Source: Zhongshania aquimaris (GTDB taxonomy: Bacteria > Pseudomonadota > Gammaproteobacteria > Pseudomonadales > Spongiibacteraceae). From it: a stretch of 64,000 bases of DNA. The notes beneath the pieces were generated by a model. The model made no database searches. It was not told the origin of the DNA and was given only the letters and a program-made list of their open reading frames with translations. The translations under genes and the position numbers were made by a program. Shown in pieces: positions 1 through 64,000 of this stretch; position 1 is the first letter of the stretch; each line of letters begins with the position of its first letter. The DNA lies in assembly GCF_019312595.1 (NCBI RefSeq), contig NZ_JAHWDQ010000001.1, positions 1,054,001-1,118,000 on the forward strand, written 5' to 3'.

Positions 1-250
1 CTAGGGCAATAACAAATACAACCACGGCAATATTAGTTAGCGCACCGATTAAATCGTAGTAGCGCTCGGTTTGAAAAGCATAGGCGTGAAGAAACCCAAG
101 CCACTGCGCAATCATCGCGAGCACCAAAGCCCATACCGGCAGGGCCAGACCATAAATGGTCGGCATTCCAGACGTAGCCAGCATCGCGATGCCGCCCACC
201 AAGATAAGCAGAGCAATAATAGTGAACAAACTGCGTATAACAGAATTCAT
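1..250 (-). CDS. DUF1295 / steroid 5-alpha-reductase-fold membrane protein, N-terminal part only
   Basis: The minus-strand frame starts with ATG at 248-250 and stays open for 83 codons to the window edge, so this is the first third of a gene. The translation begins MNSVIRSLFTIIALLILVGG, a hydrophobic segment. A second hydrophobic stretch and the motif QTERYYDLIGALT follow. The (Q)TE-(K/R)-(F/Y)-YDL-x-G-(S/A)-LT pattern is typical of DUF1295 proteins, integral membrane enzymes related to the steroid 5-alpha-reductase C-terminal domain. The substrate cannot be told from the sequence. The family call rests on remembered motifs only; the rest of the gene lies outside the window. Confidence 0.7.
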   Translation of the reverse strand, partial: MNSVIRSLFTIIALLILVGGIAMLATSGMPTIYGLALPVWALVLAMIAQWLGFLHAYAFQTERYYDLIGALTNIAVVVFVIAL

Positions 251-596
251 ATCGTGGACTAATTTTCCTTGCCAAACCTTGCCCAAGTCGCACTCGATGC
301 TCGCGCGCTAAGCCGGCGCAACAAAAGGGAAGCGACTCCCGCCGCCTCGTTGAAAGCAAAAATTCCCGGAACATGACTTGTCCGTGTCGAACTTCGGCTA
401 AATAACTATATCCGCTGAATTTCAGCACACATATGGAATGATCATACCTGCTAAGCAGGCCAGCACAAGAATTACCGTCTATATATTAGGTATATAGGCT
501 AAATCTGCCGACTAATGATCTTGCCGAAATCAAGTCTTGCCCCCGAGCAAGACATCACGCAGCATAAGAGTCGAAAACACAATAAGGACATAGTAG
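251..596. other. Divergent intergenic region with two dyads
   Basis: This 346-nt spacer separates the minus-strand DUF1295 gene from the plus-strand LOG gene, so it should hold both promoters. I see no credible gene. Two dyads stand out: CCTGCT-A-AGCAGG at 447-459, a possible operator, and a hairpin at 534-553 (GTCTTGC, 6-nt loop, GCAAGAC) about 43 nt before the LOG start. An AT-rich stretch at 480-500 could hold a -10 element. The roles are guesses. Confidence 0.4.
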
Positions 597-1472
597 ATGC
601 CAGATAAATCAAAATTGCGCGGAGCTAACTTCCCATCTGCCCGCGAGGAAATGCCTAGCAACCAACAGGACATACCTGCCGCCTACCGACTGGCTTACAC
701 CGACCAAGATTTTTTATTACGTGAAGAACTGCGCGGCCTGCGCTTTCACTTAGAATTACAAAAGCCCGAAATGATATTGAAAGAGCACGGCGTTGAATCA
801 ACGATCGTTATTTTTGGTAGCGCCCGCTTTTTATCACCGGAAGACGCAGATGCCGCACTCAAAGTCGCCGAAGCTGACGGCGAACCAGCCAAGATTCGCG
901 CCGCAAAACGCGAGCAGCGCAATAGCCACCACTATCAACAAGCGCGCCGTCTCGGCGAGCTTATCGCGTCACATTCAGCAAATTGCGAGGAGAGCGAACA
1001 GCTTTATGTGGTAACCGGAGGGGGCCCCGGTATTATGGAAGCCGCAAATCGTGGCGCCATGGAAGCGGGCGGCAAGTCTATCGGATTAAATATTGTATTG
1101 CCCCATGAACAGGAACCTAACCGCTATATCAGTCCCGAGTTCTGTTTCCGTTTTCACTATTTTGGCATCCGCAAAATGCACTTTATGCTGCGGGCAAAGG
1201 CCGTCATTGTCTGCCCCGGCGGCTTTGGCACCTTCGACGAGTTATTTGAGGCACTCACACTGATTCAAACCGGTAAATCCAAGCGTGTACCGATCATTCT
1301 GATTGGTCACGAGTTTTGGCGTCAGGCAATTAATTTAGAGTTTTTGCGCGACGAGGGCGTCATCAGCCCGGACGACGTCAATATGATTTCTATTGTGGAT
1401 ACTGCGGAGCAAGCTTGGCAGCATATAGTCGATTTCTACCAACTCAGCCCGGGACAATGTATAGGCTGCTAA
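597..1472 (+). CDS. LOG-family protein (nucleotide 5'-monophosphate phosphoribohydrolase-like)
   Basis: This 291-residue protein has the two signatures of the LOG/lysine-decarboxylase-like Rossmann family: GGGPGIMEAANRGA at residues 141-154 and PGGFGTFDE at 207-215. Family members cleave the N-glycosidic bond of nucleoside 5'-monophosphates (cytokinin activation in plants; PpnN-type nucleotide cleavage in bacteria). It is longer than the compact ~190-aa LOG proteins because of an N-terminal extension of about 65 residues and an inserted charged segment around 80-115. ATG 597 is preceded by AAGGA at a suitable distance. The cellular substrate is unknown; cytosolic. Confidence 0.8.
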   Translation: MPDKSKLRGANFPSAREEMPSNQQDIPAAYRLAYTDQDFLLREELRGLRFHLELQKPEMILKEHGVESTIVIFGSARFLSPEDADAALKVAEADGEPAKIRAAKREQRNSHHYQQARRLGELIASHSANCEESEQLYVVTGGGPGIMEAANRGAMEAGGKSIGLNIVLPHEQEPNRYISPEFCFRFHYFGIRKMHFMLRAKAVIVCPGGFGTFDELFEALTLIQTGKSKRVPIILIGHEFWRQAINLEFLRDEGVISPDDVNMISIVDTAEQAWQHIVDFYQLSPGQCIGC

Positions 1473-1555
1473 GCTTGTGGCATAGACAAACCAAGCATTT
1501 GGAGCCCATGCTTATGATATAATGCGGGGCTATTTTTCAGTGAAAATGGTTTCGC

Positions 1556-3013
1556 ATGTCCGCCCCTATCGTACGTTTTGAACACATTCGTTTTGCCTAC
1601 CAACTCGACCCAATTTTAGACAACTTCAACTGGCAGTGGCCGCAGGGCCAGCATGTCGCTATTTTGGGCGGTAATGGCGCAGGCAAAACCACATTGGCCA
1701 AACTTATTACCGATACGCTACGCCCCAATAGTGGCGACGTCATTTTTGCCGACAACATTGGCCCCGCTGATATTGCCCATATTTCCTTCGACTTACATCG
1801 CGAATTAATGGAACGCGACCGACGCTTAGACGACAGTGAAACCCGCGACGACGCCTTCGACGTAGGTACCACAGTTAAAAACGTGATACTGCAGGGGCGC
1901 ACACCCAATGCCGACTTTCATCAGCTGTGCGAGCGTTTAGGCATTAAGCATATTCTTGAACAAGGCATTCGCTTTATCTCGACCGGTGAAAGCCGAAAAA
2001 CTCTATTAGCACGGGCACTATTTGCCAAACCCGCCGCCTTAATACTCGACAACCCCTTTGAAGGTTTAGATGTAAAAGCACAGGCGGAAATGCACAGCCT
2101 GCTAGCTGAGCTCGTCACCTCGAGCACCCCACTGGTATTGCTGACCAAAGACGCGAATGACATACCCGATGGCATCGATACCGTTGTTAAAATGGAACAC
2201 GGCAAAATACTCGGTGAACTCAGTGCCAGCGATGCCAAACAACAGGCGACGGCAGTGCATCACTATGCCAAACCCCTGCCAATCACCGAGGCGCCAGCGC
2301 ACCCCACAAACACGCCCCTGCTTGAACTGAAAGACATCAACGTCAATTTCCGCGGCAAGCAAGTGTTAAGCGATATTAACTGGACCTTGATGCCCAACCA
2401 ACACTGCTGCATTAGTGGCCCCAACGGCGCGGGGAAATCGACACTGCTAGGCCTATTGTGTGGAGAAAATGACAAGGCCTACGGCCAGCACGTTTTTTTA
2501 TTTGGTCGCCAGCGCGGCAGCGGTGAAAGCATATGGGACGTAAAAGCCCAATTCGGTTTGCTGAATACCAATATGCAGATGAGCAATTTAAAGCGCACCA
2601 AAGTTATTGACGTCGTAGCCTCAGGGCTGTTTGATTCGGTGGGGCTGTATAGTGATTACAGCGAAGCGCAGCGCCAGTTGCTGGTGGCTTGGCTAGACGC
2701 CTTAGAACTACTGCCGCTAAAAGAACAGCGCTTCGACCGCCTATCCTTTGGCGAGCAGCGCATGGTTTTGCTGGCGCGGGCCATGGTGAAATCGCCGCGG
2801 ATTTTAATTTTAGATGAGCCCTGCATTGGCTTAGACAATGAACAAAAATCCAAACTCTTGGGAGCGGTCGATCAAATTGCCACTCACGGTGAAACGCGAA
2901 TTTTATTTGTCAGCCACCGCAGCGAAGACGTGCCGGATTGTATCAACCAATTTATGAACTTGGTGCCGTCTGATAAGGGCGGTTACACCGCCCAAATCCG
3001 CGAGCGCGCTTAG
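1556..3013 (+). CDS. ModF-like tandem ABC ATPase
   Basis: This 485-residue soluble protein holds two complete ABC ATPase domains and no membrane segment. Domain 1 has Walker A GGNGAGKTT near residues 38-46 and a divergent signature (STGESRK) before Walker B ALILDNP. Domain 2 has Walker A SGPNGAGKST near 286, signature LSFGEQR and Walker B LILDEP. This architecture matches ModF/PhrA-type ATPases, annotated as molybdate-related though their biochemistry is poorly known. No permease or molybdate-binding gene is adjacent, so a transport role is not supported by context. It converges on mrcB with a 15-nt gap containing a stem of about 11 bp (3018-3051) without a T tract. Confidence 0.75.
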   Translation: MSAPIVRFEHIRFAYQLDPILDNFNWQWPQGQHVAILGGNGAGKTTLAKLITDTLRPNSGDVIFADNIGPADIAHISFDLHRELMERDRRLDDSETRDDAFDVGTTVKNVILQGRTPNADFHQLCERLGIKHILEQGIRFISTGESRKTLLARALFAKPAALILDNPFEGLDVKAQAEMHSLLAELVTSSTPLVLLTKDANDIPDGIDTVVKMEHGKILGELSASDAKQQATAVHHYAKPLPITEAPAHPTNTPLLELKDINVNFRGKQVLSDINWTLMPNQHCCISGPNGAGKSTLLGLLCGENDKAYGQHVFLFGRQRGSGESIWDVKAQFGLLNTNMQMSNLKRTKVIDVVASGLFDSVGLYSDYSEAQRQLLVAWLDALELLPLKEQRFDRLSFGEQRMVLLARAMVKSPRILILDEPCIGLDNEQKSKLLGAVDQIATHGETRILFVSHRSEDVPDCINQFMNLVPSDKGGYTAQIRERA

Positions 3014-3028
3014 TCAAGGTTCCAAGGG

Positions 3029-5323
3029 CTAGTCAAACACGCCCTTGAACCACTGCCACATTTTCTCGCCGTCTGGTGCGCAGCCACCGTTTTCCGTTGG
3101 CGCGCTGCCGCTCATAAAGGGCATATAGCGCGCACCCTGACACCAGGACTGAGTCAGCTTTCCAGATTCGCCATCGACCCATTGATACTCCACACCGGCC
3201 ACCTGCGAAAACGGCATTTGCTCGGTGCTCGCCTCGGCCATAAATTGTCGCCACACAGTCAATGCGCCACTGGCACCCGTTAAGCCAGACGACGCATTAT
3301 TGTCCAAGCCCATCCACACCACCGCCATATAATCGCCGGCAAAGCCCGCAAACCAAGAGTCGCGCGTATCATTACTGGTGCCCGTTTTTCCCGCCACTCG
3401 GTAATCCTTGGGCAGTACATTGTAGACCCCCTTACCGGTGCCTTCGCGCACGGTTTCCAGCATCGCATACTGCAATACATGCACGGCAGCGGGGTTAACA
3501 ACCTGCTTGGGTTTTTGCGGGTAGCGCGCTAATAATTTACCGTCGCTATCGGTAATCGCATAAATAGTACGCAGCGGGGTGTATTTGCCGTCAGCCGCAA
3601 TAGTCTGATACATCGCTGCCACTTCGATAGGGGCTAATTCCGCCGCCCCCAGCAACATCGACGGCACTTGTAACAAGGGTCGCTGGATACCCAGGCGCTG
3701 GAACATATCCATCACCTTATCTAAGCCCACATCCATACCCAAACGCGCGGTAGCTAAGTTGTATGAGTGCGCCAATGCCGTATGTAAAGGCACATTGCCG
3801 TGGGACTTGCGATCGTAGTTAGATGGCTTCCAAAGTGAACCATTAGCATTGGGAATAGAAACAGGCTCATCGGATACGCGGGTCAGCAAACTGTAATAGC
3901 GCGGTTGATTAAGCGCGGCTAAAAATACCGCGGGCTTTGCCAGTGAGCCGATTGGCCGCAAGGCGTCGAGTGCGCGATTAAAGCCGGCATAGCGCGGGCG
4001 CTTGCCACCGATGACCGCAACGACATCGCCGCTATTCACCCGCGTGACCACCATCGCAACTTGCAAATCTTTTTGACGGTCTTCCAAACGCGCCAAGGAT
4101 TTCACCGTGGCTTTTTCGGCCCTGCGCTGCAAAACCGGATCAAACGGTGTGAAAATTCTCAGACCGCTGTTTTGTAAGTCATTGCTCTGGTAGTCGCGAC
4201 TGAGTTGACGGCGTACTAAATCCACATAGGCTGGGTAAACGCCATCCAAGGCCGATGATTTAGCGAGCTCTAAGGGCTCTTTTTGCCAAGCGGCCAACTG
4301 CGCTGGCGTTAACCAACCCTGCTCAGCCAACTCGCCCATTACGATATTACGACGGTTTTTTGCGCGCTCTGGGTGCCGCCAAGGGTCATAGTATGAGGGT
4401 CCTTTTACCAAGCCAACCAGCATCGAGATTTGCGCGAGATTCAGCTCATCCAAGGGTCGGTTAAAATAATGTCGAGCTGCCAGACCAAAACCGTGAATCG
4501 CGCGATTACCCTCCTGCCCAAGATAGACCTCATTGATATACGCCTCTAAAATTCGATCCTTGCTGTAATGCATTTCGGTAAGAATCGACATGATCGCTTC
4601 CTTACCTTTACGCCACAGACTCCGCTCATTGCTGAGAATCGTATTTTTCACCAATTGCTGGGTGAGGGTACTCCCGCCCTGCACCGTGCGGCCCGCCTTA
4701 ATATTCGCCAAAAATGCCCTCGCGATGCTGCGGGGCGAAATACCGATATGGCTGTAAAAATGCTGATCTTCAACCTGTACCAGGGTTTCCACTAGCATTT
4801 GCGGCACTTCAGCCAAACTTAGCATAAGCCGATCTTCGTGACGGCCAGGATAAACACCGCCAATCACCATCGGGTCTAATTGGTCTTCGGCAATTCGTTG
4901 ACCCAAGGTATCGCGCACCACCCCAACCGTGGTCACCGCCATATCCAATTCTATTTTGCGTGCGGGTCGCTCACCGTCGGCAAAGTCAAAAGGCCGTAAA
5001 TAGATGGAAAAATGATCACCTTGCCGATTATAGGTTCCCGGCTCGGTAACAAGCTTCCTGGAGCGATAGCCCAGCTCGCCCAGCTCAGACTCAAGCTCAT
5101 AGGCAGTCAAAATTGCCCCCGTCGCCAATACTAGGGGGCGGGCGTAAACCTTGGCGGGTTGCTCATAACGCTTTGCGTCAAATGCGCCGCGCACTTTCGC
5201 GTCACTGTAGGCAAACAAAATAAGCAGCAGGACGATGCCCACCAAGGACACCTTTAAGCCCAGACTCAACCAGGGAATATTCCGAAACTTACTGCCACTG
5301 CGCTTAGGGGATTTCTTAGACAT
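3029..5323 (-). CDS. mrcB: Penicillin-binding protein 1b (bifunctional transglycosylase/transpeptidase)
   Basis: This 764-residue class A PBP polymerises and cross-links peptidoglycan from the periplasmic side of the inner membrane. A basic cytoplasmic tail is followed by one membrane anchor (about 20-40) and a UB2H-like region (about 60-145). The GT51 domain has EDQHFYSH at 185-192 and GGSTLTQQ at 217-224. The transpeptidase has SxxK as S460-L-A-K463, SYN at 520-522 and KTGTS at 646-650. All key residues are present, and the UB2H region points to the PBP1b rather than the PBP1a branch. It is divergent from the PfkB-type kinase and appears monocistronic. Confidence 0.93.
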   Translation of the reverse strand: MSKKSPKRSGSKFRNIPWLSLGLKVSLVGIVLLLILFAYSDAKVRGAFDAKRYEQPAKVYARPLVLATGAILTAYELESELGELGYRSRKLVTEPGTYNRQGDHFSIYLRPFDFADGERPARKIELDMAVTTVGVVRDTLGQRIAEDQLDPMVIGGVYPGRHEDRLMLSLAEVPQMLVETLVQVEDQHFYSHIGISPRSIARAFLANIKAGRTVQGGSTLTQQLVKNTILSNERSLWRKGKEAIMSILTEMHYSKDRILEAYINEVYLGQEGNRAIHGFGLAARHYFNRPLDELNLAQISMLVGLVKGPSYYDPWRHPERAKNRRNIVMGELAEQGWLTPAQLAAWQKEPLELAKSSALDGVYPAYVDLVRRQLSRDYQSNDLQNSGLRIFTPFDPVLQRRAEKATVKSLARLEDRQKDLQVAMVVTRVNSGDVVAVIGGKRPRYAGFNRALDALRPIGSLAKPAVFLAALNQPRYYSLLTRVSDEPVSIPNANGSLWKPSNYDRKSHGNVPLHTALAHSYNLATARLGMDVGLDKVMDMFQRLGIQRPLLQVPSMLLGAAELAPIEVAAMYQTIAADGKYTPLRTIYAITDSDGKLLARYPQKPKQVVNPAAVHVLQYAMLETVREGTGKGVYNVLPKDYRVAGKTGTSNDTRDSWFAGFAGDYMAVVWMGLDNNASSGLTGASGALTVWRQFMAEASTEQMPFSQVAGVEYQWVDGESGKLTQSWCQGARYMPFMSGSAPTENGGCAPDGEKMWQWFKGVFD

Positions 5324-5424
5324 TCATCACAACCAGATAAAATTCATTGATACACATAACACTTTATACATAGTGCTTACAGATACACGACCGCACTGTT
5401 GACCAGTATTCGCCAGTTAACGCA

Positions 5425-5452
5425 TTGCAAATCGGTATTCAAACCGGATAAT
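5425..5452 (+). promoter_or_regulatory. Putative sigma-70 promoter of the PfkB-family kinase
   Basis: TTGCAA at 5425-5430 and GATAAT at 5447-5452 are separated by 16 nt and lie 35 nt before the ATG at 5487. This is a pattern match by eye only. Confidence 0.4.
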
Positions 5453-5486
5453 AGCGGCACTTTACCGCAAGTAACTGGCAAATAAG

Positions 5487-6482
5487 ATGAAAAAATACCA
5501 CCTCTACGGCATTGGCGCTGCGCTTGTCGACACCGAAATTGAAATCAGCGACCAAGACCTGAGTGAGTTAGGCGTTGAAAAAGGCCTGATGACACTCGTT
5601 GACGCCACCCGCCAACAGGAACTCTTGGACAAGCTCAGCGGCCATATGGTTCATGCTAGTTTAGCCAGTGGCGGCTCGGCGTGTAACTCAATCATCGCCG
5701 CAGCTTACTTTGGTGCCAAAAACTATTATTCATGTAAAGTTGCCCGCGATGAGCACGGCGACTTTTTCATGAATGATATAAAAACCGCCGGTGTTGATGC
5801 TGACTTCAGCAGCGAAAAATCCGCCGGTGTCACGGGTAAATGCCTAGTACTGATCAGCCCCGATGCAGAGCGCAGCATGAACACTCACCTTGGGATCAGT
5901 GAAACACTATCGATCAGTGAACTGAATGAAGCGGCACTGAGTGACTCTGAGTACTTCTACGCAGAAGGTTACCTGGTGACATCCGACACCGGCCGCGCCG
6001 CGGCGATCGCTGGCCGACAAATTGCCGAGCGCAATGGTGTTAAAACCGCGCTTAGCTTTTCAGATCCCGGCATGGTCAGCTTCTTCCGCGACGGCCTTGC
6101 CGACATGCTAGGTGACGGCGTTGATCTGATTTTTTGCAATGAAGCCGAAGCGCTGGGTTGGGCACAAAGCGAATCTATCGATGACGCGGTCCTTGCCCTT
6201 AAAAAGATTGCTAAAACCTTTGCCATTACCCTCGGCGCCAAAGGCGCATTAGTGTTTGATGGTGAACAGCTCCACAGCATTGCCGGCCACAAAGTGAATG
6301 CGATTGACACTAACGGTGCCGGCGACATGTTTGCCGGTGCCTTTCTCTACGCGATCACCCACGGTCAGACTTTTAAGAGAGCAGGTGAATTAGCGAGCCT
6401 AGCGGCAGCCGAGGTCGTGTCACAATACGGCCCACGGCTGGCAGGCCCGCGTCATCGTGAGTTATTGGCTCGTATGACGTAA
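5487..6482 (+). CDS. PfkB-family (ribokinase-like) kinase, possibly adenosine kinase
   Basis: This 331-residue cytosolic kinase has the ribokinase fold. The glycine-rich substrate motif GGSACNSIIAAAYFGA is near residues 62-77. The C-terminal anion-hole motif NTNGAGDMFAGAF carries the catalytic aspartate in GAGD (277-280). The N-terminal YGIGAALVDTEIEI resembles bacterial proteins annotated as adenosine kinases. Substrate preference among nucleosides and sugars cannot be decided from sequence. It stands alone between its own promoter-like sequence and a strong terminator. Confidence 0.8.
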   Translation: MKKYHLYGIGAALVDTEIEISDQDLSELGVEKGLMTLVDATRQQELLDKLSGHMVHASLASGGSACNSIIAAAYFGAKNYYSCKVARDEHGDFFMNDIKTAGVDADFSSEKSAGVTGKCLVLISPDAERSMNTHLGISETLSISELNEAALSDSEYFYAEGYLVTSDTGRAAAIAGRQIAERNGVKTALSFSDPGMVSFFRDGLADMLGDGVDLIFCNEAEALGWAQSESIDDAVLALKKIAKTFAITLGAKGALVFDGEQLHSIAGHKVNAIDTNGAGDMFAGAFLYAITHGQTFKRAGELASLAAAEVVSQYGPRLAGPRHRELLARMT

Positions 6483-6500
6483 ACCACTACATTCGATACA

Positions 6501-6539
6501 AAAAAGGCAGCGCTACCAAACCAGCGCTGCCTTTTTTTG
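6501..6539 (+). terminator. Strong intrinsic terminator, probably bidirectional
   Basis: AGGCAGCGCT and AGCGCTGCCT form a perfect 10-bp stem around an 8-nt loop. It is flanked by an A run at 6501-6506 and a T run at 6533-6539, so it would work for the kinase on the plus strand and for the lipoprotein gene (stop at 6560) on the minus strand. Confidence 0.92.
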
Positions 6540-6559
6540 AACCTGTAAGTTTGCAAATG

Positions 6560-7147
6560 TTAATTTTTTTGCAAAAACGCCACTAATCTCGGATCAGAAA
6601 ACATACTGCTGAGCACTTCCACGACCAGCTCATTTACCATTTTACTATTGTGCGAATTGCTCGGCGCATTAAAAAACTTTTGATTCCGCTTAACTCGGTA
6701 GCGACCCTCATAGTGCTCATTGCCACGACGGGCTTCCACCTCTACCGTCGCCAACATATCCATATCGTAGCCCACACCACCTTCTTTGGGATGGTCGTAA
6801 ACCAGTGACGTAAAGATGACGTGTAGATCAGTGGTATTCGGATTTAAGCTATCAACGTCATAGCCCATTGCCGCCATGTAAGACGACAAGGCCTTCTCGA
6901 CGGGCAAGGACAAATCGCTTGCCAAGGTGATCACCGAGGTATCTCGGTAAGTACCGCCACGGCTACCCAACACTTTATCGGCCCGTTTATCACTAACCCG
7001 AATATGAACTGGGCTATCACTACCATTCGCTTGCGTCGGCGCCGGAAACTCAGGCGCGACTTTAATCGCTTGCGGGCTTTGCGCGCACGCCGTTATCAGC
7101 AGCGCGGTGGCCAAAACAAATCCTTTCATCACAGTTGTATAGCTCAT
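6560..7147 (-). CDS. YajG-family outer-membrane-type lipoprotein
   Basis: This 195-residue protein has a signal peptide ending in the lipobox LITAC (Cys near residue 21), so lipidation and an envelope location are likely. The mature part (IRVSDKRADKVLGSRGG...) matches the YajG lipoprotein family, whose molecular role is poorly defined. ATG 7147 is preferred because AAGGAT lies 7 nt upstream, overlapping the DUF2333 stop; an in-frame ATG at 7129 is the alternative. It is the last gene of a PCu(A)C-DUF2333-YajG operon and ends at the strong terminator at 6501-6539. Confidence 0.8.
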   Translation of the reverse strand: MSYTTVMKGFVLATALLITACAQSPQAIKVAPEFPAPTQANGSDSPVHIRVSDKRADKVLGSRGGTYRDTSVITLASDLSLPVEKALSSYMAAMGYDVDSLNPNTTDLHVIFTSLVYDHPKEGGVGYDMDMLATVEVEARRGNEHYEGRYRVKRNQKFFNAPSNSHNSKMVNELVVEVLSSMFSDPRLVAFLQKN

Positions 7148-7150
7148 CTT

Positions 7151-8188
7151 TTATCCTTGGGATAACAAGTCACGTAAGTCAGTAATCGCGGCGTTGGCGC
7201 GGGTAATATACGACGCCATAACCAGCGAATGATTGGCAAGCAAGCCGAAACCACTGCCGTTCAATACCATTGGGCTGAACATTGACTGCTGGGTTCCCTC
7301 TAACTCGCGAATAATTTGTCGCAAACTTACCGCCGCATTTTTGTTGGCAAGCACGTCAGCAAAATCCACTTCCACCGCTTTCAAAAAGCAAATTAAAGCC
7401 CACGCGGTGCCGCGCGACTCATAAAATACATTGTCTATTTGCAGCCACGGTGTTTTAACACGCTGCTCACTGACAGTAGGTGTCGACTGCCGCGCATTGG
7501 GGTCATTTGCCAAGTCGGTATTCAAGCGTGGACGCCCAACACTGGCACTTAAACGCTGCGACAAGCTTCCTAAACGCGACTCCACCCCCGCCAACCAATA
7601 CCGCAAATTGTCGGCCCGCGCATAAAACTGCGCCTGCGGATCATCTACATCACTCAAGCGTTTGCGGTACGCTTTTAAATATTTAATACCCTGCCGGTAT
7701 TCAGACTCAGAGGCGGGCACGGCCCAACTATTGGTTGAAAAGTTAAAACGCGGCTCAGCTTTAGCGAGATCGCTGTCTTCTTGAGATTGCGACTGCGAGC
7801 GACTAAAGCTTTCACGCATAGCGCGACTCAAATCACGCACCTGAATCAATACGCCGTACTCCCAAGCCGGCATATCGTCCATAAAAATGCCTGGCGGGGT
7901 CACATCGTTGCTCAAAAATCCGCCGGGCTTATCCAATAGCGACTCACTGACATCAATCAATGCTGAGGTAGTCGCGGTGCCCACTACGGCAAGGCTTGAA
8001 TTTTGCTGCAAGTAACGAGTCTCTGGCATATCTGGGGTAAAGCTCCAGTACACCCCAAACACGATTACCAACAATATATAGAGAGGCAGCACAATTGCCG
8101 CAACCCGCCACAACACACCGTTACCCACCCAGTCCTGCATGGCCTCTTTCGTTCGCGAAAATAGTTCTGCTATTTTTTGCTTAATCAT
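7151..8188 (-). CDS. DUF2333 inner-membrane protein
   Basis: This 345-residue protein has a cytoplasmic amphipathic N-terminus, one membrane segment at about 29-50 and a long, mostly helical periplasmic region. It matches the gammaproteobacterial DUF2333 family, which has no established function. Its ATG overlaps the PCu(A)C stop by 4 nt, and its own stop lies just before the YajG start, so the three are probably translated from one mRNA. The context suggests an envelope role; nothing in it looks catalytic. Confidence 0.8.
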   Translation of the reverse strand: MIKQKIAELFSRTKEAMQDWVGNGVLWRVAAIVLPLYILLVIVFGVYWSFTPDMPETRYLQQNSSLAVVGTATTSALIDVSESLLDKPGGFLSNDVTPPGIFMDDMPAWEYGVLIQVRDLSRAMRESFSRSQSQSQEDSDLAKAEPRFNFSTNSWAVPASESEYRQGIKYLKAYRKRLSDVDDPQAQFYARADNLRYWLAGVESRLGSLSQRLSASVGRPRLNTDLANDPNARQSTPTVSEQRVKTPWLQIDNVFYESRGTAWALICFLKAVEVDFADVLANKNAAVSLRQIIRELEGTQQSMFSPMVLNGSGFGLLANHSLVMASYITRANAAITDLRDLLSQG

Positions 8189-8649
8189 GGTTGCATCCCT
8201 GAGTGTTCTTTAGTAGCCGTTGGCTCTTTTAATACGCTAACAACCGGCGCAACTACGGTAACTTCCTGACCACTGCTGGTTTTAAGACTGAAACTGACTT
8301 CCTCACCATCGCGCACTGGCCGCGTTATGTTTATGAGCATGAGGTGGTATTTGCCAGGAGCAAACACAAAGCTCTCTCCGGCGCCAATCGTCACCGATGC
8401 TTGCTCCTGCATTAACATCATGCCATCGCGATGCTGGTGACTGTGAATCTCAATACGTTCTGCGGCATCAGATTCACCCGCCATCAATTCAATGGGCTTG
8501 TCGCTGGTATTTACCGCGGTAAAAAATGCGGCTGTATTGCGCTGAGTAGGCGGTAAACCGCGCACGTAGGCATCGTTAATTTCCAGGGTATGAGCCAGCA
8601 ATGGCGCCAGCGCCGCTGCCGCCAGCATTACCCTCCCAATCTTTAGCAC
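8185..8649 (-). CDS. PCu(A)C-type periplasmic copper chaperone
   Basis: This 154-residue secreted protein has a signal peptide (LAAAALAPLLAHT) followed by a PCu(A)C/DUF461 domain. Copper-ligand residues are visible in HSHQHRDGMMLM and in the late HLM triplet (GKYHLMLI), fitting the H/M-rich family pattern. Members deliver Cu(I) to the CuA site of cytochrome c oxidase or buffer periplasmic copper. The start is GTG 8649: a strong GAGGAGG lies 6 nt upstream, while the internal ATG has no such site. It is divergent from dsbD, another envelope redox gene. Confidence 0.85.
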   Translation of the reverse strand: MLKIGRVMLAAAALAPLLAHTLEINDAYVRGLPPTQRNTAAFFTAVNTSDKPIELMAGESDAAERIEIHSHQHRDGMMLMQEQASVTIGAGESFVFAPGKYHLMLINITRPVRDGEEVSFSLKTSSGQEVTVVAPVVSVLKEPTATKEHSGMQP

Positions 8650-8836
8650 AAAGCCCTCCTCGTCATATTCCTAAGCGCCACTCTTTAGCACCAAAACACA
8701 CAAATGCTGTCGTAAACTGCACCTTACGTGGGAGCAAGGTTATACTCCACCGTCTAATGCAGCTAAATTCAGCAATATCTACTCAATAACAGTTTCCGTA
8801 ACGTATCATAACGCCACAACCCTAGTGATTGTATTT

Positions 8837-10543
8837 ATGAAGCAGTTTTTATTATTGGTTATTTTGCTACTTGCCGGCGCAACGCAGGCGGCGAACGACT
8901 TTTTCTCCACATCTGCGATCGATGGCTTCGATAATGACAGCCCACAGTTTTTGCCCGTGGAAGAAGCCTATCAATCACAATTAGTGTGGAATAAAAATCA
9001 ATTACTAATCAGCTGGACAGCAGCCGAAGGCTACTATTTATACAAAGAACGTTTTGCCCTAAAAGCAACAATCGGCGGCGAGCCCACATCGCTCGGTGCC
9101 GACTTCGAAGCAGGCAAGCTAAAACAAGATCCTAACTTCGGCGAAACCGAAGTCTATTACTACAGCACAACGATCACACTGCACGAATTCCCCACTGAGC
9201 CCTTCACGCTCAGTGTCACTTCACAAGGCTGTGCAGATGCTGGCCTCTGCTATCCACCACAAACCCAGTACTACGCGGTTGACAGCCAGCGGCAAACCGT
9301 CACTGAAATCGAAAAGCCGTTGACCGGCAGCCCAGCTAAATTTATCACCCTGTCAGGAAGCGACGACACGGATAGCGCGCTATGGCTCATCCTTGTTTTT
9401 GCAGCCCTCGGCGGCGCAATCCTTAACCTCATGCCCTGTGTGTTTCCAGTGCTGGGCTTAAAAGTCTTAAGCTTTACCAAGGCCAACAACGGTAGCCCCT
9501 TAAAACACGGACTAGTATACAGTGGCGGTGTGGTACTCAGTTTTATCGCCGTCGCCGGGCTCCTCATTTTTTTACAGCAAGCTGGGCAGGCCATTGGCTG
9601 GGGATTTCAATTGCAAACCCCGTGGTTTGTTGCCCTTCTTGCCTGCTTATTCTTTGCTTTGTCACTCAATCTATTGGGGCTTTTCGAGCTCGGCACTAGC
9701 TTGACTAATATAGGCAGCGATCTCAGCCGGAAAAGCGGTTATAGCGGCAGCTTCTTTACTGGAGTACTCGCCACCGTCGTCGCCAGCCCCTGCACCGCTC
9801 CCTTTATGGGCACTGCGGTCGGCTTTGCCGCCAGTCAGCCACCGCTTGTCGCCCTGCTGGTCTTTGCCTTTATCGGCATCGGCATGGCACTGCCCGTGCT
9901 ATTACTCACCCTCTTCCCAGCCGGACTGCGACGCCTGCCCAAATCTGGCAATTGGATGATTAGCCTGCGTCAGCTATTAGCCTTTCCCTTGCTCGCGACC
10001 GCCATCTGGTTACTGTGGGTCAGCGGCCGCCAAGCGGGTGTGGACGGCATGGTCACGACGCTTTCCGCTTGGCTGTTAATCTCGTTTGGAGTTTGGCTGC
10101 ATGGCAAAGGGCTAAAATTAATAGCCGGTCTTATCATCACTGCGGCTGTTGCCATGGTTTTCATTAAGCTGACCGAGCAACCTGACGCGGCGGAGTTAAA
10201 AAGTGCTAACTTCGACAGAAGCGAAATCCAACGGCTGCGGGAAAATGGTCAAAACGTCTTTCTCGATGTCACCGCTGATTGGTGCATTACCTGCGCCGCG
10301 AATGAAAAACTGGTGCTTCATACCGATAAAATTCGCGCGGCATTTGAGCAGCATAATGTGCACTATCTAGTCGCTGACTGGACAAGCTATGACCCCGCCA
10401 TCACTGCACTCTTGGCGGACTATAAACGCAATGGCATCCCCTTATATATTTACTACCCCGCCGAGCCGAGTGCCGCGGAAATCATGCTGCCACAAGTACT
10501 AAACAACGCGATGATTATCGAGATGCTAAACAGTTACGATTAG
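8837..10543 (+). CDS. dsbD: Thiol:disulfide interchange protein DsbD
   Basis: This transmembrane electron shuttle moves reducing power from cytosolic thioredoxin to periplasmic thiol proteins. Order: signal peptide, N-terminal immunoglobulin-like DsbD-alpha domain with redox cysteines (QGCADAGLCYPP), an eight-helix CcdA-like core with NLMPCVFPVLGLK and ASPCTAPFMG carrying the membrane cysteines, and a C-terminal thioredoxin domain with CITC in ADWCITCAANE. All three cysteine pairs are intact. ATG 8837 gives a normal signal peptide; an in-frame GTG at 8825 adds four residues. No clear Shine-Dalgarno is visible for either. The gene precedes aroQ-accBC as in Pseudomonas. Confidence 0.93.
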   Translation: MKQFLLLVILLLAGATQAANDFFSTSAIDGFDNDSPQFLPVEEAYQSQLVWNKNQLLISWTAAEGYYLYKERFALKATIGGEPTSLGADFEAGKLKQDPNFGETEVYYYSTTITLHEFPTEPFTLSVTSQGCADAGLCYPPQTQYYAVDSQRQTVTEIEKPLTGSPAKFITLSGSDDTDSALWLILVFAALGGAILNLMPCVFPVLGLKVLSFTKANNGSPLKHGLVYSGGVVLSFIAVAGLLIFLQQAGQAIGWGFQLQTPWFVALLACLFFALSLNLLGLFELGTSLTNIGSDLSRKSGYSGSFFTGVLATVVASPCTAPFMGTAVGFAASQPPLVALLVFAFIGIGMALPVLLLTLFPAGLRRLPKSGNWMISLRQLLAFPLLATAIWLLWVSGRQAGVDGMVTTLSAWLLISFGVWLHGKGLKLIAGLIITAAVAMVFIKLTEQPDAAELKSANFDRSEIQRLRENGQNVFLDVTADWCITCAANEKLVLHTDKIRAAFEQHNVHYLVADWTSYDPAITALLADYKRNGIPLYIYYPAEPSAAEIMLPQVLNNAMIIEMLNSYD

Positions 10544-10717
10544 CCGCCATCAGTGTTAGCACCGAAAACACTGGCGTCGGCAAAATTCCAGCTAACTTCT
10601 GTAAACTTGCAGACAACTGGACGCTATCTTAAAAAATTCACGAGATGCGTTGGACTCGAAAAAACAAATAAGGCACAATCGCGCTATACCCTGAATGACA
10701 CATTCAAGCAGCAACTT

Positions 10718-11158
10718 ATGGCATCAATACTCGTTCTACACGGCCCAAATCTGAATTTACTCGGCACGCGTGAACCCGGCGTTTACGGCAGCGACACGCT
10801 GGCAGATATCGATGCGCAATTGCAGCTCAGCGCCAAAGAGCGCGGCCACCATCTGCAGGCAATGCAAAGCAATGCCGAATACGAATTAATTGAACGCATT
10901 CACCTTGCTAGGCCAGAGGGCATTAATTTCATTATTTTTAATCCGGCCGCATTCACTCACACCAGCATCGCGCTGCGAGATGCCTTGTTGGCCGTCGATA
11001 TCCCGTTTATCGAAGTGCATCTTTCTAATGTGCACGCGCGGGACAGTTTTCGTCATCACTCCTATTTTTCTGACATCGCTCGTGGCGTTATTTGTGGGCT
11101 GGGCGCACAGGGCTACCAGTTCGCACTTCAAGCAGCGATCGATCAGTTAAACCAATAA
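10718..11158 (+). CDS. aroQ: Type II 3-dehydroquinate dehydratase
   Basis: This enzyme dehydrates 3-dehydroquinate to 3-dehydroshikimate in the shikimate pathway. The 146-residue product has [18 protein letters not shown] at its N-terminus with the catalytic tyrosine, then [12 protein letters not shown], and [16 protein letters not shown], all standard for the dodecameric type II family. ATG 10718 is chosen because the family motif starts five residues later; the frame is open further upstream but unconserved. aroQ-accB-accC is a common proteobacterial order. Confidence 0.95.
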
Positions 11159-11192
11159 CATCTTTAAACTTAAGCCATTCAAGAGAGCGACT

Positions 11193-11651
11193 ATGGACAT
11201 TAGAAAAGTAAAAAAATTGATCGAGCTACTCGAAGAGTCGAACATCGATGAATTAGAAATTAAAGAAGGCGAAGAGTCTGTGCGCATTAGCCGCAACAGT
11301 GCCGCCAAAGGTATGCAAGTTCCCCAGTATATTAGCCAGCCCATGATGCAAGCACCCGCTGCTACACCAGTCGCCGCACCTGCCGCTGCTGAAGTACCTA
11401 AAGCAGCTGAACCAAACGGCCACATTATTAAATCGCCTATGGTTGGTACTTTCTACCGCTCGCCATCACCGTCTTCACCCGCATTTGTTGAAGTCGGTCA
11501 GCACGTCAAAGTCGGCGACGTTATCTGCATCGTTGAAGCAATGAAAATGATGAACCAGATCGAAGCCGACAAATCCGGCGTGATTGAAGCCATTCTTGTC
11601 GACGACGCAGAGCCAGTTGAGTTCGATCAATCCCTGATCACTATTGTGTAA
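11193..11651 (+). CDS. accB: Biotin carboxyl carrier protein of acetyl-CoA carboxylase
   Basis: This 152-residue carrier holds the biotin that shuttles CO2 between AccC and the AccAD carboxyltransferase at the entry to fatty acid synthesis. It shows the N-terminal AccB helical segment, an Ala/Pro-rich linker (about 50-75) and a C-terminal biotinyl domain with VEAMKMMN, the lysine being the biotinylation site. It lies 34 nt after aroQ and 62 nt before accC, consistent with co-transcription. Confidence 0.97.
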
Positions 11652-11713
11652 AAACGGGTATACCCGGAACAGCCAATTGTCCGATCAACGCACCCCAAAG
11701 GGATTGAGTCCAA

Positions 11714-13054
11714 ATGCTTAAAAAAGTAGTCATTGCCAACCGTGGCGAAATTGCATTGCGTATTCTTCGCGCTTGTAAAGAGCTCGGTATTAAGACCGTG
11801 GCAGTCCACTCCAGTGCTGACCGCGATCTAATGCATGTTCGTCTAGCTGATGAGTCAGTTTGTATCGGCCCTGCGCCGTCGCCAGCCAGCTACCTGAACA
11901 TCCCAGCCATCATTAGTGCCGCTGAAGTCACTGACGCGGTCGCCATCCACCCAGGCTACGGTTTCCTTGCCGAGAACGCGGCATTTGCCGAGCAAGTGGA
12001 AAAAAGCGGCTTTGTATTTATCGGTCCTACCCCCGATATTATTCGCATGATGGGTGACAAAGTCTCCGCCATCAAAGCCATGAAAAAAGCGGGTGTGCCA
12101 ACGGTACCCGGCTCCGACGGCCCCATTACTGACGACAACGAGCACACCTTGGCCGTTGCAAAACGTATTGGCTATCCCGTAATTATTAAAGCGGCAGCAG
12201 GTGGCGGTGGCCGTGGCATGCGCGTTGTTCACAGCGAAGCTGCACTGCTTAACGCGGTCTACGTTACCCAGTCTGAAGCCAAGGCGGCCTTTGGCGACGA
12301 CACCGTGTACATCGAGAAATTTCTTGAAAACCCACGCCACGTCGAAATTCAAGTTTTGGCCGATGGTCAGGGGAACGCCATCCACCTCGGTGACCGCGAT
12401 TGCTCGCTGCAACGCCGCCACCAAAAAGTACTTGAAGAAGCACCAGCCCCCGGCATTCCGGACGAGATTCGCAATCAAGTTGCAAAATCTTGCGTTGATG
12501 CCTGTATTGCCATTAACTACCGCGGCGCGGGTACCTTCGAGTTTCTCTACGAGAACGGTCAGTTCTTCTTTATCGAGATGAACACCCGTATTCAGGTTGA
12601 GCATCCCGTCAGTGAAATGGTGACCGGTGTTGACTTAATACGACAGCAGCTACTTATTGCCGGCGGCGAGAAATTATCGATCACCCAGGATGATATCAAA
12701 ATCAAAGGCCATGCCTTTGAGTGTCGTATCAACGCTGAAGACCCTAAAACGTTTATGCCCTGCCCTGGCCTGATAAAGCACTATCATCCGCCAGGCGGCT
12801 TGGGTGTTCGGGTCGATTCGCACCTCTACAGCGGCTACACCGTGCCACCTCATTACGACTCGATGATTGCTAAAATCATCACCTGGGGTGACAGTCGTGA
12901 AATCGCCTTAAGCCGCATGCGCAATGCGCTGGACGAGCTGGTTGTTGACGGTATTCGCACCAACACTGACCTGCACCGCGACCTCGTTCGCGATGCCGCG
13001 TTCAAAGAGGGCGGAGTCAGCATTCACTATTTAGAGAAAAAACTTAAGCTCTGA
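11714..13054 (+). CDS. accC: Biotin carboxylase subunit of acetyl-CoA carboxylase
   Basis: This ATP-grasp enzyme carboxylates the biotin on AccB using bicarbonate and ATP. Its 446 residues are the usual length. Visible motifs are the N-terminal [13 protein letters not shown], the glycine-rich ATP loop [27 protein letters not shown] with catalytic residues, and a C-terminal B domain ending HYLEKKLKL. It ends at a clear terminator at 13079-13108, closing the aroQ-accBC unit. Confidence 0.97.
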
Positions 13055-13078
13055 GCAGCCTAAGTCTGTAACATATCA

Positions 13079-13108
13079 GGGGCCTGTTTTCGGATAGGCC
13101 CCTTTTTT
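13079..13108 (+). terminator. Intrinsic terminator after accC
   Basis: GGGGCCT (13079-13085) pairs with AGGCCCC (13096-13102) across a 10-nt loop and is followed by six T residues. It lies 25 nt after the accC stop, so prmA downstream must have its own promoter. Confidence 0.95.
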
Positions 13109-13148
13109 ATTGATAAGACTTACTCTTTCTCAACGACACGAGCACTCC

Positions 13149-14036
13149 ATGACTTGGTTACAACTGCGACTCGACGCCGACCCAGCCACCGCATCTGCAC
13201 TGGAAGACGCGCTCTTAGACATTGGCGCCGCCGCGGTCACCATGGAAGACAATGCCGATCAACCTGTGTATGAGCCGGGCGTCGGCGAAACACCGGTTTG
13301 GCAACACACTCGCGTTACCGGCCTCTTCACCGCCGACACCGATATGACCGCGGCGCTGGCCGAATTGCAGGGGCATTACGGCCAAGCCTTGCCCACACTT
13401 CGCATCGAAATTTTGGAAGACCGCGACTGGATACGAGAGTGGATGGATAGCTATCACCCCATTCAATGCGGCGAGCGCTTGTGGATTTGCCCGAGCTGGC
13501 GAGAGCCGGTAGATCCAAATGCGGTGAACCTGCTACTCGACCCCGGTCTTGCCTTTGGTACTGGCACACACCCAACCACCTGGCTGTGCATGCAGTGGCT
13601 AGACCAACAAGACTTAAGCGGACTTACTGTCATCGACTACGGCTGCGGCTCCGGCATTTTGGGCATCGCCGCGTTATTACTTGGCGCAGATAAAGTCATC
13701 GCAGTAGACAACGACCCGCAAGCACTGCTCGCTACCCGTGACAACGCCCGCCGCAATAATATCGACGATGCGCGTATAGAATGCTTCCTGCCGCAAAACA
13801 TGCCAGCGGGTTTGCGCGGTGACATGGTGGTCGCCAATATCTTAGCGGGCCCGCTAACGTCGCTAGCACCGAACTTAGCCGCCACCCTGGATACAGGCGC
13901 TGCGATTTGTTTATCCGGTATATTGCAAAGCCAAGCAGAAGAACTCATGGCCTGTTATCAACAATGGTTTAGCCAGCTGACCCTGACCACGAAAGAAGAA
14001 TGGGTTAGGATAGCGGGCAATAAAAACAATAGTTAA
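13149..14036 (+). CDS. prmA: Ribosomal protein L11 methyltransferase
   Basis: This SAM-dependent enzyme trimethylates ribosomal protein L11. The N-terminal L11-binding domain (about 1-60, WLQLRLDADPATASALEDAL) is followed by the methyltransferase domain with VIDYGCGSGILGIAALLLGA as motif I and VVANILAGPL as motif IV. Start ATG 13149 gives the family's usual ~295 residues; upstream in-frame codons are not conserved. It begins a run towards dusB-fis. Confidence 0.95.
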   Translation: MTWLQLRLDADPATASALEDALLDIGAAAVTMEDNADQPVYEPGVGETPVWQHTRVTGLFTADTDMTAALAELQGHYGQALPTLRIEILEDRDWIREWMDSYHPIQCGERLWICPSWREPVDPNAVNLLLDPGLAFGTGTHPTTWLCMQWLDQQDLSGLTVIDYGCGSGILGIAALLLGADKVIAVDNDPQALLATRDNARRNNIDDARIECFLPQNMPAGLRGDMVVANILAGPLTSLAPNLAATLDTGAAICLSGILQSQAEELMACYQQWFSQLTLTTKEEWVRIAGNKNNS

Positions 14037-14053
14037 AGTGAAGAAATTCGTCG

Positions 14054-14893
14054 ATGCCAGCAGAAAACATCACGCCAAAAAGTATCCAATGCCCGAAATG
14101 CGAGACTCGTTTTCGGGTAAAAGCCGAGCAACTACTCCTCGCCGACGGCTTAGTTAGGTGCAGCGTATGCATGAGCATCTTTAGTGGCATTGACGACAAC
14201 ACCAATGCCTCAATACTACTCACTGACCTGGACGACGACATCCGAAGTGCTGCTCACGAGATAGATGACGCACCCGCACCGGAAACAAACACAGAGACAC
14301 ATGAGGAAAGCGACGACAGCTCGCTGCGGGGCGCCCCTCCCGAGTTAGACCTTCTCAGTGGATTGAGCACCGTCAACCACGACTTTGAGCACCACCAAGC
14401 GCGCCAAAACAAGATCCAATGGTTTTGGCTGTTTGCCAATACCGTTGCACTACTGGTTCTCGCCGCACAAATAGCCCTCTGGCAAAAGGCCGCCTTGTTC
14501 GACAGTCCAGTCGGTGACGAACTCCGCAAGCTATGCCCGCTACATCCAACACTGTGCGAAGACAAGCCAACTCAACGCAGCTCCGCCGTCACTGACGTTA
14601 TTAGCACCAAGTTAATCGTTCGCAAACACCCCACCACTAGCAACGCCTTGATGGTCGATACCATATTAGTCAACCGCGGCCCTGCCAGCACAAGCTTCCC
14701 CGAACTACAGCTGCGCTTTAGCGACATCAACAATCAAACCGTCGCCAGCCGCACGTTTAAACCTGCCGAGTATCTTGCAGGGGAGCTGAGCGCCGGCGCT
14801 AGCTTGGCGAGCCAGCAACCGGTGCACATCGCGCTCGAAATAGTTGACCCCGGCCCACAGGCTGTCAACTACCAGTTACAGCTGATGCCGTAA
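14054..14893 (+). CDS. DUF3426 zinc-ribbon membrane protein (MJ0042-type N-terminus)
   Basis: This 279-residue protein has an N-terminal zinc ribbon with CPKC at about 13-16 and CSVC at about 36-39, as in the MJ0042 family. An acidic low-complexity stretch, one membrane segment (FWLFANTVALLVLAAQIALW, ending near 145) and a C-terminal DUF3426 beta domain follow. The same gene occurs between prmA and dusB in many gammaproteobacteria; its role is unknown. The topology implies a cytosolic zinc ribbon and a periplasmic beta domain. It starts 17 nt after prmA, probably in one transcript. Confidence 0.85.
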   Translation: MPAENITPKSIQCPKCETRFRVKAEQLLLADGLVRCSVCMSIFSGIDDNTNASILLTDLDDDIRSAAHEIDDAPAPETNTETHEESDDSSLRGAPPELDLLSGLSTVNHDFEHHQARQNKIQWFWLFANTVALLVLAAQIALWQKAALFDSPVGDELRKLCPLHPTLCEDKPTQRSSAVTDVISTKLIVRKHPTTSNALMVDTILVNRGPASTSFPELQLRFSDINNQTVASRTFKPAEYLAGELSAGASLASQQPVHIALEIVDPGPQAVNYQLQLMP

Positions 14894-15010
14894 AGCCTAT
14901 TTTTTTACACTCAAAACTGGTTATTTTCTGAGCGCAAGACTTCCGATGAAGTCTTTGAACGAGTATCATAGCTGCCCTGTTTTCCCACGGTTAATTTCCC
15001 TTCACAGGGC

Positions 15011-16006
15011 ATGGCGATGATCCAGATTGGTCCTCACAAGCTTCCTGCCCGTGCCGTATTGGCGCCAATGGCGGGCATTAGCGATCTGCCGTTTCGCCGC
15101 CTGTGCCGCGAGTTCGGCGCTGGCCTAACCGTGTCGGAAATGCTGATTAGCGACACCTCGCTGTGGGACAGCCGTAAAAGCCATCTGCGCTTAGCCCATG
15201 ACGACAATGGCCCACGTGCGGTTCAAATCGCCGGGGCTGATCCCTTGATGATGGCGGATGCAGCGATGCGCTGCGCAGACATGGGCGCCGATATTATTGA
15301 TATCAATATGGGCTGCCCCGCAAAGAAAGTCTGTAAAAGGGCTGCTGGTTCGGCCTTGTTGCGCGAACCAGATTTAGTAAAAGATATTTTAAGCACCGTG
15401 GTCGCCGCCGTAAATATCCCGGTGACATTAAAGATCCGCACGGGCTGGTCGCAGGATCAGCGCAATGGTATCGACATTGCCAAACTTGCCCAAGATAGCG
15501 GCATAAGCTCTTTGGCAGTGCATGGCAGAACCCGCGAGTGCCGGTTTTTAGGAAGTGCGGAATACGACACCATCGCCGCAATTAAACAGGCCATTGATAT
15601 TCCTGTGTTTGCCAACGGTGATATTTGTTCAGCACAGCAGGCAAAACAGGTTTTAGATTACACCGGCGCCGACGGTGTCATGATTGGCCGGGGCGCACAG
15701 GGTAAACCCTGGCTGTTCCGGGAAATCAACACGTATTTGGCGACTGGGGAATTAGCGAAACAGGTAACAACGACAGAAATAAAGACCGTACTGTTGAGTC
15801 ACATCAGCGCCCTTCACCATTTTTACGGTGAACAAAATGGACTGCGTATCGCGCGTAAACATTGTGCATGGTATTTGCAGGAGCTCGACCCCAACACTGG
15901 TTTTCGCGGTTTATTTAACCGCCTAGAGTCAGCCAGTGCACAACAAGATGCTGTACATCGCTACTTTGAACAGCACGAACAAAACCTACAGGAAGCAGCC
16001 GCATGA
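15011..16006 (+). CDS. dusB: tRNA-dihydrouridine synthase B
   Basis: This FMN-dependent reductase makes dihydrouridine in the tRNA D-loop. Its 331 residues show [20 protein letters not shown] at the N-terminus, [13 protein letters not shown] with the catalytic cysteine, LAVHGRTRE, and ANGDICS and [13 protein letters not shown] for FMN binding. The last codon overlaps the fis start as ATGA. dusB-fis is one of the most stable gammaproteobacterial gene pairs. Confidence 0.96.
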
Positions 16007-16311
16007 ACCTAAACAGCATTGACACCGCCCCAGTCGCCGAAGCCTCCACCGCGACGACTGCTGCCAACGATGACATCAGTAAAGCCAAAACGCTGCGCGA
16101 CAGTGTCGCGATTGCACTCAACAACTACCTCGCCACCCTCGACGGCCAAGACGTCTGCGACGTCTACAATATGGTGCTGTCGGAAGTGGAAGCGCCTTTG
16201 CTCGAAGAAGTGATGCGCTATACCCGCAACAACCAAACCCGCGCCTCGCAAATGCTAGGTCTAAACCGCGGCACATTGCGTAAAAAGCTCAAGCAATACG
16301 ACTTACTGTAA
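16003..16311 (+). CDS. fis: DNA-binding protein Fis
   Basis: This nucleoid protein bends DNA and controls rRNA, recombination and growth-phase genes. The 102-residue product has the C-terminal helix-turn-helix ending [20 protein letters not shown], almost identical to the known Fis recognition region. Its N-terminus is richer in Ala/Thr than the enteric protein. Translation is coupled to dusB by the 4-nt overlap, and an internal promoter is not obvious. Confidence 0.96.
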
Positions 16312-16371
16312 GCCCCAATTTTGAACAGCTCCCGTTCGACGTTTTTTTAAACTCAAGGTGACTCACTAGGC

Positions 16372-17952
16372 ATGACTACAGACAACCAGGCCCGCCCCGT
16401 TAAACGCGCCCTCATCAGCGTTTCTGATAAATCCGGCATCGTCGATTTTGCCCGCGAACTTGCCCAAATGGGCGTCGAACTGCTCTCTACCGGTGGCACC
16501 TATGCTCTGCTGAATCAAAACGATATCGCGGTAACTGAAGTATCAGACTACACCGGCTTCCCAGAAATGATGGACGGTCGCGTTAAAACCCTACACCCCA
16601 AAGTACACGGCGGAATCTTAGGGCGCCGCGGCATCGATGACGGCGTAATGAGTGAGCACGGTATTGACGCCATCGACATGGTTGTCGTCAATCTCTACCC
16701 CTTTGAAGCCACGGTATCTAAACCCGGCTGCACGCTTGAAGATGCCGTTGAGAATATCGATATCGGCGGCCCAACCATGGTTCGCGCTGCGGCCAAAAAT
16801 CACCGTGATGTCGCTATTGTAGTTAACGCCACTGACTATCAAACCATACTCGACGAGCTGCGCACTAACAGCGGCTGCACCTTGCACGCCACGCGCTTTG
16901 ACTTAGCGATCAAAGCCTATGAGCACACCGCCGCTTACGACGGTATGATCGCGAATTATTTTGGCCGCTTGGTTCCCGGCGGCACCGAAAAATTCCCGCG
17001 CACTTTTAATAGCCAATTCATCAAAGCGCAAGACATGCGCTACGGTGAAAACCCACACCAGGACTCGGCATTCTATGTAGAGCGCCACCCCAGCGAAGCC
17101 TCGGTAGCCACCGCGACTCAGTTGCAAGGCAAGGCATTGTCATACAACAATATCGCCGATACCGACGCCGCCCTGGAGTGCGTGAAGTCGTTTGTAAAAC
17201 CTGCCTGCGTCATTGTTAAACACGCCAATCCCTGCGGTGTCGCAGTGTCATTAAACGGTATTAGCGAAGCCTATGATTTAGCCTTTGCCACCGATCCTGA
17301 ATCGGCATTTGGCGGTATTATCGCCTTTAACCGTGAACTGGATGCGGCCACCGCCAAAGCCATTTGCGACCGCCAATTTGTCGAGGTGATCATCGCGCCA
17401 AGTGTTAGCGATGAAGCCGCCGCCATCGTCGCTGAAAAGAAAAACCTGCGTTTGCTCGCCTGCGGTCAGTGGGGCGCCAACAACCCCGCCTTTGACTACA
17501 AGCGCGTGAACGGTGGCCTATTAGTGCAAGACCGCGACCTAGGCATGATCACTGAAGCAGACTTGAAGATCGTCACCAAACGCCAGCCCGAAGAAAGCGA
17601 AATTCACGATATGATTTTTGCGTGGAAAGTGGCCAAGTTCGTTAAATCAAACGCCATCGTCTACGCAAAAAATCGCCAGACTATCGGCGTCGGCGCCGGC
17701 CAAATGAGCCGCGTTAACTCTGCACGTATCGCGGCGATCAAAGCTGAGCACGCCGGTTTAACAGTCAAAGGTGCGGTAATGGCATCTGATGCCTTCTTCC
17801 CCTTCCGCGACGGTTTAGACAATGCCGCCGCCAATGGCATTAGCTGCGTCATCCAGCCCGGCGGTTCCATTCGCGACGACGAAGTCATTGCCGCAGCCGA
17901 CGAGCACGGCATCGCGATGGCCTTTACGGGTATGCGTCATTTCCGCCACTAA
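16372..17952 (+). CDS. purH: Bifunctional AICAR formyltransferase / IMP cyclohydrolase
   Basis: PurH performs the last two steps of IMP synthesis. The N-terminal MGS-like cyclohydrolase domain (about 1-200; [35 protein letters not shown]) is followed by the AICAR transformylase domain with [19 protein letters not shown] and the C-terminal [11 protein letters not shown] and TGMRHFRH. Length (526) and motifs are complete. purH and purD share strand and order but are split by a 152-nt spacer filled by a family A hairpin element. Confidence 0.97.
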
Positions 17953-17962
17953 ATACGGAAAA

Positions 17963-18093
17963 TGCTGGATGGGAGACGGGAAACGCAAAAGACGCCTCAT
18001 CTCCCAACCATGGACTTAATCACAAAAAAAGGAGTATGGACGTCGACAGCGGCGGTAGGCCTAGGTTAGCGTCTTCCGTCTCCCATCAAGCGT
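17963..18093. repeat. Family A intergenic inverted repeat between purH and purD
   Basis: The left arm (17963-17986) contains TGCTGGATGGGAGACGGG and the right arm (18069-18093) contains CCGTCTCCCATCAAGCG, so the ends pair over about 24 nt with few mismatches. It is one copy of a dispersed element seen repeatedly in the steroid cluster. Part of the right arm would lie in the purD 5' leader. Confidence 0.85.
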
Positions 18094-18104
18094 TCACCCA
18101 AATC

Positions 18105-19382
18105 ATGAATGTACTCATCATCGGCAATGGCGGCCGCGAACACGCCCTCGCGTGGAAAGCAGCCCAATCACCCCAAGTTGAAACTGTCTACGTTGCCCCA
18201 GGTAACGCCGGCACGGCCCTCGACTCAGGCATCGAAAATATCGCCATTGCCATTAATGATTTTGCCGCTCTGGCACAGTTTGCCGAGGCGAATAATGTGG
18301 GACTCACCATTGTTGGCCCAGAGGCTCCACTGGTTGAGGGCATCGTGGACTACTTCAATGAGCGCAAGCTTCCCTGTTTTGGTCCGACCAAAGGCGCGGC
18401 ACAATTAGAAGGCTCCAAAGCCTTCACTAAGGATTTTCTTGCCCGCCACAACATCCCCACCGGCAGCTACCAAAACTTCACTGAACTAGAACCTGCACTG
18501 GCTTATCTTCGCGAACAGGGCGCGCCCATCGTGGTGAAAGCTGACGGCCTAGCTGCGGGCAAAGGCGTCATTGTGGCCGAAACCCTAGCGCAGGCCGAAG
18601 ACGCCGTGCGCGATATGCTATCGGGCAATGCCTTTGGCGATGCCGGCTGCCGCGTGGTCATTGAAGAGTTTTTAGAAGGTGAAGAAGCCAGCTTCATCGT
18701 GATGGTCGACGGCGAAAACATTCTGGCCATGGCCACCAGCCAGGATCACAAGCGGGTTGGCGACGGCGACACGGGGCCAAACACCGGCGGCATGGGAGCA
18801 TACTCACCCGCGCCAGTAGTGACGCCCGCTATTCACCAACGCATCATGAATGAAGTCATCATACCGACAGTAGAAGGTATGGCCAGCGAGGGCAATCGCT
18901 ATACCGGATTTCTATATGCCGGCCTAATGATTAACGCCAATGGCGACCCCAAGGTCATTGAATACAACTGCCGCTTTGGCGACCCGGAAACTCAGCCCAT
19001 TATGTTGCGCCTGCAATCAGATATTGTCGCGCTGTGCCTGGCAGCCATAAACGGCAAGTTAGATTCCGCAAACGCTGATTGGGACCCTCGCCCCGCCGTC
19101 GGCGTTGTCCTAGCGGCGGGGGGATATCCTGGCGCCTACAATAAAGGCGACGTGATCAGCGGCATTCCAGCCAGTGATGCCAACGGCAAGGTATTCCACG
19201 CTGGCACCCAACTTGAAAATGGCAACTTAGTGACCAACGGCGGTCGAGTACTCTGCGCAACAGCGATGGGCGATACGGTTAGTGCAGCACAACAGCTTGC
19301 CTATTCGATTGCTGAGCAGATAAAGTGGAAAGATGCCTTCTACCGCACTGACATTGCTTACCGCGCGATTGCCCGAGAATAA
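18105..19382 (+). CDS. purD: Phosphoribosylamine-glycine ligase
   Basis: This ATP-grasp enzyme makes GAR, the second intermediate of purine synthesis. The protein begins MNVLIIGNGGREHALAWKAA, the standard PurD N-terminus, which fixes ATG 18105 over an upstream in-frame start inside the repeat element. The ATP-grasp core (VVKADGLAAGKGV), DHKRVGDGDTGPNTGGMGAY and YNCRFGDPETQ are all present; 425 residues is normal. Confidence 0.97.
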   Translation: MNVLIIGNGGREHALAWKAAQSPQVETVYVAPGNAGTALDSGIENIAIAINDFAALAQFAEANNVGLTIVGPEAPLVEGIVDYFNERKLPCFGPTKGAAQLEGSKAFTKDFLARHNIPTGSYQNFTELEPALAYLREQGAPIVVKADGLAAGKGVIVAETLAQAEDAVRDMLSGNAFGDAGCRVVIEEFLEGEEASFIVMVDGENILAMATSQDHKRVGDGDTGPNTGGMGAYSPAPVVTPAIHQRIMNEVIIPTVEGMASEGNRYTGFLYAGLMINANGDPKVIEYNCRFGDPETQPIMLRLQSDIVALCLAAINGKLDSANADWDPRPAVGVVLAAGGYPGAYNKGDVISGIPASDANGKVFHAGTQLENGNLVTNGGRVLCATAMGDTVSAAQQLAYSIAEQIKWKDAFYRTDIAYRAIARE

Positions 19383-19386
19383 GCCC

Positions 19387-22131
19387 TTGGTAAAACAACT
19401 GCTGTGCGCGGTCTTGTTACTGCTATCGATTGCCGCGCATGCAGCGCCAAGCTTAACAGTGAGTCAAAATCAGGGCGTAATCTCACTCGGCGACTTCAGC
19501 GACATTATTGAAGATAACGACAAGCTTTACCGCATTGCGGAAATTTTAACCCCGGAAGTCGAACGCCAATTTCGGCCAACTGAAAATGGTGATTTCAATT
19601 TATCCCGCGAAGTTGGCCGCTACTGGTTTCGTTTTACACTGAGTAACAACAGCAGCGAAGTAGCTCAACAACTACTGCAAATTACGCCGGTGGATCTCAG
19701 TGCCGCGCAACTATTTGACAAATCTGGGCAGCAAATTTCTGCCATGCCAACAGAGGCGTTGATACGCGCAGAAACATTATTTGCTCTCTTTTTAAATCCA
19801 CACAGTACCGAGACGTATTACCTCGCCCTTGAATACCCCCGCGACCGCCAGTTATTGCTGTCATTACACGACTACGCCAGCTTCCTAGGTAGTGTTAGTA
19901 AACGGGAGTTTCTCAACGCCCTGTTTTTTGGCACCCTCGGGTTGTTATTTATTTTCGGTCTAATAAGCGCCTCACTCCGCACTGACACGCTGTTTTTCAC
20001 TACTGCAATCTATGCCCTACTGATTATTTCAGCGCAAATGGTCGCGTGGGGCTATATCGGTTCACCACAGGGTTTGCTGCCGCCTTGGGATGGCTACACT
20101 CTCATTCTTGTCATTTTGGGCGTCAGCCTTACCGATTTAGTTTACGCGCTGCGATTCCCCATATATCCAATAAACAATCCAGGCCGCTGGCCCACTGTCA
20201 TCAAGCTGCTAATTATTATCGACCTGCTCGCAGTCGCACTCAGTATCATCGGTAATACCCAAGTAGCGGCCGCCACAATCTATATTGTATTTACATTAAA
20301 CTGCCTCACGCTTTTAATTATTTCACTAAGCTGCTTTTTGCAAACATACAGCCGACTTATTTTTTATTACATGGTCGCACGCACCATAGTAGTTTTGATT
20401 TTGGCCTTAAGTTTTGCCAGCTATAGCCTGTCGGTAATCACCGCCACAAGTACTAACTTTATTTTGATTTCACTCGCCACATTGACCGGCATTTTTCATA
20501 CCGCCTTGCTGATTGGCAGACACTATCTGCACCAGCAAAAACAAGCCCAAGATGAACAACGCATTGCCATCCTAGGCGCCGTCAACCGCGCCAAAACAGA
20601 TATTCTCGCCAGAATCACCCACGACATAAGAACGCCGATGAGCGCCATGCTCGGTGTGTCAGAATTGCTGCAAGAGACAAGGCTCACCACCACCCAGGAA
20701 GATCACGTTCGCACTCTGCAGCGCTCAGGACACGAACTTCTGCAGCTACTCCAGGAAGCCAGCCAGGCAACTCGCTTCAATGAGAGCGACATTGAGTTAC
20801 GCAATGTAATTTTAAATTTGCCGGAAATTATCGATGAATCCGTATCGGGCTTCCGCAATATCGCTGCAGAGCAATCTTTAGAACTGATTTGTGATGTGGA
20901 CCATGAGATAAGCGAAAAACTCATCGGCGACCCATCTCGTATTCGTCAATTGCTGTCCCATGTTATGAACAACGCCTTTGAGCACTATGAATCAGGCTAT
21001 ATTCTACTCAAGGTGTATGCGGCGGATATTAATCAGGGTTTGATTAATGTTGAAGTAAGTCATCGTGGTAAGCCATTTAGCGCTTTAGAAAAACAGGCTA
21101 TCAACGGCTCATCGGCGAGCGAGGGCGGCATCATTAATACCCGCCTTGCTATTGCTTCGCAGCTCATCGCGCTCATGAACGGCAGCACCGCGGTAAAAAC
21201 AGCACCCAACGGCCTGCACACCCTGCACCTCTCTCTGCAGCTTGGCGTCCCGTCTAATAGCGACAACAGTACCCTGCGCATACGCACTGGTCTGTTAAGC
21301 AATAAGCGATTGCTCGTGGTAGACAGCAATCAAACCTTCTGTAAGGTGGTCACCAAACAGTGCAGTAATTGGGGCATGTCAGTATTTGTCGCCAATAGCG
21401 ATAACGCGGCAATTGCCACAATTCGCAACCAGTCTCTACTCGATGCACCCATCGAAATAATTCTCATCGACCACACCCTACCTGGTGGCGGACTAAAATT
21501 AGCCGAGCGTGTATTTGACGAAACCAAAGAACAAAACTGCACACCTATTGGCCTCCTACTCGCCCACGCCAATATCACTTTCGATCGCAATGAGCTGCGT
21601 GCGGCAGGGATACGCCGCATTTTAAGCAAGCCGCTTACAGGCGTCGCGCTGCGCAGCGCATTGCTTGCAGAGTGTCATTTTGACGCCAACGCCGTTAATT
21701 ATTTACCCGACCAATATCGCACCGACGCGCTGACCTTAAACTCCTTGCAATGTCTAATTGCTGAAGACAATCCCACCAATGCGCAGGTACTTACCCGCAT
21801 GCTAAAAAGTCTCGGCATTAGCGTTCACCACGTTGAAAATGGCCAGCAAGCGGTAAATACCTTTATGCGCAAGCGCTTTGATGTGGTGATAATGGATATT
21901 GAAATGCCGATCATGGACGGCGCCGAAGCCACTCGCCAAATTCGTCAATTCGAAAAGGAAGAAGAGCGCGACCGAACGCCCATCATCGGTTTGACCGCCA
22001 ACGCCCTCGACGAACAGCGCGACAGCTATCTCCGCGCCGGCATGGACCTGCACTTAGTAAAACCCATTCGTCTGTGGGAAATGGCCGAAGCGATCAAACG
22101 CTGGACTGGCTACCAGCAAAACAAGTCATAA
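19387..22131 (+). CDS. retS: RetS-like hybrid sensor kinase (7TMR-DISM, HisKA, degenerate ATPase, two receivers)
   Basis: Domains in order: signal peptide, periplasmic 7TMR-DISM sensor domain, seven membrane helices (about 19915-20520), HisKA with ITHDIRTPM (His412), an ATPase-like domain, receiver 1 (VVDSN, LIDHTLPGG, SKPL) and receiver 2 (IAEDN, IMDIEMP with Asp837, VKP). There is no HPt domain. This architecture, the length (about 914-932 aa) and the position directly after purD match Pseudomonas RetS, which restrains the GacS/GacA switch. The ATPase G1 box looks degraded (SHRGKPF where DxGxG is expected). TTG 19387 is preferred because it opens the signal peptide; ATG 19333 would overlap purD. 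Confidence 0.78.
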   Translation: MVKQLLCAVLLLLSIAAHAAPSLTVSQNQGVISLGDFSDIIEDNDKLYRIAEILTPEVERQFRPTENGDFNLSREVGRYWFRFTLSNNSSEVAQQLLQITPVDLSAAQLFDKSGQQISAMPTEALIRAETLFALFLNPHSTETYYLALEYPRDRQLLLSLHDYASFLGSVSKREFLNALFFGTLGLLFIFGLISASLRTDTLFFTTAIYALLIISAQMVAWGYIGSPQGLLPPWDGYTLILVILGVSLTDLVYALRFPIYPINNPGRWPTVIKLLIIIDLLAVALSIIGNTQVAAATIYIVFTLNCLTLLIISLSCFLQTYSRLIFYYMVARTIVVLILALSFASYSLSVITATSTNFILISLATLTGIFHTALLIGRHYLHQQKQAQDEQRIAILGAVNRAKTDILARITHDIRTPMSAMLGVSELLQETRLTTTQEDHVRTLQRSGHELLQLLQEASQATRFNESDIELRNVILNLPEIIDESVSGFRNIAAEQSLELICDVDHEISEKLIGDPSRIRQLLSHVMNNAFEHYESGYILLKVYAADINQGLINVEVSHRGKPFSALEKQAINGSSASEGGIINTRLAIASQLIALMNGSTAVKTAPNGLHTLHLSLQLGVPSNSDNSTLRIRTGLLSNKRLLVVDSNQTFCKVVTKQCSNWGMSVFVANSDNAAIATIRNQSLLDAPIEIILIDHTLPGGGLKLAERVFDETKEQNCTPIGLLLAHANITFDRNELRAAGIRRILSKPLTGVALRSALLAECHFDANAVNYLPDQYRTDALTLNSLQCLIAEDNPTNAQVLTRMLKSLGISVHHVENGQQAVNTFMRKRFDVVIMDIEMPIMDGAEATRQIRQFEKEEERDRTPIIGLTANALDEQRDSYLRAGMDLHLVKPIRLWEMAEAIKRWTGYQQNKS

Positions 22132-22171
22132 ATAGCCAAATCCGTTACACTAGAGAGCGGAGGAAACCACG

Positions 22172-22813
22172 ATGACACGAGAATACACTCTACTCGACCG
22201 TGCCCTGATGGGGGCCGACAGAAGCTTAAAAACCCTCGTCAAGGGCAGCAGCACCGCCCAGCGTCACAACCCTGCGAGCAGCGTTAGCAATGCCCCAAGC
22301 GCCGATCAACAACGCCGCCATGCAGCGGGCCTAATGCGGATCAATCACACCGGCGAAGTCTGCGCGCAAGCGCTTTACCAAGGCCAGGCACTTACCGCAA
22401 AAAACGCGCAAGTTAAGGCCGCCATGGAACACTCGGCAACCGAGGAAATCGATCACTTGGCGTGGTGTGAACAGCGCCTAAAAGAACTAGATAGCCATAC
22501 CAGCCATTTGAACCCCCTCTTTTACGCCGCGTCGTTTGCCATTGGCGCGGCGGCCGGCGCTATTAGCGATAAGATCAGCCTTGGCTTTGTGGCGGCGACC
22601 GAGGATCAGGTCTGCGAGCATTTGCGCGAACATTTGCAAACCCTCCCAGCGGAAGACGAGAAATCCCGCGCGATATTACAGCAGATGCTAGAAGACGAAG
22701 CGGAACACGCCAGCAAAGCAATAGAGGCCGGCGGCCAAGTGTTTCCAACGCCGGTGAAAAAAGTTATGAGCTTAATGGCAAAAGTCATGACCGGCAGCAC
22801 CTATTACGTTTAG
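22172..22813 (+). CDS. coq7: Demethoxyubiquinone hydroxylase Coq7
   Basis: This di-iron monooxygenase hydroxylates 2-polyprenyl-3-methyl-6-methoxybenzoquinol in ubiquinone synthesis. Its 213 residues contain the iron ligand motifs: NHTGEVCAQ (Glu), ATEEIDHL (ExxH), an internal Glu in [13 protein letters not shown] and EDEAEHA (ExxH). The hydrophobic stretch around 115-130 fits monotopic membrane association. AGCGGAGG precedes the ATG. coq7 near osmC and crp/vfr is the Pseudomonas order. Confidence 0.93.
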
Positions 22814-22823
22814 CGAAGGATCG

Positions 22824-22957
22824 CCGGACGTCCGGTGTCTGATGTCTGATGTCTGACGTAAGAGCATTCGCTTTATTCATTCAGCAACTCGCTCGGTCTG
22901 CTTTTGATTTTTCGTCAGACACCAGACTTCTGACGCAGGACTTTAACGTCGGACATC
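22824..22957. repeat. Family B intergenic inverted repeat between coq7 and the VOC gene
   Basis: The left part (22824-22858) carries three GTCTGA(T/C)-type units after GGACGTCCGG. The right part (22912-22957) carries CGTCAGACACCAGACTTCTG and CGTCGGACATC. The arms are complementary in patches. It fills the space between convergent stops, so it may also act as a transcription end. Confidence 0.8.
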
Positions 22958-22988
22958 TGCCATCACTTCCGCAACGGTCCTTAAGACG

Positions 22989-23411
22989 CTAATACACAGC
23001 GCTAATCGGTGGATGGAAAATGAGTTGAACAAGATTACCATCGGGATCGAGACAGTAAAAACTACGGGCACCATCGCGATGGGTGCGCGGCTCCGTTTTA
23101 ATACTGACCTGATTGGCTAGCAGGAAGGCATGCCAATCATCTACGTCATCAAGGCTTTCTAATATAAAACCGATATGATCCAAACGCTGGCCCGCCACCG
23201 GCCGCTGTGGCCCCTGATAGCGGTGCAAGGCGAGGTTGTCATTGCCAGAGCACAGATAAATATTATCTGGATCTGGTTGCCACTCCACCGCCATTCCCAT
23301 CAATTCCGTATAGAAATGCAGGGTTTCGTCGAACTTCTCAACAAACAAGGCGATATGACGCATGCCGCGATGAGGCTTAGGACGAGTCACCACCTTAGAC
23401 ACCGTCAACAA
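22989..23411 (-). CDS. VOC-family (glyoxalase/dioxygenase-like) protein
   Basis: This single-domain vicinal oxygen chelate protein has the fold's first strand and metal ligand in MRHIALFVEKFDETLHFYTE, a central HIGFILESLDDVDDW and a terminal FYCLDPDGNLVQLIF, so metal-binding His/Glu are probably present. It could be a small-molecule isomerase or a resistance-type binder; no substrate is indicated. The start is uncertain: TTG 23411 overlaps the osmC-like gene, ATG 23363 gives a compact domain. It lies just downstream of the OsmC gene on the same strand. Confidence 0.75.
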   Translation of the reverse strand: MLTVSKVVTRPKPHRGMRHIALFVEKFDETLHFYTELMGMAVEWQPDPDNIYLCSGNDNLALHRYQGPQRPVAGQRLDHIGFILESLDDVDDWHAFLLANQVSIKTEPRTHRDGARSFYCLDPDGNLVQLIFHPPISAVY

Positions 23412-23817
23412 TCTCGTAGCTATGACTAACGTCGACGCCTGCGGCTTCCATCATGATCGACGCAGAGCAGTATTTCTCAGCCGATAATTCTACCGCACGC
23501 TTTACGTGTGCTTCTTTCAGGCCATTTCCACTTACAATAAAGCGCAGGTGTATTTTGGTAAATACCGCTGGCACCGCATCAGCGCGCTCAGCGTCCAGTT
23601 CACAGCGGCAGGCACTCACGTCTTGGCGCGACTTTTTCAACATACTCATTACATCGAATGACGCACAGCCGCCCATGCCCAGCAATAACATCTCCATGGG
23701 CCTAACACCCATATTGCGGCCACCGTGATCTTCTGGGCCATCCATCACTACCGAGTGCCCGCTACCGGACTCAGCAAGAAACATCGCACCGTCTACCCAT
23801 TTAACCGTCGCTTTCAT
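23395..23817 (-). CDS. OsmC-family peroxiredoxin-like protein (YhfA type)
   Basis: The 140-residue protein has the OsmC/Ohr fold with two cysteines in the expected places: LGMGGCASFDV and SAEKYCSASIM. The family reduces organic peroxides, although the YhfA branch is not well characterised. It is divergent from crp/vfr, the same neighbourhood as yhfA-crp in enterics and the OsmC gene next to vfr in Pseudomonas. The 145-nt gap must hold both promoters. Confidence 0.88.
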   Translation of the reverse strand: MKATVKWVDGAMFLAESGSGHSVVMDGPEDHGGRNMGVRPMEMLLLGMGGCASFDVMSMLKKSRQDVSACRCELDAERADAVPAVFTKIHLRFIVSGNGLKEAHVKRAVELSAEKYCSASIMMEAAGVDVSHSYEIVDGV

Positions 23818-23962
23818 TTGACCCTCATAGCGATACTAAAAAATTGCACTAAGCTTACCACAGCACCCAGATTCAAGCTCGCCAAGGCCGGCAAAGCACG
23901 TCATACTGAGGGGGAACTTTGGGGCAAATAACAATATTTTAAAGGTGCCTTCAATTTTATAA

Positions 23963-24634
23963 ATGGATTTCCTGCTATACCGAGAGACCCAAACAGTGCT
24001 GAATTCTTTAAAACCAGAAATTGCCAATCTAGAAAACTTTCTCGCGCATTGCCATCGGCGACGCTACCCCAGCAAAAGCACGCTTATCTACGCCGGCGAT
24101 GCCAGCGACGCGCTGTATTATATTATTGAGGGTTCAGTGACCGTCATTATTGAAGATGACGAAGGCCGAGAGATGATCGTTGCCTACCTTAATAAAGGTG
24201 ACTTTTTCGGTGAAATGGGCGTCTTTGACGAAGATATCCCCGCCACCCGCAGCGCTCTAGTGAAAAGCCGCACCGAATGTGAAATCGCCGAAATCAGCTA
24301 CAACAAATTTCGCGAACTGAATGAACAATACCCAGATATTTTGCTGGCACTGGGCAAACAGATGGCAAAGCGCCTGCGACTGACCACCCGTAAAGTAGGT
24401 GACCTGGCCTTTTTAGACGTCACCGGCCGCGTTGCCCGCACCCTACTGGATTTGTGCAAACAACCCGATGCCATGACCCACCCAGATGGTATGCAAATCA
24501 AAATTACCCGTCAGGAAATCGGTCGGATTGTGGGCTGTTCACGGGAAATGGTTGGCCGTGTATTAAAGACCTTGGAAGAACAGGGCTTGGTGCAGGTGAA
24601 GGGTAAAACGATGGTGGTGTTTGGGACGCGCTAG
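23963..24634 (+). CDS. crp: cAMP receptor protein (CRP/Vfr)
   Basis: This global regulator binds cAMP through the N-terminal beta-roll and DNA through a C-terminal helix-turn-helix. The cAMP pocket is visible in [20 protein letters not shown] (Glu, Arg and Ser ligands), followed by the long dimerisation helix and the recognition segment [20 protein letters not shown]. The 223-residue length is a little longer than E. coli CRP because of the N-terminus. Vfr is the equivalent name in Pseudomonas, where the neighbours also match. It faces trpC. Confidence 0.93.
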
Positions 24635-24642
24635 GTATCGCT

Positions 24643-24765
24643 AAATGCTGGACGGGAGACGGGGGAAGCAAAAGCTTGAGATTGGAGAGTCCTAACGCCA
24701 CGCAATTCTTGCAAGCTCAGCGGCGACCACCGCCCGCTTTTGCGTTTACCGTCTCCCATCCTGCG
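24643..24765. repeat. Family A intergenic inverted repeat between crp and trpC
   Basis: The left arm (24643-24675) contains TGCTGGACGGGAGACGGG and the right arm (24735-24765) contains ACCGTCTCCCATCC. Both arms also carry GCAAAAGC/GCTTTTGC next to the core. It lies between convergent genes, so it cannot belong to a 5' leader. Confidence 0.87.
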
Positions 24766-24777
24766 TAGAGCAGCTCT

Positions 24778-25584
24778 TTAAGCAAACAACTCCGCCAGCT
24801 TCTCCCCCGGCTCCGCTGCCCGCATAAAGGCTTCGCCAACCAAAAATGCATTCACGCCGTGCTCGCGCATCGCCGCCACATCCTCAGCGCGATGAATGCC
24901 GCTTTCGGTGACCACAATATGCTCGTCGCTAATCGCCGCCAATAAATCGAAGGTGTTTTGCAAAGACGTTTCAAAGTTATGTAGGTTGCGATTATTGATA
25001 CCCACCAAGCGATTGCCCAGCGGTAAAGTACGCGCCAATTCCTCGGCGTTATGAACCTCAATCAACACATCCATACCCAGGTCTTGGGCCAGCGTATTCA
25101 AACTCGACATCGCCGCATCGTCTAGGGCCGCCGCGATCAATAAGATGCAGTCCGCACCTATGGCGCGGGCCTCATAGACTTGATAGGGGTCAATAATAAA
25201 ATCTTTGCGAATGACCGGCAGTGAGCACGCCGCGCGGGCCTGCTGCAAATACGCTTCCGCTCCCTGAAAAAAATCGGCGTCCGTCAGAACTGACAAACAG
25301 GCCGCCCCACCCGCTTCATAGCTTGCGGCAATCTCCGCTGGAATAAAATTCTCACGGATCACGCCTTTAGACGGCGACGCCTTTTTTACTTCAGCGATCA
25401 CCGCCGAATGACCAGTGGCAAGCTTCGCCTCTATCGAGCTGACAAAGCCGCGTGGCGCGGACGCCGTTTTAATCTGCTCCTGCAGCGCAGCGACAGATAG
25501 CTTTGCACTGCGTTCTGCTACTTCTTCTCGCTTGCGATCAAGTATCTTTTTCAAGACGGTGGGAGTGCCGCTTTCACTCATCAT
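24778..25584 (-). CDS. trpC: Indole-3-glycerol phosphate synthase
   Basis: This TIM-barrel enzyme converts CdRP to indole-3-glycerol phosphate in tryptophan synthesis. Its 268 residues show [42 protein letters not shown] and VVTESGIH, all catalytic or phosphate-binding motifs. It is monofunctional, with no fused TrpF. ATG overlaps the trpD stop by 4 nt, and it closes the trpEGDC operon. Confidence 0.96.
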
Positions 25585-26645
25585 GACTCAGTCTCTTTTG
25601 CTGGGTTTAAGCCCTGACTAAACGCCGCCAGCTCACCCATTTTTTCCAGTGCTTGACCACCGTGAATAGTGTCTTCAGCCAATGCCACACCGTGCTTCAA
25701 ACTACTGACGACGCCGGCCACATAGAGCGCCGCGCCCGCGTTGAGAGCAATCATATCGGCCGCTTTCTTACCCGCTTCGGTTTCACGCTTACCGAGTGCG
25801 TCGCGAATCAAGGCCAAAGAAGCCTTGCTGTCCGCTACATCGAGGCCGACTAAACTCTGGCTTTCAATTCCCACGTCTTCGGGAGTCAGCAGATATTCCT
25901 TAATCTCACCGCCTTTGAGCTCGGCCACTTCCGTTGCCGACGCCAGGCTAATTTCATCCAACCCATCTTTAGCGTGCACCACCATCACGTGCTCGGCGCC
26001 TAGGCGCTTCATGACTTCAGCCAAGGGCCGACATAGTTCCGAACTGAACACGCCCAAAACCAAGCGAGTCACACCAGCGGGATTAGTCAGCGGTCCTAAA
26101 ATATTAAAAATGGTGCGCTGACCAATATCGCGCCGCACACCAATCGCGTGCTTCATCGCACTGTGGTGGTTGACCGCAAACATAAAGCCGACACCCACTT
26201 CACGAATACAGCGTTCAACCTGTTTGGGATTCAAATCTAGCTGAATACCGGCGCTTTCCAAGACATCTGCGCTGCCGCTCTTAGATGACACCGAGCGATT
26301 GCCATGTTTTGCCACCTTGGCGCCCGCCGCCGCAATAACAAAGGTACTCGCCGACGAGACATTGAACAGATTGGCACCGTCACCGCCAGTGCCAACAATA
26401 TCGACCACATGGTCTAAGCCCGAAATATCAACCGGCGTGGCAAGCTCGCGCATAACGCGAGCGGCCCCTTCAATTTCATCAAGGCTTTCGCTTTTCATGC
26501 GCAGGGCAATCAAAAACGCCGCAACCTGAGCGTCGGTGCATTGTCCGGTCATGATGTCGCGCATGACCGATGCCATATCCTCGGTGCTTAAACTCAAATT
26601 GCGGACCAGCAAGCCCAAGGCATCTTTAATATTCATGGTGCTCAT
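25581..26645 (-). CDS. trpD: Anthranilate phosphoribosyltransferase
   Basis: This enzyme joins PRPP and anthranilate to give phosphoribosylanthranilate. The 354-residue product has [20 protein letters not shown] as the PRPP loop, [18 protein letters not shown], and [10 protein letters not shown] for anthranilate binding. It overlaps trpG by 4 nt upstream and trpC by 4 nt downstream, indicating tight coupling. Confidence 0.96.
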
Positions 26646-27226
26646 GCGCTGCGCTCCAAAAAGTTTTTAAACAGCTCGTGGCCCTGCTCAGACAAAATCG
26701 ACTCCGGATGAAACTGCACGCCCTCCACGTCTAGCGTTTTATGGCGCACACCCATTATTTCATCGACAGAACCATCGGGCTTTTGCGTCCACGACGTCAC
26801 TTCCAGGCAATCGGGCAGGCTTTCTTTTTCAATAATCAAAGAATGATAGCGAGTCGCCACCACCGGATTATTTAAGCCGGTGAACACCCCGGTATTATGG
26901 TGATGCATAGGCGAGGTTTTACCGTGCATCACCTCGCGGGCGCGCACGATATTGCCGCCAAAGGCCTGGCCAATACTTTGATGTCCCAGACAAACCCCAA
27001 GAATGGGAATCTCCCCCGCAAAGGCTTTAATCGCCGCCAGCGAAATACCCGCCTCATTTGGCGTGCACGGACCAGGGGAGATCACCAAATGGGTCGGCGC
27101 CAAGGCGCGTATTTCGTCGATGGTAACTTCGTCGTTGCGCAGCACTTTTACATCAGCGCCCAGCTCAGCGAAATACTGCACAACGTTGTAGGTGAAGGAG
27201 TCGTAATTATCGATCATTAATAACAT
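26642..27226 (-). CDS. trpG: Anthranilate synthase glutamine amidotransferase component
   Basis: This class I amidotransferase supplies ammonia to TrpE. The catalytic triad motifs are [14 protein letters not shown] (Cys) and VQFHPESI (His and Glu), and [19 protein letters not shown] is the standard N-terminus. The 194-residue protein starts at an ATG sharing one base with the trpE stop. It could also serve 4-amino-4-deoxychorismate synthesis, as in other amphibolic TrpG/PabA proteins. Confidence 0.95.
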
Positions 27227-28731
27227 TATGACGCCTCCCCGTTTTTGTCTGTATCACGCATTGCGCTCTGAACCATAGAGGCCGCTTTAAATACCGCCCG
27301 CGCCTTATTCATGGTCTCTTTCCATTCTAGTCTGGGCTGCGAATCTGCCACGATTCCCGCACCAGCTTGGATATGGAGCTGATTGTCTTTGATGACCGCG
27401 GTGCGAATGGCAATCGCCGTGTCCATATTGCCGTTCCAGCTTAAGTAGCCAACCGCGCCGCCATACACGCCGCGCTTAACCGACTCCAATTCATCGATAA
27501 TTTCCATGGCCCGCACCTTCGGTGCGCCGCTCAGGGTGCCCGCAGGTAAAGTAGCTCGCAGCACATCCATCGCCGTAATATCGTCGCGCACTTGGGCGCG
27601 GACGTTAGACACGATATGCATTACGTGCGAATAGCGCTCCACCACCATTTTATCGCTCAATTCTACGGTGCCGGTTTTGGCAACACGGCCCGCGTCGTTG
27701 CGGCCCAAATCAATCAGCATTAAATGCTCGGCAATTTCCTTGGGGTCGGCCAGTAACTCTTTCTCTAGCTCCAGATCTTCCGCCTCGTTGTGACCGCGGC
27801 GGCGAGTCCCCGCGATGGGCCGAACCGTCACTTCGCCGTGCTCTAGGCGCGCCAATATTTCAGGGGACGAGCCCACAATATGAAAGTCTTCCAAATTGAG
27901 GTAATACATATAAGGCGAGGGATTGAGGTGCCGCAGTGCACGATAAAAATTCAAGGGCGATGCGGTAAACGGAATACTCAAGCGCTGGGATAAGACCACC
28001 TGCATAGCATCGCCAGCCAGCACGTACTCACGTACTTTTTCCACCGCATCTTTAAATCTGTCTTCGCCAAAGCTCGACACAAAATCGGTTTCGGCAACGC
28101 CGTCGGCATCCAGATTTAAGGTCGGCAGCATGGGTGATAGTCCACGCATCATCTGCTCGTAGGTATCTAATCTTTCCTGCGCCTTGCTGTAGGCCCGGTC
28201 ATCGGCGGGATCAGCATGAGTAATGATTTTTACAATGCCAGACAAGTTGTCAAAAACCAGCAACTCCTCTGACACCATCAATAAAATATCTGGCGTACCC
28301 AATACGTCGGGCGGCGTGCTCGGCATGAGCTTGGGTTCAATATAGCGCACGCAGTCGTAGGCAAAATAACCGACTAAACCACCGTAAAACGCCGGTAGTT
28401 CGTCAATTTCGGGTACCTGATAACGGGCCTGAAAGTCCTCAACAAACGCTAACGGGTCATCGCAATCGTGGCTTTCAATCAGTTTGCCGTCACGCGAAAT
28501 AGTGACGTGTTTACCGTCGGCACGCAGCACAGTTCGCGCGCCCAAACCAATAATAGAGTAACGGCCCCATTTCTCGCCTCCGTGAACAGACTCAAACAGA
28601 AAACTGTAGGGCTCGGCGGCAAGTTTTAAATAGGCACTGAGGGGAGTATCGAGGTCGGCCAGCACATCGCGGTAAACCGGAATACGGTTATAGCTTTGCT
28701 GCGCCAGTTCATTGTATCGCTGGGCTTGCAT
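27226..28731 (-). CDS. trpE: Anthranilate synthase component I
   Basis: The chorismate-utilising subunit makes anthranilate. Its 501 residues carry an N-terminal feedback domain with LLESV-like sequence ([18 protein letters not shown]), then [35 protein letters not shown] and [11 protein letters not shown], typical of active enzymes. It heads the trp operon. The 230-nt upstream gap shows no Trp-codon-rich leader peptide on the minus strand, so classical attenuation is not supported by the sequence. Confidence 0.96.
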
Positions 28732-28961
28732 GATAAATCCTTAAAAATGGGGTTCGGCTTGGTAATCTGCTAATTGCAGTAATTCGCTTATTGCAAGAGC
28801 TACCATCGCCATCGACGGCAATCACACAGCAGTGTCATGCGGGCGTTATGCACCATTTCTTCGGACTCGTCACACGTAATTAGAATATCAAAACATTGTA
28901 ACCGAGCGGGCCCCGTGGGGGAACCGCAAAATACCGAGCTAGATGCACTCAATCTCCAAGA

Positions 28962-29255
28962 TTACAGCTCAGTAAAATGCTTCATCGGCTCCATCTGCTG
29001 ATGCAGAATTCGAATAATAAAAATATCATGCTCGCGCTGGCGATAGAAAACCGCATGACGTTGGTGGTCATGACGACGTATGTCGTCTGCAATTTCTGGG
29101 CATGCATGCCCCATCAATGGCGAGATTGAAAGCAGTCGAAAACTACTTTCTAAGTGCTCTGTGTATGTGTCAGCTTGAGCAACACCAAAGTTAAGCAAGG
29201 TATATTCATATATAGCTGTAAAATCGTCGACTGCTTTATTAGACAGCTTATACAC
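28962..29255 (-). CDS. parE: ParE-family toxin
   Basis: This 97-residue RelE/ParE-superfamily toxin begins MYKLSNKAVDDFTAIYEYTL and has the C-terminal FYRQREHDIFIIRILHQQM strand typical of ParE, which poisons DNA gyrase in characterised members. The start codon is GTG 29253-29255, inside the last codons of parD: the two genes overlap by 8 nt, so toxin translation is coupled to and probably weaker than antitoxin translation. The frame is intact. Confidence 0.9.
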   Translation of the reverse strand: MYKLSNKAVDDFTAIYEYTLLNFGVAQADTYTEHLESSFRLLSISPLMGHACPEIADDIRRHDHQRHAVFYRQREHDIFIIRILHQQMEPMKHFTEL

Positions 29256-29490
29256 GGTGCTTCTGCTTCACCTGCGCGGCAATATCATGAAGCGACAAAT
29301 CGCTTTCCCCGCTTTGCTCTCCCGCTTCTAGCGCATTTCGCAGTGCTGCAATTTGATTTTCCTGACGTTCGAGCAAGCGCAAAGCTGAGCGGACAATTTC
29401 ACTGGTTGAGCCGTAACGCCCAGATTCAATCAACTTTCCCACAAAATCGTCTAATTGAGCGCCAATGGTAACGCTGGTTGTTCTGGCCAT
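29248..29490 (-). CDS. parD: ParD-family antitoxin (ribbon-helix-helix)
   Basis: The 80-residue protein has an N-terminal ribbon-helix-helix (TTSVTIGAQLDDFVGKLIES, then GRYGSTSEIVRSALRLLE) that binds DNA and dimerises, and a flexible C-terminal tail that would wrap ParE. ATG 29490 is chosen over an upstream in-frame GTG because AGGTG lies about 9 nt before it. It is first in the operon, as usual for parDE. The module sits between trpE and plsB, a site not normally occupied by toxin-antitoxin genes. Confidence 0.9.
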   Translation of the reverse strand: MARTTSVTIGAQLDDFVGKLIESGRYGSTSEIVRSALRLLERQENQIAALRNALEAGEQSGESDLSLHDIAAQVKQKHRV

Positions 29491-29503
29491 AGAAATGCGC
29501 ACC

Positions 29504-29522
29504 TGTGTTAATAATCAACACA
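29504..29522. promoter_or_regulatory. Palindrome upstream of parD, likely ParD operator
   Basis: TGTGTT and AACACA form a dyad with a 7-nt spacer, centred 23 nt upstream of the parD ATG. Autorepression by ParD or ParDE binding just upstream is the rule for this family; assignment to this dyad is inference. Confidence 0.5.
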
Positions 29523-29609
29523 AAACTAACATTCCCACACAGGAGTTTCAAGCCACAGCAACTCAACTACACTCAAGCAAGATTGACCTAGCACAATAGA
29601 TACCTAAGA

Positions 29610-32090
29610 TTATTGCTCCCTCATCACCGGCTTGCGAATAAGCTGCTGCATGCTTTGCTGCACGTCTGGCCCCAACAAGGCCACCCAGCGCTGTGAAAAT
29701 GCCTCTAAACGCTTATCTACGCGCAAAAATTCGCCGGCTTCTTGTTCATCGGCCAATAGCAGTCCCTGCTGAATAAGGGTGTCGATATAGCCGCGAAACA
29801 GGTTCTTATCGAAATACTCTGGCGCCTCACGGCCACTTAAAATCGCCAAGCGCTGCGCCATTTCAATGGTGTTCTGCTCTACATCATCGCGCAGTGCCGC
29901 GACTGCAGAAATATCTTGTACCAGCAGCAAGCTGGTAATGGTGTAGCGCTCAAACGTCTCGCGTAAAATCCGGCCCAAGCCGGTTAACACTGCATAGCCT
30001 TCAGTGCCAACGCTAGCGCGACTGAGGTCGCCGGAGTCACCGTGTCGCGACAGCAAATTAAGCGCGACCAAGTTGTTAATTTGCTCTTTGACCGCCCCTG
30101 CGCAATCCGCAATTTTAGTGCGTAAAAACAACTCATTTTTTACAAAGGGGTACAACAGTACGCAGCCCTCTATCAACTCCGCCTCGTTAACGGTTTGACT
30201 GTGGCGGAAAAACCGCGCGATTAAGCTTGGCAGTGCCAAGACATGCATGACCGAATTCCGGTAATACGTCAGCATCACCGCCTCTTTGCCCGTGGCGGTA
30301 ATAATCGGCCCCCAGGGATGATCAATTCTTGAAAGACCGGCTGTGCGCGCTGCCTGCTCCAGGATTTCCTGTGCCGTCCCCTCTGGCAAGCTGACGTCAG
30401 GGCTGTATGGCAGGCGCCGTAATATCGCAATAAAGTGATCTATCTGCAGCAGCAGTTCATCTTCCGCCATGGCGCGCTGGGGGCTCGACAGCAAAATCAT
30501 TGCGACCAAGCCGATGGGATTAACCACCGCCGCCGCGTTGATGCGCTCCATATTTTCTTGGGCGATGTAATCTATCACCGCCGGCACAAAAGACAGGTCG
30601 CCAGCTTGACTGCGTTTACGCCAGTTGGGCTCAATATGGCTAAAGCATTCATCCAAGCTCAAAGGCTGACCGAATGCGACATGGGGACTGCCGTAAGACG
30701 ATTTAAAAATCTTGCGCGCCTTTAACAGCCCACCCGCTGACTCACCTTTTTTGGCGGCGCCGCGCAACTCTTTTACATAGGATGCACTCTCTACCAATTT
30801 GTCGTAGCAAACGTATATCGGCACCAAGGCAACGTTGCGCCCAGGCTGATGAACAAAGCTCTCAACCGTCATCTTCAGCATGCCTTTTTTCGGTGGCAGC
30901 AAACGACCGGTGCGGCTTCGACCACCCTCGGGGAAAAATTCAACAGGATAGCCCCGGCCCAGCAACACATCTAAATAGGATTTAAAAATCGCTGTATATA
31001 ATTTTTGTCCGCCAAAACTGCGGCGTATATAAAACGCGCCGCCACGGCGCAATAAGCCGCCCACTGGCCAGAAATTGAGATTCACCCCCGCGGCAATATG
31101 TGGCGGCACAAGACCTTGAACATAAAGGGTGTACGAAATTAGCAAATAATCAAAATGACTGCGATGCGAAGGCATGTATATTAACTGACGGCTATTTGCA
31201 GCCTCACGCAGGCGATCAATATGGTGAATTTTTAAGCCAGAAAATATCTTTCGAAACGCCCAAGTCAAGATCAGCTCCAGAGCGCGAATCATTCGACCAT
31301 CAAAATTAGCGGCAACCTCTTCAGCCATTTTACGAGCCTGCTTTTTCACCAACTCAGGCTTGCCTATCGACGCTTTTTGTTCTTCTAAAATCGCATCGCG
31401 CACAGCCTGCCGACGCAAGACCACATCAATAATCTGCTGACGTGACGACAAGCTGGGGCCAAGGCTCGCTGTTTTGCGACGGGAATAGTAAAACGACAAT
31501 AGCCGCGCCATGACCGCGGCGGCCTCTACGGGATCCGGTTTGCGAGAAACAAAGGTGCTGAATCGCACCGGTTGCGCGATATGAATAAGCACATTTCGGC
31601 GTTGAACCAAAATAACCATGAGCTTGCGGAAGGCACCTGCGCGCTCACCGTCACCCAAAAGCAATTTAAAAAACGAAGTTTCACTGCCGGGATCTCGGCC
31701 CCAAAACACCGATACCGGCACAATTTGCAGAGGGTAATCGCCATCCGCCGCCTGCTCAATCAAGGCAGCCATGGTATCGCCGCCACGAGCACCACCGCGC
31801 TGACCGCTCAGCACCGGCAAATACAAACACGCCGCGCTCTCACTATCAGGCAATTTACCTGGACTGGCTCGCAACTGAGGTAGCTTGTTCGCCTTGAAAA
31901 CCCGCTCCAATAAAAACCGATCCGTCCAGCTATGTTGATGCAACACATAACAAACTGGTTTGCCGTCTAACTCGGTAGGCAATGACTCGTCGAATTGCAC
32001 CAGCTTCGGCTTAATACCCGCAAGAAATGGTGCAGACAGCATCCGACACAAGACAAAAAAGAGACGTGTAAACCAAGGCATAATGCACAT
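29610..32090 (-). CDS. plsB: Glycerol-3-phosphate acyltransferase PlsB
   Basis: PlsB makes lysophosphatidate, the first step of phospholipid synthesis, at the inner membrane. The 826-residue length is typical. The acyltransferase block has SHRSHFDYLLISY (HxxxxD, about 310), FFPEGGRSRTGRLLPPKKG and VPIYVCYD. Two ATGs are possible: 32090 and 32081, separated by three codons. AGGA lies about 4 nt before the first and 13 nt before the second, so neither spacing is ideal. It is divergent from selO. Confidence 0.95.
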   Translation of the reverse strand: MCIMPWFTRLFFVLCRMLSAPFLAGIKPKLVQFDESLPTELDGKPVCYVLHQHSWTDRFLLERVFKANKLPQLRASPGKLPDSESAACLYLPVLSGQRGGARGGDTMAALIEQAADGDYPLQIVPVSVFWGRDPGSETSFFKLLLGDGERAGAFRKLMVILVQRRNVLIHIAQPVRFSTFVSRKPDPVEAAAVMARLLSFYYSRRKTASLGPSLSSRQQIIDVVLRRQAVRDAILEEQKASIGKPELVKKQARKMAEEVAANFDGRMIRALELILTWAFRKIFSGLKIHHIDRLREAANSRQLIYMPSHRSHFDYLLISYTLYVQGLVPPHIAAGVNLNFWPVGGLLRRGGAFYIRRSFGGQKLYTAIFKSYLDVLLGRGYPVEFFPEGGRSRTGRLLPPKKGMLKMTVESFVHQPGRNVALVPIYVCYDKLVESASYVKELRGAAKKGESAGGLLKARKIFKSSYGSPHVAFGQPLSLDECFSHIEPNWRKRSQAGDLSFVPAVIDYIAQENMERINAAAVVNPIGLVAMILLSSPQRAMAEDELLLQIDHFIAILRRLPYSPDVSLPEGTAQEILEQAARTAGLSRIDHPWGPIITATGKEAVMLTYYRNSVMHVLALPSLIARFFRHSQTVNEAELIEGCVLLYPFVKNELFLRTKIADCAGAVKEQINNLVALNLLSRHGDSGDLSRASVGTEGYAVLTGLGRILRETFERYTITSLLLVQDISAVAALRDDVEQNTIEMAQRLAILSGREAPEYFDKNLFRGYIDTLIQQGLLLADEQEAGEFLRVDKRLEAFSQRWVALLGPDVQQSMQQLIRKPVMREQ

Positions 32091-32357
32091 ATTCCTATTA
32101 AACGGCGCCGCTTATCCAGATTCATCATCCGGTGAGAATTTGATTATAAAAATGAACGACTGGCCGCGATTTTACTTGGTCTATGGCGTCACGTCGCGGT
32201 TTTCAGCGCAGAACCCTTGGCTGAAATATAGAAAACCCAATAATTTATGTGCTCGGCGCCATTTGATATCCCGCAAACACAAGCCGCCAACGATTGATGT
32301 ACAATCTGCCAAACAGCAGATATCTCAACTGTCTTACCGTTTAATGCAGGCTCAGTC

Positions 32358-33857
32358 ATGACTTCCGCCAAAAGCCCAATTTTCGACAATAGCTACGCAA
32401 AACAAGCCGAGCGCTTCTTCAGTCCCCAAGCACCCTCCACCGTGCCCGCGCCAGCGCTAATTCGCATTAACACCGCCCTGGCTGCTGAGTTAGGTATCGA
32501 CCCACAATGGCTGGCCTCACCAGAGGGCATTGCCACAATGGCCGGCAATCACATTCCAGACGGTGCTGAGCCGATCGCCACCGTGTATGCCGGCCATCAA
32601 TTTGGTGGCTGGAATCCGCAGCTAGGAGATGGTCGGGCAGTGTTACTCGGCGAGTTAATCGGCAAAAACGGCACCCGCTACGACTGGCAGTTAAAAGGCT
32701 CTGGACGCACACCCTACTCCCGCGGTGGCGATGGTAAATCACCAATAGGACCGGTACTGCGCGAGTATATTCTCTGTGAGGCAATGGCGGCATTGAAGGT
32801 ACCGACCACCCGCGCCCTTGGCGCCGTCAGCAGCGGCGAGATGGTCTTTCGCGATCAAGCATTGCCCGGCGCGGTGTTCAGTCGCGTCGCCCAAAGCCAT
32901 ATTCGCGTCGGCACCATGCAGTTTTTTGCATCGCGACGCGACACCGAGGCCCTGCAAGAATTAAGCGATTATTTAATACAGCGCCACTTCCCTGACGCTG
33001 CGCAAGCGAGCAATCCCGTCGTGGCAATGCTCGATGAGATCATTGCACGCCAAGCTGCGCTGATCGCCAAATGGCAGTCCATCGGCTTTATTCACGGCGT
33101 GATGAACACCGACAATATGCTGCTCTGCGGCGAGACCATTGACTACGGCCCCTGCGCCTTTATGGACAGCTACGATCCCGCAACCGTGTTCAGTTCCATC
33201 GATCACAACGGCCGCTATGCCTACGGCAATCAACCCGGCATTGCCCACTGGAATTTGGCTCAGCTCGCCCAAGCGCTATTAGCGATCTTAGATAACAGCC
33301 CAGACGCCAACGAAGACAGCGCCGTCGCACTGGCCCAACACGCGCTCGACGCCTTTCCAGAATTATTCCTCAAAGCCTATCAAGATATTATTAAAGATAA
33401 GCTCGGTCTTAGTCGCTTTACCGAGCAAGACGACACCCTATATCAAGATCTACTCAAACTCATGGAAGCCGAGAAAGCAGACTTCACTCTGTGTTTTCGC
33501 CGCTTAGCAGAGCTGGCCGACGAAGGCGCCTGTATCAATAACAGTGTTCGCGAACTCTTTGAATTTAACGACAGCTTTACCCCGTGGCTGCAGCAATGGC
33601 GTCAGCGCTTAACTGAAGACACCCAGACAGCAGCCGAGCGCCAAGCGCACATGTTTAAGGCCAACCCGGTTTTCATTCCGCGCAATCACCTTGTCCAGGA
33701 AGCGATCACCGCCGCCGAACGCAATAATGACCTTAGCGTGTTTAATCAGCTGGTAGACGTTTTGAAAACCCCTCATACTTTCGACCCAGCAAAACAGCGC
33801 TATGCGCTACCGGCAAAACCAAACGAGCGGGTTTTACAAACTTTTTGTGGCACCTAA
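32358..33857 (+). CDS. selO: Protein adenylyltransferase SelO (UPF0061/YdiU)
   Basis: SelO is a pseudokinase-fold enzyme that transfers AMP to protein hydroxyls, linked in E. coli to oxidative stress. The 499-residue product shows YAGHQFGGWNPQLGDGRA, WQLKGSGRTPYSRGGDGKS with nucleotide-binding lysine and arginines, GVMNTDNM and IDYGPCAFMDSYDP with the metal-binding residues. It ends in ...FCGT, with a cysteine near the C-terminus in the region where many eukaryotic SelO proteins carry selenocysteine. It has no operon partner except possibly the DUF3010 gene 65 nt later. Confidence 0.94.
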   Translation: MTSAKSPIFDNSYAKQAERFFSPQAPSTVPAPALIRINTALAAELGIDPQWLASPEGIATMAGNHIPDGAEPIATVYAGHQFGGWNPQLGDGRAVLLGELIGKNGTRYDWQLKGSGRTPYSRGGDGKSPIGPVLREYILCEAMAALKVPTTRALGAVSSGEMVFRDQALPGAVFSRVAQSHIRVGTMQFFASRRDTEALQELSDYLIQRHFPDAAQASNPVVAMLDEIIARQAALIAKWQSIGFIHGVMNTDNMLLCGETIDYGPCAFMDSYDPATVFSSIDHNGRYAYGNQPGIAHWNLAQLAQALLAILDNSPDANEDSAVALAQHALDAFPELFLKAYQDIIKDKLGLSRFTEQDDTLYQDLLKLMEAEKADFTLCFRRLAELADEGACINNSVRELFEFNDSFTPWLQQWRQRLTEDTQTAAERQAHMFKANPVFIPRNHLVQEAITAAERNNDLSVFNQLVDVLKTPHTFDPAKQRYALPAKPNERVLQTFCGT

Positions 33858-33922
33858 AAATGCGACGCAATCAAACTGCCAAATCAACAGCCAAGATCGA
33901 CAATTAAATTCAAGGAATCACA

Positions 33923-34351
33923 ATGAGAATTTGCGGCGTGGAACTCACCGGCAACGATGCCGTCGTCTGCTTGCTTAATTTAGAAAATCAGCAATTTAAT
34001 ATTCCAGACTGCCGGGCGCGAAAAATCAGCTTACCCAAAGAACACAGCAGAGAAGATTTAAAACAATTCCAAGCTGCCTTTACACAATTAATGCGCGACT
34101 ACAAAGTCGATAAAATTGCTATCAAAGGGCGCTTACCCAAGGGCAAGTTTGCCGGAGGTGCAGTCAGTTTTAAATTAGAGGCGGCGATTCAACTCATCGC
34201 TGACATCGACGTTGTGGTGCTGACCTCATCGCAAGCCAAAGCCGCGCTTGCAGACAATCCGCTACAGATTCCCTTTGCAGATACGGAGCTAAAAGGCTTC
34301 CAAGAAGCCGCATTCATTACGGCTTACGTGGCACACCAAAACATCACTTAA
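33923..34351 (+). CDS. DUF3010 family protein
   Basis: This 142-residue protein begins MRICGVELTGNDAVVCLLNL and matches the DUF3010 family found in marine gammaproteobacteria. It has no signal peptide or membrane segment. The N-terminal strand pattern resembles an RNase H-like start, but no catalytic residues can be assigned. AAGGAATCACA precedes ATG 33923. The stop region overlaps the convergent TetR gene by 4 nt. Function unknown. Confidence 0.78.
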   Translation: MRICGVELTGNDAVVCLLNLENQQFNIPDCRARKISLPKEHSREDLKQFQAAFTQLMRDYKVDKIAIKGRLPKGKFAGGAVSFKLEAAIQLIADIDVVVLTSSQAKAALADNPLQIPFADTELKGFQEAAFITAYVAHQNIT

Positions 34352-34941
34352 GCGGTTCTTTCGTTCTTAGACTCATTAAGCTGCAGCCGCAGTGCAGCAA
34401 TTAATAATTCCAGGCTACACTCTATTTGCAGCCTGGAATTTTGCACTTTTACCCCATCGACATTTTTAGTCGCATGCTTTTCAATCCGCAGCGAAACCTG
34501 CAAACACGCCGCACCGATCACCGATTGAATGACCGCAAAATATGCATCCGTTGCCTGGCCAGCACTAAACCCGGCACGCCTTAATTTCGCAATAAATTGA
34601 TCGGTTACCATCGCCGCTTGCTCACCGGGCCGCAAGGCACCCAGCAAAGGCACCCAATCTATTTCATCACTTAATGCCATAAACATGCGTTTAGCACACT
34701 CAACAAGCCACTGATCCCAGTTCATATCTGCATCAGGCAGCACATTTGCTCGGCCAATAAAATCATCCAGCGCACTACTCAGCAACGCCTCTTTATTGGG
34801 AAAATGTTTATACATCGCCATCGCGCTGACACCCAACTTAGCGGCAACGTTGCGCATCGATACCTTATCGAAGCCCTCTTCGCTTATTAGCGCTAGCGCG
34901 GCATCAATATAGGATTGTTTATTCAGGGCAGTTTTAGCCAT
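34348..34941 (-). CDS. TetR-family regulator of the P450 gene
   Basis: This 197-residue repressor-type protein has the TetR helix-turn-helix at about 8-55 (YIDAALALISEEGFDKVSMR, then AAKLGVSAMAMYKHFPNKEAL) and a divergent C-terminal ligand domain. It lies 29 nt downstream of the P450 gene on the same strand, so they are probably co-transcribed. The perfect 25-bp palindrome upstream of the P450 gene is its likely operator. The ligand is unknown; the P450 substrate or product is a reasonable guess. Confidence 0.85.
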   Translation of the reverse strand: MAKTALNKQSYIDAALALISEEGFDKVSMRNVAAKLGVSAMAMYKHFPNKEALLSSALDDFIGRANVLPDADMNWDQWLVECAKRMFMALSDEIDWVPLLGALRPGEQAAMVTDQFIAKLRRAGFSAGQATDAYFAVIQSVIGAACLQVSLRIEKHATKNVDGVKVQNSRLQIECSLELLIAALRLQLNESKNERTA

Positions 34942-34970
34942 TGCTAGTATTCATTCCCAATTTAAAGAAT

Positions 34971-36389
34971 TTACGCCGCACAGTGCTGAGAAGCGCTGCT
35001 GATGACATCAAAGCGGACCGGTAATTTTTGTAAGGTATGCGCAAACATCGACGCAATAAACGGCGCATCGCCCACGATTTGGAGGTTTTCTGTACGTAAT
35101 AAAAATTCGCGTAACACAATCCTAATTTCACTCCTCGCCAGCTCCCGCCCTATACAGGCGTGAATACCGTGACCAAAGGTAAGATGTTTTTTACCATTGG
35201 GGCGATTCAAATCGATCGCGTCGGGATTTTCAAACATCGTCGCATCGCGGTTCGCCGCCGCCCACATCAAAAATATTCGGCTACCCGCTGGCAGCGATAC
35301 GCCGTGTAATTCAGTGTCTGTCTTGGTCCAGCGAAAATGCCCTTGAAATGCGGCTTCAAGTCGAAAAACTTCCTCAATAAAATTATCGAGCTTAGTCATA
35401 TCCGCCCTGATTTCGGCTTGAATATCTGGGTTTTCAATTAACAGCTTCAAGGCATTGCCCATGCTCGTCGCCGACGAATCGCTGCCCGCCACCAATAACT
35501 GAAACAAGCTGCTCACCGCCTGCTGATCAGTCATCGGGTTATCTGGGTCCAATACCGCATTCACAAAAACACCACAGAGATCATCACGCGGATGCTTTTT
35601 AGCTATCGCCAATTGCTGCCAGCAGTAGCGGATAAACGCCAATATTTCGGCGCGACTTTTTGCCAGCTCTAAAGAGCTTGAGACACCACTTTGGGTAGAG
35701 ATGGTGTGCATACACCAGTACTTAATTTTCTGATAATCCTCGGCGGGAAAACCCAGCAATTTAATAATTACTTTCATCGGCAGGCTCCAGCCGACTTGCT
35801 GCATAAACTCTACTTCACCGCTGTCGATGAACTCATCCATCATCGAGCGGCATAAATCGCCTATCTCACCTTCCAAGCTTTTCACAAAGCGCGAATTCAG
35901 GCCTTTATGACCGACCTTGCGATCATTGCTGTGCTGGGGCTGATCTGCCACAGCTAAAACATCGCATGGCGTAAGGCCCATTTCAGCCAACTTATCCTGC
36001 TTTCGGCCCTCCTCAACAATACTTTGATGGGGCTTTAAACCGACGATGGCACCTTGATGAGTTGAGGAAAACAGCTCTGTATCACGACACACCGCCGTAA
36101 TATCTTCATAGCGCGACAAACAGTAAATGCCATTCTGCAAACGGTAAACCGGATACTGTTCACGCAACATCGCGTAGAAGCGGTAGGGATTTTGAAAGCA
36201 GGCATTCTCCAGCGGTCTGAAGTCCTCCGGCGTTTTTGGATGTTCAGGAATAGGCTTATCAGTCAAAGATTCGGTGACATTCGTCGCAGCGGCGCTAGCT
36301 CGTTTCTTACGCCAGTGCACAAACCGCAGCAGTCCTTCAACACTAAAAGACAGCAAAAGCCGGCGACCGTGAAAGAGAAAATTCGGCAT
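34971..36389 (-). CDS. Cytochrome P450
   Basis: All P450 landmarks are intact: I-helix AGSDSS at 301-306, ExxR as E340-V-F-R343, and the heme loop FGHGIHACIG with axial Cys412. It is soluble in type but has an N-terminal extension of about 55 residues, with a hydrophobic and basic stretch (MPNFLFHGRRLLLSFSVEG), making it longer (472 aa) than the usual ~400-aa bacterial enzyme. No ferredoxin or reductase gene is adjacent, so its redox partners lie elsewhere. The substrate cannot be named; the steroid genes 15 kb away make a sterol or terpenoid plausible but unproven. Confidence 0.9.
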   Translation of the reverse strand: MPNFLFHGRRLLLSFSVEGLLRFVHWRKKRASAAATNVTESLTDKPIPEHPKTPEDFRPLENACFQNPYRFYAMLREQYPVYRLQNGIYCLSRYEDITAVCRDTELFSSTHQGAIVGLKPHQSIVEEGRKQDKLAEMGLTPCDVLAVADQPQHSNDRKVGHKGLNSRFVKSLEGEIGDLCRSMMDEFIDSGEVEFMQQVGWSLPMKVIIKLLGFPAEDYQKIKYWCMHTISTQSGVSSSLELAKSRAEILAFIRYCWQQLAIAKKHPRDDLCGVFVNAVLDPDNPMTDQQAVSSLFQLLVAGSDSSATSMGNALKLLIENPDIQAEIRADMTKLDNFIEEVFRLEAAFQGHFRWTKTDTELHGVSLPAGSRIFLMWAAANRDATMFENPDAIDLNRPNGKKHLTFGHGIHACIGRELARSEIRIVLREFLLRTENLQIVGDAPFIASMFAHTLQKLPVRFDVISSASQHCAA

Positions 36390-36430
36390 TTTGATATGCT
36401 CATCATTATTGAAGCATCGATGCTAGCACG

Positions 36431-36455
36431 ACAAGGTTTACAGTGTAAACCTTGT
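36431..36455. promoter_or_regulatory. Perfect 25-bp palindrome, likely TetR operator for the P450 operon
   Basis: ACAAGGTTTACA, a central G, then TGTAAACCTTGT: 12-bp arms with no mismatch, 41 nt upstream of the P450 ATG. Size and symmetry fit a TetR-family operator, and the TetR gene is in the same transcription unit. There is no T tract, so it is not a terminator. Confidence 0.72.
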
Positions 36456-36610
36456 GTTGAGTCCGCACGCAATCGTGCGCAAATCAGATATGAAAAGAAG
36501 TAAATTGGATGTCAGCGCTTACTGCATAGCCGCTAGCCAGCTACATACAGCGCATCAGGAAAGGCAAACACTTTTGTTAATGGAATAAGTCTTCAAAAAC
36601 GCCAATCACA

Positions 36611-38161
36611 CTACAGTTCTTCAATATGATCTAGACACCATTGCGCGCGATCAAGAATGGCCTGCTTATTGTCGGCCGCCATTTTATCCCAGTTTTTATA
36701 GATCATACCTTGGCGTGGATTGGCAGCAAATCGATAACGGTGACGATGCATAAATCCCCAGTACAAACTATTTAGAGGACAGGCTTTGTCGCCAATTTTA
36801 TCCTTCACTCGATATTCGCAATCACCACAATAATCGCTCATTTTGCGGATATAATTGCCACCCGCCGCATAGGCTTTGGTGCCCACCAAGCCGCCGTCCG
36901 CGTACTGACTCATGCCCCTCGTATTTGGCATCTCCACCCACTCCAGCGCATCTACATAAATTCCTAGATACCACTGGTCGACCGCCGCTGGATCAATACC
37001 ACTTAACAGGCAGAAATTACCAGTGACCATCAAACGCTGAATGTGATGGGCGTAGGCATAGTCCAGCGACTGCCCGATGGCCTGGGATAAACACCGCATC
37101 TTGGTTTTGCCAGTCCAAAAGTACGAGGGCAATTCACGCGAGGCGGCTAAGTTATTCAATTCGGCATAGCGCGGCATGTTTGCCCAATAAACACCGCGAA
37201 CAAACTCTCGCCACCCCAAAATCTGGCGTACAAAACCTTCCACCTGCGCCAAATCGATTACGCCATCACTAGTCTCAAATGCATACAAAGCGGCATCAAT
37301 AACCTGCATTGGATGCAAGATCTTCGCGTTGATCGCAAAAGACAGACGCGAGTGATACAAACTCCAGCCGGTGGCCCCCCCTGCGGTCATCGCATCTTGA
37401 AAGCGACCAAAATAGGGAAGTAAGTAACGACAAAAATAGTCTAATAACTCCTTAGCTTGCCGTCGACTCACCGGCCAAACAAGCTTAGTCTCAGGACGCC
37501 CAATATGTTTTACACCGTGGCGCTCGAGGCGGTGTAATATCGCACTGACGTCATTGGCAAACACCAAGGGCTCGGGCACGTCAGCAATGTCATCGACACT
37601 CAGACGATTGCGATTTTCACTATCAAAATTCCAACGACCGCCGCGCGGACTATCACCGTCCATTAGCACTTGATAACGTTGGCGCATACCTCGGTAAAAA
37701 TTTTCCATGCGACGATGCTTACCGGCGCTAAACTGCTGGGTTATTTCATCAAAGGGCAGCAAAAAATGCTCGCTATCGCACTCCTCAACTCTCACTTTTG
37801 GGAGAGACATCACCCGCAACTGGGTAAACAAACGATATTCATCTGCCCGCTGATATTCAAACACCGTCGCCTGACAAGTCACTAGCACAGATTGAATTAA
37901 CGAAGGCAAATCAGCGTAGGCGGCACTGTCGTCTAATGTGAGGTAATGAACACGATGTCCGGCCCGTTGCAATGCCTCAGCAAAGTTCGCCATGGCGGAA
38001 AAAAATGCGCAAATCTTTTGCACATGATGTACACAATAATCGACCTCTTGATGCAGCTCCGCAATCACATAAAGTACGTCATCATCAACGCGCTTAAACC
38101 AACTATGGCTAGCGTTTAACTGGTCACCCAGCACTAACCTAAGTGTCTTTGCGCTCCTCAA
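36611..38161 (-). CDS. FeS-BCP photolyase/cryptochrome (PhrB type)
   Basis: This 516-residue protein starts [16 protein letters not shown], the hallmark N-terminus of the iron-sulfur bacterial cryptochrome/photolyase group. Four cysteines at 357, 445, 448 and 461 have exactly the spacing (88, 3 and 13) of the [4Fe-4S] ligands in Agrobacterium PhrB (350, 438, 441, 454). This strongly supports a cluster-containing (6-4) photolyase. The flavin-binding region ([20 protein letters not shown] and the [14 protein letters not shown] block) is intact. Family members also bind a lumazine antenna. It is the last gene of a three-photolyase operon, overlapping the previous gene by 4 nt. Confidence 0.92.
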
Positions 38162-39651
38162 AACCCGCTCCCTTTTCTGTGTTGAATCACGCTCTGGCTC
38201 GGCCTAACATGGCGAGCCAGTATTCTCCTCGCCTCATTTTGCACATCAGCTCGATCTCGCCACGACCACAAACGATCTCGTGCGGCACTGGCAGCCTCGG
38301 CTAAATCGATTATTGGCTGGGGATAATCCTGACCCGGTGCAAAGCCAATCATCTGCGCCTCCAAAGGTGGTATTGTCCACGGTTCGTGGATCAAATCTAC
38401 TGGTAATTCAGCTAACTCCGGCAGCCACTTACGGATGAATATTCCGTCAGTATCCTGCTCTTTCGATTGCTTAACTGGGTTATAAATTCGAATGGTATTG
38501 GCGCCGGTAATACCAGCCTGCATCTGAATTTGGGGGTAGTGGATACCTGGCTCAAAATCCAAAAACAAACGCGCCAAATGTGTAGCTGCAAACTGCCAGT
38601 TCAGATTAAGGTGATGACAAAGAAAACTCACCAACATCGCCCGCATACGAAAATTAATATAGCCCGTTGCATGCAGGCAACGCATACAAGCATCAACCAA
38701 AGGAAACCCGGTATTCCCTTCCTGCCACGCGCGCAGATGCTGCGCTGCCAAATCATCGTTCCTGTACGGCAGATTGGTGTAGGCGCGATTAACGGGCCGA
38801 AACTCCATCTCACATTCGCTTTCAAACTTTTGGATAAAATGGCAATGCCAATGCAAGCGAGACAAAAGTGCCGTCAATGAGCGCTGCCAACCGGGCGCAT
38901 TGCGATGGGCCAATAAGCGCTGATACATATCCCGTACACTGATATTTCCCCACGCCAAATAAGGCGACATACGAGAGCAGGCTTCGCGGCTTGTCGACGG
39001 ACTAGACAGTCGTCGATAGTATTCCCGTCCGCGGCCCGCCAAAAAGCTATCGAGAGTTCTGGCGGCCATCTCAGCGCCACCGCGTTGAAATAAATCACCG
39101 CCCTGGAGCCAGTCATCCGGTGGCAGAAATGATGCAACGGGGTAATCGTTAATCAGATTTGTAGTATCCAGGGCTGGATGAGTCAGCGGCATACCCATTT
39201 GTTTCTGCCAGTGACTGTCCCAACTAAGACGGTTTCGCGCGCCGCGCCGCACCCCGCCACTGGGTGATTGTAACCACGGTATTTCGCGTTTCTTGCACCA
39301 CGCCAGCACCTCACGGTCTCTGGCAAAAGTCTTCGCCAAGCCAACTTCTTGATGACTAAATAGGCTGTGAATACCTAGCTCACCATCAATGCTTTGCAAC
39401 ACAGACAGTGCATCACCGTGAAATATAAATACGCGGGTATTAAAGGGCCGCAAGGCTACGTTTAGTGATTGCAAAGACTGCCATACAAAGCGCCAATGAC
39501 GTCTATCATAATGGGGGTCTTGCAGCAGTATCGGCTCGAAGATATAGCACACCATGACGCGCCGACCACTTGCACAGGCGGCAGCGAGGGCATCATGATC
39601 ACGGAGGCGCAAGTCACGCTTCAACCAAACTAGGGCTAGCAAATCCGTCAT
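38158..39651 (-). CDS. Photolyase/cryptochrome-family protein, class I-like with altered FAD-domain loop
   Basis: The 497-residue protein has the N-terminal antenna-type Rossmann domain ([19 protein letters not shown]) and the helical FAD-binding domain ([20 protein letters not shown], then [50 protein letters not shown]). Where canonical class I photolyases have N-x-GGWQW, this one has [21 protein letters not shown], a variant I associate with a less-studied photolyase subgroup. Repair of CPDs, of (6-4) lesions, or a signalling role cannot be separated by sequence alone. It overlaps both neighbours by 4 nt. Confidence 0.85.
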
Positions 39652-40994
39652 TGATTCTTAGACCCATCAACGCAGGGCCAGCCCACCATGTCTTGGCTGT
39701 CTATTGCGGCACAGGTTTCCCCACCCCTCCATCGTCGTGTAAACGCACCATCAGGATCATACTGACGAGCTTGTTTTTCCAGATCAAAACGGCGATGACC
39801 ACGGGGATCTGCGCCTACCCCGGCGAGGTATTGCCAATTACCCCAGTTACTCGCCATATCATAGTCGATTAACTGCTGCTCGAAATATGCCGCACCATAA
39901 CGCCAATCTAATTGCAGTTCGTGTACAAAACAACTAGCAACAATCTGTCGTCCGCGATTGCTCATATAGGCAGTTTCATTAATCTGATGCATACAGGCAT
40001 TCACAAGCGGCCACGGTGTTTCGCCCTGAGTCCACGCTCGAAACCGTTCGGGATAAAAACTCGTTAAGGGCTTACGCTGTTTAATGCCCTTAAAGCGAAA
40101 TAAATGATTGCCGTGCTGATAGGCATACCACTGAAAATACTCGCGCCACAGCAACTCAAAATAAATCCACTCGGTAGAGTCGTTCGCGCCGTGGCGCGCC
40201 TCGTAGTCACGCAATTGCGAAACAATCTCCCTAGCCGATACACAGCCAAGCGCAAGCCACGGCGAAAACTTGGTGGAGTGATGCCAACTATCAAGATCAT
40301 TGCGCAGCACCTTGTAGTGACTCGGCCAATCACTGTCAAAATAGCTTTGTGTGTGTTCTAGGCCCGCAACTTCACCACCATAAAATCGAAAATGCTTAGC
40401 ATCGTCACCAAGGGCTAAAAAAACCTCATCACGTGCTGGTAACTCCATCGCATCGGGTGGCGGTGGCAATTCCGTTAAGGTCGGCAGGGGCTGAGGAACG
40501 CGCAAGTCAGCAATAGCCTTGCGAAACTGCGAGAAGGTCGGCGGCAAGGCCGCCGGTGCAAACGGCAGCGCTTCCCAATTAAATAAAGTGTGGCTGTCTA
40601 GCTCTTGAAAACGGGTTGTGGGAAAGGACTTCTGCAAGAATTGCCACTGGCTTCGCTCATAGCTCCCTGGGTGCCGACTTCGATATACCTCGTCTACCGG
40701 ATAGCGATCTATTAGTTCCGCGAGCCCTTGCCTTGCTGACGCTCGACAAACTATTAAGCGCTGCCCTAACTTATCCAAACTCACCGCAAGCTCGGCGACA
40801 CTCTCTTCTAAAAATTGTCGACGCTGCTTCGATATCGGCGCATCGCCAACAATATGGGGCGAACTCACCACTAATGCAGGGTCAACACACACCACACACA
40901 ATAAGTGATCGACTCTCGCCGCTAATGCCCTCAACGGTGCCAAATCGTGTAGGCGCAAATCATTACCGAAGCAATATAAACCCAGTTTTTTCAT
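39648..40994 (-). CDS. Cryptochrome DASH
   Basis: This 448-residue flavoprotein starts [20 protein letters not shown] and has the DASH-specific C-terminal region: [21 protein letters not shown] followed by [22 protein letters not shown] cryptochromes bind FAD and MTHF and repair CPDs mainly in single-stranded DNA; some also act in signalling. It is the first gene of the photolyase operon, so the promoter should lie in 40995-41232. ATG 40994 is supported by the conserved N-terminal motif. Confidence 0.92.
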
Positions 40995-41232
40995 TCCAAA
41001 ATGTCATTCCCTAAAATATGGACACTGATAGAGTCGCAGCGAGATTTCCGCTCGACGTGCACCGAGATAGCCTTTTATAGGTAAAGGAAAACTGTTTGGA
41101 TTTTAAGCGGGGCTAATTATTTGAATACAACGCCAAACGAAAATTATCGCAACGACATGCTACTACTCATGTGCTGGAGCTATAGAAGACCTAATTAAAT
41201 GAAACTCACCATCGCTAGCAAGCGCGCTTGGC

Positions 41233-41403
41233 CTATGGACATCCATCATCTACAACGATAGTAGTTGACTGAGCGGATTGAAGCTCTAACTTAGCCCGCT
41301 CAGCCTTGCTAATATATTTAGGCTTGTTGTTAGTCGCCAACTTTGCCTTGGCCTTTTTAATTCGCGCCTTTGATGCCGCATTGCCTTTTTTACGACGGTT
41401 CAT
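41233..41403 (-). CDS. DUF2986 small basic protein
   Basis: This 56-residue reading frame begins MNRRKKGNAASKARIKKAKA and continues NKPKYISKAERAKLE, matching the conserved pattern of the DUF2986 family of tiny lysine/arginine-rich proteins in marine gammaproteobacteria. The start is ATG 41401-41403 and the stop TAG at 41233-41235. It is acidic only at its tail (VVDDGCP). The basic charge suggests nucleic-acid or ribosome association, but no function is known. It lies between the GST and the photolyase operon on the same strand. Confidence 0.75.
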   Translation of the reverse strand: MNRRKKGNAASKARIKKAKAKLATNNKPKYISKAERAKLELQSAQSTTIVVDDGCP

Positions 41404-41454
41404 ACTTGCTACTCAAATGGTGAAAACGCGGGCCGGAGTTTAGACCCGCATCGC

Positions 41455-42378
41455 TCATTTAGCGACAATAGAATAAGCCGCGCGAGGGAAATGAACATGC
41501 AGCGTTCCGAAATCGGCAGTTTCCCGCGCAACGATAATACGCGTCTCGGTGACTGCGGCTAGCGTACCGGCTACCGGCACCACGCCATAGTCAATAGGAG
41601 CAACCTCTACTGCGCTGCCAATAGCCACCGGTGAATCAGCCACACTAGCCGGCACCTGCCGCGGTTGCGATTCACGCGCTGCTTTAAAGGCATCAGCTTG
41701 CGCTATTTCCGTTCGCGACCCATGACCAATATTTTCTACGCGCTGATACCATTGCTGAATTCTTGGGCTGGCGACAAGCGGCTTACGATTACAATTTACA
41801 TGCAACCACAGCGGGTGAAACACCGCCAAATCTGCCACGGATGGATTATCGCCTCCTACCCACGCGAATCCATCCAGGCGTGCATCCAGGGCGTAAAACA
41901 GTGACGCCATTACCACCTTCGCCTTATCACCCTTAGGGGGCCTGCTTGCTCCGCCCTTCAACAGGGAAATCCTGTCCTTTATAAAACGATACGTGCCTAT
42001 CGGACCAAATCCTTGCAGCATAGTCGTGATAAGACGAAGCGGTGGCACAGTGGCAATAGCGGCAAAAAAGACCTGTCCCTCAGCCTGCTTCATCAGCTCA
42101 AGCGCATCGCCATCAACGGCAGTAGGATCAAGCGCAGTACTCGCACTGAGTCTCGCCACTTCCTGCGCAATTAAGGTCGAGTCGCAGAAAATGTCTGCAC
42201 CAATCTGTGCGACCGGAATTCGTCGATAGCCGCCGGTCAATGGATCGAGATTGGGCCGCGGTGGCCATGCTGGCGAAAGCAGCGATGACCAGGGCATATT
42301 GCTCAAGCCAAACATCAGGCGAATTTTTTCGGCATAGGGCGAATTGTCGTAGTGGTGAAGAATAATTGATTCCGTCAT
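41455..42378 (-). CDS. Glutathione S-transferase-like protein with extra C-terminal domain
   Basis: The 307-residue protein has an N-terminal thioredoxin-fold GST domain (ILHHYDNSPYAEKIRLMFG; the S-P-Y-A segment sits at the glutathione site; R-I-P-V contains the cis-Pro) and an all-helical GST C domain (about 90-205) with WVGGDNPSVADLAVFHPL. About 90 more residues follow, predicted mostly beta (PVAIGSAVEVAPIDYGVVPV...), which a normal ~210-aa GST lacks. The extra domain may bind a ligand or partner. The substrate is unknown. Confidence 0.82.
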   Translation of the reverse strand: MTESIILHHYDNSPYAEKIRLMFGLSNMPWSSLLSPAWPPRPNLDPLTGGYRRIPVAQIGADIFCDSTLIAQEVARLSASTALDPTAVDGDALELMKQAEGQVFFAAIATVPPLRLITTMLQGFGPIGTYRFIKDRISLLKGGASRPPKGDKAKVVMASLFYALDARLDGFAWVGGDNPSVADLAVFHPLWLHVNCNRKPLVASPRIQQWYQRVENIGHGSRTEIAQADAFKAARESQPRQVPASVADSPVAIGSAVEVAPIDYGVVPVAGTLAAVTETRIIVARETADFGTLHVHFPRAAYSIVAK

Positions 42379-42986
42379 TTCTTATGTCTCATTAGTAACA
42401 ATAGCGAAAGATCTATCTAAAGGGTGTCTTGCTAAGATTAGACTACACCGCCAAGCAGTAAAGAAGGCTTTATTCTTATTAGGTGCCGGTCACCTGGTAA
42501 GAGCAGCCATAGGAAAAATGTCAATTTCCCCTCTGAACTTCAGCCGACACTAACGGAACATCCATATAACGCTTGATTATTGTCTACGGTGATGAATTAG
42601 CACAGTTAGACACGGATATTTATTTTCAATGCAGGAAAACGCCTTGTCTTAATATTGGCCGTCGAAATCCTAAGTATACAAGTTAGTTTTTGCAGGCAAA
42701 GTAGATGGGCAGGGCTATCCAGCGTAGATATGAGAATTGATTTAGACACGCTGGCGATTATTGTTCGTGAGGCAAAAGGATAATAAATAAGGTGTAAGGA
42801 CTTTAGCGGCGCCTTTTGTGCCTGCACTTAATCGACAGATTGAATTGGCTAGGGCCTGTCTTACCTAGCGGCAGTGCTGCCGTCTAGAATGGCCGCTCCG
42901 ACGCCCTGTTTGGCGCGCGTCCGTTCTACAGCCATAGTGGGGAGATCTCCCCACGGTAGCAAAAAAATTACGAATGGAGCTCGGCG
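42379..42986. other. 608-nt intergenic region with palindromes, no convincing gene
   Basis: I find no recognisable protein in either strand. A plus-strand open frame ending MRIDLDTLAIIVREAKG (stop about 42783) and a minus-strand 73-codon frame (42606-42827) overlap each other and match nothing I know. Two dyads sit near the right end: CGGCAG-TG-CTGCCG at 42869-42882 and the perfect 18-mer at 42937-42954. The region may be the left border of an acquired segment. Confidence 0.4.
42937..42954. repeat. Perfect 18-bp palindrome with BglII-like centre
   Basis: GTGGGGAGATCTCCCCAC is fully self-complementary with no spacer. It lies 33 nt beyond the serine hydrolase stop. The neighbouring A run (42961-42967) is on the wrong side to make it a terminator for the minus-strand operon. 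Confidence 0.7.
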
Positions 42987-44270
42987 TTAAAAGGCGGATG
43001 CCAGTGGTCGCAAATATTTATACCCCTGTGGGTTGTTTGCTGTCGAAAACATTGCAATAACCACGTCTCGTGAGGGCGAAACATATAGAGCCTGTCCCTG
43101 AAAGCCGGACTTAAAGAGGCCACCATCAGCGAATAGCGCCCCCCACTGAGAAGGCGCGCTAACTGGCGGCTCTCCGTGAATACTTGCGTCTATTGCCCGC
43201 GCTGTTGGTGCATGGCGGTAATAATCAGTTCGCGCAACGTCACCAATGCGAGCCAACAATTTTTTATTTGCCACCTTTGAGTCGTAGCCACTTGGCGTAA
43301 ACAACATACCGAAACGAGCTAGGTCTCTGAGGCGCGACGAAAACATTCCGTGAGCAATGGCGCGGCCGTCTGGTGTTAACCCCAACAGGGCATCCCCCTC
43401 CGCGCCAATCTGTGACCAGATTCTCTGCTGTATAACATCGCCATAGCGCTGCCCGGTAATATGCTCAATGAGTAAGCCCAGCATATTCGTATTCGCTGAG
43501 GAGTATTGATATTTCTTGCCCGGCGGGTTCAAACGCGTCATTTCACGTAAAACCTGATTATGCGTTCCTGTTGCTAATCCTGGGGCTTTAAGCACTCCCT
43601 GGGCAAACATTAGCTTACCGATACCAGAATGTGGATCGCCATACGCTTCAGTTGAGTCTACGGCATCGATGCCACTGGCTTGATGAAGAATGTGCGCAAC
43701 TTTAACACCTTCCCAGACCGTTCCCTTAAATTCCTTGAGGTAGGTGTCGATGGTGGTATTGGGGTCAATCTGCCCCTCCTCAATCAGCATTTCTGTCAGC
43801 AGCCCAGCAATGACTTTCGCTACAGACCACCAAAGATGAGAGTCGGTCGGCTGCATACCTGGATACTTCTCGTAGACAACTTTTCCTTTGTGGATGACGA
43901 CGATGCCCTGAAGCCTACTAAGCGGCGAACTCACAAATTCATCTAGGCTCAAATCGCCAAGAGATGTTTTTACTTTAATACCACCGATGCGCCCATTGGG
44001 TTTTTCACGAAGACTTTTTATTTGACCATCTCTGTCAAGCAGCTGGTGAGGATAAAACTCAGCCATATTGAGATAGGTGTAAAGCGCGGCGTTGCCTGCT
44101 AGTCCCAATGCAGCACTTTTATAACTTGCCTTCAGATCAGTCGCTTCGTCAGCAGAGAAGCCATTCTTCGCCTCGGAAACTGGCCACACATTCTCACCAC
44201 CGTAGGTAGACGCTGAACTGAGCAGCACAGATATGGCCAATAGAGTAATATTAATCATGCTCTTATTCAT
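42987..44270 (-). CDS. Secreted serine hydrolase, beta-lactamase/esterase (class C PBP-like)
   Basis: This 427-residue protein has a signal peptide (LLAISVLLSSASTYG) and a class C beta-lactamase-related domain. The nucleophile motif SxxK is SVAK in LWWSVAKVIAG, the second motif is YSS in KYQYSSANTN, and a late FKSGFQGQ stands near the usual KTG/HxG position. EstB-type esterases and D-aminopeptidases share this fold, so hydrolysis of an ester or amide is likely rather than antibiotic resistance. Its ATG overlaps the carboxylesterase stop by 4 nt. Confidence 0.85.
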   Translation of the reverse strand: MNKSMINITLLAISVLLSSASTYGGENVWPVSEAKNGFSADEATDLKASYKSAALGLAGNAALYTYLNMAEFYPHQLLDRDGQIKSLREKPNGRIGGIKVKTSLGDLSLDEFVSSPLSRLQGIVVIHKGKVVYEKYPGMQPTDSHLWWSVAKVIAGLLTEMLIEEGQIDPNTTIDTYLKEFKGTVWEGVKVAHILHQASGIDAVDSTEAYGDPHSGIGKLMFAQGVLKAPGLATGTHNQVLREMTRLNPPGKKYQYSSANTNMLGLLIEHITGQRYGDVIQQRIWSQIGAEGDALLGLTPDGRAIAHGMFSSRLRDLARFGMLFTPSGYDSKVANKKLLARIGDVARTDYYRHAPTARAIDASIHGEPPVSAPSQWGALFADGGLFKSGFQGQALYVSPSRDVVIAMFSTANNPQGYKYLRPLASAF

Positions 44271-45835
44271 TGTGTTGCCCCATAGTACTGCACGTAGTTT
44301 GACGTCGTGCGAGATTTCCAGCTATCTCCCAGTGGCGCAGCGTATTTGGCATCGTCTCCATGTATAAAGTTCTTGATACTGGCTGCTATGACCGCGTGAA
44401 TATCTTCCCGCTCTTTACGATTTTCCTTTGTCCAAGCAAATCTCATGTAAGAAGGTCGGTCTTCAATATAGTTTCCAAAAAGAATAGGTACATCTAGACC
44501 GTGGAATGATCCAAAATCTAGCAGCCATGGATCGGGGAAGTTGTCCCATACAAATTCGTACTGATACAACGCAGGAAGTGATTCAGAATATGTCGCTATA
44601 CAGCGTTGTAATTTCTTACTGTATTTTCGTTCAAGGTACTGAATAAGAATATTCCGGACCATACCTTTGATTAATCCAAGTTCTTGGCTAACCGTTTTTG
44701 TCCTTTCTTCGCCATTAAACAGCGGCCAAAGTTTATTGAACTCTAGGTCATACATCCGAGTTGTGACCAGCGTACTCAGCTCATCACGGGTATTGCCGAT
44801 CATTAGCGGAACTTTATTGATAAGTTCGCAAGTGACCTCTCGCGAACTTTCTGGCTTGCTTACAACTGTGCCGTCGGCAATAACTTTAGGTAATACCCCT
44901 TTTTCAGATGCCTCAGCGAGCTCTGTTTCAGTTTTGCCGCGAAGATAATTACCTAGTTCAGTATCGCTCATCTTGCTGATGATGCTTTCAGCATCGGCCG
45001 ATGACTCAGCCTTTCCATCCTTGATTAATAGCTGCGCAATAAATTTATCTCCCTGCTCCTTACCTTCTTCGTAAGATGCAGAAAACGGAATACCAGAAAA
45101 GCTGATTGCCCGCTGAAACTTACCTTTTGCCGCTGGCGAACGCATTAGGGCGAGAACAAAAACCGCCCCTGCTGACTGCCCAGAAATAGTGATATTGTCA
45201 GGATCACAGGATAGCGCCGCGCAATTTTCACGCGCCCAGTCCAGCACCTTAATCATATCGAGGAGTAAGAAATTTCCGGAGTCCTCCTCAGGGTTGCCAG
45301 TCTTCAACGCCGGGGATTGAAATGAACCCCAAATACCCAGCCGATAGTTGGCGGTTATCACCACCGCATCTGTCTCCGCCGCTAGCCTAGCGCCGTTGTA
45401 GATTTCATGATAAGACCGGCCAAAAATACCAGAACCACCGTGAAAAAATATCAACAGTGGGCGCTTTTTCTTTTCGCTATTGGGTACCCAAACATTCAGA
45501 AAAAGACAGTCTTCTGAACCATAGGGCTTGTTGAAACTTTTTTCATCATCGGTGGTAAAAAAATTACCAATTTGAGAGCAGGCACTTCCTGGGGAGCGTG
45601 CATCACGCACGCCCTGCCAGGCTTCCATTTCCTGTGGCGCTTTCCAGCGCAGTTGATTAACCGGAGGGGCTGCATAGGGTATGCCCAAGTATTGATAGGT
45701 ATTGCCTGATTTTTCACCGCGAACATCACCACTTTTGAGTGATACGATTTCACCGGCCAAACTTACTGAAGTCGTGAGCCAAAGCAAGCTGAACAGAAAT
45801 ACTAAAGCTGCTCCGCGAATCTTTACCTTTTGCAT
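44267..45835 (-). CDS. Secreted type B carboxylesterase
   Basis: An alpha/beta-hydrolase of about 522 residues, it has a signal peptide (VFLFSLLWLTTSVSLAGE), the oxyanion motif FFHGGSGIFG, the nucleophile elbow ISGQSAGAV, and SFHGLDVPILF with the likely catalytic His. ATG 45835 is chosen because it sits one base after the TonB receptor stop and opens the signal peptide; a longer start at 45871 would overlap the receptor. It resembles para-nitrobenzyl esterases and mycotoxin-type carboxylesterases. Export plus co-transcription with a TonB receptor suggests it cleaves an imported or surface-bound ester. Confidence 0.88.
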   Translation of the reverse strand: MQKVKIRGAALVFLFSLLWLTTSVSLAGEIVSLKSGDVRGEKSGNTYQYLGIPYAAPPVNQLRWKAPQEMEAWQGVRDARSPGSACSQIGNFFTTDDEKSFNKPYGSEDCLFLNVWVPNSEKKKRPLLIFFHGGSGIFGRSYHEIYNGARLAAETDAVVITANYRLGIWGSFQSPALKTGNPEEDSGNFLLLDMIKVLDWARENCAALSCDPDNITISGQSAGAVFVLALMRSPAAKGKFQRAISFSGIPFSASYEEGKEQGDKFIAQLLIKDGKAESSADAESIISKMSDTELGNYLRGKTETELAEASEKGVLPKVIADGTVVSKPESSREVTCELINKVPLMIGNTRDELSTLVTTRMYDLEFNKLWPLFNGEERTKTVSQELGLIKGMVRNILIQYLERKYSKKLQRCIATYSESLPALYQYEFVWDNFPDPWLLDFGSFHGLDVPILFGNYIEDRPSYMRFAWTKENRKEREDIHAVIAASIKNFIHGDDAKYAAPLGDSWKSRTTSNYVQYYGATQ

Positions 45836-45836
45836 T

Positions 45837-48176
45837 CTAGAACTCCAGGCTGAGTCGGGCGGAAACAGCACGAGGAGCGTTTAAAATAAAAATATTATCT
45901 CCATTAATAGCCGGCTTAACAATGCCAACGGGGGTGGTTTCGTTGGTGATATTTAAAACATTGACTCCGAGACTGGGGCGGCCTGTAAACTGGGTTAGTC
46001 GCAATTGCACTCCCGCACTATAGGTACCGTAATCATTAACAGTGTCTTCGTCCACTAAGTCATTGTAGGATTTGCCGACATAAGAGTAAGTCACGTGACC
46101 AGAAACATTTAACCAACTTTGAGGAGAGTTACTAAATGCCAGTGAGGCCGCGTACTGGTATTCTGCTGAGCCCGGTAGTGGTGTACCAGCCGGAACAAAA
46201 TCATTTCCAGCGATAAAATCCTCCAAAGTGTGGGCATCTACTGTTCCGCCACTTAAAGAAAACAGAAATCCAGGCACTGGCAGTTGCCAACGCAGATTCA
46301 CCTCTATGCCGTCGCTCTCTGCACTACCAACATTGTCGTAATAGTTGATCGCAAGCGCATTTTTGAGAACCACTAACGGGTTGTCGAAGTCGATATGAAA
46401 GGCGGTTAGATCAAACTCAAGAGTATTATCAAGCCAGCGAGTCCGCATCCCAATTTCATAGTTCATAATAGTGTCTGATTTATAGGTGCCCGGCACATTC
46501 TGAAGCTCATCTTCAGGAACGGTCTGGATGCCACCAAACCGGAAGCCCTTATTGACGAGTGCGTACACGGAATGCTCGTCGGTGAATCGATAGGTAACTG
46601 AGACTTTTGGGTTCATACCCTCTTCACTGATTTCAGCGGTGTTGTCCAAGGTGTACTCGCCGGTTGCAACTAGATTTAGAAGACTAACGCCCTGCGCTAC
46701 TATGCCTTCACCAGTGTAACCGCCATCAACACCTGTTTGGTAATATCGGCCTCCGAGCGATAACTCCAAGCTGGCGGTGGGGTACCAGGTGGTATCGAAG
46801 AACACTGCCTTTTCTTGTGCATTTGCATTGGTTTGTGCGCAAAGCAGAGACAAGCTGCAGTCGACTCCGTTTGAGTTTCGATCTCGTAAACCAAGTGAAT
46901 CTAGCAGTGGAATCTGATCTGTCGCCTGCAAAGTCAAAGAAAGAAAATAATCAATGGGAGAGTCAAGATAATATACCCCCACCAACCATTCAAACTTATC
47001 GTCTGCCTGAGACTGCAAACGTAACTCCTGCTGAAAGGAACTGGACTTTTGGTTAGTCAAAAATGGTATAGCTAAGCCATCCGGGGCGGCGTTTGAGGGT
47101 GTGCCAAATAGGCTAAAATAGCCATCGATAATATTCTTGCGCTCCTTCTCTGTTCGAGATGACGAAGAAACTAATCTTACGCTTTCCCATTCATGTTGAA
47201 CTTCAAGATTATAAAGTGCGATTCGATGTTCATTTGGCCATTTAATAAATGAGCTTCTAGTTTCCCTAGGTCCAACCGTGTTGTCGGCAATAAAAATATC
47301 ATTGTCCGCCTGATAATCTTGCGCCAGATAAGTTAATTTAACCGAGGTATTATCCCCCGGCGTCCATGTTGCGCCAAGACGATACTGCTTTCCTTTCGAT
47401 CCATTTACATCGTTAGCCTCTTGACCCCGGCGGACATCGTCAGTAAATCCCGGATATTCTCGGTCGATATAAGTAAGCCTAAGCCCCAGATTGCCATCGG
47501 GGCCAAACACCGGAATATTAAGCATAAAGCCCTGGGTTAGACCACTATCTCCCTCTTCTAGTGAAATGTTCTGGGCAAAGTACGACGCCTGCCATTCATG
47601 GGGTACGGCTTCGTTCAAGCGATACCGTAGCACACCGGACAGAGCCGCGCCGCCAAAGAGAGTGCCCTGCGGCCCCTTGAGCACTTCTACCGCTGCCAAG
47701 TCAAAAGCGGAAAGGTCGGGTGTGATACTTGCTGCATAAGGTTCGTTGAGGGCCGTATCACCTATAAAAATTCCGACTGGCTGTGGTACAACGCTAGTCG
47801 GCGCCGCGCTTGTTGAGATTCCGCGCATTACAATTCGCTGATCACCAGGCCTTGCTGAATTTGCAGTTACGCCGGGTGTCTGTTCAAGTACATCATTGAT
47901 ACTCAGTATGCCTTGCTGCTCAAGGCTATCACCGGAAAACGCAGAAATAGAAGCGGGAATGTCTCGAAGTGACTTCTCTCGCTTGGTAGCCGTAACGATG
48001 ACCTCTTCTAGAAAATTACGTCGTGTGGCGTAATTGCTATCTTGTTGCTCTTCAACGGACATACTCTTCTTAACACCGGATATTTCCGGCTCTGAAGCCG
48101 AAGAATAGCTGGTGCAGAAAGCAGCACTCAACAGAGAGATATGGGACAGAGTTTTGAAATTTCGATTTTCAATCAT
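45837..48176 (-). CDS. TonB-dependent outer-membrane receptor
   Basis: The 779-residue protein has a signal peptide, a TonB-box-like EEVIVTATKRE near residue 52, an N-terminal plug domain (DIPASISAFSGDSLEQQGIL..., VEVLKGPQGTLFGGAALSGV) and a C-terminal 22-strand barrel ending in the Phe-terminated SARLSLEF. Such receptors import siderophores, vitamins, glycans and hydrophobic or aromatic compounds. Sequence style resembles the large sphingomonad/Cellvibrionales group of substrate receptors rather than classic siderophore receptors. Its partners are two secreted hydrolases, not iron genes. Confidence 0.92.
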   Translation of the reverse strand: MIENRNFKTLSHISLLSAAFCTSYSSASEPEISGVKKSMSVEEQQDSNYATRRNFLEEVIVTATKREKSLRDIPASISAFSGDSLEQQGILSINDVLEQTPGVTANSARPGDQRIVMRGISTSAAPTSVVPQPVGIFIGDTALNEPYAASITPDLSAFDLAAVEVLKGPQGTLFGGAALSGVLRYRLNEAVPHEWQASYFAQNISLEEGDSGLTQGFMLNIPVFGPDGNLGLRLTYIDREYPGFTDDVRRGQEANDVNGSKGKQYRLGATWTPGDNTSVKLTYLAQDYQADNDIFIADNTVGPRETRSSFIKWPNEHRIALYNLEVQHEWESVRLVSSSSRTEKERKNIIDGYFSLFGTPSNAAPDGLAIPFLTNQKSSSFQQELRLQSQADDKFEWLVGVYYLDSPIDYFLSLTLQATDQIPLLDSLGLRDRNSNGVDCSLSLLCAQTNANAQEKAVFFDTTWYPTASLELSLGGRYYQTGVDGGYTGEGIVAQGVSLLNLVATGEYTLDNTAEISEEGMNPKVSVTYRFTDEHSVYALVNKGFRFGGIQTVPEDELQNVPGTYKSDTIMNYEIGMRTRWLDNTLEFDLTAFHIDFDNPLVVLKNALAINYYDNVGSAESDGIEVNLRWQLPVPGFLFSLSGGTVDAHTLEDFIAGNDFVPAGTPLPGSAEYQYAASLAFSNSPQSWLNVSGHVTYSYVGKSYNDLVDEDTVNDYGTYSAGVQLRLTQFTGRPSLGVNVLNITNETTPVGIVKPAINGDNIFILNAPRAVSARLSLEF

Positions 48177-48215
48177 GATAAATCACTCATAGTTCTTTGT
48201 TATTTTCTGTTTGGT

Positions 48216-48989
48216 TTAATCTTGCTTAGAGCCATTTTTCTGCGCGGCGTAGCTAGGAAAGCCGTTGGCTTGGTTGCTCAAATATTTACTCTCCAATTCT
48301 TCCAAAGCGCTTTCATCAATAGCTGCCATCTCTGGCATCAGTCGATCAATAAGGTGATTCAATCGGTGTGAGAACGATACAACTTCTTTACCAAGCCCCA
48401 TCTTTGACTCAATTTGTCGGAAGAACGTCGCAAACTGCTCACGAGGTAAGGCGGCGATGGCCTCAATATCTGACATGATGGGCGCGTCATTTCCCGTACT
48501 TCTTGTGCGTTCCGCCTGTAAACAAACAACACCCAGAATCGCGTTATAACCGACCACCGCAAGTTGCACCTGGCTATCGTCCGTGCAAATGGAATCTAAA
48601 ACTTGCAAAAGCAAATGCATTTGCATTTGCCATTTTTTTGACCCAGAAGGCGAGTGACAGAATTTTGGGTAGCGCAATTGAATCTCTCGAATACAGAGGA
48701 AATGCTCAATCAGCTGTATTCTAAGGGGGGTGGCACAGGATCTATTTGGGATCGGTATTTTTGCAACTAGATGCTGTAAGGCCTCTTGCTCCAGTTGCCC
48801 TATGTCATCAATGTAGTTGTAGAGAGTGGCGTGGTTGACACCCATTTCCTTTGCGATAGCGCGAATATTAAGTGATGAGTAACCATCATTTTCAAGCACA
48901 GAAAGGGCGCTGGAAATGATTTTTTCCCTAGTTATTTTTCTGGGTCGACCTACTTGACGCGCTTTCACCGTAGAAATACCTCTACTCAT
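48216..48989 (-). CDS. TetR-family regulator of the receptor-esterase operon
   Basis: This regulator of about 257 residues has the TetR helix-turn-helix (REKIISSALSVLENDGYSSL, then IRAIAKEMGVNHATLYNYID) at about 18-65 and a long ligand domain. ATG 48989 is preferred over an in-frame TTG two codons upstream. It is the first gene of a same-strand unit, with the TonB receptor starting 39 nt after its stop. Two operator-like palindromes directly upstream suggest that it represses its own operon. The inducer is probably the imported substrate or its hydrolysis product. Confidence 0.87.
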   Translation of the reverse strand: MSRGISTVKARQVGRPRKITREKIISSALSVLENDGYSSLNIRAIAKEMGVNHATLYNYIDDIGQLEQEALQHLVAKIPIPNRSCATPLRIQLIEHFLCIREIQLRYPKFCHSPSGSKKWQMQMHLLLQVLDSICTDDSQVQLAVVGYNAILGVVCLQAERTRSTGNDAPIMSDIEAIAALPREQFATFFRQIESKMGLGKEVVSFSHRLNHLIDRLMPEMAAIDESALEELESKYLSNQANGFPSYAAQKNGSKQD

Positions 48990-48999
48990 TATCAATATG

Positions 49000-49036
49000 T
49001 AACCACCGGTTATATATTAATAATAACCATCGGTTA
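49000..49036. promoter_or_regulatory. Two tandem operator-like palindromes for the TetR regulator
   Basis: TAACC-ACC-GGTTA at 49000-49012 and TAACC-ATC-GGTTA at 49024-49036 are near-identical 13-bp dyads. Their centres are 24 bp apart, and the shared flank TATATATTA follows each. The first ends 11 nt before the tetR start, so bound repressor would block the start region. This is strong sequence evidence for a cooperative site; the binding protein is inferred. Confidence 0.72.
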
Positions 49037-49626
49037 TATATTAGTCAAGAGCGCCCTCAAAGAAGCAAACCTCCTCTATATAAGGACTGAGCTATCGCCC
49101 AAGATACGTCAGATAAATGAATAGACACCTCTAAATTGCAGATGCATTGTATGATGCATGCCGCATCACTATGCGCAGCGCTTTATGACGGGCTTGTTAA
49201 AGCTCGTAGTGCGCATAAGCTTTTCAGACTCCTCCCTAATTCTTACCGCCAGCCACAACGGCGCCCTTACTAAGTCAGCGTTTTGGCTGTCCAACAACCG
49301 CAGGAAGCATGATGCCGCCCCATATTATAAGTTGCGACAATTTACACTGCTTGCCGACTCTGCACGCAAAGATCAGGTCTGCCGAATTAGAAACGCCACG
49401 AAGAGCTAAAGAAAGTCCTTAAGACTGCCGCAATATCAGCGCGTGCAGACTATTTTCCAGCAGCAAAAGCCTTCTTTTCCTCTCATCGTCTTAAAGCTAC
49501 TAATTGAATCCGTTGAGCTGCGCCGAAACGCTTGTTGGGTCTTGAAAACACGCTCATTGAATACTGACTACTGGAACAAGCGCTCCATAACATTTAATCT
49601 GACGCCAGCTCACTGGGAAGTACATT
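49037..49626. other. 590-nt region without a recognisable gene
   Basis: Plus-strand frames of 83 and 64 codons (49158-49409, 49443-49637) have biased, non-conserved-looking composition and no ribosome-binding site that I can see. They may be decayed coding sequence at the right edge of the receptor-esterase cassette. No tRNA, transposase or clear inverted terminal repeat was found. Confidence 0.35.
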
Positions 49627-50094
49627 ATGTTTTTTGACAAAAAAGAGACCAAACTCCTTACACTCTCACGGGATGACGCTAATCATCCGCTCGCGTCACA
49701 CTCTAAACATGCCTTTGAGTTAGATGGTTTTGAGTGGCCGTCAGTCGAGCACTACTATCAGGCGATGAAATTTGATGACGCCGAATACCGCGAGCAGATC
49801 CGCAATGCGACACACCCGGCTGAAGCGGCAAAGCTGGGTAAGAGCAAAAAACACACGCGGCGCAAGGATTGGAAGAAAAACAGCGTCACCTATATGACCC
49901 GCGCCACTTACATTAAATGCCGTACCCATAGCGATGTAGCACAAGTGCTTTTGGACTCGGGTGAAGATGAAATTAAAAATGTTAGCCAATACGACTATTT
50001 TTGGGGAAGCGGTCGAGATATGCGCGGTGATAACCACTTTGGTAAAATGTTGAAGGGTGTTCGCAAAAAGCTGCGGGAAGAACTGGGCAAGTAA
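49627..50094 (+). CDS. NADAR-family protein (YbiA-like N-glycosidase)
   Basis: This 155-residue protein has the NADAR/DUF1768 pattern: LASHSKHAFELDGFEWPSVE, then HYYQAMKF, a central KLGKSKKHTRRKDW and the C-terminal DYFWGSGRDMRGDNHFGKML. E. coli YbiA cleaves an N-glycosidic bond in early riboflavin intermediates, and other NADAR proteins remove ADP-ribose from bases. Both roles are possible here. It is a single gene upstream of the PACE transporter. Confidence 0.88.
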   Translation: MFFDKKETKLLTLSRDDANHPLASHSKHAFELDGFEWPSVEHYYQAMKFDDAEYREQIRNATHPAEAAKLGKSKKHTRRKDWKKNSVTYMTRATYIKCRTHSDVAQVLLDSGEDEIKNVSQYDYFWGSGRDMRGDNHFGKMLKGVRKKLREELGK

Positions 50095-50171
50095 TACACT
50101 TGCTCAAATCGCTTTTAATCGCCGCCAAGAAACGTCATACACACCACCACCCATTTATTTGAAGTAATTTC

Positions 50172-50603
50172 ATGAGCCCTAACAGCCGCCGCGTCTGCCA
50201 AGCCCTTCTCTACGAGATAGGTGCTGTTGCCTTGGTCACGCCCATTCTCACCTTTGCCTTTGACGCAGAGGTATCGTCGACCTTGCCCCTATCGGTGCTT
50301 ATGGCAACCATCGCGCTGATTTGGAACTACACATTCAACGCCCTATTCGAGCGCTGGGAAAAGAAACAAGTCACCAAGGGGCGGTCACTTCAACGGCGCT
50401 TAGTTCACGGCGCCGGTTTTGAGGGCGGCTTGGTTATTGTACTGGTGCCGCTCACCGCATACTGGCTAGATATCAGTTTGTGGCAAGCTTTGCTGGCCGA
50501 GATTGGCTTGCTAATCACCTTTTTCTTCTACGCCATTGTCTTTACCTGGGCCTTCGACAAAGTCTTTGGCCTACCGGCCTCCGCGCAGGAGGCAAAGGAA
50601 TGA
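50172..50603 (+). CDS. PACE-family efflux transporter (AceI-like)
   Basis: The 143-residue inner-membrane protein has four predicted helices arranged as two bacterial transmembrane pair domains: RRVCQALLYEIGAVALVTP with the conserved acidic residue in helix 1, LIWNYTFNALFERWE, EGGLVIVLVPLTAYW and EIGLLITFFFYAIVFTWAFD. PACE proteins export biocides such as chlorhexidine, and short polyamines. The stop overlaps the next ATG as ATGA. Confidence 0.9.
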   Translation: MSPNSRRVCQALLYEIGAVALVTPILTFAFDAEVSSTLPLSVLMATIALIWNYTFNALFERWEKKQVTKGRSLQRRLVHGAGFEGGLVIVLVPLTAYWLDISLWQALLAEIGLLITFFFYAIVFTWAFDKVFGLPASAQEAKE

Positions 50604-51115
50604 AGCCCGCGTCTAGCAACCGCATTTTGAAGTATTTGCAGGGCTATCCTGAGCACTTACAAAGCCAGGTTCGCACACTTATCGACGAACAGCGCTTGGC
50701 GGAGTATTTGGCAAATCGCTATGGCGGTCAGCACAGTATTCAAAGTGACAAGGCGCTGTATAGCTACGTAAATAGCTTGAAGCAAGAAAACCTGCGCAGT
50801 GCGCCGCAAGTAGATAAAGTGCTTTTTGATAATCGGCTCGATCTCACCCACCGCGCACTGGGTTTGCACACGGCGGTGTCGCGGGTGCAAGGTGGCAAGC
50901 TAAAAGCGAAAAAAGAAATTCGCATCGCCTCCCTATTTAAAGACGCGGCGCCAGAATTTTTAGAAATGATTGTGGTACATGAACTCGCGCACTTAAAAGA
51001 GCACGATCACAACAAGGCGTTTTATAAACTGTGTACCTATATGCTGCCCGACTACCATCAGCGGGAATTTGATTTGCGGGTGTATTTAACCGCAAAAGAG
51101 GTAGGGCAGATATAA
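50600..51115 (+). CDS. YgjP-like metalloprotease (DUF45/M48 group)
   Basis: The 171-residue protein has the zinc motif HELAH in VVHELAHLKEHDHNKAFYKL, as in YgjP/WLM proteins. ATG 50600 follows AGGAGGCAAAGGA, an excellent ribosome-binding site, and overlaps the PACE stop by 4 nt; the frame upstream of it is a shadow of the PACE gene. The substrate is unknown. Such genes often stand alone, so the coupling to an efflux pump is notable. Confidence 0.85.
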   Translation: MKPASSNRILKYLQGYPEHLQSQVRTLIDEQRLAEYLANRYGGQHSIQSDKALYSYVNSLKQENLRSAPQVDKVLFDNRLDLTHRALGLHTAVSRVQGGKLKAKKEIRIASLFKDAAPEFLEMIVVHELAHLKEHDHNKAFYKLCTYMLPDYHQREFDLRVYLTAKEVGQI

Positions 51116-51135
51116 CCCCGCCCTACCTAAATCAA

Positions 51136-52338
51136 TTATGCTATTTCAAATAAAGCCGCAGCACCCATACCACCGCCAATACACATAGTAACTACCGCGT
51201 ATTTAACACCACGGCGCTTACCTTCGATTAGGGCGTGACCGACCATACGCGCACCACTCATACCAAAGGGATGACCAATCGCGATGGCACCGCCATTCAC
51301 GTTGAGTTTGTCATTGTCTATACCGAGTTGATCGCGGCAGTAAATAACCTGACAAGCAAAGGCTTCGTTCAATTCCCACAAGCCGATATCATCCACTTTT
51401 AAACCAGCACGTTTTAGCAATTTAGGAATAGCAAACACCGGGCCAATACCCATCTCGTCAGCTTTGCAGCCAGCGACGGCCATGCCGCGATAAATGCCCA
51501 GTGGCGCCAACCCTTTTTGCTCGGCCAATTTCCTGTCCATAACCACACAAGCCGACGCACCATCTGACAGCTGCGAGGCATTACCGGCGGTAATAAAACG
51601 ACCCTGCTTCACCCACTGACCATCTTTGAATACCGGCTCCAGCGACGAGAGGCTTTCCAGTGTGGTTGACGGACGATTGCACTCATCGGTTTCTAAAATA
51701 ATATCTTTAAACGTGGTTTCTTTAGTCTCTTTATTAAACACCGACATGCTGGTGGCAAAGGGGACAATCTCCGCCTTAAACAAACCCGCTTGCTGGGCCG
51801 CCGCAACCCGCTGCTGACTTTGCAATGAATAGATGTCCTGCGCTTCGCGGCTAACACCGTAGCGATCAGACACTATTTCGGCAGTCTCAATCATCGGAAT
51901 GTAAGCAGTTGGATCAATATCCAGAACCGTTTGCGACACATTGCGGTAGCTATTTTTGTGTTTGGTCTGTACCAGCGAAATAGACTCTAAACCACCGGCA
52001 ACGGCGATATCAATTTCGTTGCACATAATCGATTTTGCCGCCCAGGCAATCGACATCAAGCCGGAGGAACACTGACGTTCAATCGCCATACCCGGCACGC
52101 TGTCAGGCAAGCCCCCAGCCACTGCGCACAAACGACCAAGGTTATAAGCCTGCGTTCCCTGCTGCGCTGCGGCGCCAAAAATCACATCGTCGACAGACGC
52201 AGGATCAATGCCCGCGCGCTCAACCGCTGCGCGCACAACGTGGCCACCCATCGCTGGAGCTTCAGTATTGTTTAATGCGCCGCGAAAAGATTTACCCATT
52301 CCGGTACGTGCGGTTGAAACGATAACGGCTTCTTTCAT
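51136..52338 (-). CDS. Acetyl-CoA acyltransferase (thiolase)
   Basis: The 400-residue thiolase has nucleophile Cys in [11 protein letters not shown], then [11 protein letters not shown] (His) and CIGGGMGAA (second Cys). It is the last gene of the steroid cluster and differs clearly from the FadA6-like thiolase upstream. It could cleave a later intermediate of ring C/D degradation or act on side-chain or ordinary 3-ketoacyl-CoAs. It converges on the YgjP-like gene, with only 20 nt between the stops. Confidence 0.87.
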
Positions 52339-52401
52339 GGTCTTTGTGTCCTTTTTGAAATTTGATTTTGCGTTTTGATACTCAGTACTTATGCAAAGGC
52401 A

Positions 52402-52480
52402 GTGACGCTAAATGGGAGACGGGAGACGCCAATAAAAATTCGCCCAGCGTTCTCCGTCTCCCTTCTAGCATCTCCCGTTC
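52402..52480. repeat. Family A intergenic inverted repeat before the thiolase
   Basis: The left part contains AATGGGAGACGGGAGACGCC (52411-52430) and the right part contains GCGTTCTCCGTCTCCC (52448-52463) followed by TAGCATCTCCCGTT. The loop is short, about 17 nt. It lies between ipdF and the thiolase gene on the transcribed strand. Confidence 0.87.
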
Positions 52481-52481
52481 A

Positions 52482-53270
52482 TTAGGCTCGCTGCGATGAA
52501 CAGCTGACGATTTCACCCGTCATATAGCTAGAATAATCCGAGGCGAGGAACATCATGATATTCGCTACTTCCCACACTTCGGCGCCGCGACCATAGGCCT
52601 CGCGGCTTTCGAGTTCAGCGAGCAATGCTTCTGGCGCAGATTTTTTCAGCATAGCGTGTACCGCCAAAGACGGCGCTACCGCATTGATGCGCACACCAAA
52701 ATCTGCGGCCTCTAACGCGGCGCAACGCGTCAGCGCCATAACGCCTGCTTTTGCAGCGGCATAATGGGCCTGCTCTTTTTGTGCGCGCCAGCCAAGTACA
52801 GAGGCGTTATTCACAATCACGCCGTGTCCGCGCTCTTTCATGACTTTCATCATGTAGCGAGTCATACGCATAGTGCCGTTTAAGGTCACATCGATAACCT
52901 TATTCCACTCCGGGTCTTCCATCTCGATGAGCAATTTAGTGGTGCCCAAACCGGCGTTGTTAATTAATACATCAACGCCGCCAAGCAATTCTTCAGCGGT
53001 ATTAATCAAAGCCTGCACATCTTCCTCTACAGCAACATTGCCGACCTTGCCATAGACCTGCTCACATCCCGTTTCAGCTTTGAGTTTTTCGACTGACGCG
53101 CTTAAACGACCTTCATGAATATCGCTAATCACGATCCCACGACAGCCTTCTTCAATCGCTCGCTGCGCCGCCGAAAAACCAATACCGGCACCCGCCGCAG
53201 CGGTGATAAGAACTGATTTACCTTTTAAAAGGCCGTGGCCTTGAACGTATTCTGGGACTTTGATGTTCAT
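52482..53270 (-). CDS. ipdF: Ring C/D hydroxyacyl-CoA dehydrogenase (SDR), IpdF-like
   Basis: The 262-residue SDR has the NAD-binding segment VLITAAAGAGIGFSAA, NNAG, VNNASVLGWRAQ (Ser) and HYAAAKAG (YxxxK). The VNNASVLGWRAQ and DYSSYMTGE stretches, the GHGLL N-terminus and the neighbourhood agree with Mycobacterium IpdF (Rv3559c), which oxidises the 5-hydroxy group of the ring C/D acyl-CoA intermediate. The assignment is from remembered family sequence, so it is probable rather than proven. Confidence 0.8.
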   Translation of the reverse strand: MNIKVPEYVQGHGLLKGKSVLITAAAGAGIGFSAAQRAIEEGCRGIVISDIHEGRLSASVEKLKAETGCEQVYGKVGNVAVEEDVQALINTAEELLGGVDVLINNAGLGTTKLLIEMEDPEWNKVIDVTLNGTMRMTRYMMKVMKERGHGVIVNNASVLGWRAQKEQAHYAAAKAGVMALTRCAALEAADFGVRINAVAPSLAVHAMLKKSAPEALLAELESREAYGRGAEVWEVANIMMFLASDYSSYMTGEIVSCSSQRA

Positions 53271-53296
53271 TGTTTTCTCCGTTTAATGCTTGGCTG

Positions 53297-53490
53297 TATG
53301 CTTGACGGGAGACGGGAAACGCTGAGCTGGATCGCAGTATTTCTCGACACTGGTATTATCTTGAAAAATTATTCACACTTTTAAATTTGTTAAAGCTACC
53401 TACGCTGGACGGGAGAAGATAAACGTAAAGAAAAGGTCGATAGGCGTGCTTTTGAATTAGCATCTACCGTCTCCCGTCAAGCATCTCCCG
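53297..53490. repeat. Compound family A repeat between fadE30 and ipdF
   Basis: Two left arms occur (TGCTTGACGGGAGACGGG at 53299-53318 and CGCTGGACGGGAGAAG at 53403-53418) but only one right arm group (ACCGTCTCCCGTCAAGC then ATCTCCCG, 53466-53490). This looks like one element inserted in or duplicated from another. Confidence 0.82.
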
Positions 53491-53496
53491 CAACAC

Positions 53497-54687
53497 CTAC
53501 GGCCTCAACTCCTTCGGCATTCCCAAACCGCGCTCGGCAATAATATTGCGCTGTATCTGATTGGTACCGCCGTAAATCGTGTCTGAGCGGGTAAACAAGA
53601 ACAGTGACTGCAGGCGATTTAATTCGTACGGTGCGTCTAGCAAAATATCTGCCTCGGCGCCTAAAATATCCATGGCCAACTCGCCAAGATCACGGTGCCA
53701 CGTGGCCCAGTACAATTTATAAATCAGCGCTTCTTTTTGCAGACTGCCATCACCGCTATTACCTGACAGCATACGCATGCTGTTGTAGCGCATAATTTTC
53801 AAGCCAATATGGGCGTCGGCGATACGCTGACGAATGACAGGATCTTTAGCGGCGCCATTTCTCTTTGCCAATGCCACCACTTCATTCAATTCATTTTGAA
53901 AAGCCATTTGCTGACCGAGGGTGGACACGCCGCGTTCATAACCCAGCAAGCCCATAGCCACTTTCCAGCCTTCTCCGGGCTCACCCACAATGTCGTTGGC
54001 ATCGCATTGTGCATCGTCAAAAAATACCTCGTTAAACTCCGAGGTACCGGTGATTTGCTCTATCGGCCTAACCGTGACGCCAGGCTGATCCATTTTTATC
54101 AGGAAAAAACCTAAACCTTTATGCGCCTTCGACTCAGGGTCGGTGCGGGCAATCACAAAGCAATATTCAGATTCGTGAGCTAATGATGTCCAGACTTTTT
54201 GACCATTGATAATCCACTTGCCACTGGCTTCATCAAGGCGCGCCTTAGTCTTTACATTTGCCAAATCCGAACCGGCACCCGGCTCTGAATAGCCCTGGCA
54301 CCAGAACTCGGTGCCCGACAAAATACCCGGCAGGTATTTTCTCTTTTGCTCGTCACTGCCAAAGGCGATTAAGGTTGGCCCCGCCAAGCCGTCGCCAATA
54401 TGCCCCATACGCCCAGGTGCGCCGGCCCGCGCATATTCTTCAAAGAAAATAACTTGCTGTTCAATCGACAGACCACGACCGCCGTGCTCCTTCGGCCACC
54501 CCACACAAGTCCAGCCGCCTTCCGCTAATTTGCGCTCCCACTTCTTGCGCTCTTCCGGAAACATATGCTCATCGCCGGGACCACCGCGAAATTTTAACTG
54601 CGCGAATTCGCCCACCAAATTGTCGGCGAGCCACGCGGCAATTTCGGCGCGGAATTGTTCATCTGCAGGGCTAAATTGTAGTTTCAT
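53497..54687 (-). CDS. fadE30: FadE30-like acyl-CoA dehydrogenase
   Basis: This 396-residue flavoprotein closely follows the remembered FadE30 (Rv3560c) pattern: WLADNLVGEFA, GGPGDEH, CVGWPKEHGGRGLS, CQGYSEPGAGSDLA, WTSLAHESEYCFVIARTD, ITGTSEFNEVFFDD, ERGVSTLGQQ and FLFTRSDTIYGGTNQIQRN. FadE30 starts removal of the propionate side chain of HIP-CoA by dehydrogenation. It is the key marker for the ring C/D assignment. The next upstream gene is another dehydrogenase of different length. Confidence 0.87.
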   Translation of the reverse strand: MKLQFSPADEQFRAEIAAWLADNLVGEFAQLKFRGGPGDEHMFPEERKKWERKLAEGGWTCVGWPKEHGGRGLSIEQQVIFFEEYARAGAPGRMGHIGDGLAGPTLIAFGSDEQKRKYLPGILSGTEFWCQGYSEPGAGSDLANVKTKARLDEASGKWIINGQKVWTSLAHESEYCFVIARTDPESKAHKGLGFFLIKMDQPGVTVRPIEQITGTSEFNEVFFDDAQCDANDIVGEPGEGWKVAMGLLGYERGVSTLGQQMAFQNELNEVVALAKRNGAAKDPVIRQRIADAHIGLKIMRYNSMRMLSGNSGDGSLQKEALIYKLYWATWHRDLGELAMDILGAEADILLDAPYELNRLQSLFLFTRSDTIYGGTNQIQRNIIAERGLGMPKELRP

Positions 54688-54704
54688 GATGTAATGCTCG
54701 CTTT

Positions 54705-54765
54705 ATGCTGGACGGGAGATGGGAGGCGCAAAAAATGGCTTCCCCTGTGTCTACCGTCTCTCATA
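54705..54765. repeat. Family A intergenic inverted repeat next to fadE30
   Basis: TATGCTGGACGGGAGATGGG at 54705-54724 and ACCGTCTCTCATA at 54753-54765 form the arms; the right arm is more diverged than in other copies. A family B element begins only 7 nt later. Confidence 0.82.
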
Positions 54766-54771
54766 TTAAAT

Positions 54772-54850
54772 CGCCGGTCGGATGTCTGACGTCGGAGGTA
54801 AAGGCTATGTTCAGAGCCATCGTCCGACTTCCGACCTCTGACGTCCGACT
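54772..54850. repeat. Family B intergenic inverted repeat abutting an acyl-CoA dehydrogenase stop
   Basis: The left arm has GGTCGGATGTCTGACGTCGG (54776-54795). The right arm has CGTCCGACTTCCGACCTCTG (54821-54840) and ACGTCCGACT up to 54850, which overlaps the stop codon of the dehydrogenase gene (54849-54851). So the element's end lies in the gene's last codon. Confidence 0.85.
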
Positions 54851-56003
54851 AATCAAGTAAAACCCCCGCTACTCGCTCGCGGTGATAAACGCTATTACCC
54901 AAAAAATGTTCACTGGCTTTTGCGCGTTTAAAATATAAATGCACATCGTATTCCCAGGTAAACCCGACCCCGCCATGCATCTGCAAGGCTTCGCCTGCGT
55001 TTTTAAAATAGGCTTCTGAACAATAGGATTTCGCGATGCTCGCGGCCTCAGCCAGTTCATCGGCTAAGGGCCCTGCGCTAAGTGCATCATCCGCAATACA
55101 GGCGGCGTAGTAGACCGCTGAGCGCGCGACTTCATTGCGCAGCATCATGTCGGCAGCCTTGTGTTTTATGGCTTGGAAACCAGCGATTGAGCGGCCAAAT
55201 TGATTGCGGCTCTTGGTGTAATCCACCGTGATATCTAAAATTTGCTGCATACCGCCAGCTTGCTCAGCCGCTAAGGCAATAGTGGCAAGATCTAGTATTT
55301 TCGATAGGGCTTTTGCGGCTGTACCGAAGTCACCCATGACACTCTCAGCGGGCAAGCGTAGATCAGTTAGTTCAATCGCCGCTTGGCGCCGGCTTTGATC
55401 CATGGTCGGCAATAGACTGCGCTGAATGCCATCGGTATCTGCCGTACAGACAAACAGGCTAATACCTTCCGCGCCAACGCTGCCCTCTTCACGGGCTGCA
55501 ATAATTAAATAATCGGCACTGTGACCATCGAGTACATAACGATACTGGCCGTTGAGAATGGCGGTGTCGCCGTCACGTTTATAGCTTGCGGTCACCGCAT
55601 CCGCACTCCAAAGATTGCTGCCGCCGTTAAATGCGAGGGTAGCGGTTTTACCTTCAATAAGCTGGGGAAGAATCTCAGTTTTTTGATCGTCAGTACCGGC
55701 GATCAATAAGGCGTTGGTAGCCATTGCCACGGTGGCAAGGTAGGGAGAGCACAGCAGATAGCGGCCCATTTGCTCCAGCACTGCGACCAGCTCGACATAG
55801 CCTAAGCCCATGCCGCCGTATTCTTCTGGAATATGCAAAGCCTGCCAATACATATCAGTGCAGATGCGCTGCCAAAGATCGGGGGAGTAACCCAGATCAC
55901 TTGCCATAGCACTGCGAATAGCTGCGCTGGTGGAAGCGTCTTTAAGAAAAGACGCCGCCGTGTCGCGGATCATTTCTTGTTCTTGCGTAAATGCGAATTC
56001 CAT
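54849..56003 (-). CDS. Acyl-CoA dehydrogenase, ring C/D cluster (FadE31/32/33 group)
   Basis: The 384-residue protein begins MEFAFTQEQEMIRDTAASFL and has the flavin/substrate region QFGRSIAGFQAIKHKAADM and the C-terminal HGGVGFTWEYDVHLYFKRA. It is probably one subunit of a heteromeric steroid-type acyl-CoA dehydrogenase. The third position after FadE30 and the other pair is compatible with a FadE33-like role, but exact orthology cannot be fixed by eye. Its stop codon is partly formed by a repeat element. Confidence 0.8.
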   Translation of the reverse strand: MEFAFTQEQEMIRDTAASFLKDASTSAAIRSAMASDLGYSPDLWQRICTDMYWQALHIPEEYGGMGLGYVELVAVLEQMGRYLLCSPYLATVAMATNALLIAGTDDQKTEILPQLIEGKTATLAFNGGSNLWSADAVTASYKRDGDTAILNGQYRYVLDGHSADYLIIAAREEGSVGAEGISLFVCTADTDGIQRSLLPTMDQSRRQAAIELTDLRLPAESVMGDFGTAAKALSKILDLATIALAAEQAGGMQQILDITVDYTKSRNQFGRSIAGFQAIKHKAADMMLRNEVARSAVYYAACIADDALSAGPLADELAEAASIAKSYCSEAYFKNAGEALQMHGGVGFTWEYDVHLYFKRAKASEHFLGNSVYHRERVAGVLLD

Positions 56004-56080
56004 ACTGTCTCCGAAACCGGACAGCGACCTTTACATTTACGCAAGCTGCGACGTGTATAACGCCGCAGCTTAACAACTGT

Positions 56081-56623
56081 TTATAGACGCAGTTGCAAAC
56101 GTATGAAGGCACCGTCTTCAAATTCAAATTTGCCGCCAGTGTCAGCGTCAAATTCCATATCACCGTAACCAACTTGAATGGCGGAATTTTGGAAAATAGT
56201 AAACTCCGCACTCACCGACCACTCTTTATAGCCGTCAATATCACCAAAGCCAGTTGCATCGGGGGCGTAGTACAAACCGCCGCGCAGACTGACGATTTCA
56301 TTTAAAGGCAAGCGCAAATCGCCACCAAAGGCGACCGCACCGCCATCCAGATCAGTTGTGTCATCACCGTCTAAGCCAATGGCTTTTGCGCCAACCCGTC
56401 CGCTCAGTGCGCCGCGCTGACCATTTGCAAACAAACCCAAAGCCACTAAATTTGCACCGTCTTCATGGTGCAGCACATCGAGCTGAGCACTGCTTTCCGG
56501 GCTCATGTCACCAGCAACAGAAACACCGAAACTGTCGTCACCAAAACGAAAGGCGACACCGCCGGCAAAGGCCGAACTGCTTGCAATGGCTAACACGGCG
56601 GCTGCGATTAAAGGGGCTTTCAT
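56081..56623 (-). CDS. YfaZ-family outer-membrane beta-barrel protein
   Basis: The 180-residue protein has a clean signal peptide (APLIAAAVLAIASSSAFAGG) and alternating-strand repeats ending in the aromatic-free but OMP-like RLQLRL. It matches the small YfaZ outer membrane family, whose function is unknown. It lies inside the steroid cluster on the same strand, 37 nt after the SDR gene stop. A role in steroid passage or envelope adaptation is an inference from position only. Confidence 0.8.
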   Translation of the reverse strand: MKAPLIAAAVLAIASSSAFAGGVAFRFGDDSFGVSVAGDMSPESSAQLDVLHHEDGANLVALGLFANGQRGALSGRVGAKAIGLDGDDTTDLDGGAVAFGGDLRLPLNEIVSLRGGLYYAPDATGFGDIDGYKEWSVSAEFTIFQNSAIQVGYGDMEFDADTGGKFEFEDGAFIRLQLRL

Positions 56624-56661
56624 GGTCGTGATTCTCCTGATGTAAACGTCAAAGGATAAAA

Positions 56662-57546
56662 TCAGCTACCATACACTTTTTGCGCCGGTACTGCCTCCGC
56701 CATGAGCGTTTTTACCGCTTCGCCGACCTCGGCAGGCTCCCAGCGCGCGCCCTTATCGACCTCAGGGCCCTTGCGCCAACCGTCAGCGAGGGAAATTTTT
56801 CCGCCCTCTGCCTCAAACACACAACCATTTACATGCGCTGATTCACTGCTGCCTAACCACACCAGTAGTGAAGACACGTTCTCAGGCGCAAAAAAATCAA
56901 AACTGCCATCATCCGGCTTCGCCATACGGGTGGCCATGGCCTCAACCGCCGTGGTCATATTAGTGCGGGCTGCCGGTGCGACCGCATTCGCGGTAATACC
57001 GTAGCGAGCAAGCTCAGCGCCTTGGTTCAAAGTAAGCGCGGCAATCCCCGCTTTAGCGGCAGCATAATTTGATTGACCAATTGAGCCCTGCAAACCAGCA
57101 CCCGAGGTTGTATTTATAATGCGCGCATCGACAGGCTTACCCTCTTTGGATTTACCACGCCAGTAATGAACGGCGTGTGAAGTGATGCAAAAATGGCCTT
57201 TTAGATGCACAGCCATGATGGTGTCCCATTCTGCCTCGGTCATCGACGCGAACATACGGTCGCGGTTAACACCGGCATTATTCAACACAATATGGAGATC
57301 GCCAAAGGTATCGATGGCCTGCTTCACCGCATTCAAGCTATCGTCGTAATTGGTAATATCAGAGGTATTCACCACAGCCTTACCACCGGCGGCAGTAATC
57401 TCATCCACCACTTTTTGCGCAGCCGCTTCGTTAATATCGTTGACTACAACCGAGGCGCCCTCAGCAGCAAATACTTTTGCATGTGCCGCACCAAGGCCGC
57501 CACCTGCACCGGTGATAATCACCACTCTGTCATTACAAATTGCCAT
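56662..57546 (-). CDS. SDR-family hydroxyacyl-CoA/hydroxysteroid dehydrogenase
   Basis: The 294-residue SDR has VVIITGAGGGLGAAHAKVFA for NAD binding, NNAGVNRDRMF, INTTSGAGLQGS (Ser) and SNYAAAKAG (YxxxK). It resembles the dehydrogenase part of peroxisomal multifunctional protein 2 and mycobacterial Rv3548c, a neighbour of echA20 and ipdAB there. It probably oxidises a 3-hydroxyacyl-CoA in the ring C/D pathway. Its stop lies close before yfaZ. Confidence 0.82.
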   Translation of the reverse strand: MAICNDRVVIITGAGGGLGAAHAKVFAAEGASVVVNDINEAAAQKVVDEITAAGGKAVVNTSDITNYDDSLNAVKQAIDTFGDLHIVLNNAGVNRDRMFASMTEAEWDTIMAVHLKGHFCITSHAVHYWRGKSKEGKPVDARIINTTSGAGLQGSIGQSNYAAAKAGIAALTLNQGAELARYGITANAVAPAARTNMTTAVEAMATRMAKPDDGSFDFFAPENVSSLLVWLGSSESAHVNGCVFEAEGGKISLADGWRKGPEVDKGARWEPAEVGEAVKTLMAEAVPAQKVYGS

Positions 57547-57570
57547 TACTGTTATTCCTCGTTTAAGTGA

Positions 57571-57754
57571 TTGGTCAGACGTCTGATGTCTGACGAAAGG
57601 TCAAAAGCAAGCTTGACAGTGCCTGGGAGTTGAATTTCCATTTTCCGACTTCCGACTTCCGACTTCCGACTTCCGACTTCCGACTTCCGACTTCCGACTT
57701 CCGACTTCCGACTTCCGACTTCCGACGTCCGACGTCCGACGTCCGACGTCCGAC
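57571..57754. repeat. Family B repeat with 16 tandem heptamers
   Basis: The left arm TCAGACGTCTGATGTCTGAC (57575-57594) precedes a right arm expanded into 12 copies of TTCCGAC (57643-57726) and 4 copies of GTCCGAC (57727-57754) without interruption. The last base touches the stop codon of fadA6. In other copies the right arm has only two or three such units, so this is a microsatellite expansion of the element's own arm. Confidence 0.93.
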
Positions 57755-58902
57755 TAAAGTCTTTCAATTATCGTTACATTCGCCTGACCACCGCCTTCGC
57801 ACATGGTCTGCAAACCATAGCGACCACCGGTGCGCTCAAGCTCATGAAGCAAAGTCGTCATTAATTTTGTGCCTGTTGCGCCCAGTGGATGACCTAAGGC
57901 AATCGCACCACCATTCACATTGGTTTTAGCATGGTCATAACCGGTTTCTTTCAACCACGCCATGACCACCGAGGCAAAGGCTTCGTTGATTTCGACAAGG
58001 TCAATATCCTGTAGAGACATGCCCGATTTTTTCAGTGCATATTCGGTGGCAGAAATCGGCGCCGTCAGCATCCAAATTGGGTCGTCTGCACGCACGCTCA
58101 TATGATGAATACGGGCGCGGGGCGTTAAGTTATAGCGTTTAAGTGCCGCTTCACTAACAACAAGAACGGCACTAGACGCATCGCAGGTTTGGCTAGACAC
58201 AGCCGCAGTCACTTTGTCGCAGCCAAACAAAAAATCTAATTCCGCCATTTTTTCTAAGCTGGAATTACGCGGCGTTTCATCCATTTTCACGTCGCCAAAG
58301 GGAATAATTTCCTTATCGAAATGACCCGCGGCAATTGCCTTTAATGCGCGCTGATGCGACTCATAAGAAAACAGTTCTAAATCTTTGCGCGATAAATTCC
58401 ATTTATCGGCAATCATCTGTGCAGATTTAAACTGCGTTGGTGGCTCGGCACCGTAGCGCTCCACCCAACCAGTCGATCCAGAGAAGGGGTCGCTAAAACC
58501 CAAGGGCGCAGCCAAAGTCATCGCAGATGAAATGGGAATTTGCGTCATGGTCTGCACACCGCCCGCCACAATCACGTCCATACAACCAGACATAATTGCC
58601 TGCGCCGCAAAATGCACCGACTGCTGCGATGAGCCGCACTGACGATCAATCGTCGTGCCCGGTACTTCTTGTGAAAGACCCGCCGCCAACCATGCGCTGC
58701 GTGCGATGTCGCCCGCGAGCGGGCCAACGGTATCTACACAACCAAAGATGACATCGTCGTATTCATTATCAGGAATGCCGTTGCGCTCAACGATGGCCTT
58801 CAACACGTGTGCACCCAAGTCTGCGCCGTGCACATGAGCAAGACCGCCTTTACGGCGCCCTGTTGGGCTGCGAACTGCGTCTACGATGTATGCTTCTGCC
58901 AT
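57754..58902 (-). CDS. fadA6: FadA6-like thiolase
   Basis: The 382-residue thiolase has nucleophile Cys in DRQCGSSQQSVHF, GHPLGATGTKL (His) and the terminal CEGGGQANVTIIERL. The TIIERL end, IPISSAMT and the WLAAGL segments agree with remembered Mycobacterium FadA6 (Rv3556c), which cleaves a late ring C/D CoA ester after ring opening. The stop is directly bordered by the 16-heptamer tract. A family A element lies upstream. Confidence 0.87.
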   Translation of the reverse strand: MAEAYIVDAVRSPTGRRKGGLAHVHGADLGAHVLKAIVERNGIPDNEYDDVIFGCVDTVGPLAGDIARSAWLAAGLSQEVPGTTIDRQCGSSQQSVHFAAQAIMSGCMDVIVAGGVQTMTQIPISSAMTLAAPLGFSDPFSGSTGWVERYGAEPPTQFKSAQMIADKWNLSRKDLELFSYESHQRALKAIAAGHFDKEIIPFGDVKMDETPRNSSLEKMAELDFLFGCDKVTAAVSSQTCDASSAVLVVSEAALKRYNLTPRARIHHMSVRADDPIWMLTAPISATEYALKKSGMSLQDIDLVEINEAFASVVMAWLKETGYDHAKTNVNGGAIALGHPLGATGTKLMTTLLHELERTGGRYGLQTMCEGGGQANVTIIERL

Positions 58903-58929
58903 GTTAAATCCTCTGCCTTTATCTGCGTT

Positions 58930-59080
58930 ATGCTGGACGGGAGACGGAAAACGCTAACCCCTCATCCCCGATGTACTATTTATTCTAAAGGTTAACTTTT
59001 TCTACTTGTGTTTAAGTTGCTATAAAACAACAGAAGCAAACGCTGCTTTTGCATCTCCCATCTCCCGTCAAGCTTCTCCC
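58930..59080. repeat. Family A intergenic inverted repeat upstream of fadA6
   Basis: ATGCTGGACGGGAGACGG at 58930-58947 pairs with CATCTCCCATCTCCCGTCAA (59052-59071) and AGCTTCTCCC (59071-59080). The loop is long (about 100 nt) and AT-rich, with no gene in it. Confidence 0.85.
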
Positions 59081-59085
59081 TTTAG

Positions 59086-60141
59086 CTAAGCCGCAAACGT
59101 ATTCCCAGCGCCTAACTTCGCTTCATCACTAAACACAAACTCCGCAATGCGCTGCTTATGAAAACCGGCTGTGCCATAGCTGCTGTTTAGCGCCCATGCA
59201 CGTTTCATGAAAATATGCAAATCCACTTCCCAGGTGTAACCCATGGCGCCATGGACTTGAATGCTATTTTTAGCCGCTAAATCGGCTACTTCGCAGGCCA
59301 CTACTTTGGCGTGGCTAACATTGTGCGAAGCACTGGATAATTTATTTGCCAGCGCGTAAGCGGCGCGATAAACCGGTGTTTTGGCGTACTCCAATTTGTA
59401 AGCGATATTTGCCATATGATGCTTAACCGCTTGGAAGCTACCGATAGCGACACCAAACTGTTTGCGATCCGTGGTGTATTGCACAGAGATATCGATCATG
59501 CGCTGGGCAACGCCAAGCGCCTGTGCTGCCGCTGCTAAAGCACCGCGATTAAGAGCAAACACAACTAAATCTTTTGCCTTTTGGCCGTCTGCTAATTTAT
59601 GAGCCGCAGCGACATCAAATTCGACGGCAAACAATTTGCGCCCCAAATCAATGGACTCGTTGTAGCGAAGCTCAACTGCGCCCGCTTCCACCGCATACAA
59701 CGCACCTTCTTTTTCGAGAATCAACAGATCAGCGATATGCGCATCTTCAACGAGATTATTCACTTCCAGACCAACCACGACCTTGGCTTCGCCACTGGCA
59801 ATTTTAGGAAGCCACTGCTCAGCAAAGGCAGAATCGCCAACCTCCATAATGGTTGGCACTGCAACCAGCGCGCTGTGAACCAGTGGCTCAGCCAAAGCAA
59901 CATAGCCCGCCTCCTGCGCTAGCAGAACAAAATCCAACTCGTTCATACCCAAGCCACCATGAGCCTCGGGAACAGTAATGCCAGTAAGACCCATCTCAAC
60001 AAACTGCTGCCACAAAGCATCACTGCGACCAGACTCAGTTTGCCATGCCGCACGAATTGATTCCGGCGTGACCTCGTTAACCAGAAAATCCCTTACCGAC
60101 TCCTGAAACAACAACTGGTCTTCGCTAAATGTAAAATCCAT
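59086..60141 (-). CDS. Acyl-CoA dehydrogenase, small subunit type (FadE32-like)
   Basis: The 351-residue protein begins MDFTFSEDQLLFQESVRDFL and has QFGVAIGSFQAVKHHMANI and HGAMGYTWEVDLHIFMKRAW. It is shorter than a classic ~390-aa dehydrogenase, as in the smaller partners of alpha2beta2 steroid dehydrogenases (FadE32/FadE33 type). The adjacent 390-aa gene is the likely partner. It is separated from that gene by 302 nt with a BIME-like repeat. Confidence 0.82.
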   Translation of the reverse strand: MDFTFSEDQLLFQESVRDFLVNEVTPESIRAAWQTESGRSDALWQQFVEMGLTGITVPEAHGGLGMNELDFVLLAQEAGYVALAEPLVHSALVAVPTIMEVGDSAFAEQWLPKIASGEAKVVVGLEVNNLVEDAHIADLLILEKEGALYAVEAGAVELRYNESIDLGRKLFAVEFDVAAAHKLADGQKAKDLVVFALNRGALAAAAQALGVAQRMIDISVQYTTDRKQFGVAIGSFQAVKHHMANIAYKLEYAKTPVYRAAYALANKLSSASHNVSHAKVVACEVADLAAKNSIQVHGAMGYTWEVDLHIFMKRAWALNSSYGTAGFHKQRIAEFVFSDEAKLGAGNTFAA

Positions 60142-60443
60142 TAGTTCACCTTTTGGGCCTGCATTTATTGGCCGCTAAATTTGTCTGCTTACTTCTTTTC
60201 AATCTCAATTCTTATGCGGGACAAACAAACCAGCCGCATATGTATTCCCGCGCTCCCCACACCCGTCATACCCGACTCGATCGGGTATCCAGAGTGAGCG
60301 GAGCGAATGCCCTTCTTTTCTGGAATATGTCATAGCACGCAATCTGCGGCCTATGGATCCCCGTTTTCACGGGGATGACGTCTAAAAGTCGGCGTCGTTT
60401 GACCGACTGAGCACGATTTCAACGCCGCTATGCGGTGAAAAGA
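60142..60443. other. 302-nt spacer with a BIME-like repeat
   Basis: No gene is visible. The centre holds the family C inverted repeat; the sides are AT-richer and show no clear promoter. This is the longest gap inside the ring C/D cluster. Confidence 0.6.
60264..60380. repeat. Family C BIME-like pair of inverted hairpins
   Basis: The left hairpin is CGTCATACCCGACTCGATCG followed by GGTATCCAGA. The right hairpin, read on the opposite strand, starts CGTCATCCCCGTGAAAACGG. The two are similar to each other in opposite orientation and flank about 50 nt. The GTCATCCCCG(...)CGGGGAT motif is a common bacterial dispersed hairpin. Confidence 0.8.
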
Positions 60444-61616
60444 TCATTTCCTCGGCATACCGAGTAGACGTTCGGCGATTATGTTTCGTTGTATCTCATT
60501 CGTTCCCGCATAAATCGGCCCCGACTGCGAGAACAACCAGCCATCTAACCAGCTACCTACTTCACCGGCGTCGGGTGCGTGGGGTACAAGCTCTGCCCGC
60601 GCGCCTAAAATTTTCAAGCCTAGGCCGTGCATTTGCTGATCAAGCTCTGACCAAAATATTTTATTGGTTGAGGCTTCTGCGCCAATCTTGCCGCCCTGCA
60701 TTAAACGGCAGGCAGTTTGATAGGTGGTTAGTGCGTAGGCTTCGGCATCCATGTAGGCACGTAACACCGCATCGCGCACGGCGGGGTCTTGGTCTGCGCT
60801 TTCTTGATTGGCTTTGTATAAATTTACGAGGCGCTTTGCGGTTTCTTGAAAACGCGCAGGTGAACGGAGCATGAGGCCGCGCTCAAATCCGGCGGTGGCC
60901 ATGGCCACACTCCAACCTTCGCCTTCACCACCTAAGCGGCAATCGACAGGTACTTTGACGTTGTCGAAAAATATTTCCGCAAAACCGGGCAAGCCATCGA
61001 GCTGGGGAATTGGACGAACGGTAATGCCCTCTGATTCCAGCGGCACCAAAATAAAGGTGAGTCCTTTGTGGCGCTCGGATGCCGGATCGGTTCTGAACAT
61101 ACCGAAACACCAGTCCGCCCACACGGCACGGGTAGACCATGTTTTTTGGCCGTTAATGATGTAATGACTACCGTCTTCGCTCAGCGTTGCAGTGGAGCGA
61201 ATCGCCGCCATATCTGAACCGGCGTTTGGCTCAGACCAGCCCTGACACCAGATATCTTTACCTGTTGCCATGCCGTTTAAAAAGCGTTTTTTCTGCTCGT
61301 CGGTGCCGTATTCCATTAGGGTCGGACCGAGCAGGAAAATCCCATTTTGATTTACCCGCAGCGGTGCGCGTGCCGCGTAATACTCTTCTTCAAAAATAAG
61401 CCATTGCAGAAGATCGGCACCACGGCCGCCCATTTCCTCTGGCCAGGTAATCATGCCCCAGCGGCCTTCGTAGAGTTTTGCTTCCCATTCGCGGTGCTGC
61501 TGAAAACCTTCTTCGGTATCGAAGGATTTTAGTGGTTCAGCCGGCACATTAGCCGCAAGCCAAGCGCGAACTTCGGCGCGGAATGCGGTTTGTTCGGGGG
61601 TGTATTCGAGCTTCAT
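60444..61616 (-). CDS. Acyl-CoA dehydrogenase, large subunit type (FadE31-like)
   Basis: Start ATG 61616 gives MKLEYTPEQTAFRAEVRAWL and 390 residues; the frame is open upstream through the repeat element but that part is not conserved. It shows CQGWSEPNAGSDMA, WSTRAVWADWCFGMFRTD, ERGLMLRSPARFQ and PIYAGTNEIQRNIIAERLLG. Pairing with the 351-aa gene fits the heteromeric FadE31-type steroid dehydrogenases. Which intermediate it oxidises cannot be told from sequence. Confidence 0.83.
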   Translation of the reverse strand: MKLEYTPEQTAFRAEVRAWLAANVPAEPLKSFDTEEGFQQHREWEAKLYEGRWGMITWPEEMGGRGADLLQWLIFEEEYYAARAPLRVNQNGIFLLGPTLMEYGTDEQKKRFLNGMATGKDIWCQGWSEPNAGSDMAAIRSTATLSEDGSHYIINGQKTWSTRAVWADWCFGMFRTDPASERHKGLTFILVPLESEGITVRPIPQLDGLPGFAEIFFDNVKVPVDCRLGGEGEGWSVAMATAGFERGLMLRSPARFQETAKRLVNLYKANQESADQDPAVRDAVLRAYMDAEAYALTTYQTACRLMQGGKIGAEASTNKIFWSELDQQMHGLGLKILGARAELVPHAPDAGEVGSWLDGWLFSQSGPIYAGTNEIQRNIIAERLLGMPRK

Positions 61617-61638
61617 ATTTTCTTCCGTTATTCGCAGT

Positions 61639-61710
61639 ACGCTAGATGGAAGACGGAGAACGCAGAACCGCGTTCTTTTGCATCTCCCGTCTCCCGTCAC
61701 GCATCTCCCG
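61639..61710. repeat. Family A intergenic inverted repeat upstream of the FadE31-like gene
   Basis: ACGCTAGATGGAAGACGGAG (61639-61658) and CATCTCCCGTCTCCCGTCAC (61681-61700) plus GCATCTCCCG (61701-61710) form the arms. The left arm is diverged from the family consensus, the right arm keeps it. Confidence 0.85.
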
Positions 61711-61715
61711 CTGTC

Positions 61716-62468
61716 CTAGAACTTGGCATCACGTTTTTCAACAAACGCGTCTTTAGCTTCCTGCGAATCAGGATCGGCATAAGCCTCCTGCGTGAAGCCC
61801 TGCTCCCAGCGGTATTTATCTTCTAAATTACCGTCTTCAATACCGTTTAATGCTTCTTTGGCGAGCTGCACCATGCGCGGTGACTTAGCCGCCATTTTGC
61901 GGGCGATGTCGCGGGCGGTATCGAGTAACTGATCACGGGGCACAACCTTTTCTACAGCACCTAAACGATAGGCTTCCTGCGCATCGATTGGCTCGCCGGT
62001 AAAATACATGTAACGCACTTTTTGCACGGGGAACATACGCTGTAAATGCGCGCCGCCTCCCATGGCACCGCGGTCTACTTCTGGCACGGCAAAGGTGGCG
62101 CACTCGGAGGCAACTAACACATCGGCTGCGCCGCTAATGCCAATCCCGCCGCCCAGTACAAAACCGTGCACGGCAACAATCACCGGCTTGGGGTTGCGGT
62201 GAATCGCTTTAAAGGTGTCGTAATTGCCTTTGTTTACTTTGGTAATCATGGCGCTATTGGCGGCAAGTTCTTTGATATCGACACCGGCACAAAAGCCACG
62301 ACCTTCTGCCGCAATAATAATGGCCCGCACATCAGGGTTTTCACCCAGTGCATTTAGCTCTGCCGCAATCGCCAACCAGCCAGCGCTATTGAAGGCATTC
62401 ACCGGTGGGTGATTAAAAATTACTTCGGCAATACCGCTGTCGATACGAGTAGAAAATGGCTGAGACAT
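61716..62468 (-). CDS. echA20: EchA20-like ring D hydrolase (enoyl-CoA hydratase family)
   Basis: The 250-residue crotonase-fold protein starts with VIFNHPPVNAFNSAGWLAIA, has AAEGRGFCAGVDIKELA and VHGFVLGGGIGISGAADVLV for the oxyanion hole, then FAVPEVDRGAMGGGAHLQR. The PPVNA/GRGF.AGVDIKE/PEV(D/E)RGA pattern agrees with EchA20 (Rv3550), the hydrolase that opens steroid ring D in ring C/D catabolism. It starts 2 nt after ipdC, so the two are coupled. Confidence 0.87.
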   Translation of the reverse strand: MSQPFSTRIDSGIAEVIFNHPPVNAFNSAGWLAIAAELNALGENPDVRAIIIAAEGRGFCAGVDIKELAANSAMITKVNKGNYDTFKAIHRNPKPVIVAVHGFVLGGGIGISGAADVLVASECATFAVPEVDRGAMGGGAHLQRMFPVQKVRYMYFTGEPIDAQEAYRLGAVEKVVPRDQLLDTARDIARKMAAKSPRMVQLAKEALNGIEDGNLEDKYRWEQGFTQEAYADPDSQEAKDAFVEKRDAKF

Positions 62469-62470
62469 GA

Positions 62471-63544
62471 TTATTTCCCCTGCGCCTGTAAACGCTGTAA
62501 TTGGGCTTCGGCCTCGGCAACCAGACCGCTAATTAATTCTTCACAACTTAATAATTTATCGATCACGCCAGCGACTTGACCAGAGGGCAATACGCCGTCG
62601 TCGGGACGACCATCGACCATGGCTTTCTGAATAATCATGGGCGCGTTGGCCGACATAATGGCTTGCGCTGGCGTTAGGTCACCGTCTTTGCTCATGGCGA
62701 TAGCCGACTTCAGCAAACCGAAAATGCTGGCACCGGTAAACTTGCGAAACGCCAAACCGTTACGCAGTGCAATCACTAATTTTTTAAGATTTCCCGCGCG
62801 CTCTAACTCCGCTAAAAAGCGATTTAGAATCATGCGCTGCTGAATACCATCAAGGGCTTGCGAGACAATAATGTCAGCGGGATTTTTACAATCTAAATAG
62901 CGTTGCTTAGTCGCCTCTGGAACGGGACTTTCCTTGGTCAATAAAAAGCGCGTTCCCATCGCGATGCCATCGGCACCAAAGGCCATCGCCGCAATTAAGC
63001 CGCGCCCATCTTTGAAACCACCGGCACCCAACACGGGAACCTGTGCGCCAACCGCGTCTACCACTTGTGGCAATAGCAATGTCGTTGGCACCGAGCCAGT
63101 GTGTCCACCGCCCTCGCCGCCCTGAACCGTAACCGCATCGGCACCCATTTCAACCGCTTTAACAGCGTGCTTGGGCAAGCCGATGGTGGGCATACAGACC
63201 ACGCCGGCATCTTTAAGCTTGGCGACCATGTCCTTGCCCGGTGAGCGCGAGTAACTGACTGCCTTCACCTTGTGCTTAATGACCAGATCGACAATCTCGG
63301 CAGCATTGGGCTGATACATGTGAAAATTGACGCCGAAATTTGCCTCGGTTAATGACTTCACTTTGAGAATATCAGCTTCCATTTGCGCAGGCGGAATCGT
63401 TGCCCCCGCTAAAAAGCCAAAGCCACCGGCATTGCCTGTGCCCGCAACCAACTGCGGATCGGCAACCCAGCCCATCGCAGTCTGGATGACAGGATAGCGG
63501 CAGCCGAGAAGTTCGGTAATTCGAGTATTAAGTAGCTTCGACAT
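62471..63544 (-). CDS. ipdC: IpdC-like FMN enzyme (nitronate monooxygenase family)
   Basis: The 357-residue TIM-barrel flavoprotein has GCRYPVIQTAMGWVADPQLV, AGGFGFLAGATI, VQGGEGGGHTGSVPT and GAGGFKDGRGLIAAMAFGAD, the FMN and phosphate sites of the nitronate monooxygenase/2-nitropropane dioxygenase family. In steroid gene clusters this protein is IpdC, needed to convert the ring C/D CoA ketone before hydrolytic opening. Position between ipdB and echA20 supports that role over nitronate detoxification. Confidence 0.87.
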   Translation of the reverse strand: MSKLLNTRITELLGCRYPVIQTAMGWVADPQLVAGTGNAGGFGFLAGATIPPAQMEADILKVKSLTEANFGVNFHMYQPNAAEIVDLVIKHKVKAVSYSRSPGKDMVAKLKDAGVVCMPTIGLPKHAVKAVEMGADAVTVQGGEGGGHTGSVPTTLLLPQVVDAVGAQVPVLGAGGFKDGRGLIAAMAFGADGIAMGTRFLLTKESPVPEATKQRYLDCKNPADIIVSQALDGIQQRMILNRFLAELERAGNLKKLVIALRNGLAFRKFTGASIFGLLKSAIAMSKDGDLTPAQAIMSANAPMIIQKAMVDGRPDDGVLPSGQVAGVIDKLLSCEELISGLVAEAEAQLQRLQAQGK

Positions 63545-63565
63545 AGTCTTTACCTTGATTGCTTT

Positions 63566-63629
63566 ATGCTGGACGGGAGACGGGAAACGCAGAAGCAGGC
63601 CTTAGCATCTCCCGTCTCCCGTCCAGCAT
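63566..63629. repeat. Best-preserved family A element between ipdB and ipdC
   Basis: The left arm ATGCTGGACGGGAGACGGGA (63566-63585) and right arm (63610-63629) are perfectly complementary over 20 bp, with a 24-nt loop. This copy defines the family consensus. It sits between the ipdB stop and the ipdC start on the transcribed strand. Confidence 0.93.
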
Positions 63630-63638
63630 ATTGCAGTA

Positions 63639-64000
63639 TCAAGCCCGCACTCCCGCTGGGTTATCCTTCAACTGCTTGCTGCGCAGATTGTGCGGATCGA
63701 TTTGGCGAATAACCGCTAATTGCTCTTCGGTGGGCGCCGCTGTCGTCGCTATCGTATCTGGCACATGCACCTCGAATCCGGTGTTAGCAACCACCTCGTC
63801 CACTGTGACACCAGGGTGCAAACTCACAATCTGCATTTGGTGATTCGGGCCGTTAAAATCGAACACACCTAAGTTGGTGTACACGCAGCGCAAATCAATT
63901 TCGTCAAAGCTGTAACCCTTGGGCAAACGATCTGGATTAAAACCAATGGTGCACACGACATCGCATTCGCCTTCAATAAATACGCGGGGGCCATGGGCGG
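63639..64000 (-). CDS. ipdB: IpdB-like CoA-transferase-family subunit, cut by the window edge
   Basis: The frame runs from the stop at 63639 and is open to the window edge. The first codons upstream of an internal GTG read AHGPRVFIEGECDVVCTIGF without a stop, so the gene extends beyond 64000. The visible C-terminal part (YTNLGVFDFNGPNHQMQIVS, then LHPGVTVDEVVANTGFEVHV) is the standard end of the beta subunit of class I CoA-transferases. With ipdC and echA20 next to it, it is most likely IpdB, partner of IpdA in opening steroid ring C by hydrolysis. Confidence 0.85.
   Translation of the reverse strand, partial: AHGPRVFIEGECDVVCTIGFNPDRLPKGYSFDEIDLRCVYTNLGVFDFNGPNHQMQIVSLHPGVTVDEVVANTGFEVHVPDTIATTAAPTEEQLAVIRQIDPHNLRSKQLKDNPAGVRA

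What the first reader, a model, noticed from the sequence alone, without database searches (positions are those of the whole stretch)
52402..63629. Hairpin elements occupy every long spacer of the steroid ring C/D cluster
From the thiolase start to ipdB there are eight intergenic gaps over 90 nt, and all eight contain a family A, B or C inverted repeat. The three gaps under 80 nt contain none. Most family A copies share the TGCTGGACGGGAGACGG left arm and TCCCGTCTCCC right arm. On the mRNA these form hairpins between cistrons and could protect or separate transcript segments, which would make them a regulatory layer of the pathway rather than random repeats.
Basis: partly seen in the sequence, partly recalled or inferred. 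Interest (0 to 1): 0.7.

Follow-up and report, generated by a model that had tools for sequence, protein, structure and literature searches.

The report
Heptamer hairpins tied to orphan IVP gene

Summary
In detail: all eight gaps over 90 nt contain a hairpin element and the three short gaps do not. It is largely circular: two close congeners (G005, G009) have the same operon with gaps of 12-57 nt and no hairpin at the seven A/B positions.

Families A and B are dispersed inverted repeats whose arms are built of 7-nt units. Family A has 38 sites in this genome, all between the main ORFs, 26 within 16 nt of a stop codon. One pair of A arms encloses the genome's only 23S_rRNA_IVP (S23, four-helix-bundle) gene, between metK and ahcY. 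A and B occur in congeners that carry IVP there; the eight that lack it have an empty metK-ahcY gap and A/B counts of zero or at control level.

This generalises: of 165 usable IVP loci from many phyla, 153 have 7 nt as strongest period on at least one flank.

Best reading: A and B are non-autonomous copies of an IVP-linked mobile element. That IVP acts in trans is inferred; its chemistry is unknown. No RAYT and no terminator-like site was found. A pathway-specific regulatory layer is not supported.

The parts
52404..52472 (.). Family A hairpin element, between SDR gene 52482-53270 and thiolase gene 51136-52338
   Evidence: fold z -6.7
53297..53485 (.). Family A element with a third inner arm at 53404
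   Evidence: not folded
54704..54770 (.). Family A element with decayed right arm, directly beside a B element
   Evidence: z -2.8
54766..54848 (.). Family B (GTCNGAN heptamer) hairpin; its array overlaps the TAG stop of gene 54849-56003
   Evidence: z -2.2
57573..57754 (.). Family B element: left arm 57573-57595 and an expanded TTCCGAC/GTCCGAC tandem array to the right, overlapping the stop of gene 57754-58902
   Evidence: the gap is 35 nt shorter in congener G008; not folded
58929..59076 (.). Family A hairpin element
   Evidence: z -5.7
60255..60390 (.). Family C inverted repeat; not heptameric; a separate repeat family
   Evidence: gap lag-7 score 11 of 21; z -4.2
61638..61710 (.). Family A hairpin element
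   Evidence: z -3.7
63560..63635 (.). Family A hairpin element, the most symmetrical copy in the cluster (31-nt arms, 87% complementary)
   Evidence: z -12.0
17964..18091 (.). Family A element outside the cluster
24647..24764 (.). Family A element outside the cluster

Best explanation
Families A and B are small, non-autonomous copies of a mobile element whose complete form is: inverted array of 7-nt units, then a gene for a 23S_rRNA_IVP (S23, TIGR02436) four-helix-bundle protein, then the inverted complement of the array. In this genome the complete copy lies outside the window (G000:C1, about 1,892,711-1,893,171) directly behind the metK stop codon and before ahcY. SHOWN: same arms with and without the gene; filled and empty sites; dispersal; co-occurrence of the hairpins with the gene in one genus; purifying selection on the gene; the heptamer-IVP-heptamer layout in many phyla. 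INFERRED: that IVP acts in trans on the arms (binding the hairpin as DNA or RNA) and so drives spread of the gene-less copies; that copies survive just behind stop codons because there they spare the coding sequence and the next gene's ribosome site; that steps the protein cannot do itself are done by host replication or repair enzymes. No resident reverse transcriptase or RAYT is needed, since this genome has a match to neither.
For: One PF05635 match in the genome, with A arms directly around it. 38 A sites, 26 within 16 nt of a stop codon. Own genome plus 17 congeners: GACGGGAGACGG in 10 of 10 with IVP and 1 of 8 without (p=0.00025); the exception G020 has 3 matches, no more than its reversed-pattern control (3), so it is at chance level. 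B pattern in 9 of 10 and 0 of 8 (p=0.0004; in one carrier, G018, the reversed control also gives 25). The carrier without B, G019, has an IVP with a third heptamer type, and that third type also occurs without IVP in one gap of its ring C/D operon. The 8 include G010, whose weak PF05635 hit I read as a DGR Avd. In all 10 carriers IVP is at metK-ahcY; that gap is empty in 8 of 8 without it. Ring C/D operon: seven A/B gaps 12-57 nt and hairpin-free in G005 and G009, filled in the close carriers G008, G006, G012, G007, G004, and in the two gaps readable in G016. 165 usable of 169 IVP loci: strongest period 7 on both flanks in 118, one in 35, none in 12; 271 of 330 flanks against 317 of 2155 control stretches (ties given to 7 in both); inverted match beats direct by 6 or more in 113 loci, the reverse in 20. 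IVP dN/dS 0.01-0.21 in 16 computable of 18 pairs, 13 of them 0.05-0.09.
Against: No insertion was observed, no target-site duplication could be read, and no catalytic step is known for IVP. The family in a gap does not follow the IVP type a genome now carries, and shared gap alleles suggest recombination between species. The carrier G019 (more distant) has heptamer elements in only two of the seven operon gaps. Congener G014, without IVP, has long gaps at four of the six gaps measured, and G010, G011 and G020 have one gap of about 200 nt, holding a non-heptameric hairpin family or other sequence: long, hairpin-bearing gaps do not require IVP. In 20 versus 20 sampled class genomes the excess of heptamer arrays in IVP carriers is 10 versus 0 arrays, 5 versus 0 genomes (p=0.047); with a second criterion it is 6 versus 1 genomes (p=0.09). 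Dispersed array against own IVP flank (one array per genome, picked by me): rank 1 of 25 in three of five, rank 2 in one, rank 16 in one. An earlier within-locus test gave rank 1 in 7 of 35. G003 has 27 A cores and no IVP found, but is 70% complete. Twelve of 165 IVP loci show no period-7 flank. Loci and congeners are related, so the p-values do not rest on independent counts.
Confidence: 0.72

Rival explanations
1. One reading: the hairpins are a regulatory layer of the steroid ring C/D operon that protects or separates transcript segments.
For: Strong RNA folds; all long spacers filled; six of 38 A sites in 11.2 kb where 0.1 is expected; the gaps are filled in the five close IVP carriers with the full operon and in the two gaps readable in G016; some gaps in congeners without IVP hold another hairpin family.
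Against: Copies lie at 38 sites across the genome; congeners G005 and G009 have the same operon with short hairpin-free gaps at the seven positions; families swap at the same gap; no terminator-like site in the spacers.
Confidence: 0.1
2. IVP is a nucleic-acid-binding regulator and the heptamer hairpins are its binding sites in mRNA; the set spread because binding is useful, not because IVP moves it.
For: IVP is under purifying selection and has nearly invariant polar residues (R47, S51, N55, E58, S78, E81 in the L053 reading; 99-100% of 116 sequences); the sites lie between cistrons; co-occurrence is expected under this too.
Against: In the genus the gene comes and goes together with the hairpins, and the heptamer differs from genome to genome, which suits a self-contained element better. 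Whether the flanking genes share a function was not tested.
Confidence: 0.15
3. Heptamer arrays arise by replication slippage in hairpins and IVP genes are passive passengers that happen to sit in such spacers.
For: Tandem arrays do vary in length (gap of 207 against 172 nt in G000 and G008); slippage is discussed for heptamers in PMC4692102 (passages).
Against: Slippage does not explain the inverted pairing around the gene in 113 of 165 loci, nor the joint presence and absence of hairpins and gene in congeners.
Confidence: 0.06
4. The hairpins are REP/REPIN elements moved by a RAYT.
For: Small, intergenic, inverted, dispersed.
Against: No Y1_Tnp (PF01797) match in the genome although the control search rings in E. 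coli and four others; arms are heptamer arrays.
Confidence: 0.02

Closest known systems
23S rRNA intervening sequences (IVS) with an S23/IVP ORF, e.g. the element described in PMC4990558 (passages read)
   Same: Complementary ends that fold into a long stem, an ORF of the same protein family inside; earlier authors proposed mobility.
   Different: Here the element is in protein-coding operons, its arms are 7-nt arrays, and 37 further A sites in the same genome have no IVP gene.
Heptameric G-rich intergenic repeats of Xanthomonas and Nostoc (PMC4692102; passages and one section read)
   Same: 7-nt units, mostly intergenic, many inverted pairs, close to ORF ends and often just behind stop codons.
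   Different: The paper says the repeats were generally not found with mobile elements, and its main text has no match for S23 or 'four helix'. In X. vasicola L150, GGGAATC-type arms flank an IVP gene and one gene-less inverted pair lies 7.6 kb away.
TAACTGA heptamer repeats of Beggiatoaceae and cyanobacteria (PMC4679880, passages read)
   Same: Intergenic heptamer arrays with patchy cross-phylum spread, for which 'no mechanism is evident'.
   Different: Direct repeats; not tested here for IVP linkage; no match for S23 or 'four helix' in the main text.
REPIN-RAYT system (recalled)
   Same: Small non-autonomous hairpins maintained with a single-copy chromosomal gene.
   Different: No RAYT; different arms and protein.
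Avd of diversity-generating retroelements
   Same: Homologue of IVP according to PMC10053308 (passages); NCBIfam NF033474 matches IVP at E 3e-4, far below its cut-off.
   Different: No reverse transcriptase match in this genome; the Avd-like locus of G010 lacks heptamer arms.

Membership tests
REP/REPIN with RAYT | Y1_Tnp (PF01797) transposase in the genome | tested here: not met
   0 matches; 5 of 14 control genomes ring
Classical MITE of an IS | Terminal repeats shared with a transposase-encoding copy | tested here: inconclusive
   The longer A copy I read encodes IVP, not a transposase; transposase families were not searched for
Classical MITE of an IS | Target-site duplication | tested here: inconclusive
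   Filled and empty sites too diverged to read ends
IVS element with S23/IVP ORF | Encodes a PF05635/TIGR02436 protein | tested here: met
   E 1.0e-35 and 3.4e-36, over cut-off
IVS element with S23/IVP ORF | Complementary ends around the ORF | tested here: met
IVS element with S23/IVP ORF | Sits in an rRNA gene | tested here: not met
   Sits between metK and ahcY in the 10 congeners with it, own genome included (read by eye)
IVS element with S23/IVP ORF | Excised from RNA by RNase III | not testable with these tools
   needs RNA or purified enzyme
Heptameric intergenic repeats (Xanthomonas/Nostoc type) | Arrays of 7-nt units, intergenic, near ORF ends | tested here: met
Heptameric intergenic repeats (Xanthomonas/Nostoc type) | G-quadruplex formation | not tested
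Intrinsic terminator | Hairpin followed by a T run | tested here: not met
   none of 10 terminator-like sites falls in a spacer; 14.5 expected by shuffling; loops over 8 nt are outside this scan

The most novel reading that the evidence does not exclude
IVP (S23) proteins are the trans-acting factors of a widespread class of mobile element in bacteria and at least one archaeal contig: no recognised transposase or reverse transcriptase, ends made of inverted 7-nt arrays whose sequence is re-invented lineage by lineage, and swarms of gene-less hairpin copies parked behind stop codons. This would give a protein family of unknown function a role, and would explain the heptamer repeats of Xanthomonas, Nostoc and others.
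Probability: 0.45. Interest if true: 0.93.

Novelty: new variant of a known kind. Interest (0 to 1): 0.8.

Why it matters
IVP/S23 is described in a paper seen here as functionally uncharacterised (PMC11270868, passages), and heptamer repeats are a noted excess class of bacterial tandem repeats with no agreed origin. The data tie the two together in one genome, in one genus with filled and empty sites, and across phyla. If true it defines a way for a tiny element to spread without a recognisable recombinase, and makes both old questions testable in laboratory strains. None of my ten literature searches listed a paper that I saw to make this link; only the open library was searched, and I opened few of the listed papers.

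Tried and rejected
RAYT: PF01797 absent. Reverse transcriptase helper: RVT_1 has no match in four of the ten IVP carriers of the genus (G000, G006, G007, G018) and matches in five of the eight without IVP (G009, G010, G014, G015, G020), so no dependence is visible. Known RNA family: 11 matches up to E 1, all below gathering scores, read as chance. Anti-phage defence: no PADLOC match for IVP. Phage carriage: no tblastn match in the phage collection. Within-locus test of dispersed heptamers against own IVP arms: first run spoiled by N runs, rerun rank 1 in 7 of 35. Gap occupancy following IVP type: read, no correlation. G020 as counter-example: 3 core matches against 3 in the control; of the three I read two, one inside a coding sequence, one a lone arm. 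In three genomes of the sister genus the metK-ahcY gap holds other repeats, no IVP.

Limits of counts: measure upstream flanks from the HMM or tblastn start, not the start codon (annotated CDS start for the ten plasmid loci). Several loci share a genome or genus. In one search L063, L106 (in-frame stop) and proteins with a stop or under 80 aa were dropped, leaving 116. One search uses a longest-ORF rule; five of 38 sites are also overlapped by a short ORF of 78-106 aa that I discounted. One weak arm (C11) was left out of the 38 sites. For one search, 7 of 46 arm strings were left out. In one search some genomes counted as without IVP (G041-G049) are inferred from not being in the match table. 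In one search the four 'A' arms printed for one G019 gap are a third heptamer type. In one search I examined six A sites of my choice for B units; B units lie inside three of six; the printed offsets carry a constant error. One search scanned 10 of 11 cluster genes; the ECH gene was not scanned.
Full report
WHAT WAS CLAIMED AND WHAT IS THERE. The sequence agrees: gaps of 143, 226, 161, 207, 183, 302, 99 and 94 nt hold elements; gaps of 77, 38 and 2 nt do not. Ten of the eleven cluster genes were scanned; they match thiolases, SDRs and acyl-CoA dehydrogenases, one a FabK-like enzyme below its cut-off, and one has no match at E 1e-20. Folding the coding strand gives z-scores from -2.2 to -12.0 for seven stretches.

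THE RULE IS CIRCULAR. I recovered the same operon in 14 congeners through its 357-aa gene at 62471-63544; L201 (G016) ends early at a contig edge. In G005 and G009, whose copy of that protein is 96 and 95% identical, gene order is unchanged but the seven A/B gaps measure 12-57 nt and hold no hairpin. In the close congeners with IVP the insert begins a few bases behind the stop codon; two B arrays overlap it. So the inserts make the gaps long. Family C is different: that gap is 442 and 581 nt in G009 and G005. The picture is less clean further out: G019, which has IVP, has heptamer elements in only two of the seven gaps, and G014, without IVP, has long gaps at four of the six measured; G014, G020, G010 and G011 share there another, non-heptameric hairpin family.

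THE FAMILIES. A model of the A arm finds 76 arms in the genome, which I merged into 38 sites, setting one weak match aside. All lie between the main ORFs and 26 of 38 are within 16 nt of a stop codon. Six of the 38 fall in this 11.2-kb cluster, where 0.1 is expected; the cluster is unusually dense, and I have no explanation beyond local spread or recombination. A and B arms repeat with period 7.

THE KEY COPY. One A pair, behind metK, encloses a 119-aa 23S_rRNA_IVP protein, the only PF05635 match in the genome, related to the solved structure 2gsc (E 1.4e-34). In ten genomes of the genus (own included) a strong IVP lies at the same place, flanked by A arms in six, B arms in three, and a third heptamer type in G019, which also has an A arm beside it on the metK side. 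The other eight have an empty metK-ahcY gap. The A core is present in 10 of 10 carriers and 1 of 8 others, the exception being at control level; the B pattern is in 9 of 10 and 0 of 8, with one carrier (G018) also showing 25 reversed-pattern matches. The third type of G019 recurs without IVP in its ring C/D operon. IVP in the genus is under purifying selection.

GENERALITY. For 165 usable IVP loci from the genus, the class, other phyla (including one archaeal contig) and ten cyanobacterial plasmids, period 7 is strongest on both flanks in 118, on one in 35 and on none in 12; a lag-7 score of 16 or more occurs in 118 of 165 loci against 59 of 2155 control stretches; the inverted match exceeds the direct match by 6 or more in 113, the opposite in 20. 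The heptamer differs between lineages. Several loci, mostly Bacteroidota, peak at 8 instead. In Xanthomonas vasicola the arms are GGGAATC-type units around an IVP gene, with one gene-less inverted pair 7.6 kb away; this is the repeat motif described in PMC4692102.

WEAKER TESTS. Sampled stretches of 20 class genomes with IVP and 20 without gave 10 and 0 heptamer arrays, in 5 and 0 genomes (p=0.047); adding period-7 inverted repeats gives 6 and 1 genomes (p=0.09). One dispersed array per genome, picked by me, matches its own genome's IVP flank best in three of five cases, second best in one, and at rank 16 of 25 in one. The within-locus test is weak.

HOW IT MOST LIKELY WORKS. IVP and its inverted heptamer arms travel as one element; gene-less copies spread with IVP supplied in trans and persist where they do little harm, behind stop codons. 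Shown: anatomy, filled and empty sites, dispersal, co-occurrence in the genus, selection. Inferred: the trans action and the chemistry. A and B alternate at the same gaps independently of the IVP type now present, and gap alleles are shared across species, so recombination between congeners also shapes the pattern.

COMPARISON. It works like REPIN-RAYT in outline but is not a member. It shares its gene and stem with rRNA IVS elements but lies in an operon and has 37 gene-less sites of family A. It fits the anatomy of published heptamer repeats, for which no mobile partner was reported in the passages I read.

On re-reading I corrected the lower gap bound from 14 to 12 nt, added G019, G014 and the other hairpin family, the control counts of G020 and G018, and the spacer joining.

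Noticed in passing
L322 (NC_019429.1) and L329 (NZ_CP112875.1): On two cyanobacterial plasmids the IVP gene with heptamer arms sits between cas6 and cas4. A CRISPR survey names 23S rRNA IVP in a figure legend (PMC10910872); a link there may be passenger insertion rather than function.
   Followed up: partly
L141, L164, L166, L189, L194 (IVP flanks): Several IVP loci, mostly Bacteroidota, show strongest period 8 rather than 7 in the flanks.
   Followed up: no
window 60255-60390: Family C: a non-heptameric inverted repeat (CGTCAT...GGATGACG type); similar units are stacked with A copies in the 1329-nt gap of congener G004.
   Followed up: partly
L209, L208, L210, L211 (ring C/D operon of G014, G020, G010, G011): A further hairpin family (CTGGCGGCGTT...GGTCATTTAC...TTTGTAAACTCCC type) fills some of the same gaps in congeners that lack IVP.
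   Followed up: no
window 54849-56003 (3' end): The B array overlaps the stop codon; in G005 and G009 the reading frame runs a few codons past this point, so insertion appears to have changed the C-terminus.
   Followed up: partly
L063 (G010:C18): A locus that looks like a diversity-generating retroelement, with an Avd-type protein and repeated VR/TR-like sequence, without heptamer arms.
   Followed up: no
G345:C1: Eleven weak PF05635 matches in a 1.5-Mb genome, several with identical scores.
   Followed up: no
window 56081-56623: 180-aa protein in the operon with no NCBIfam match at E 1e-20.
   Followed up: no
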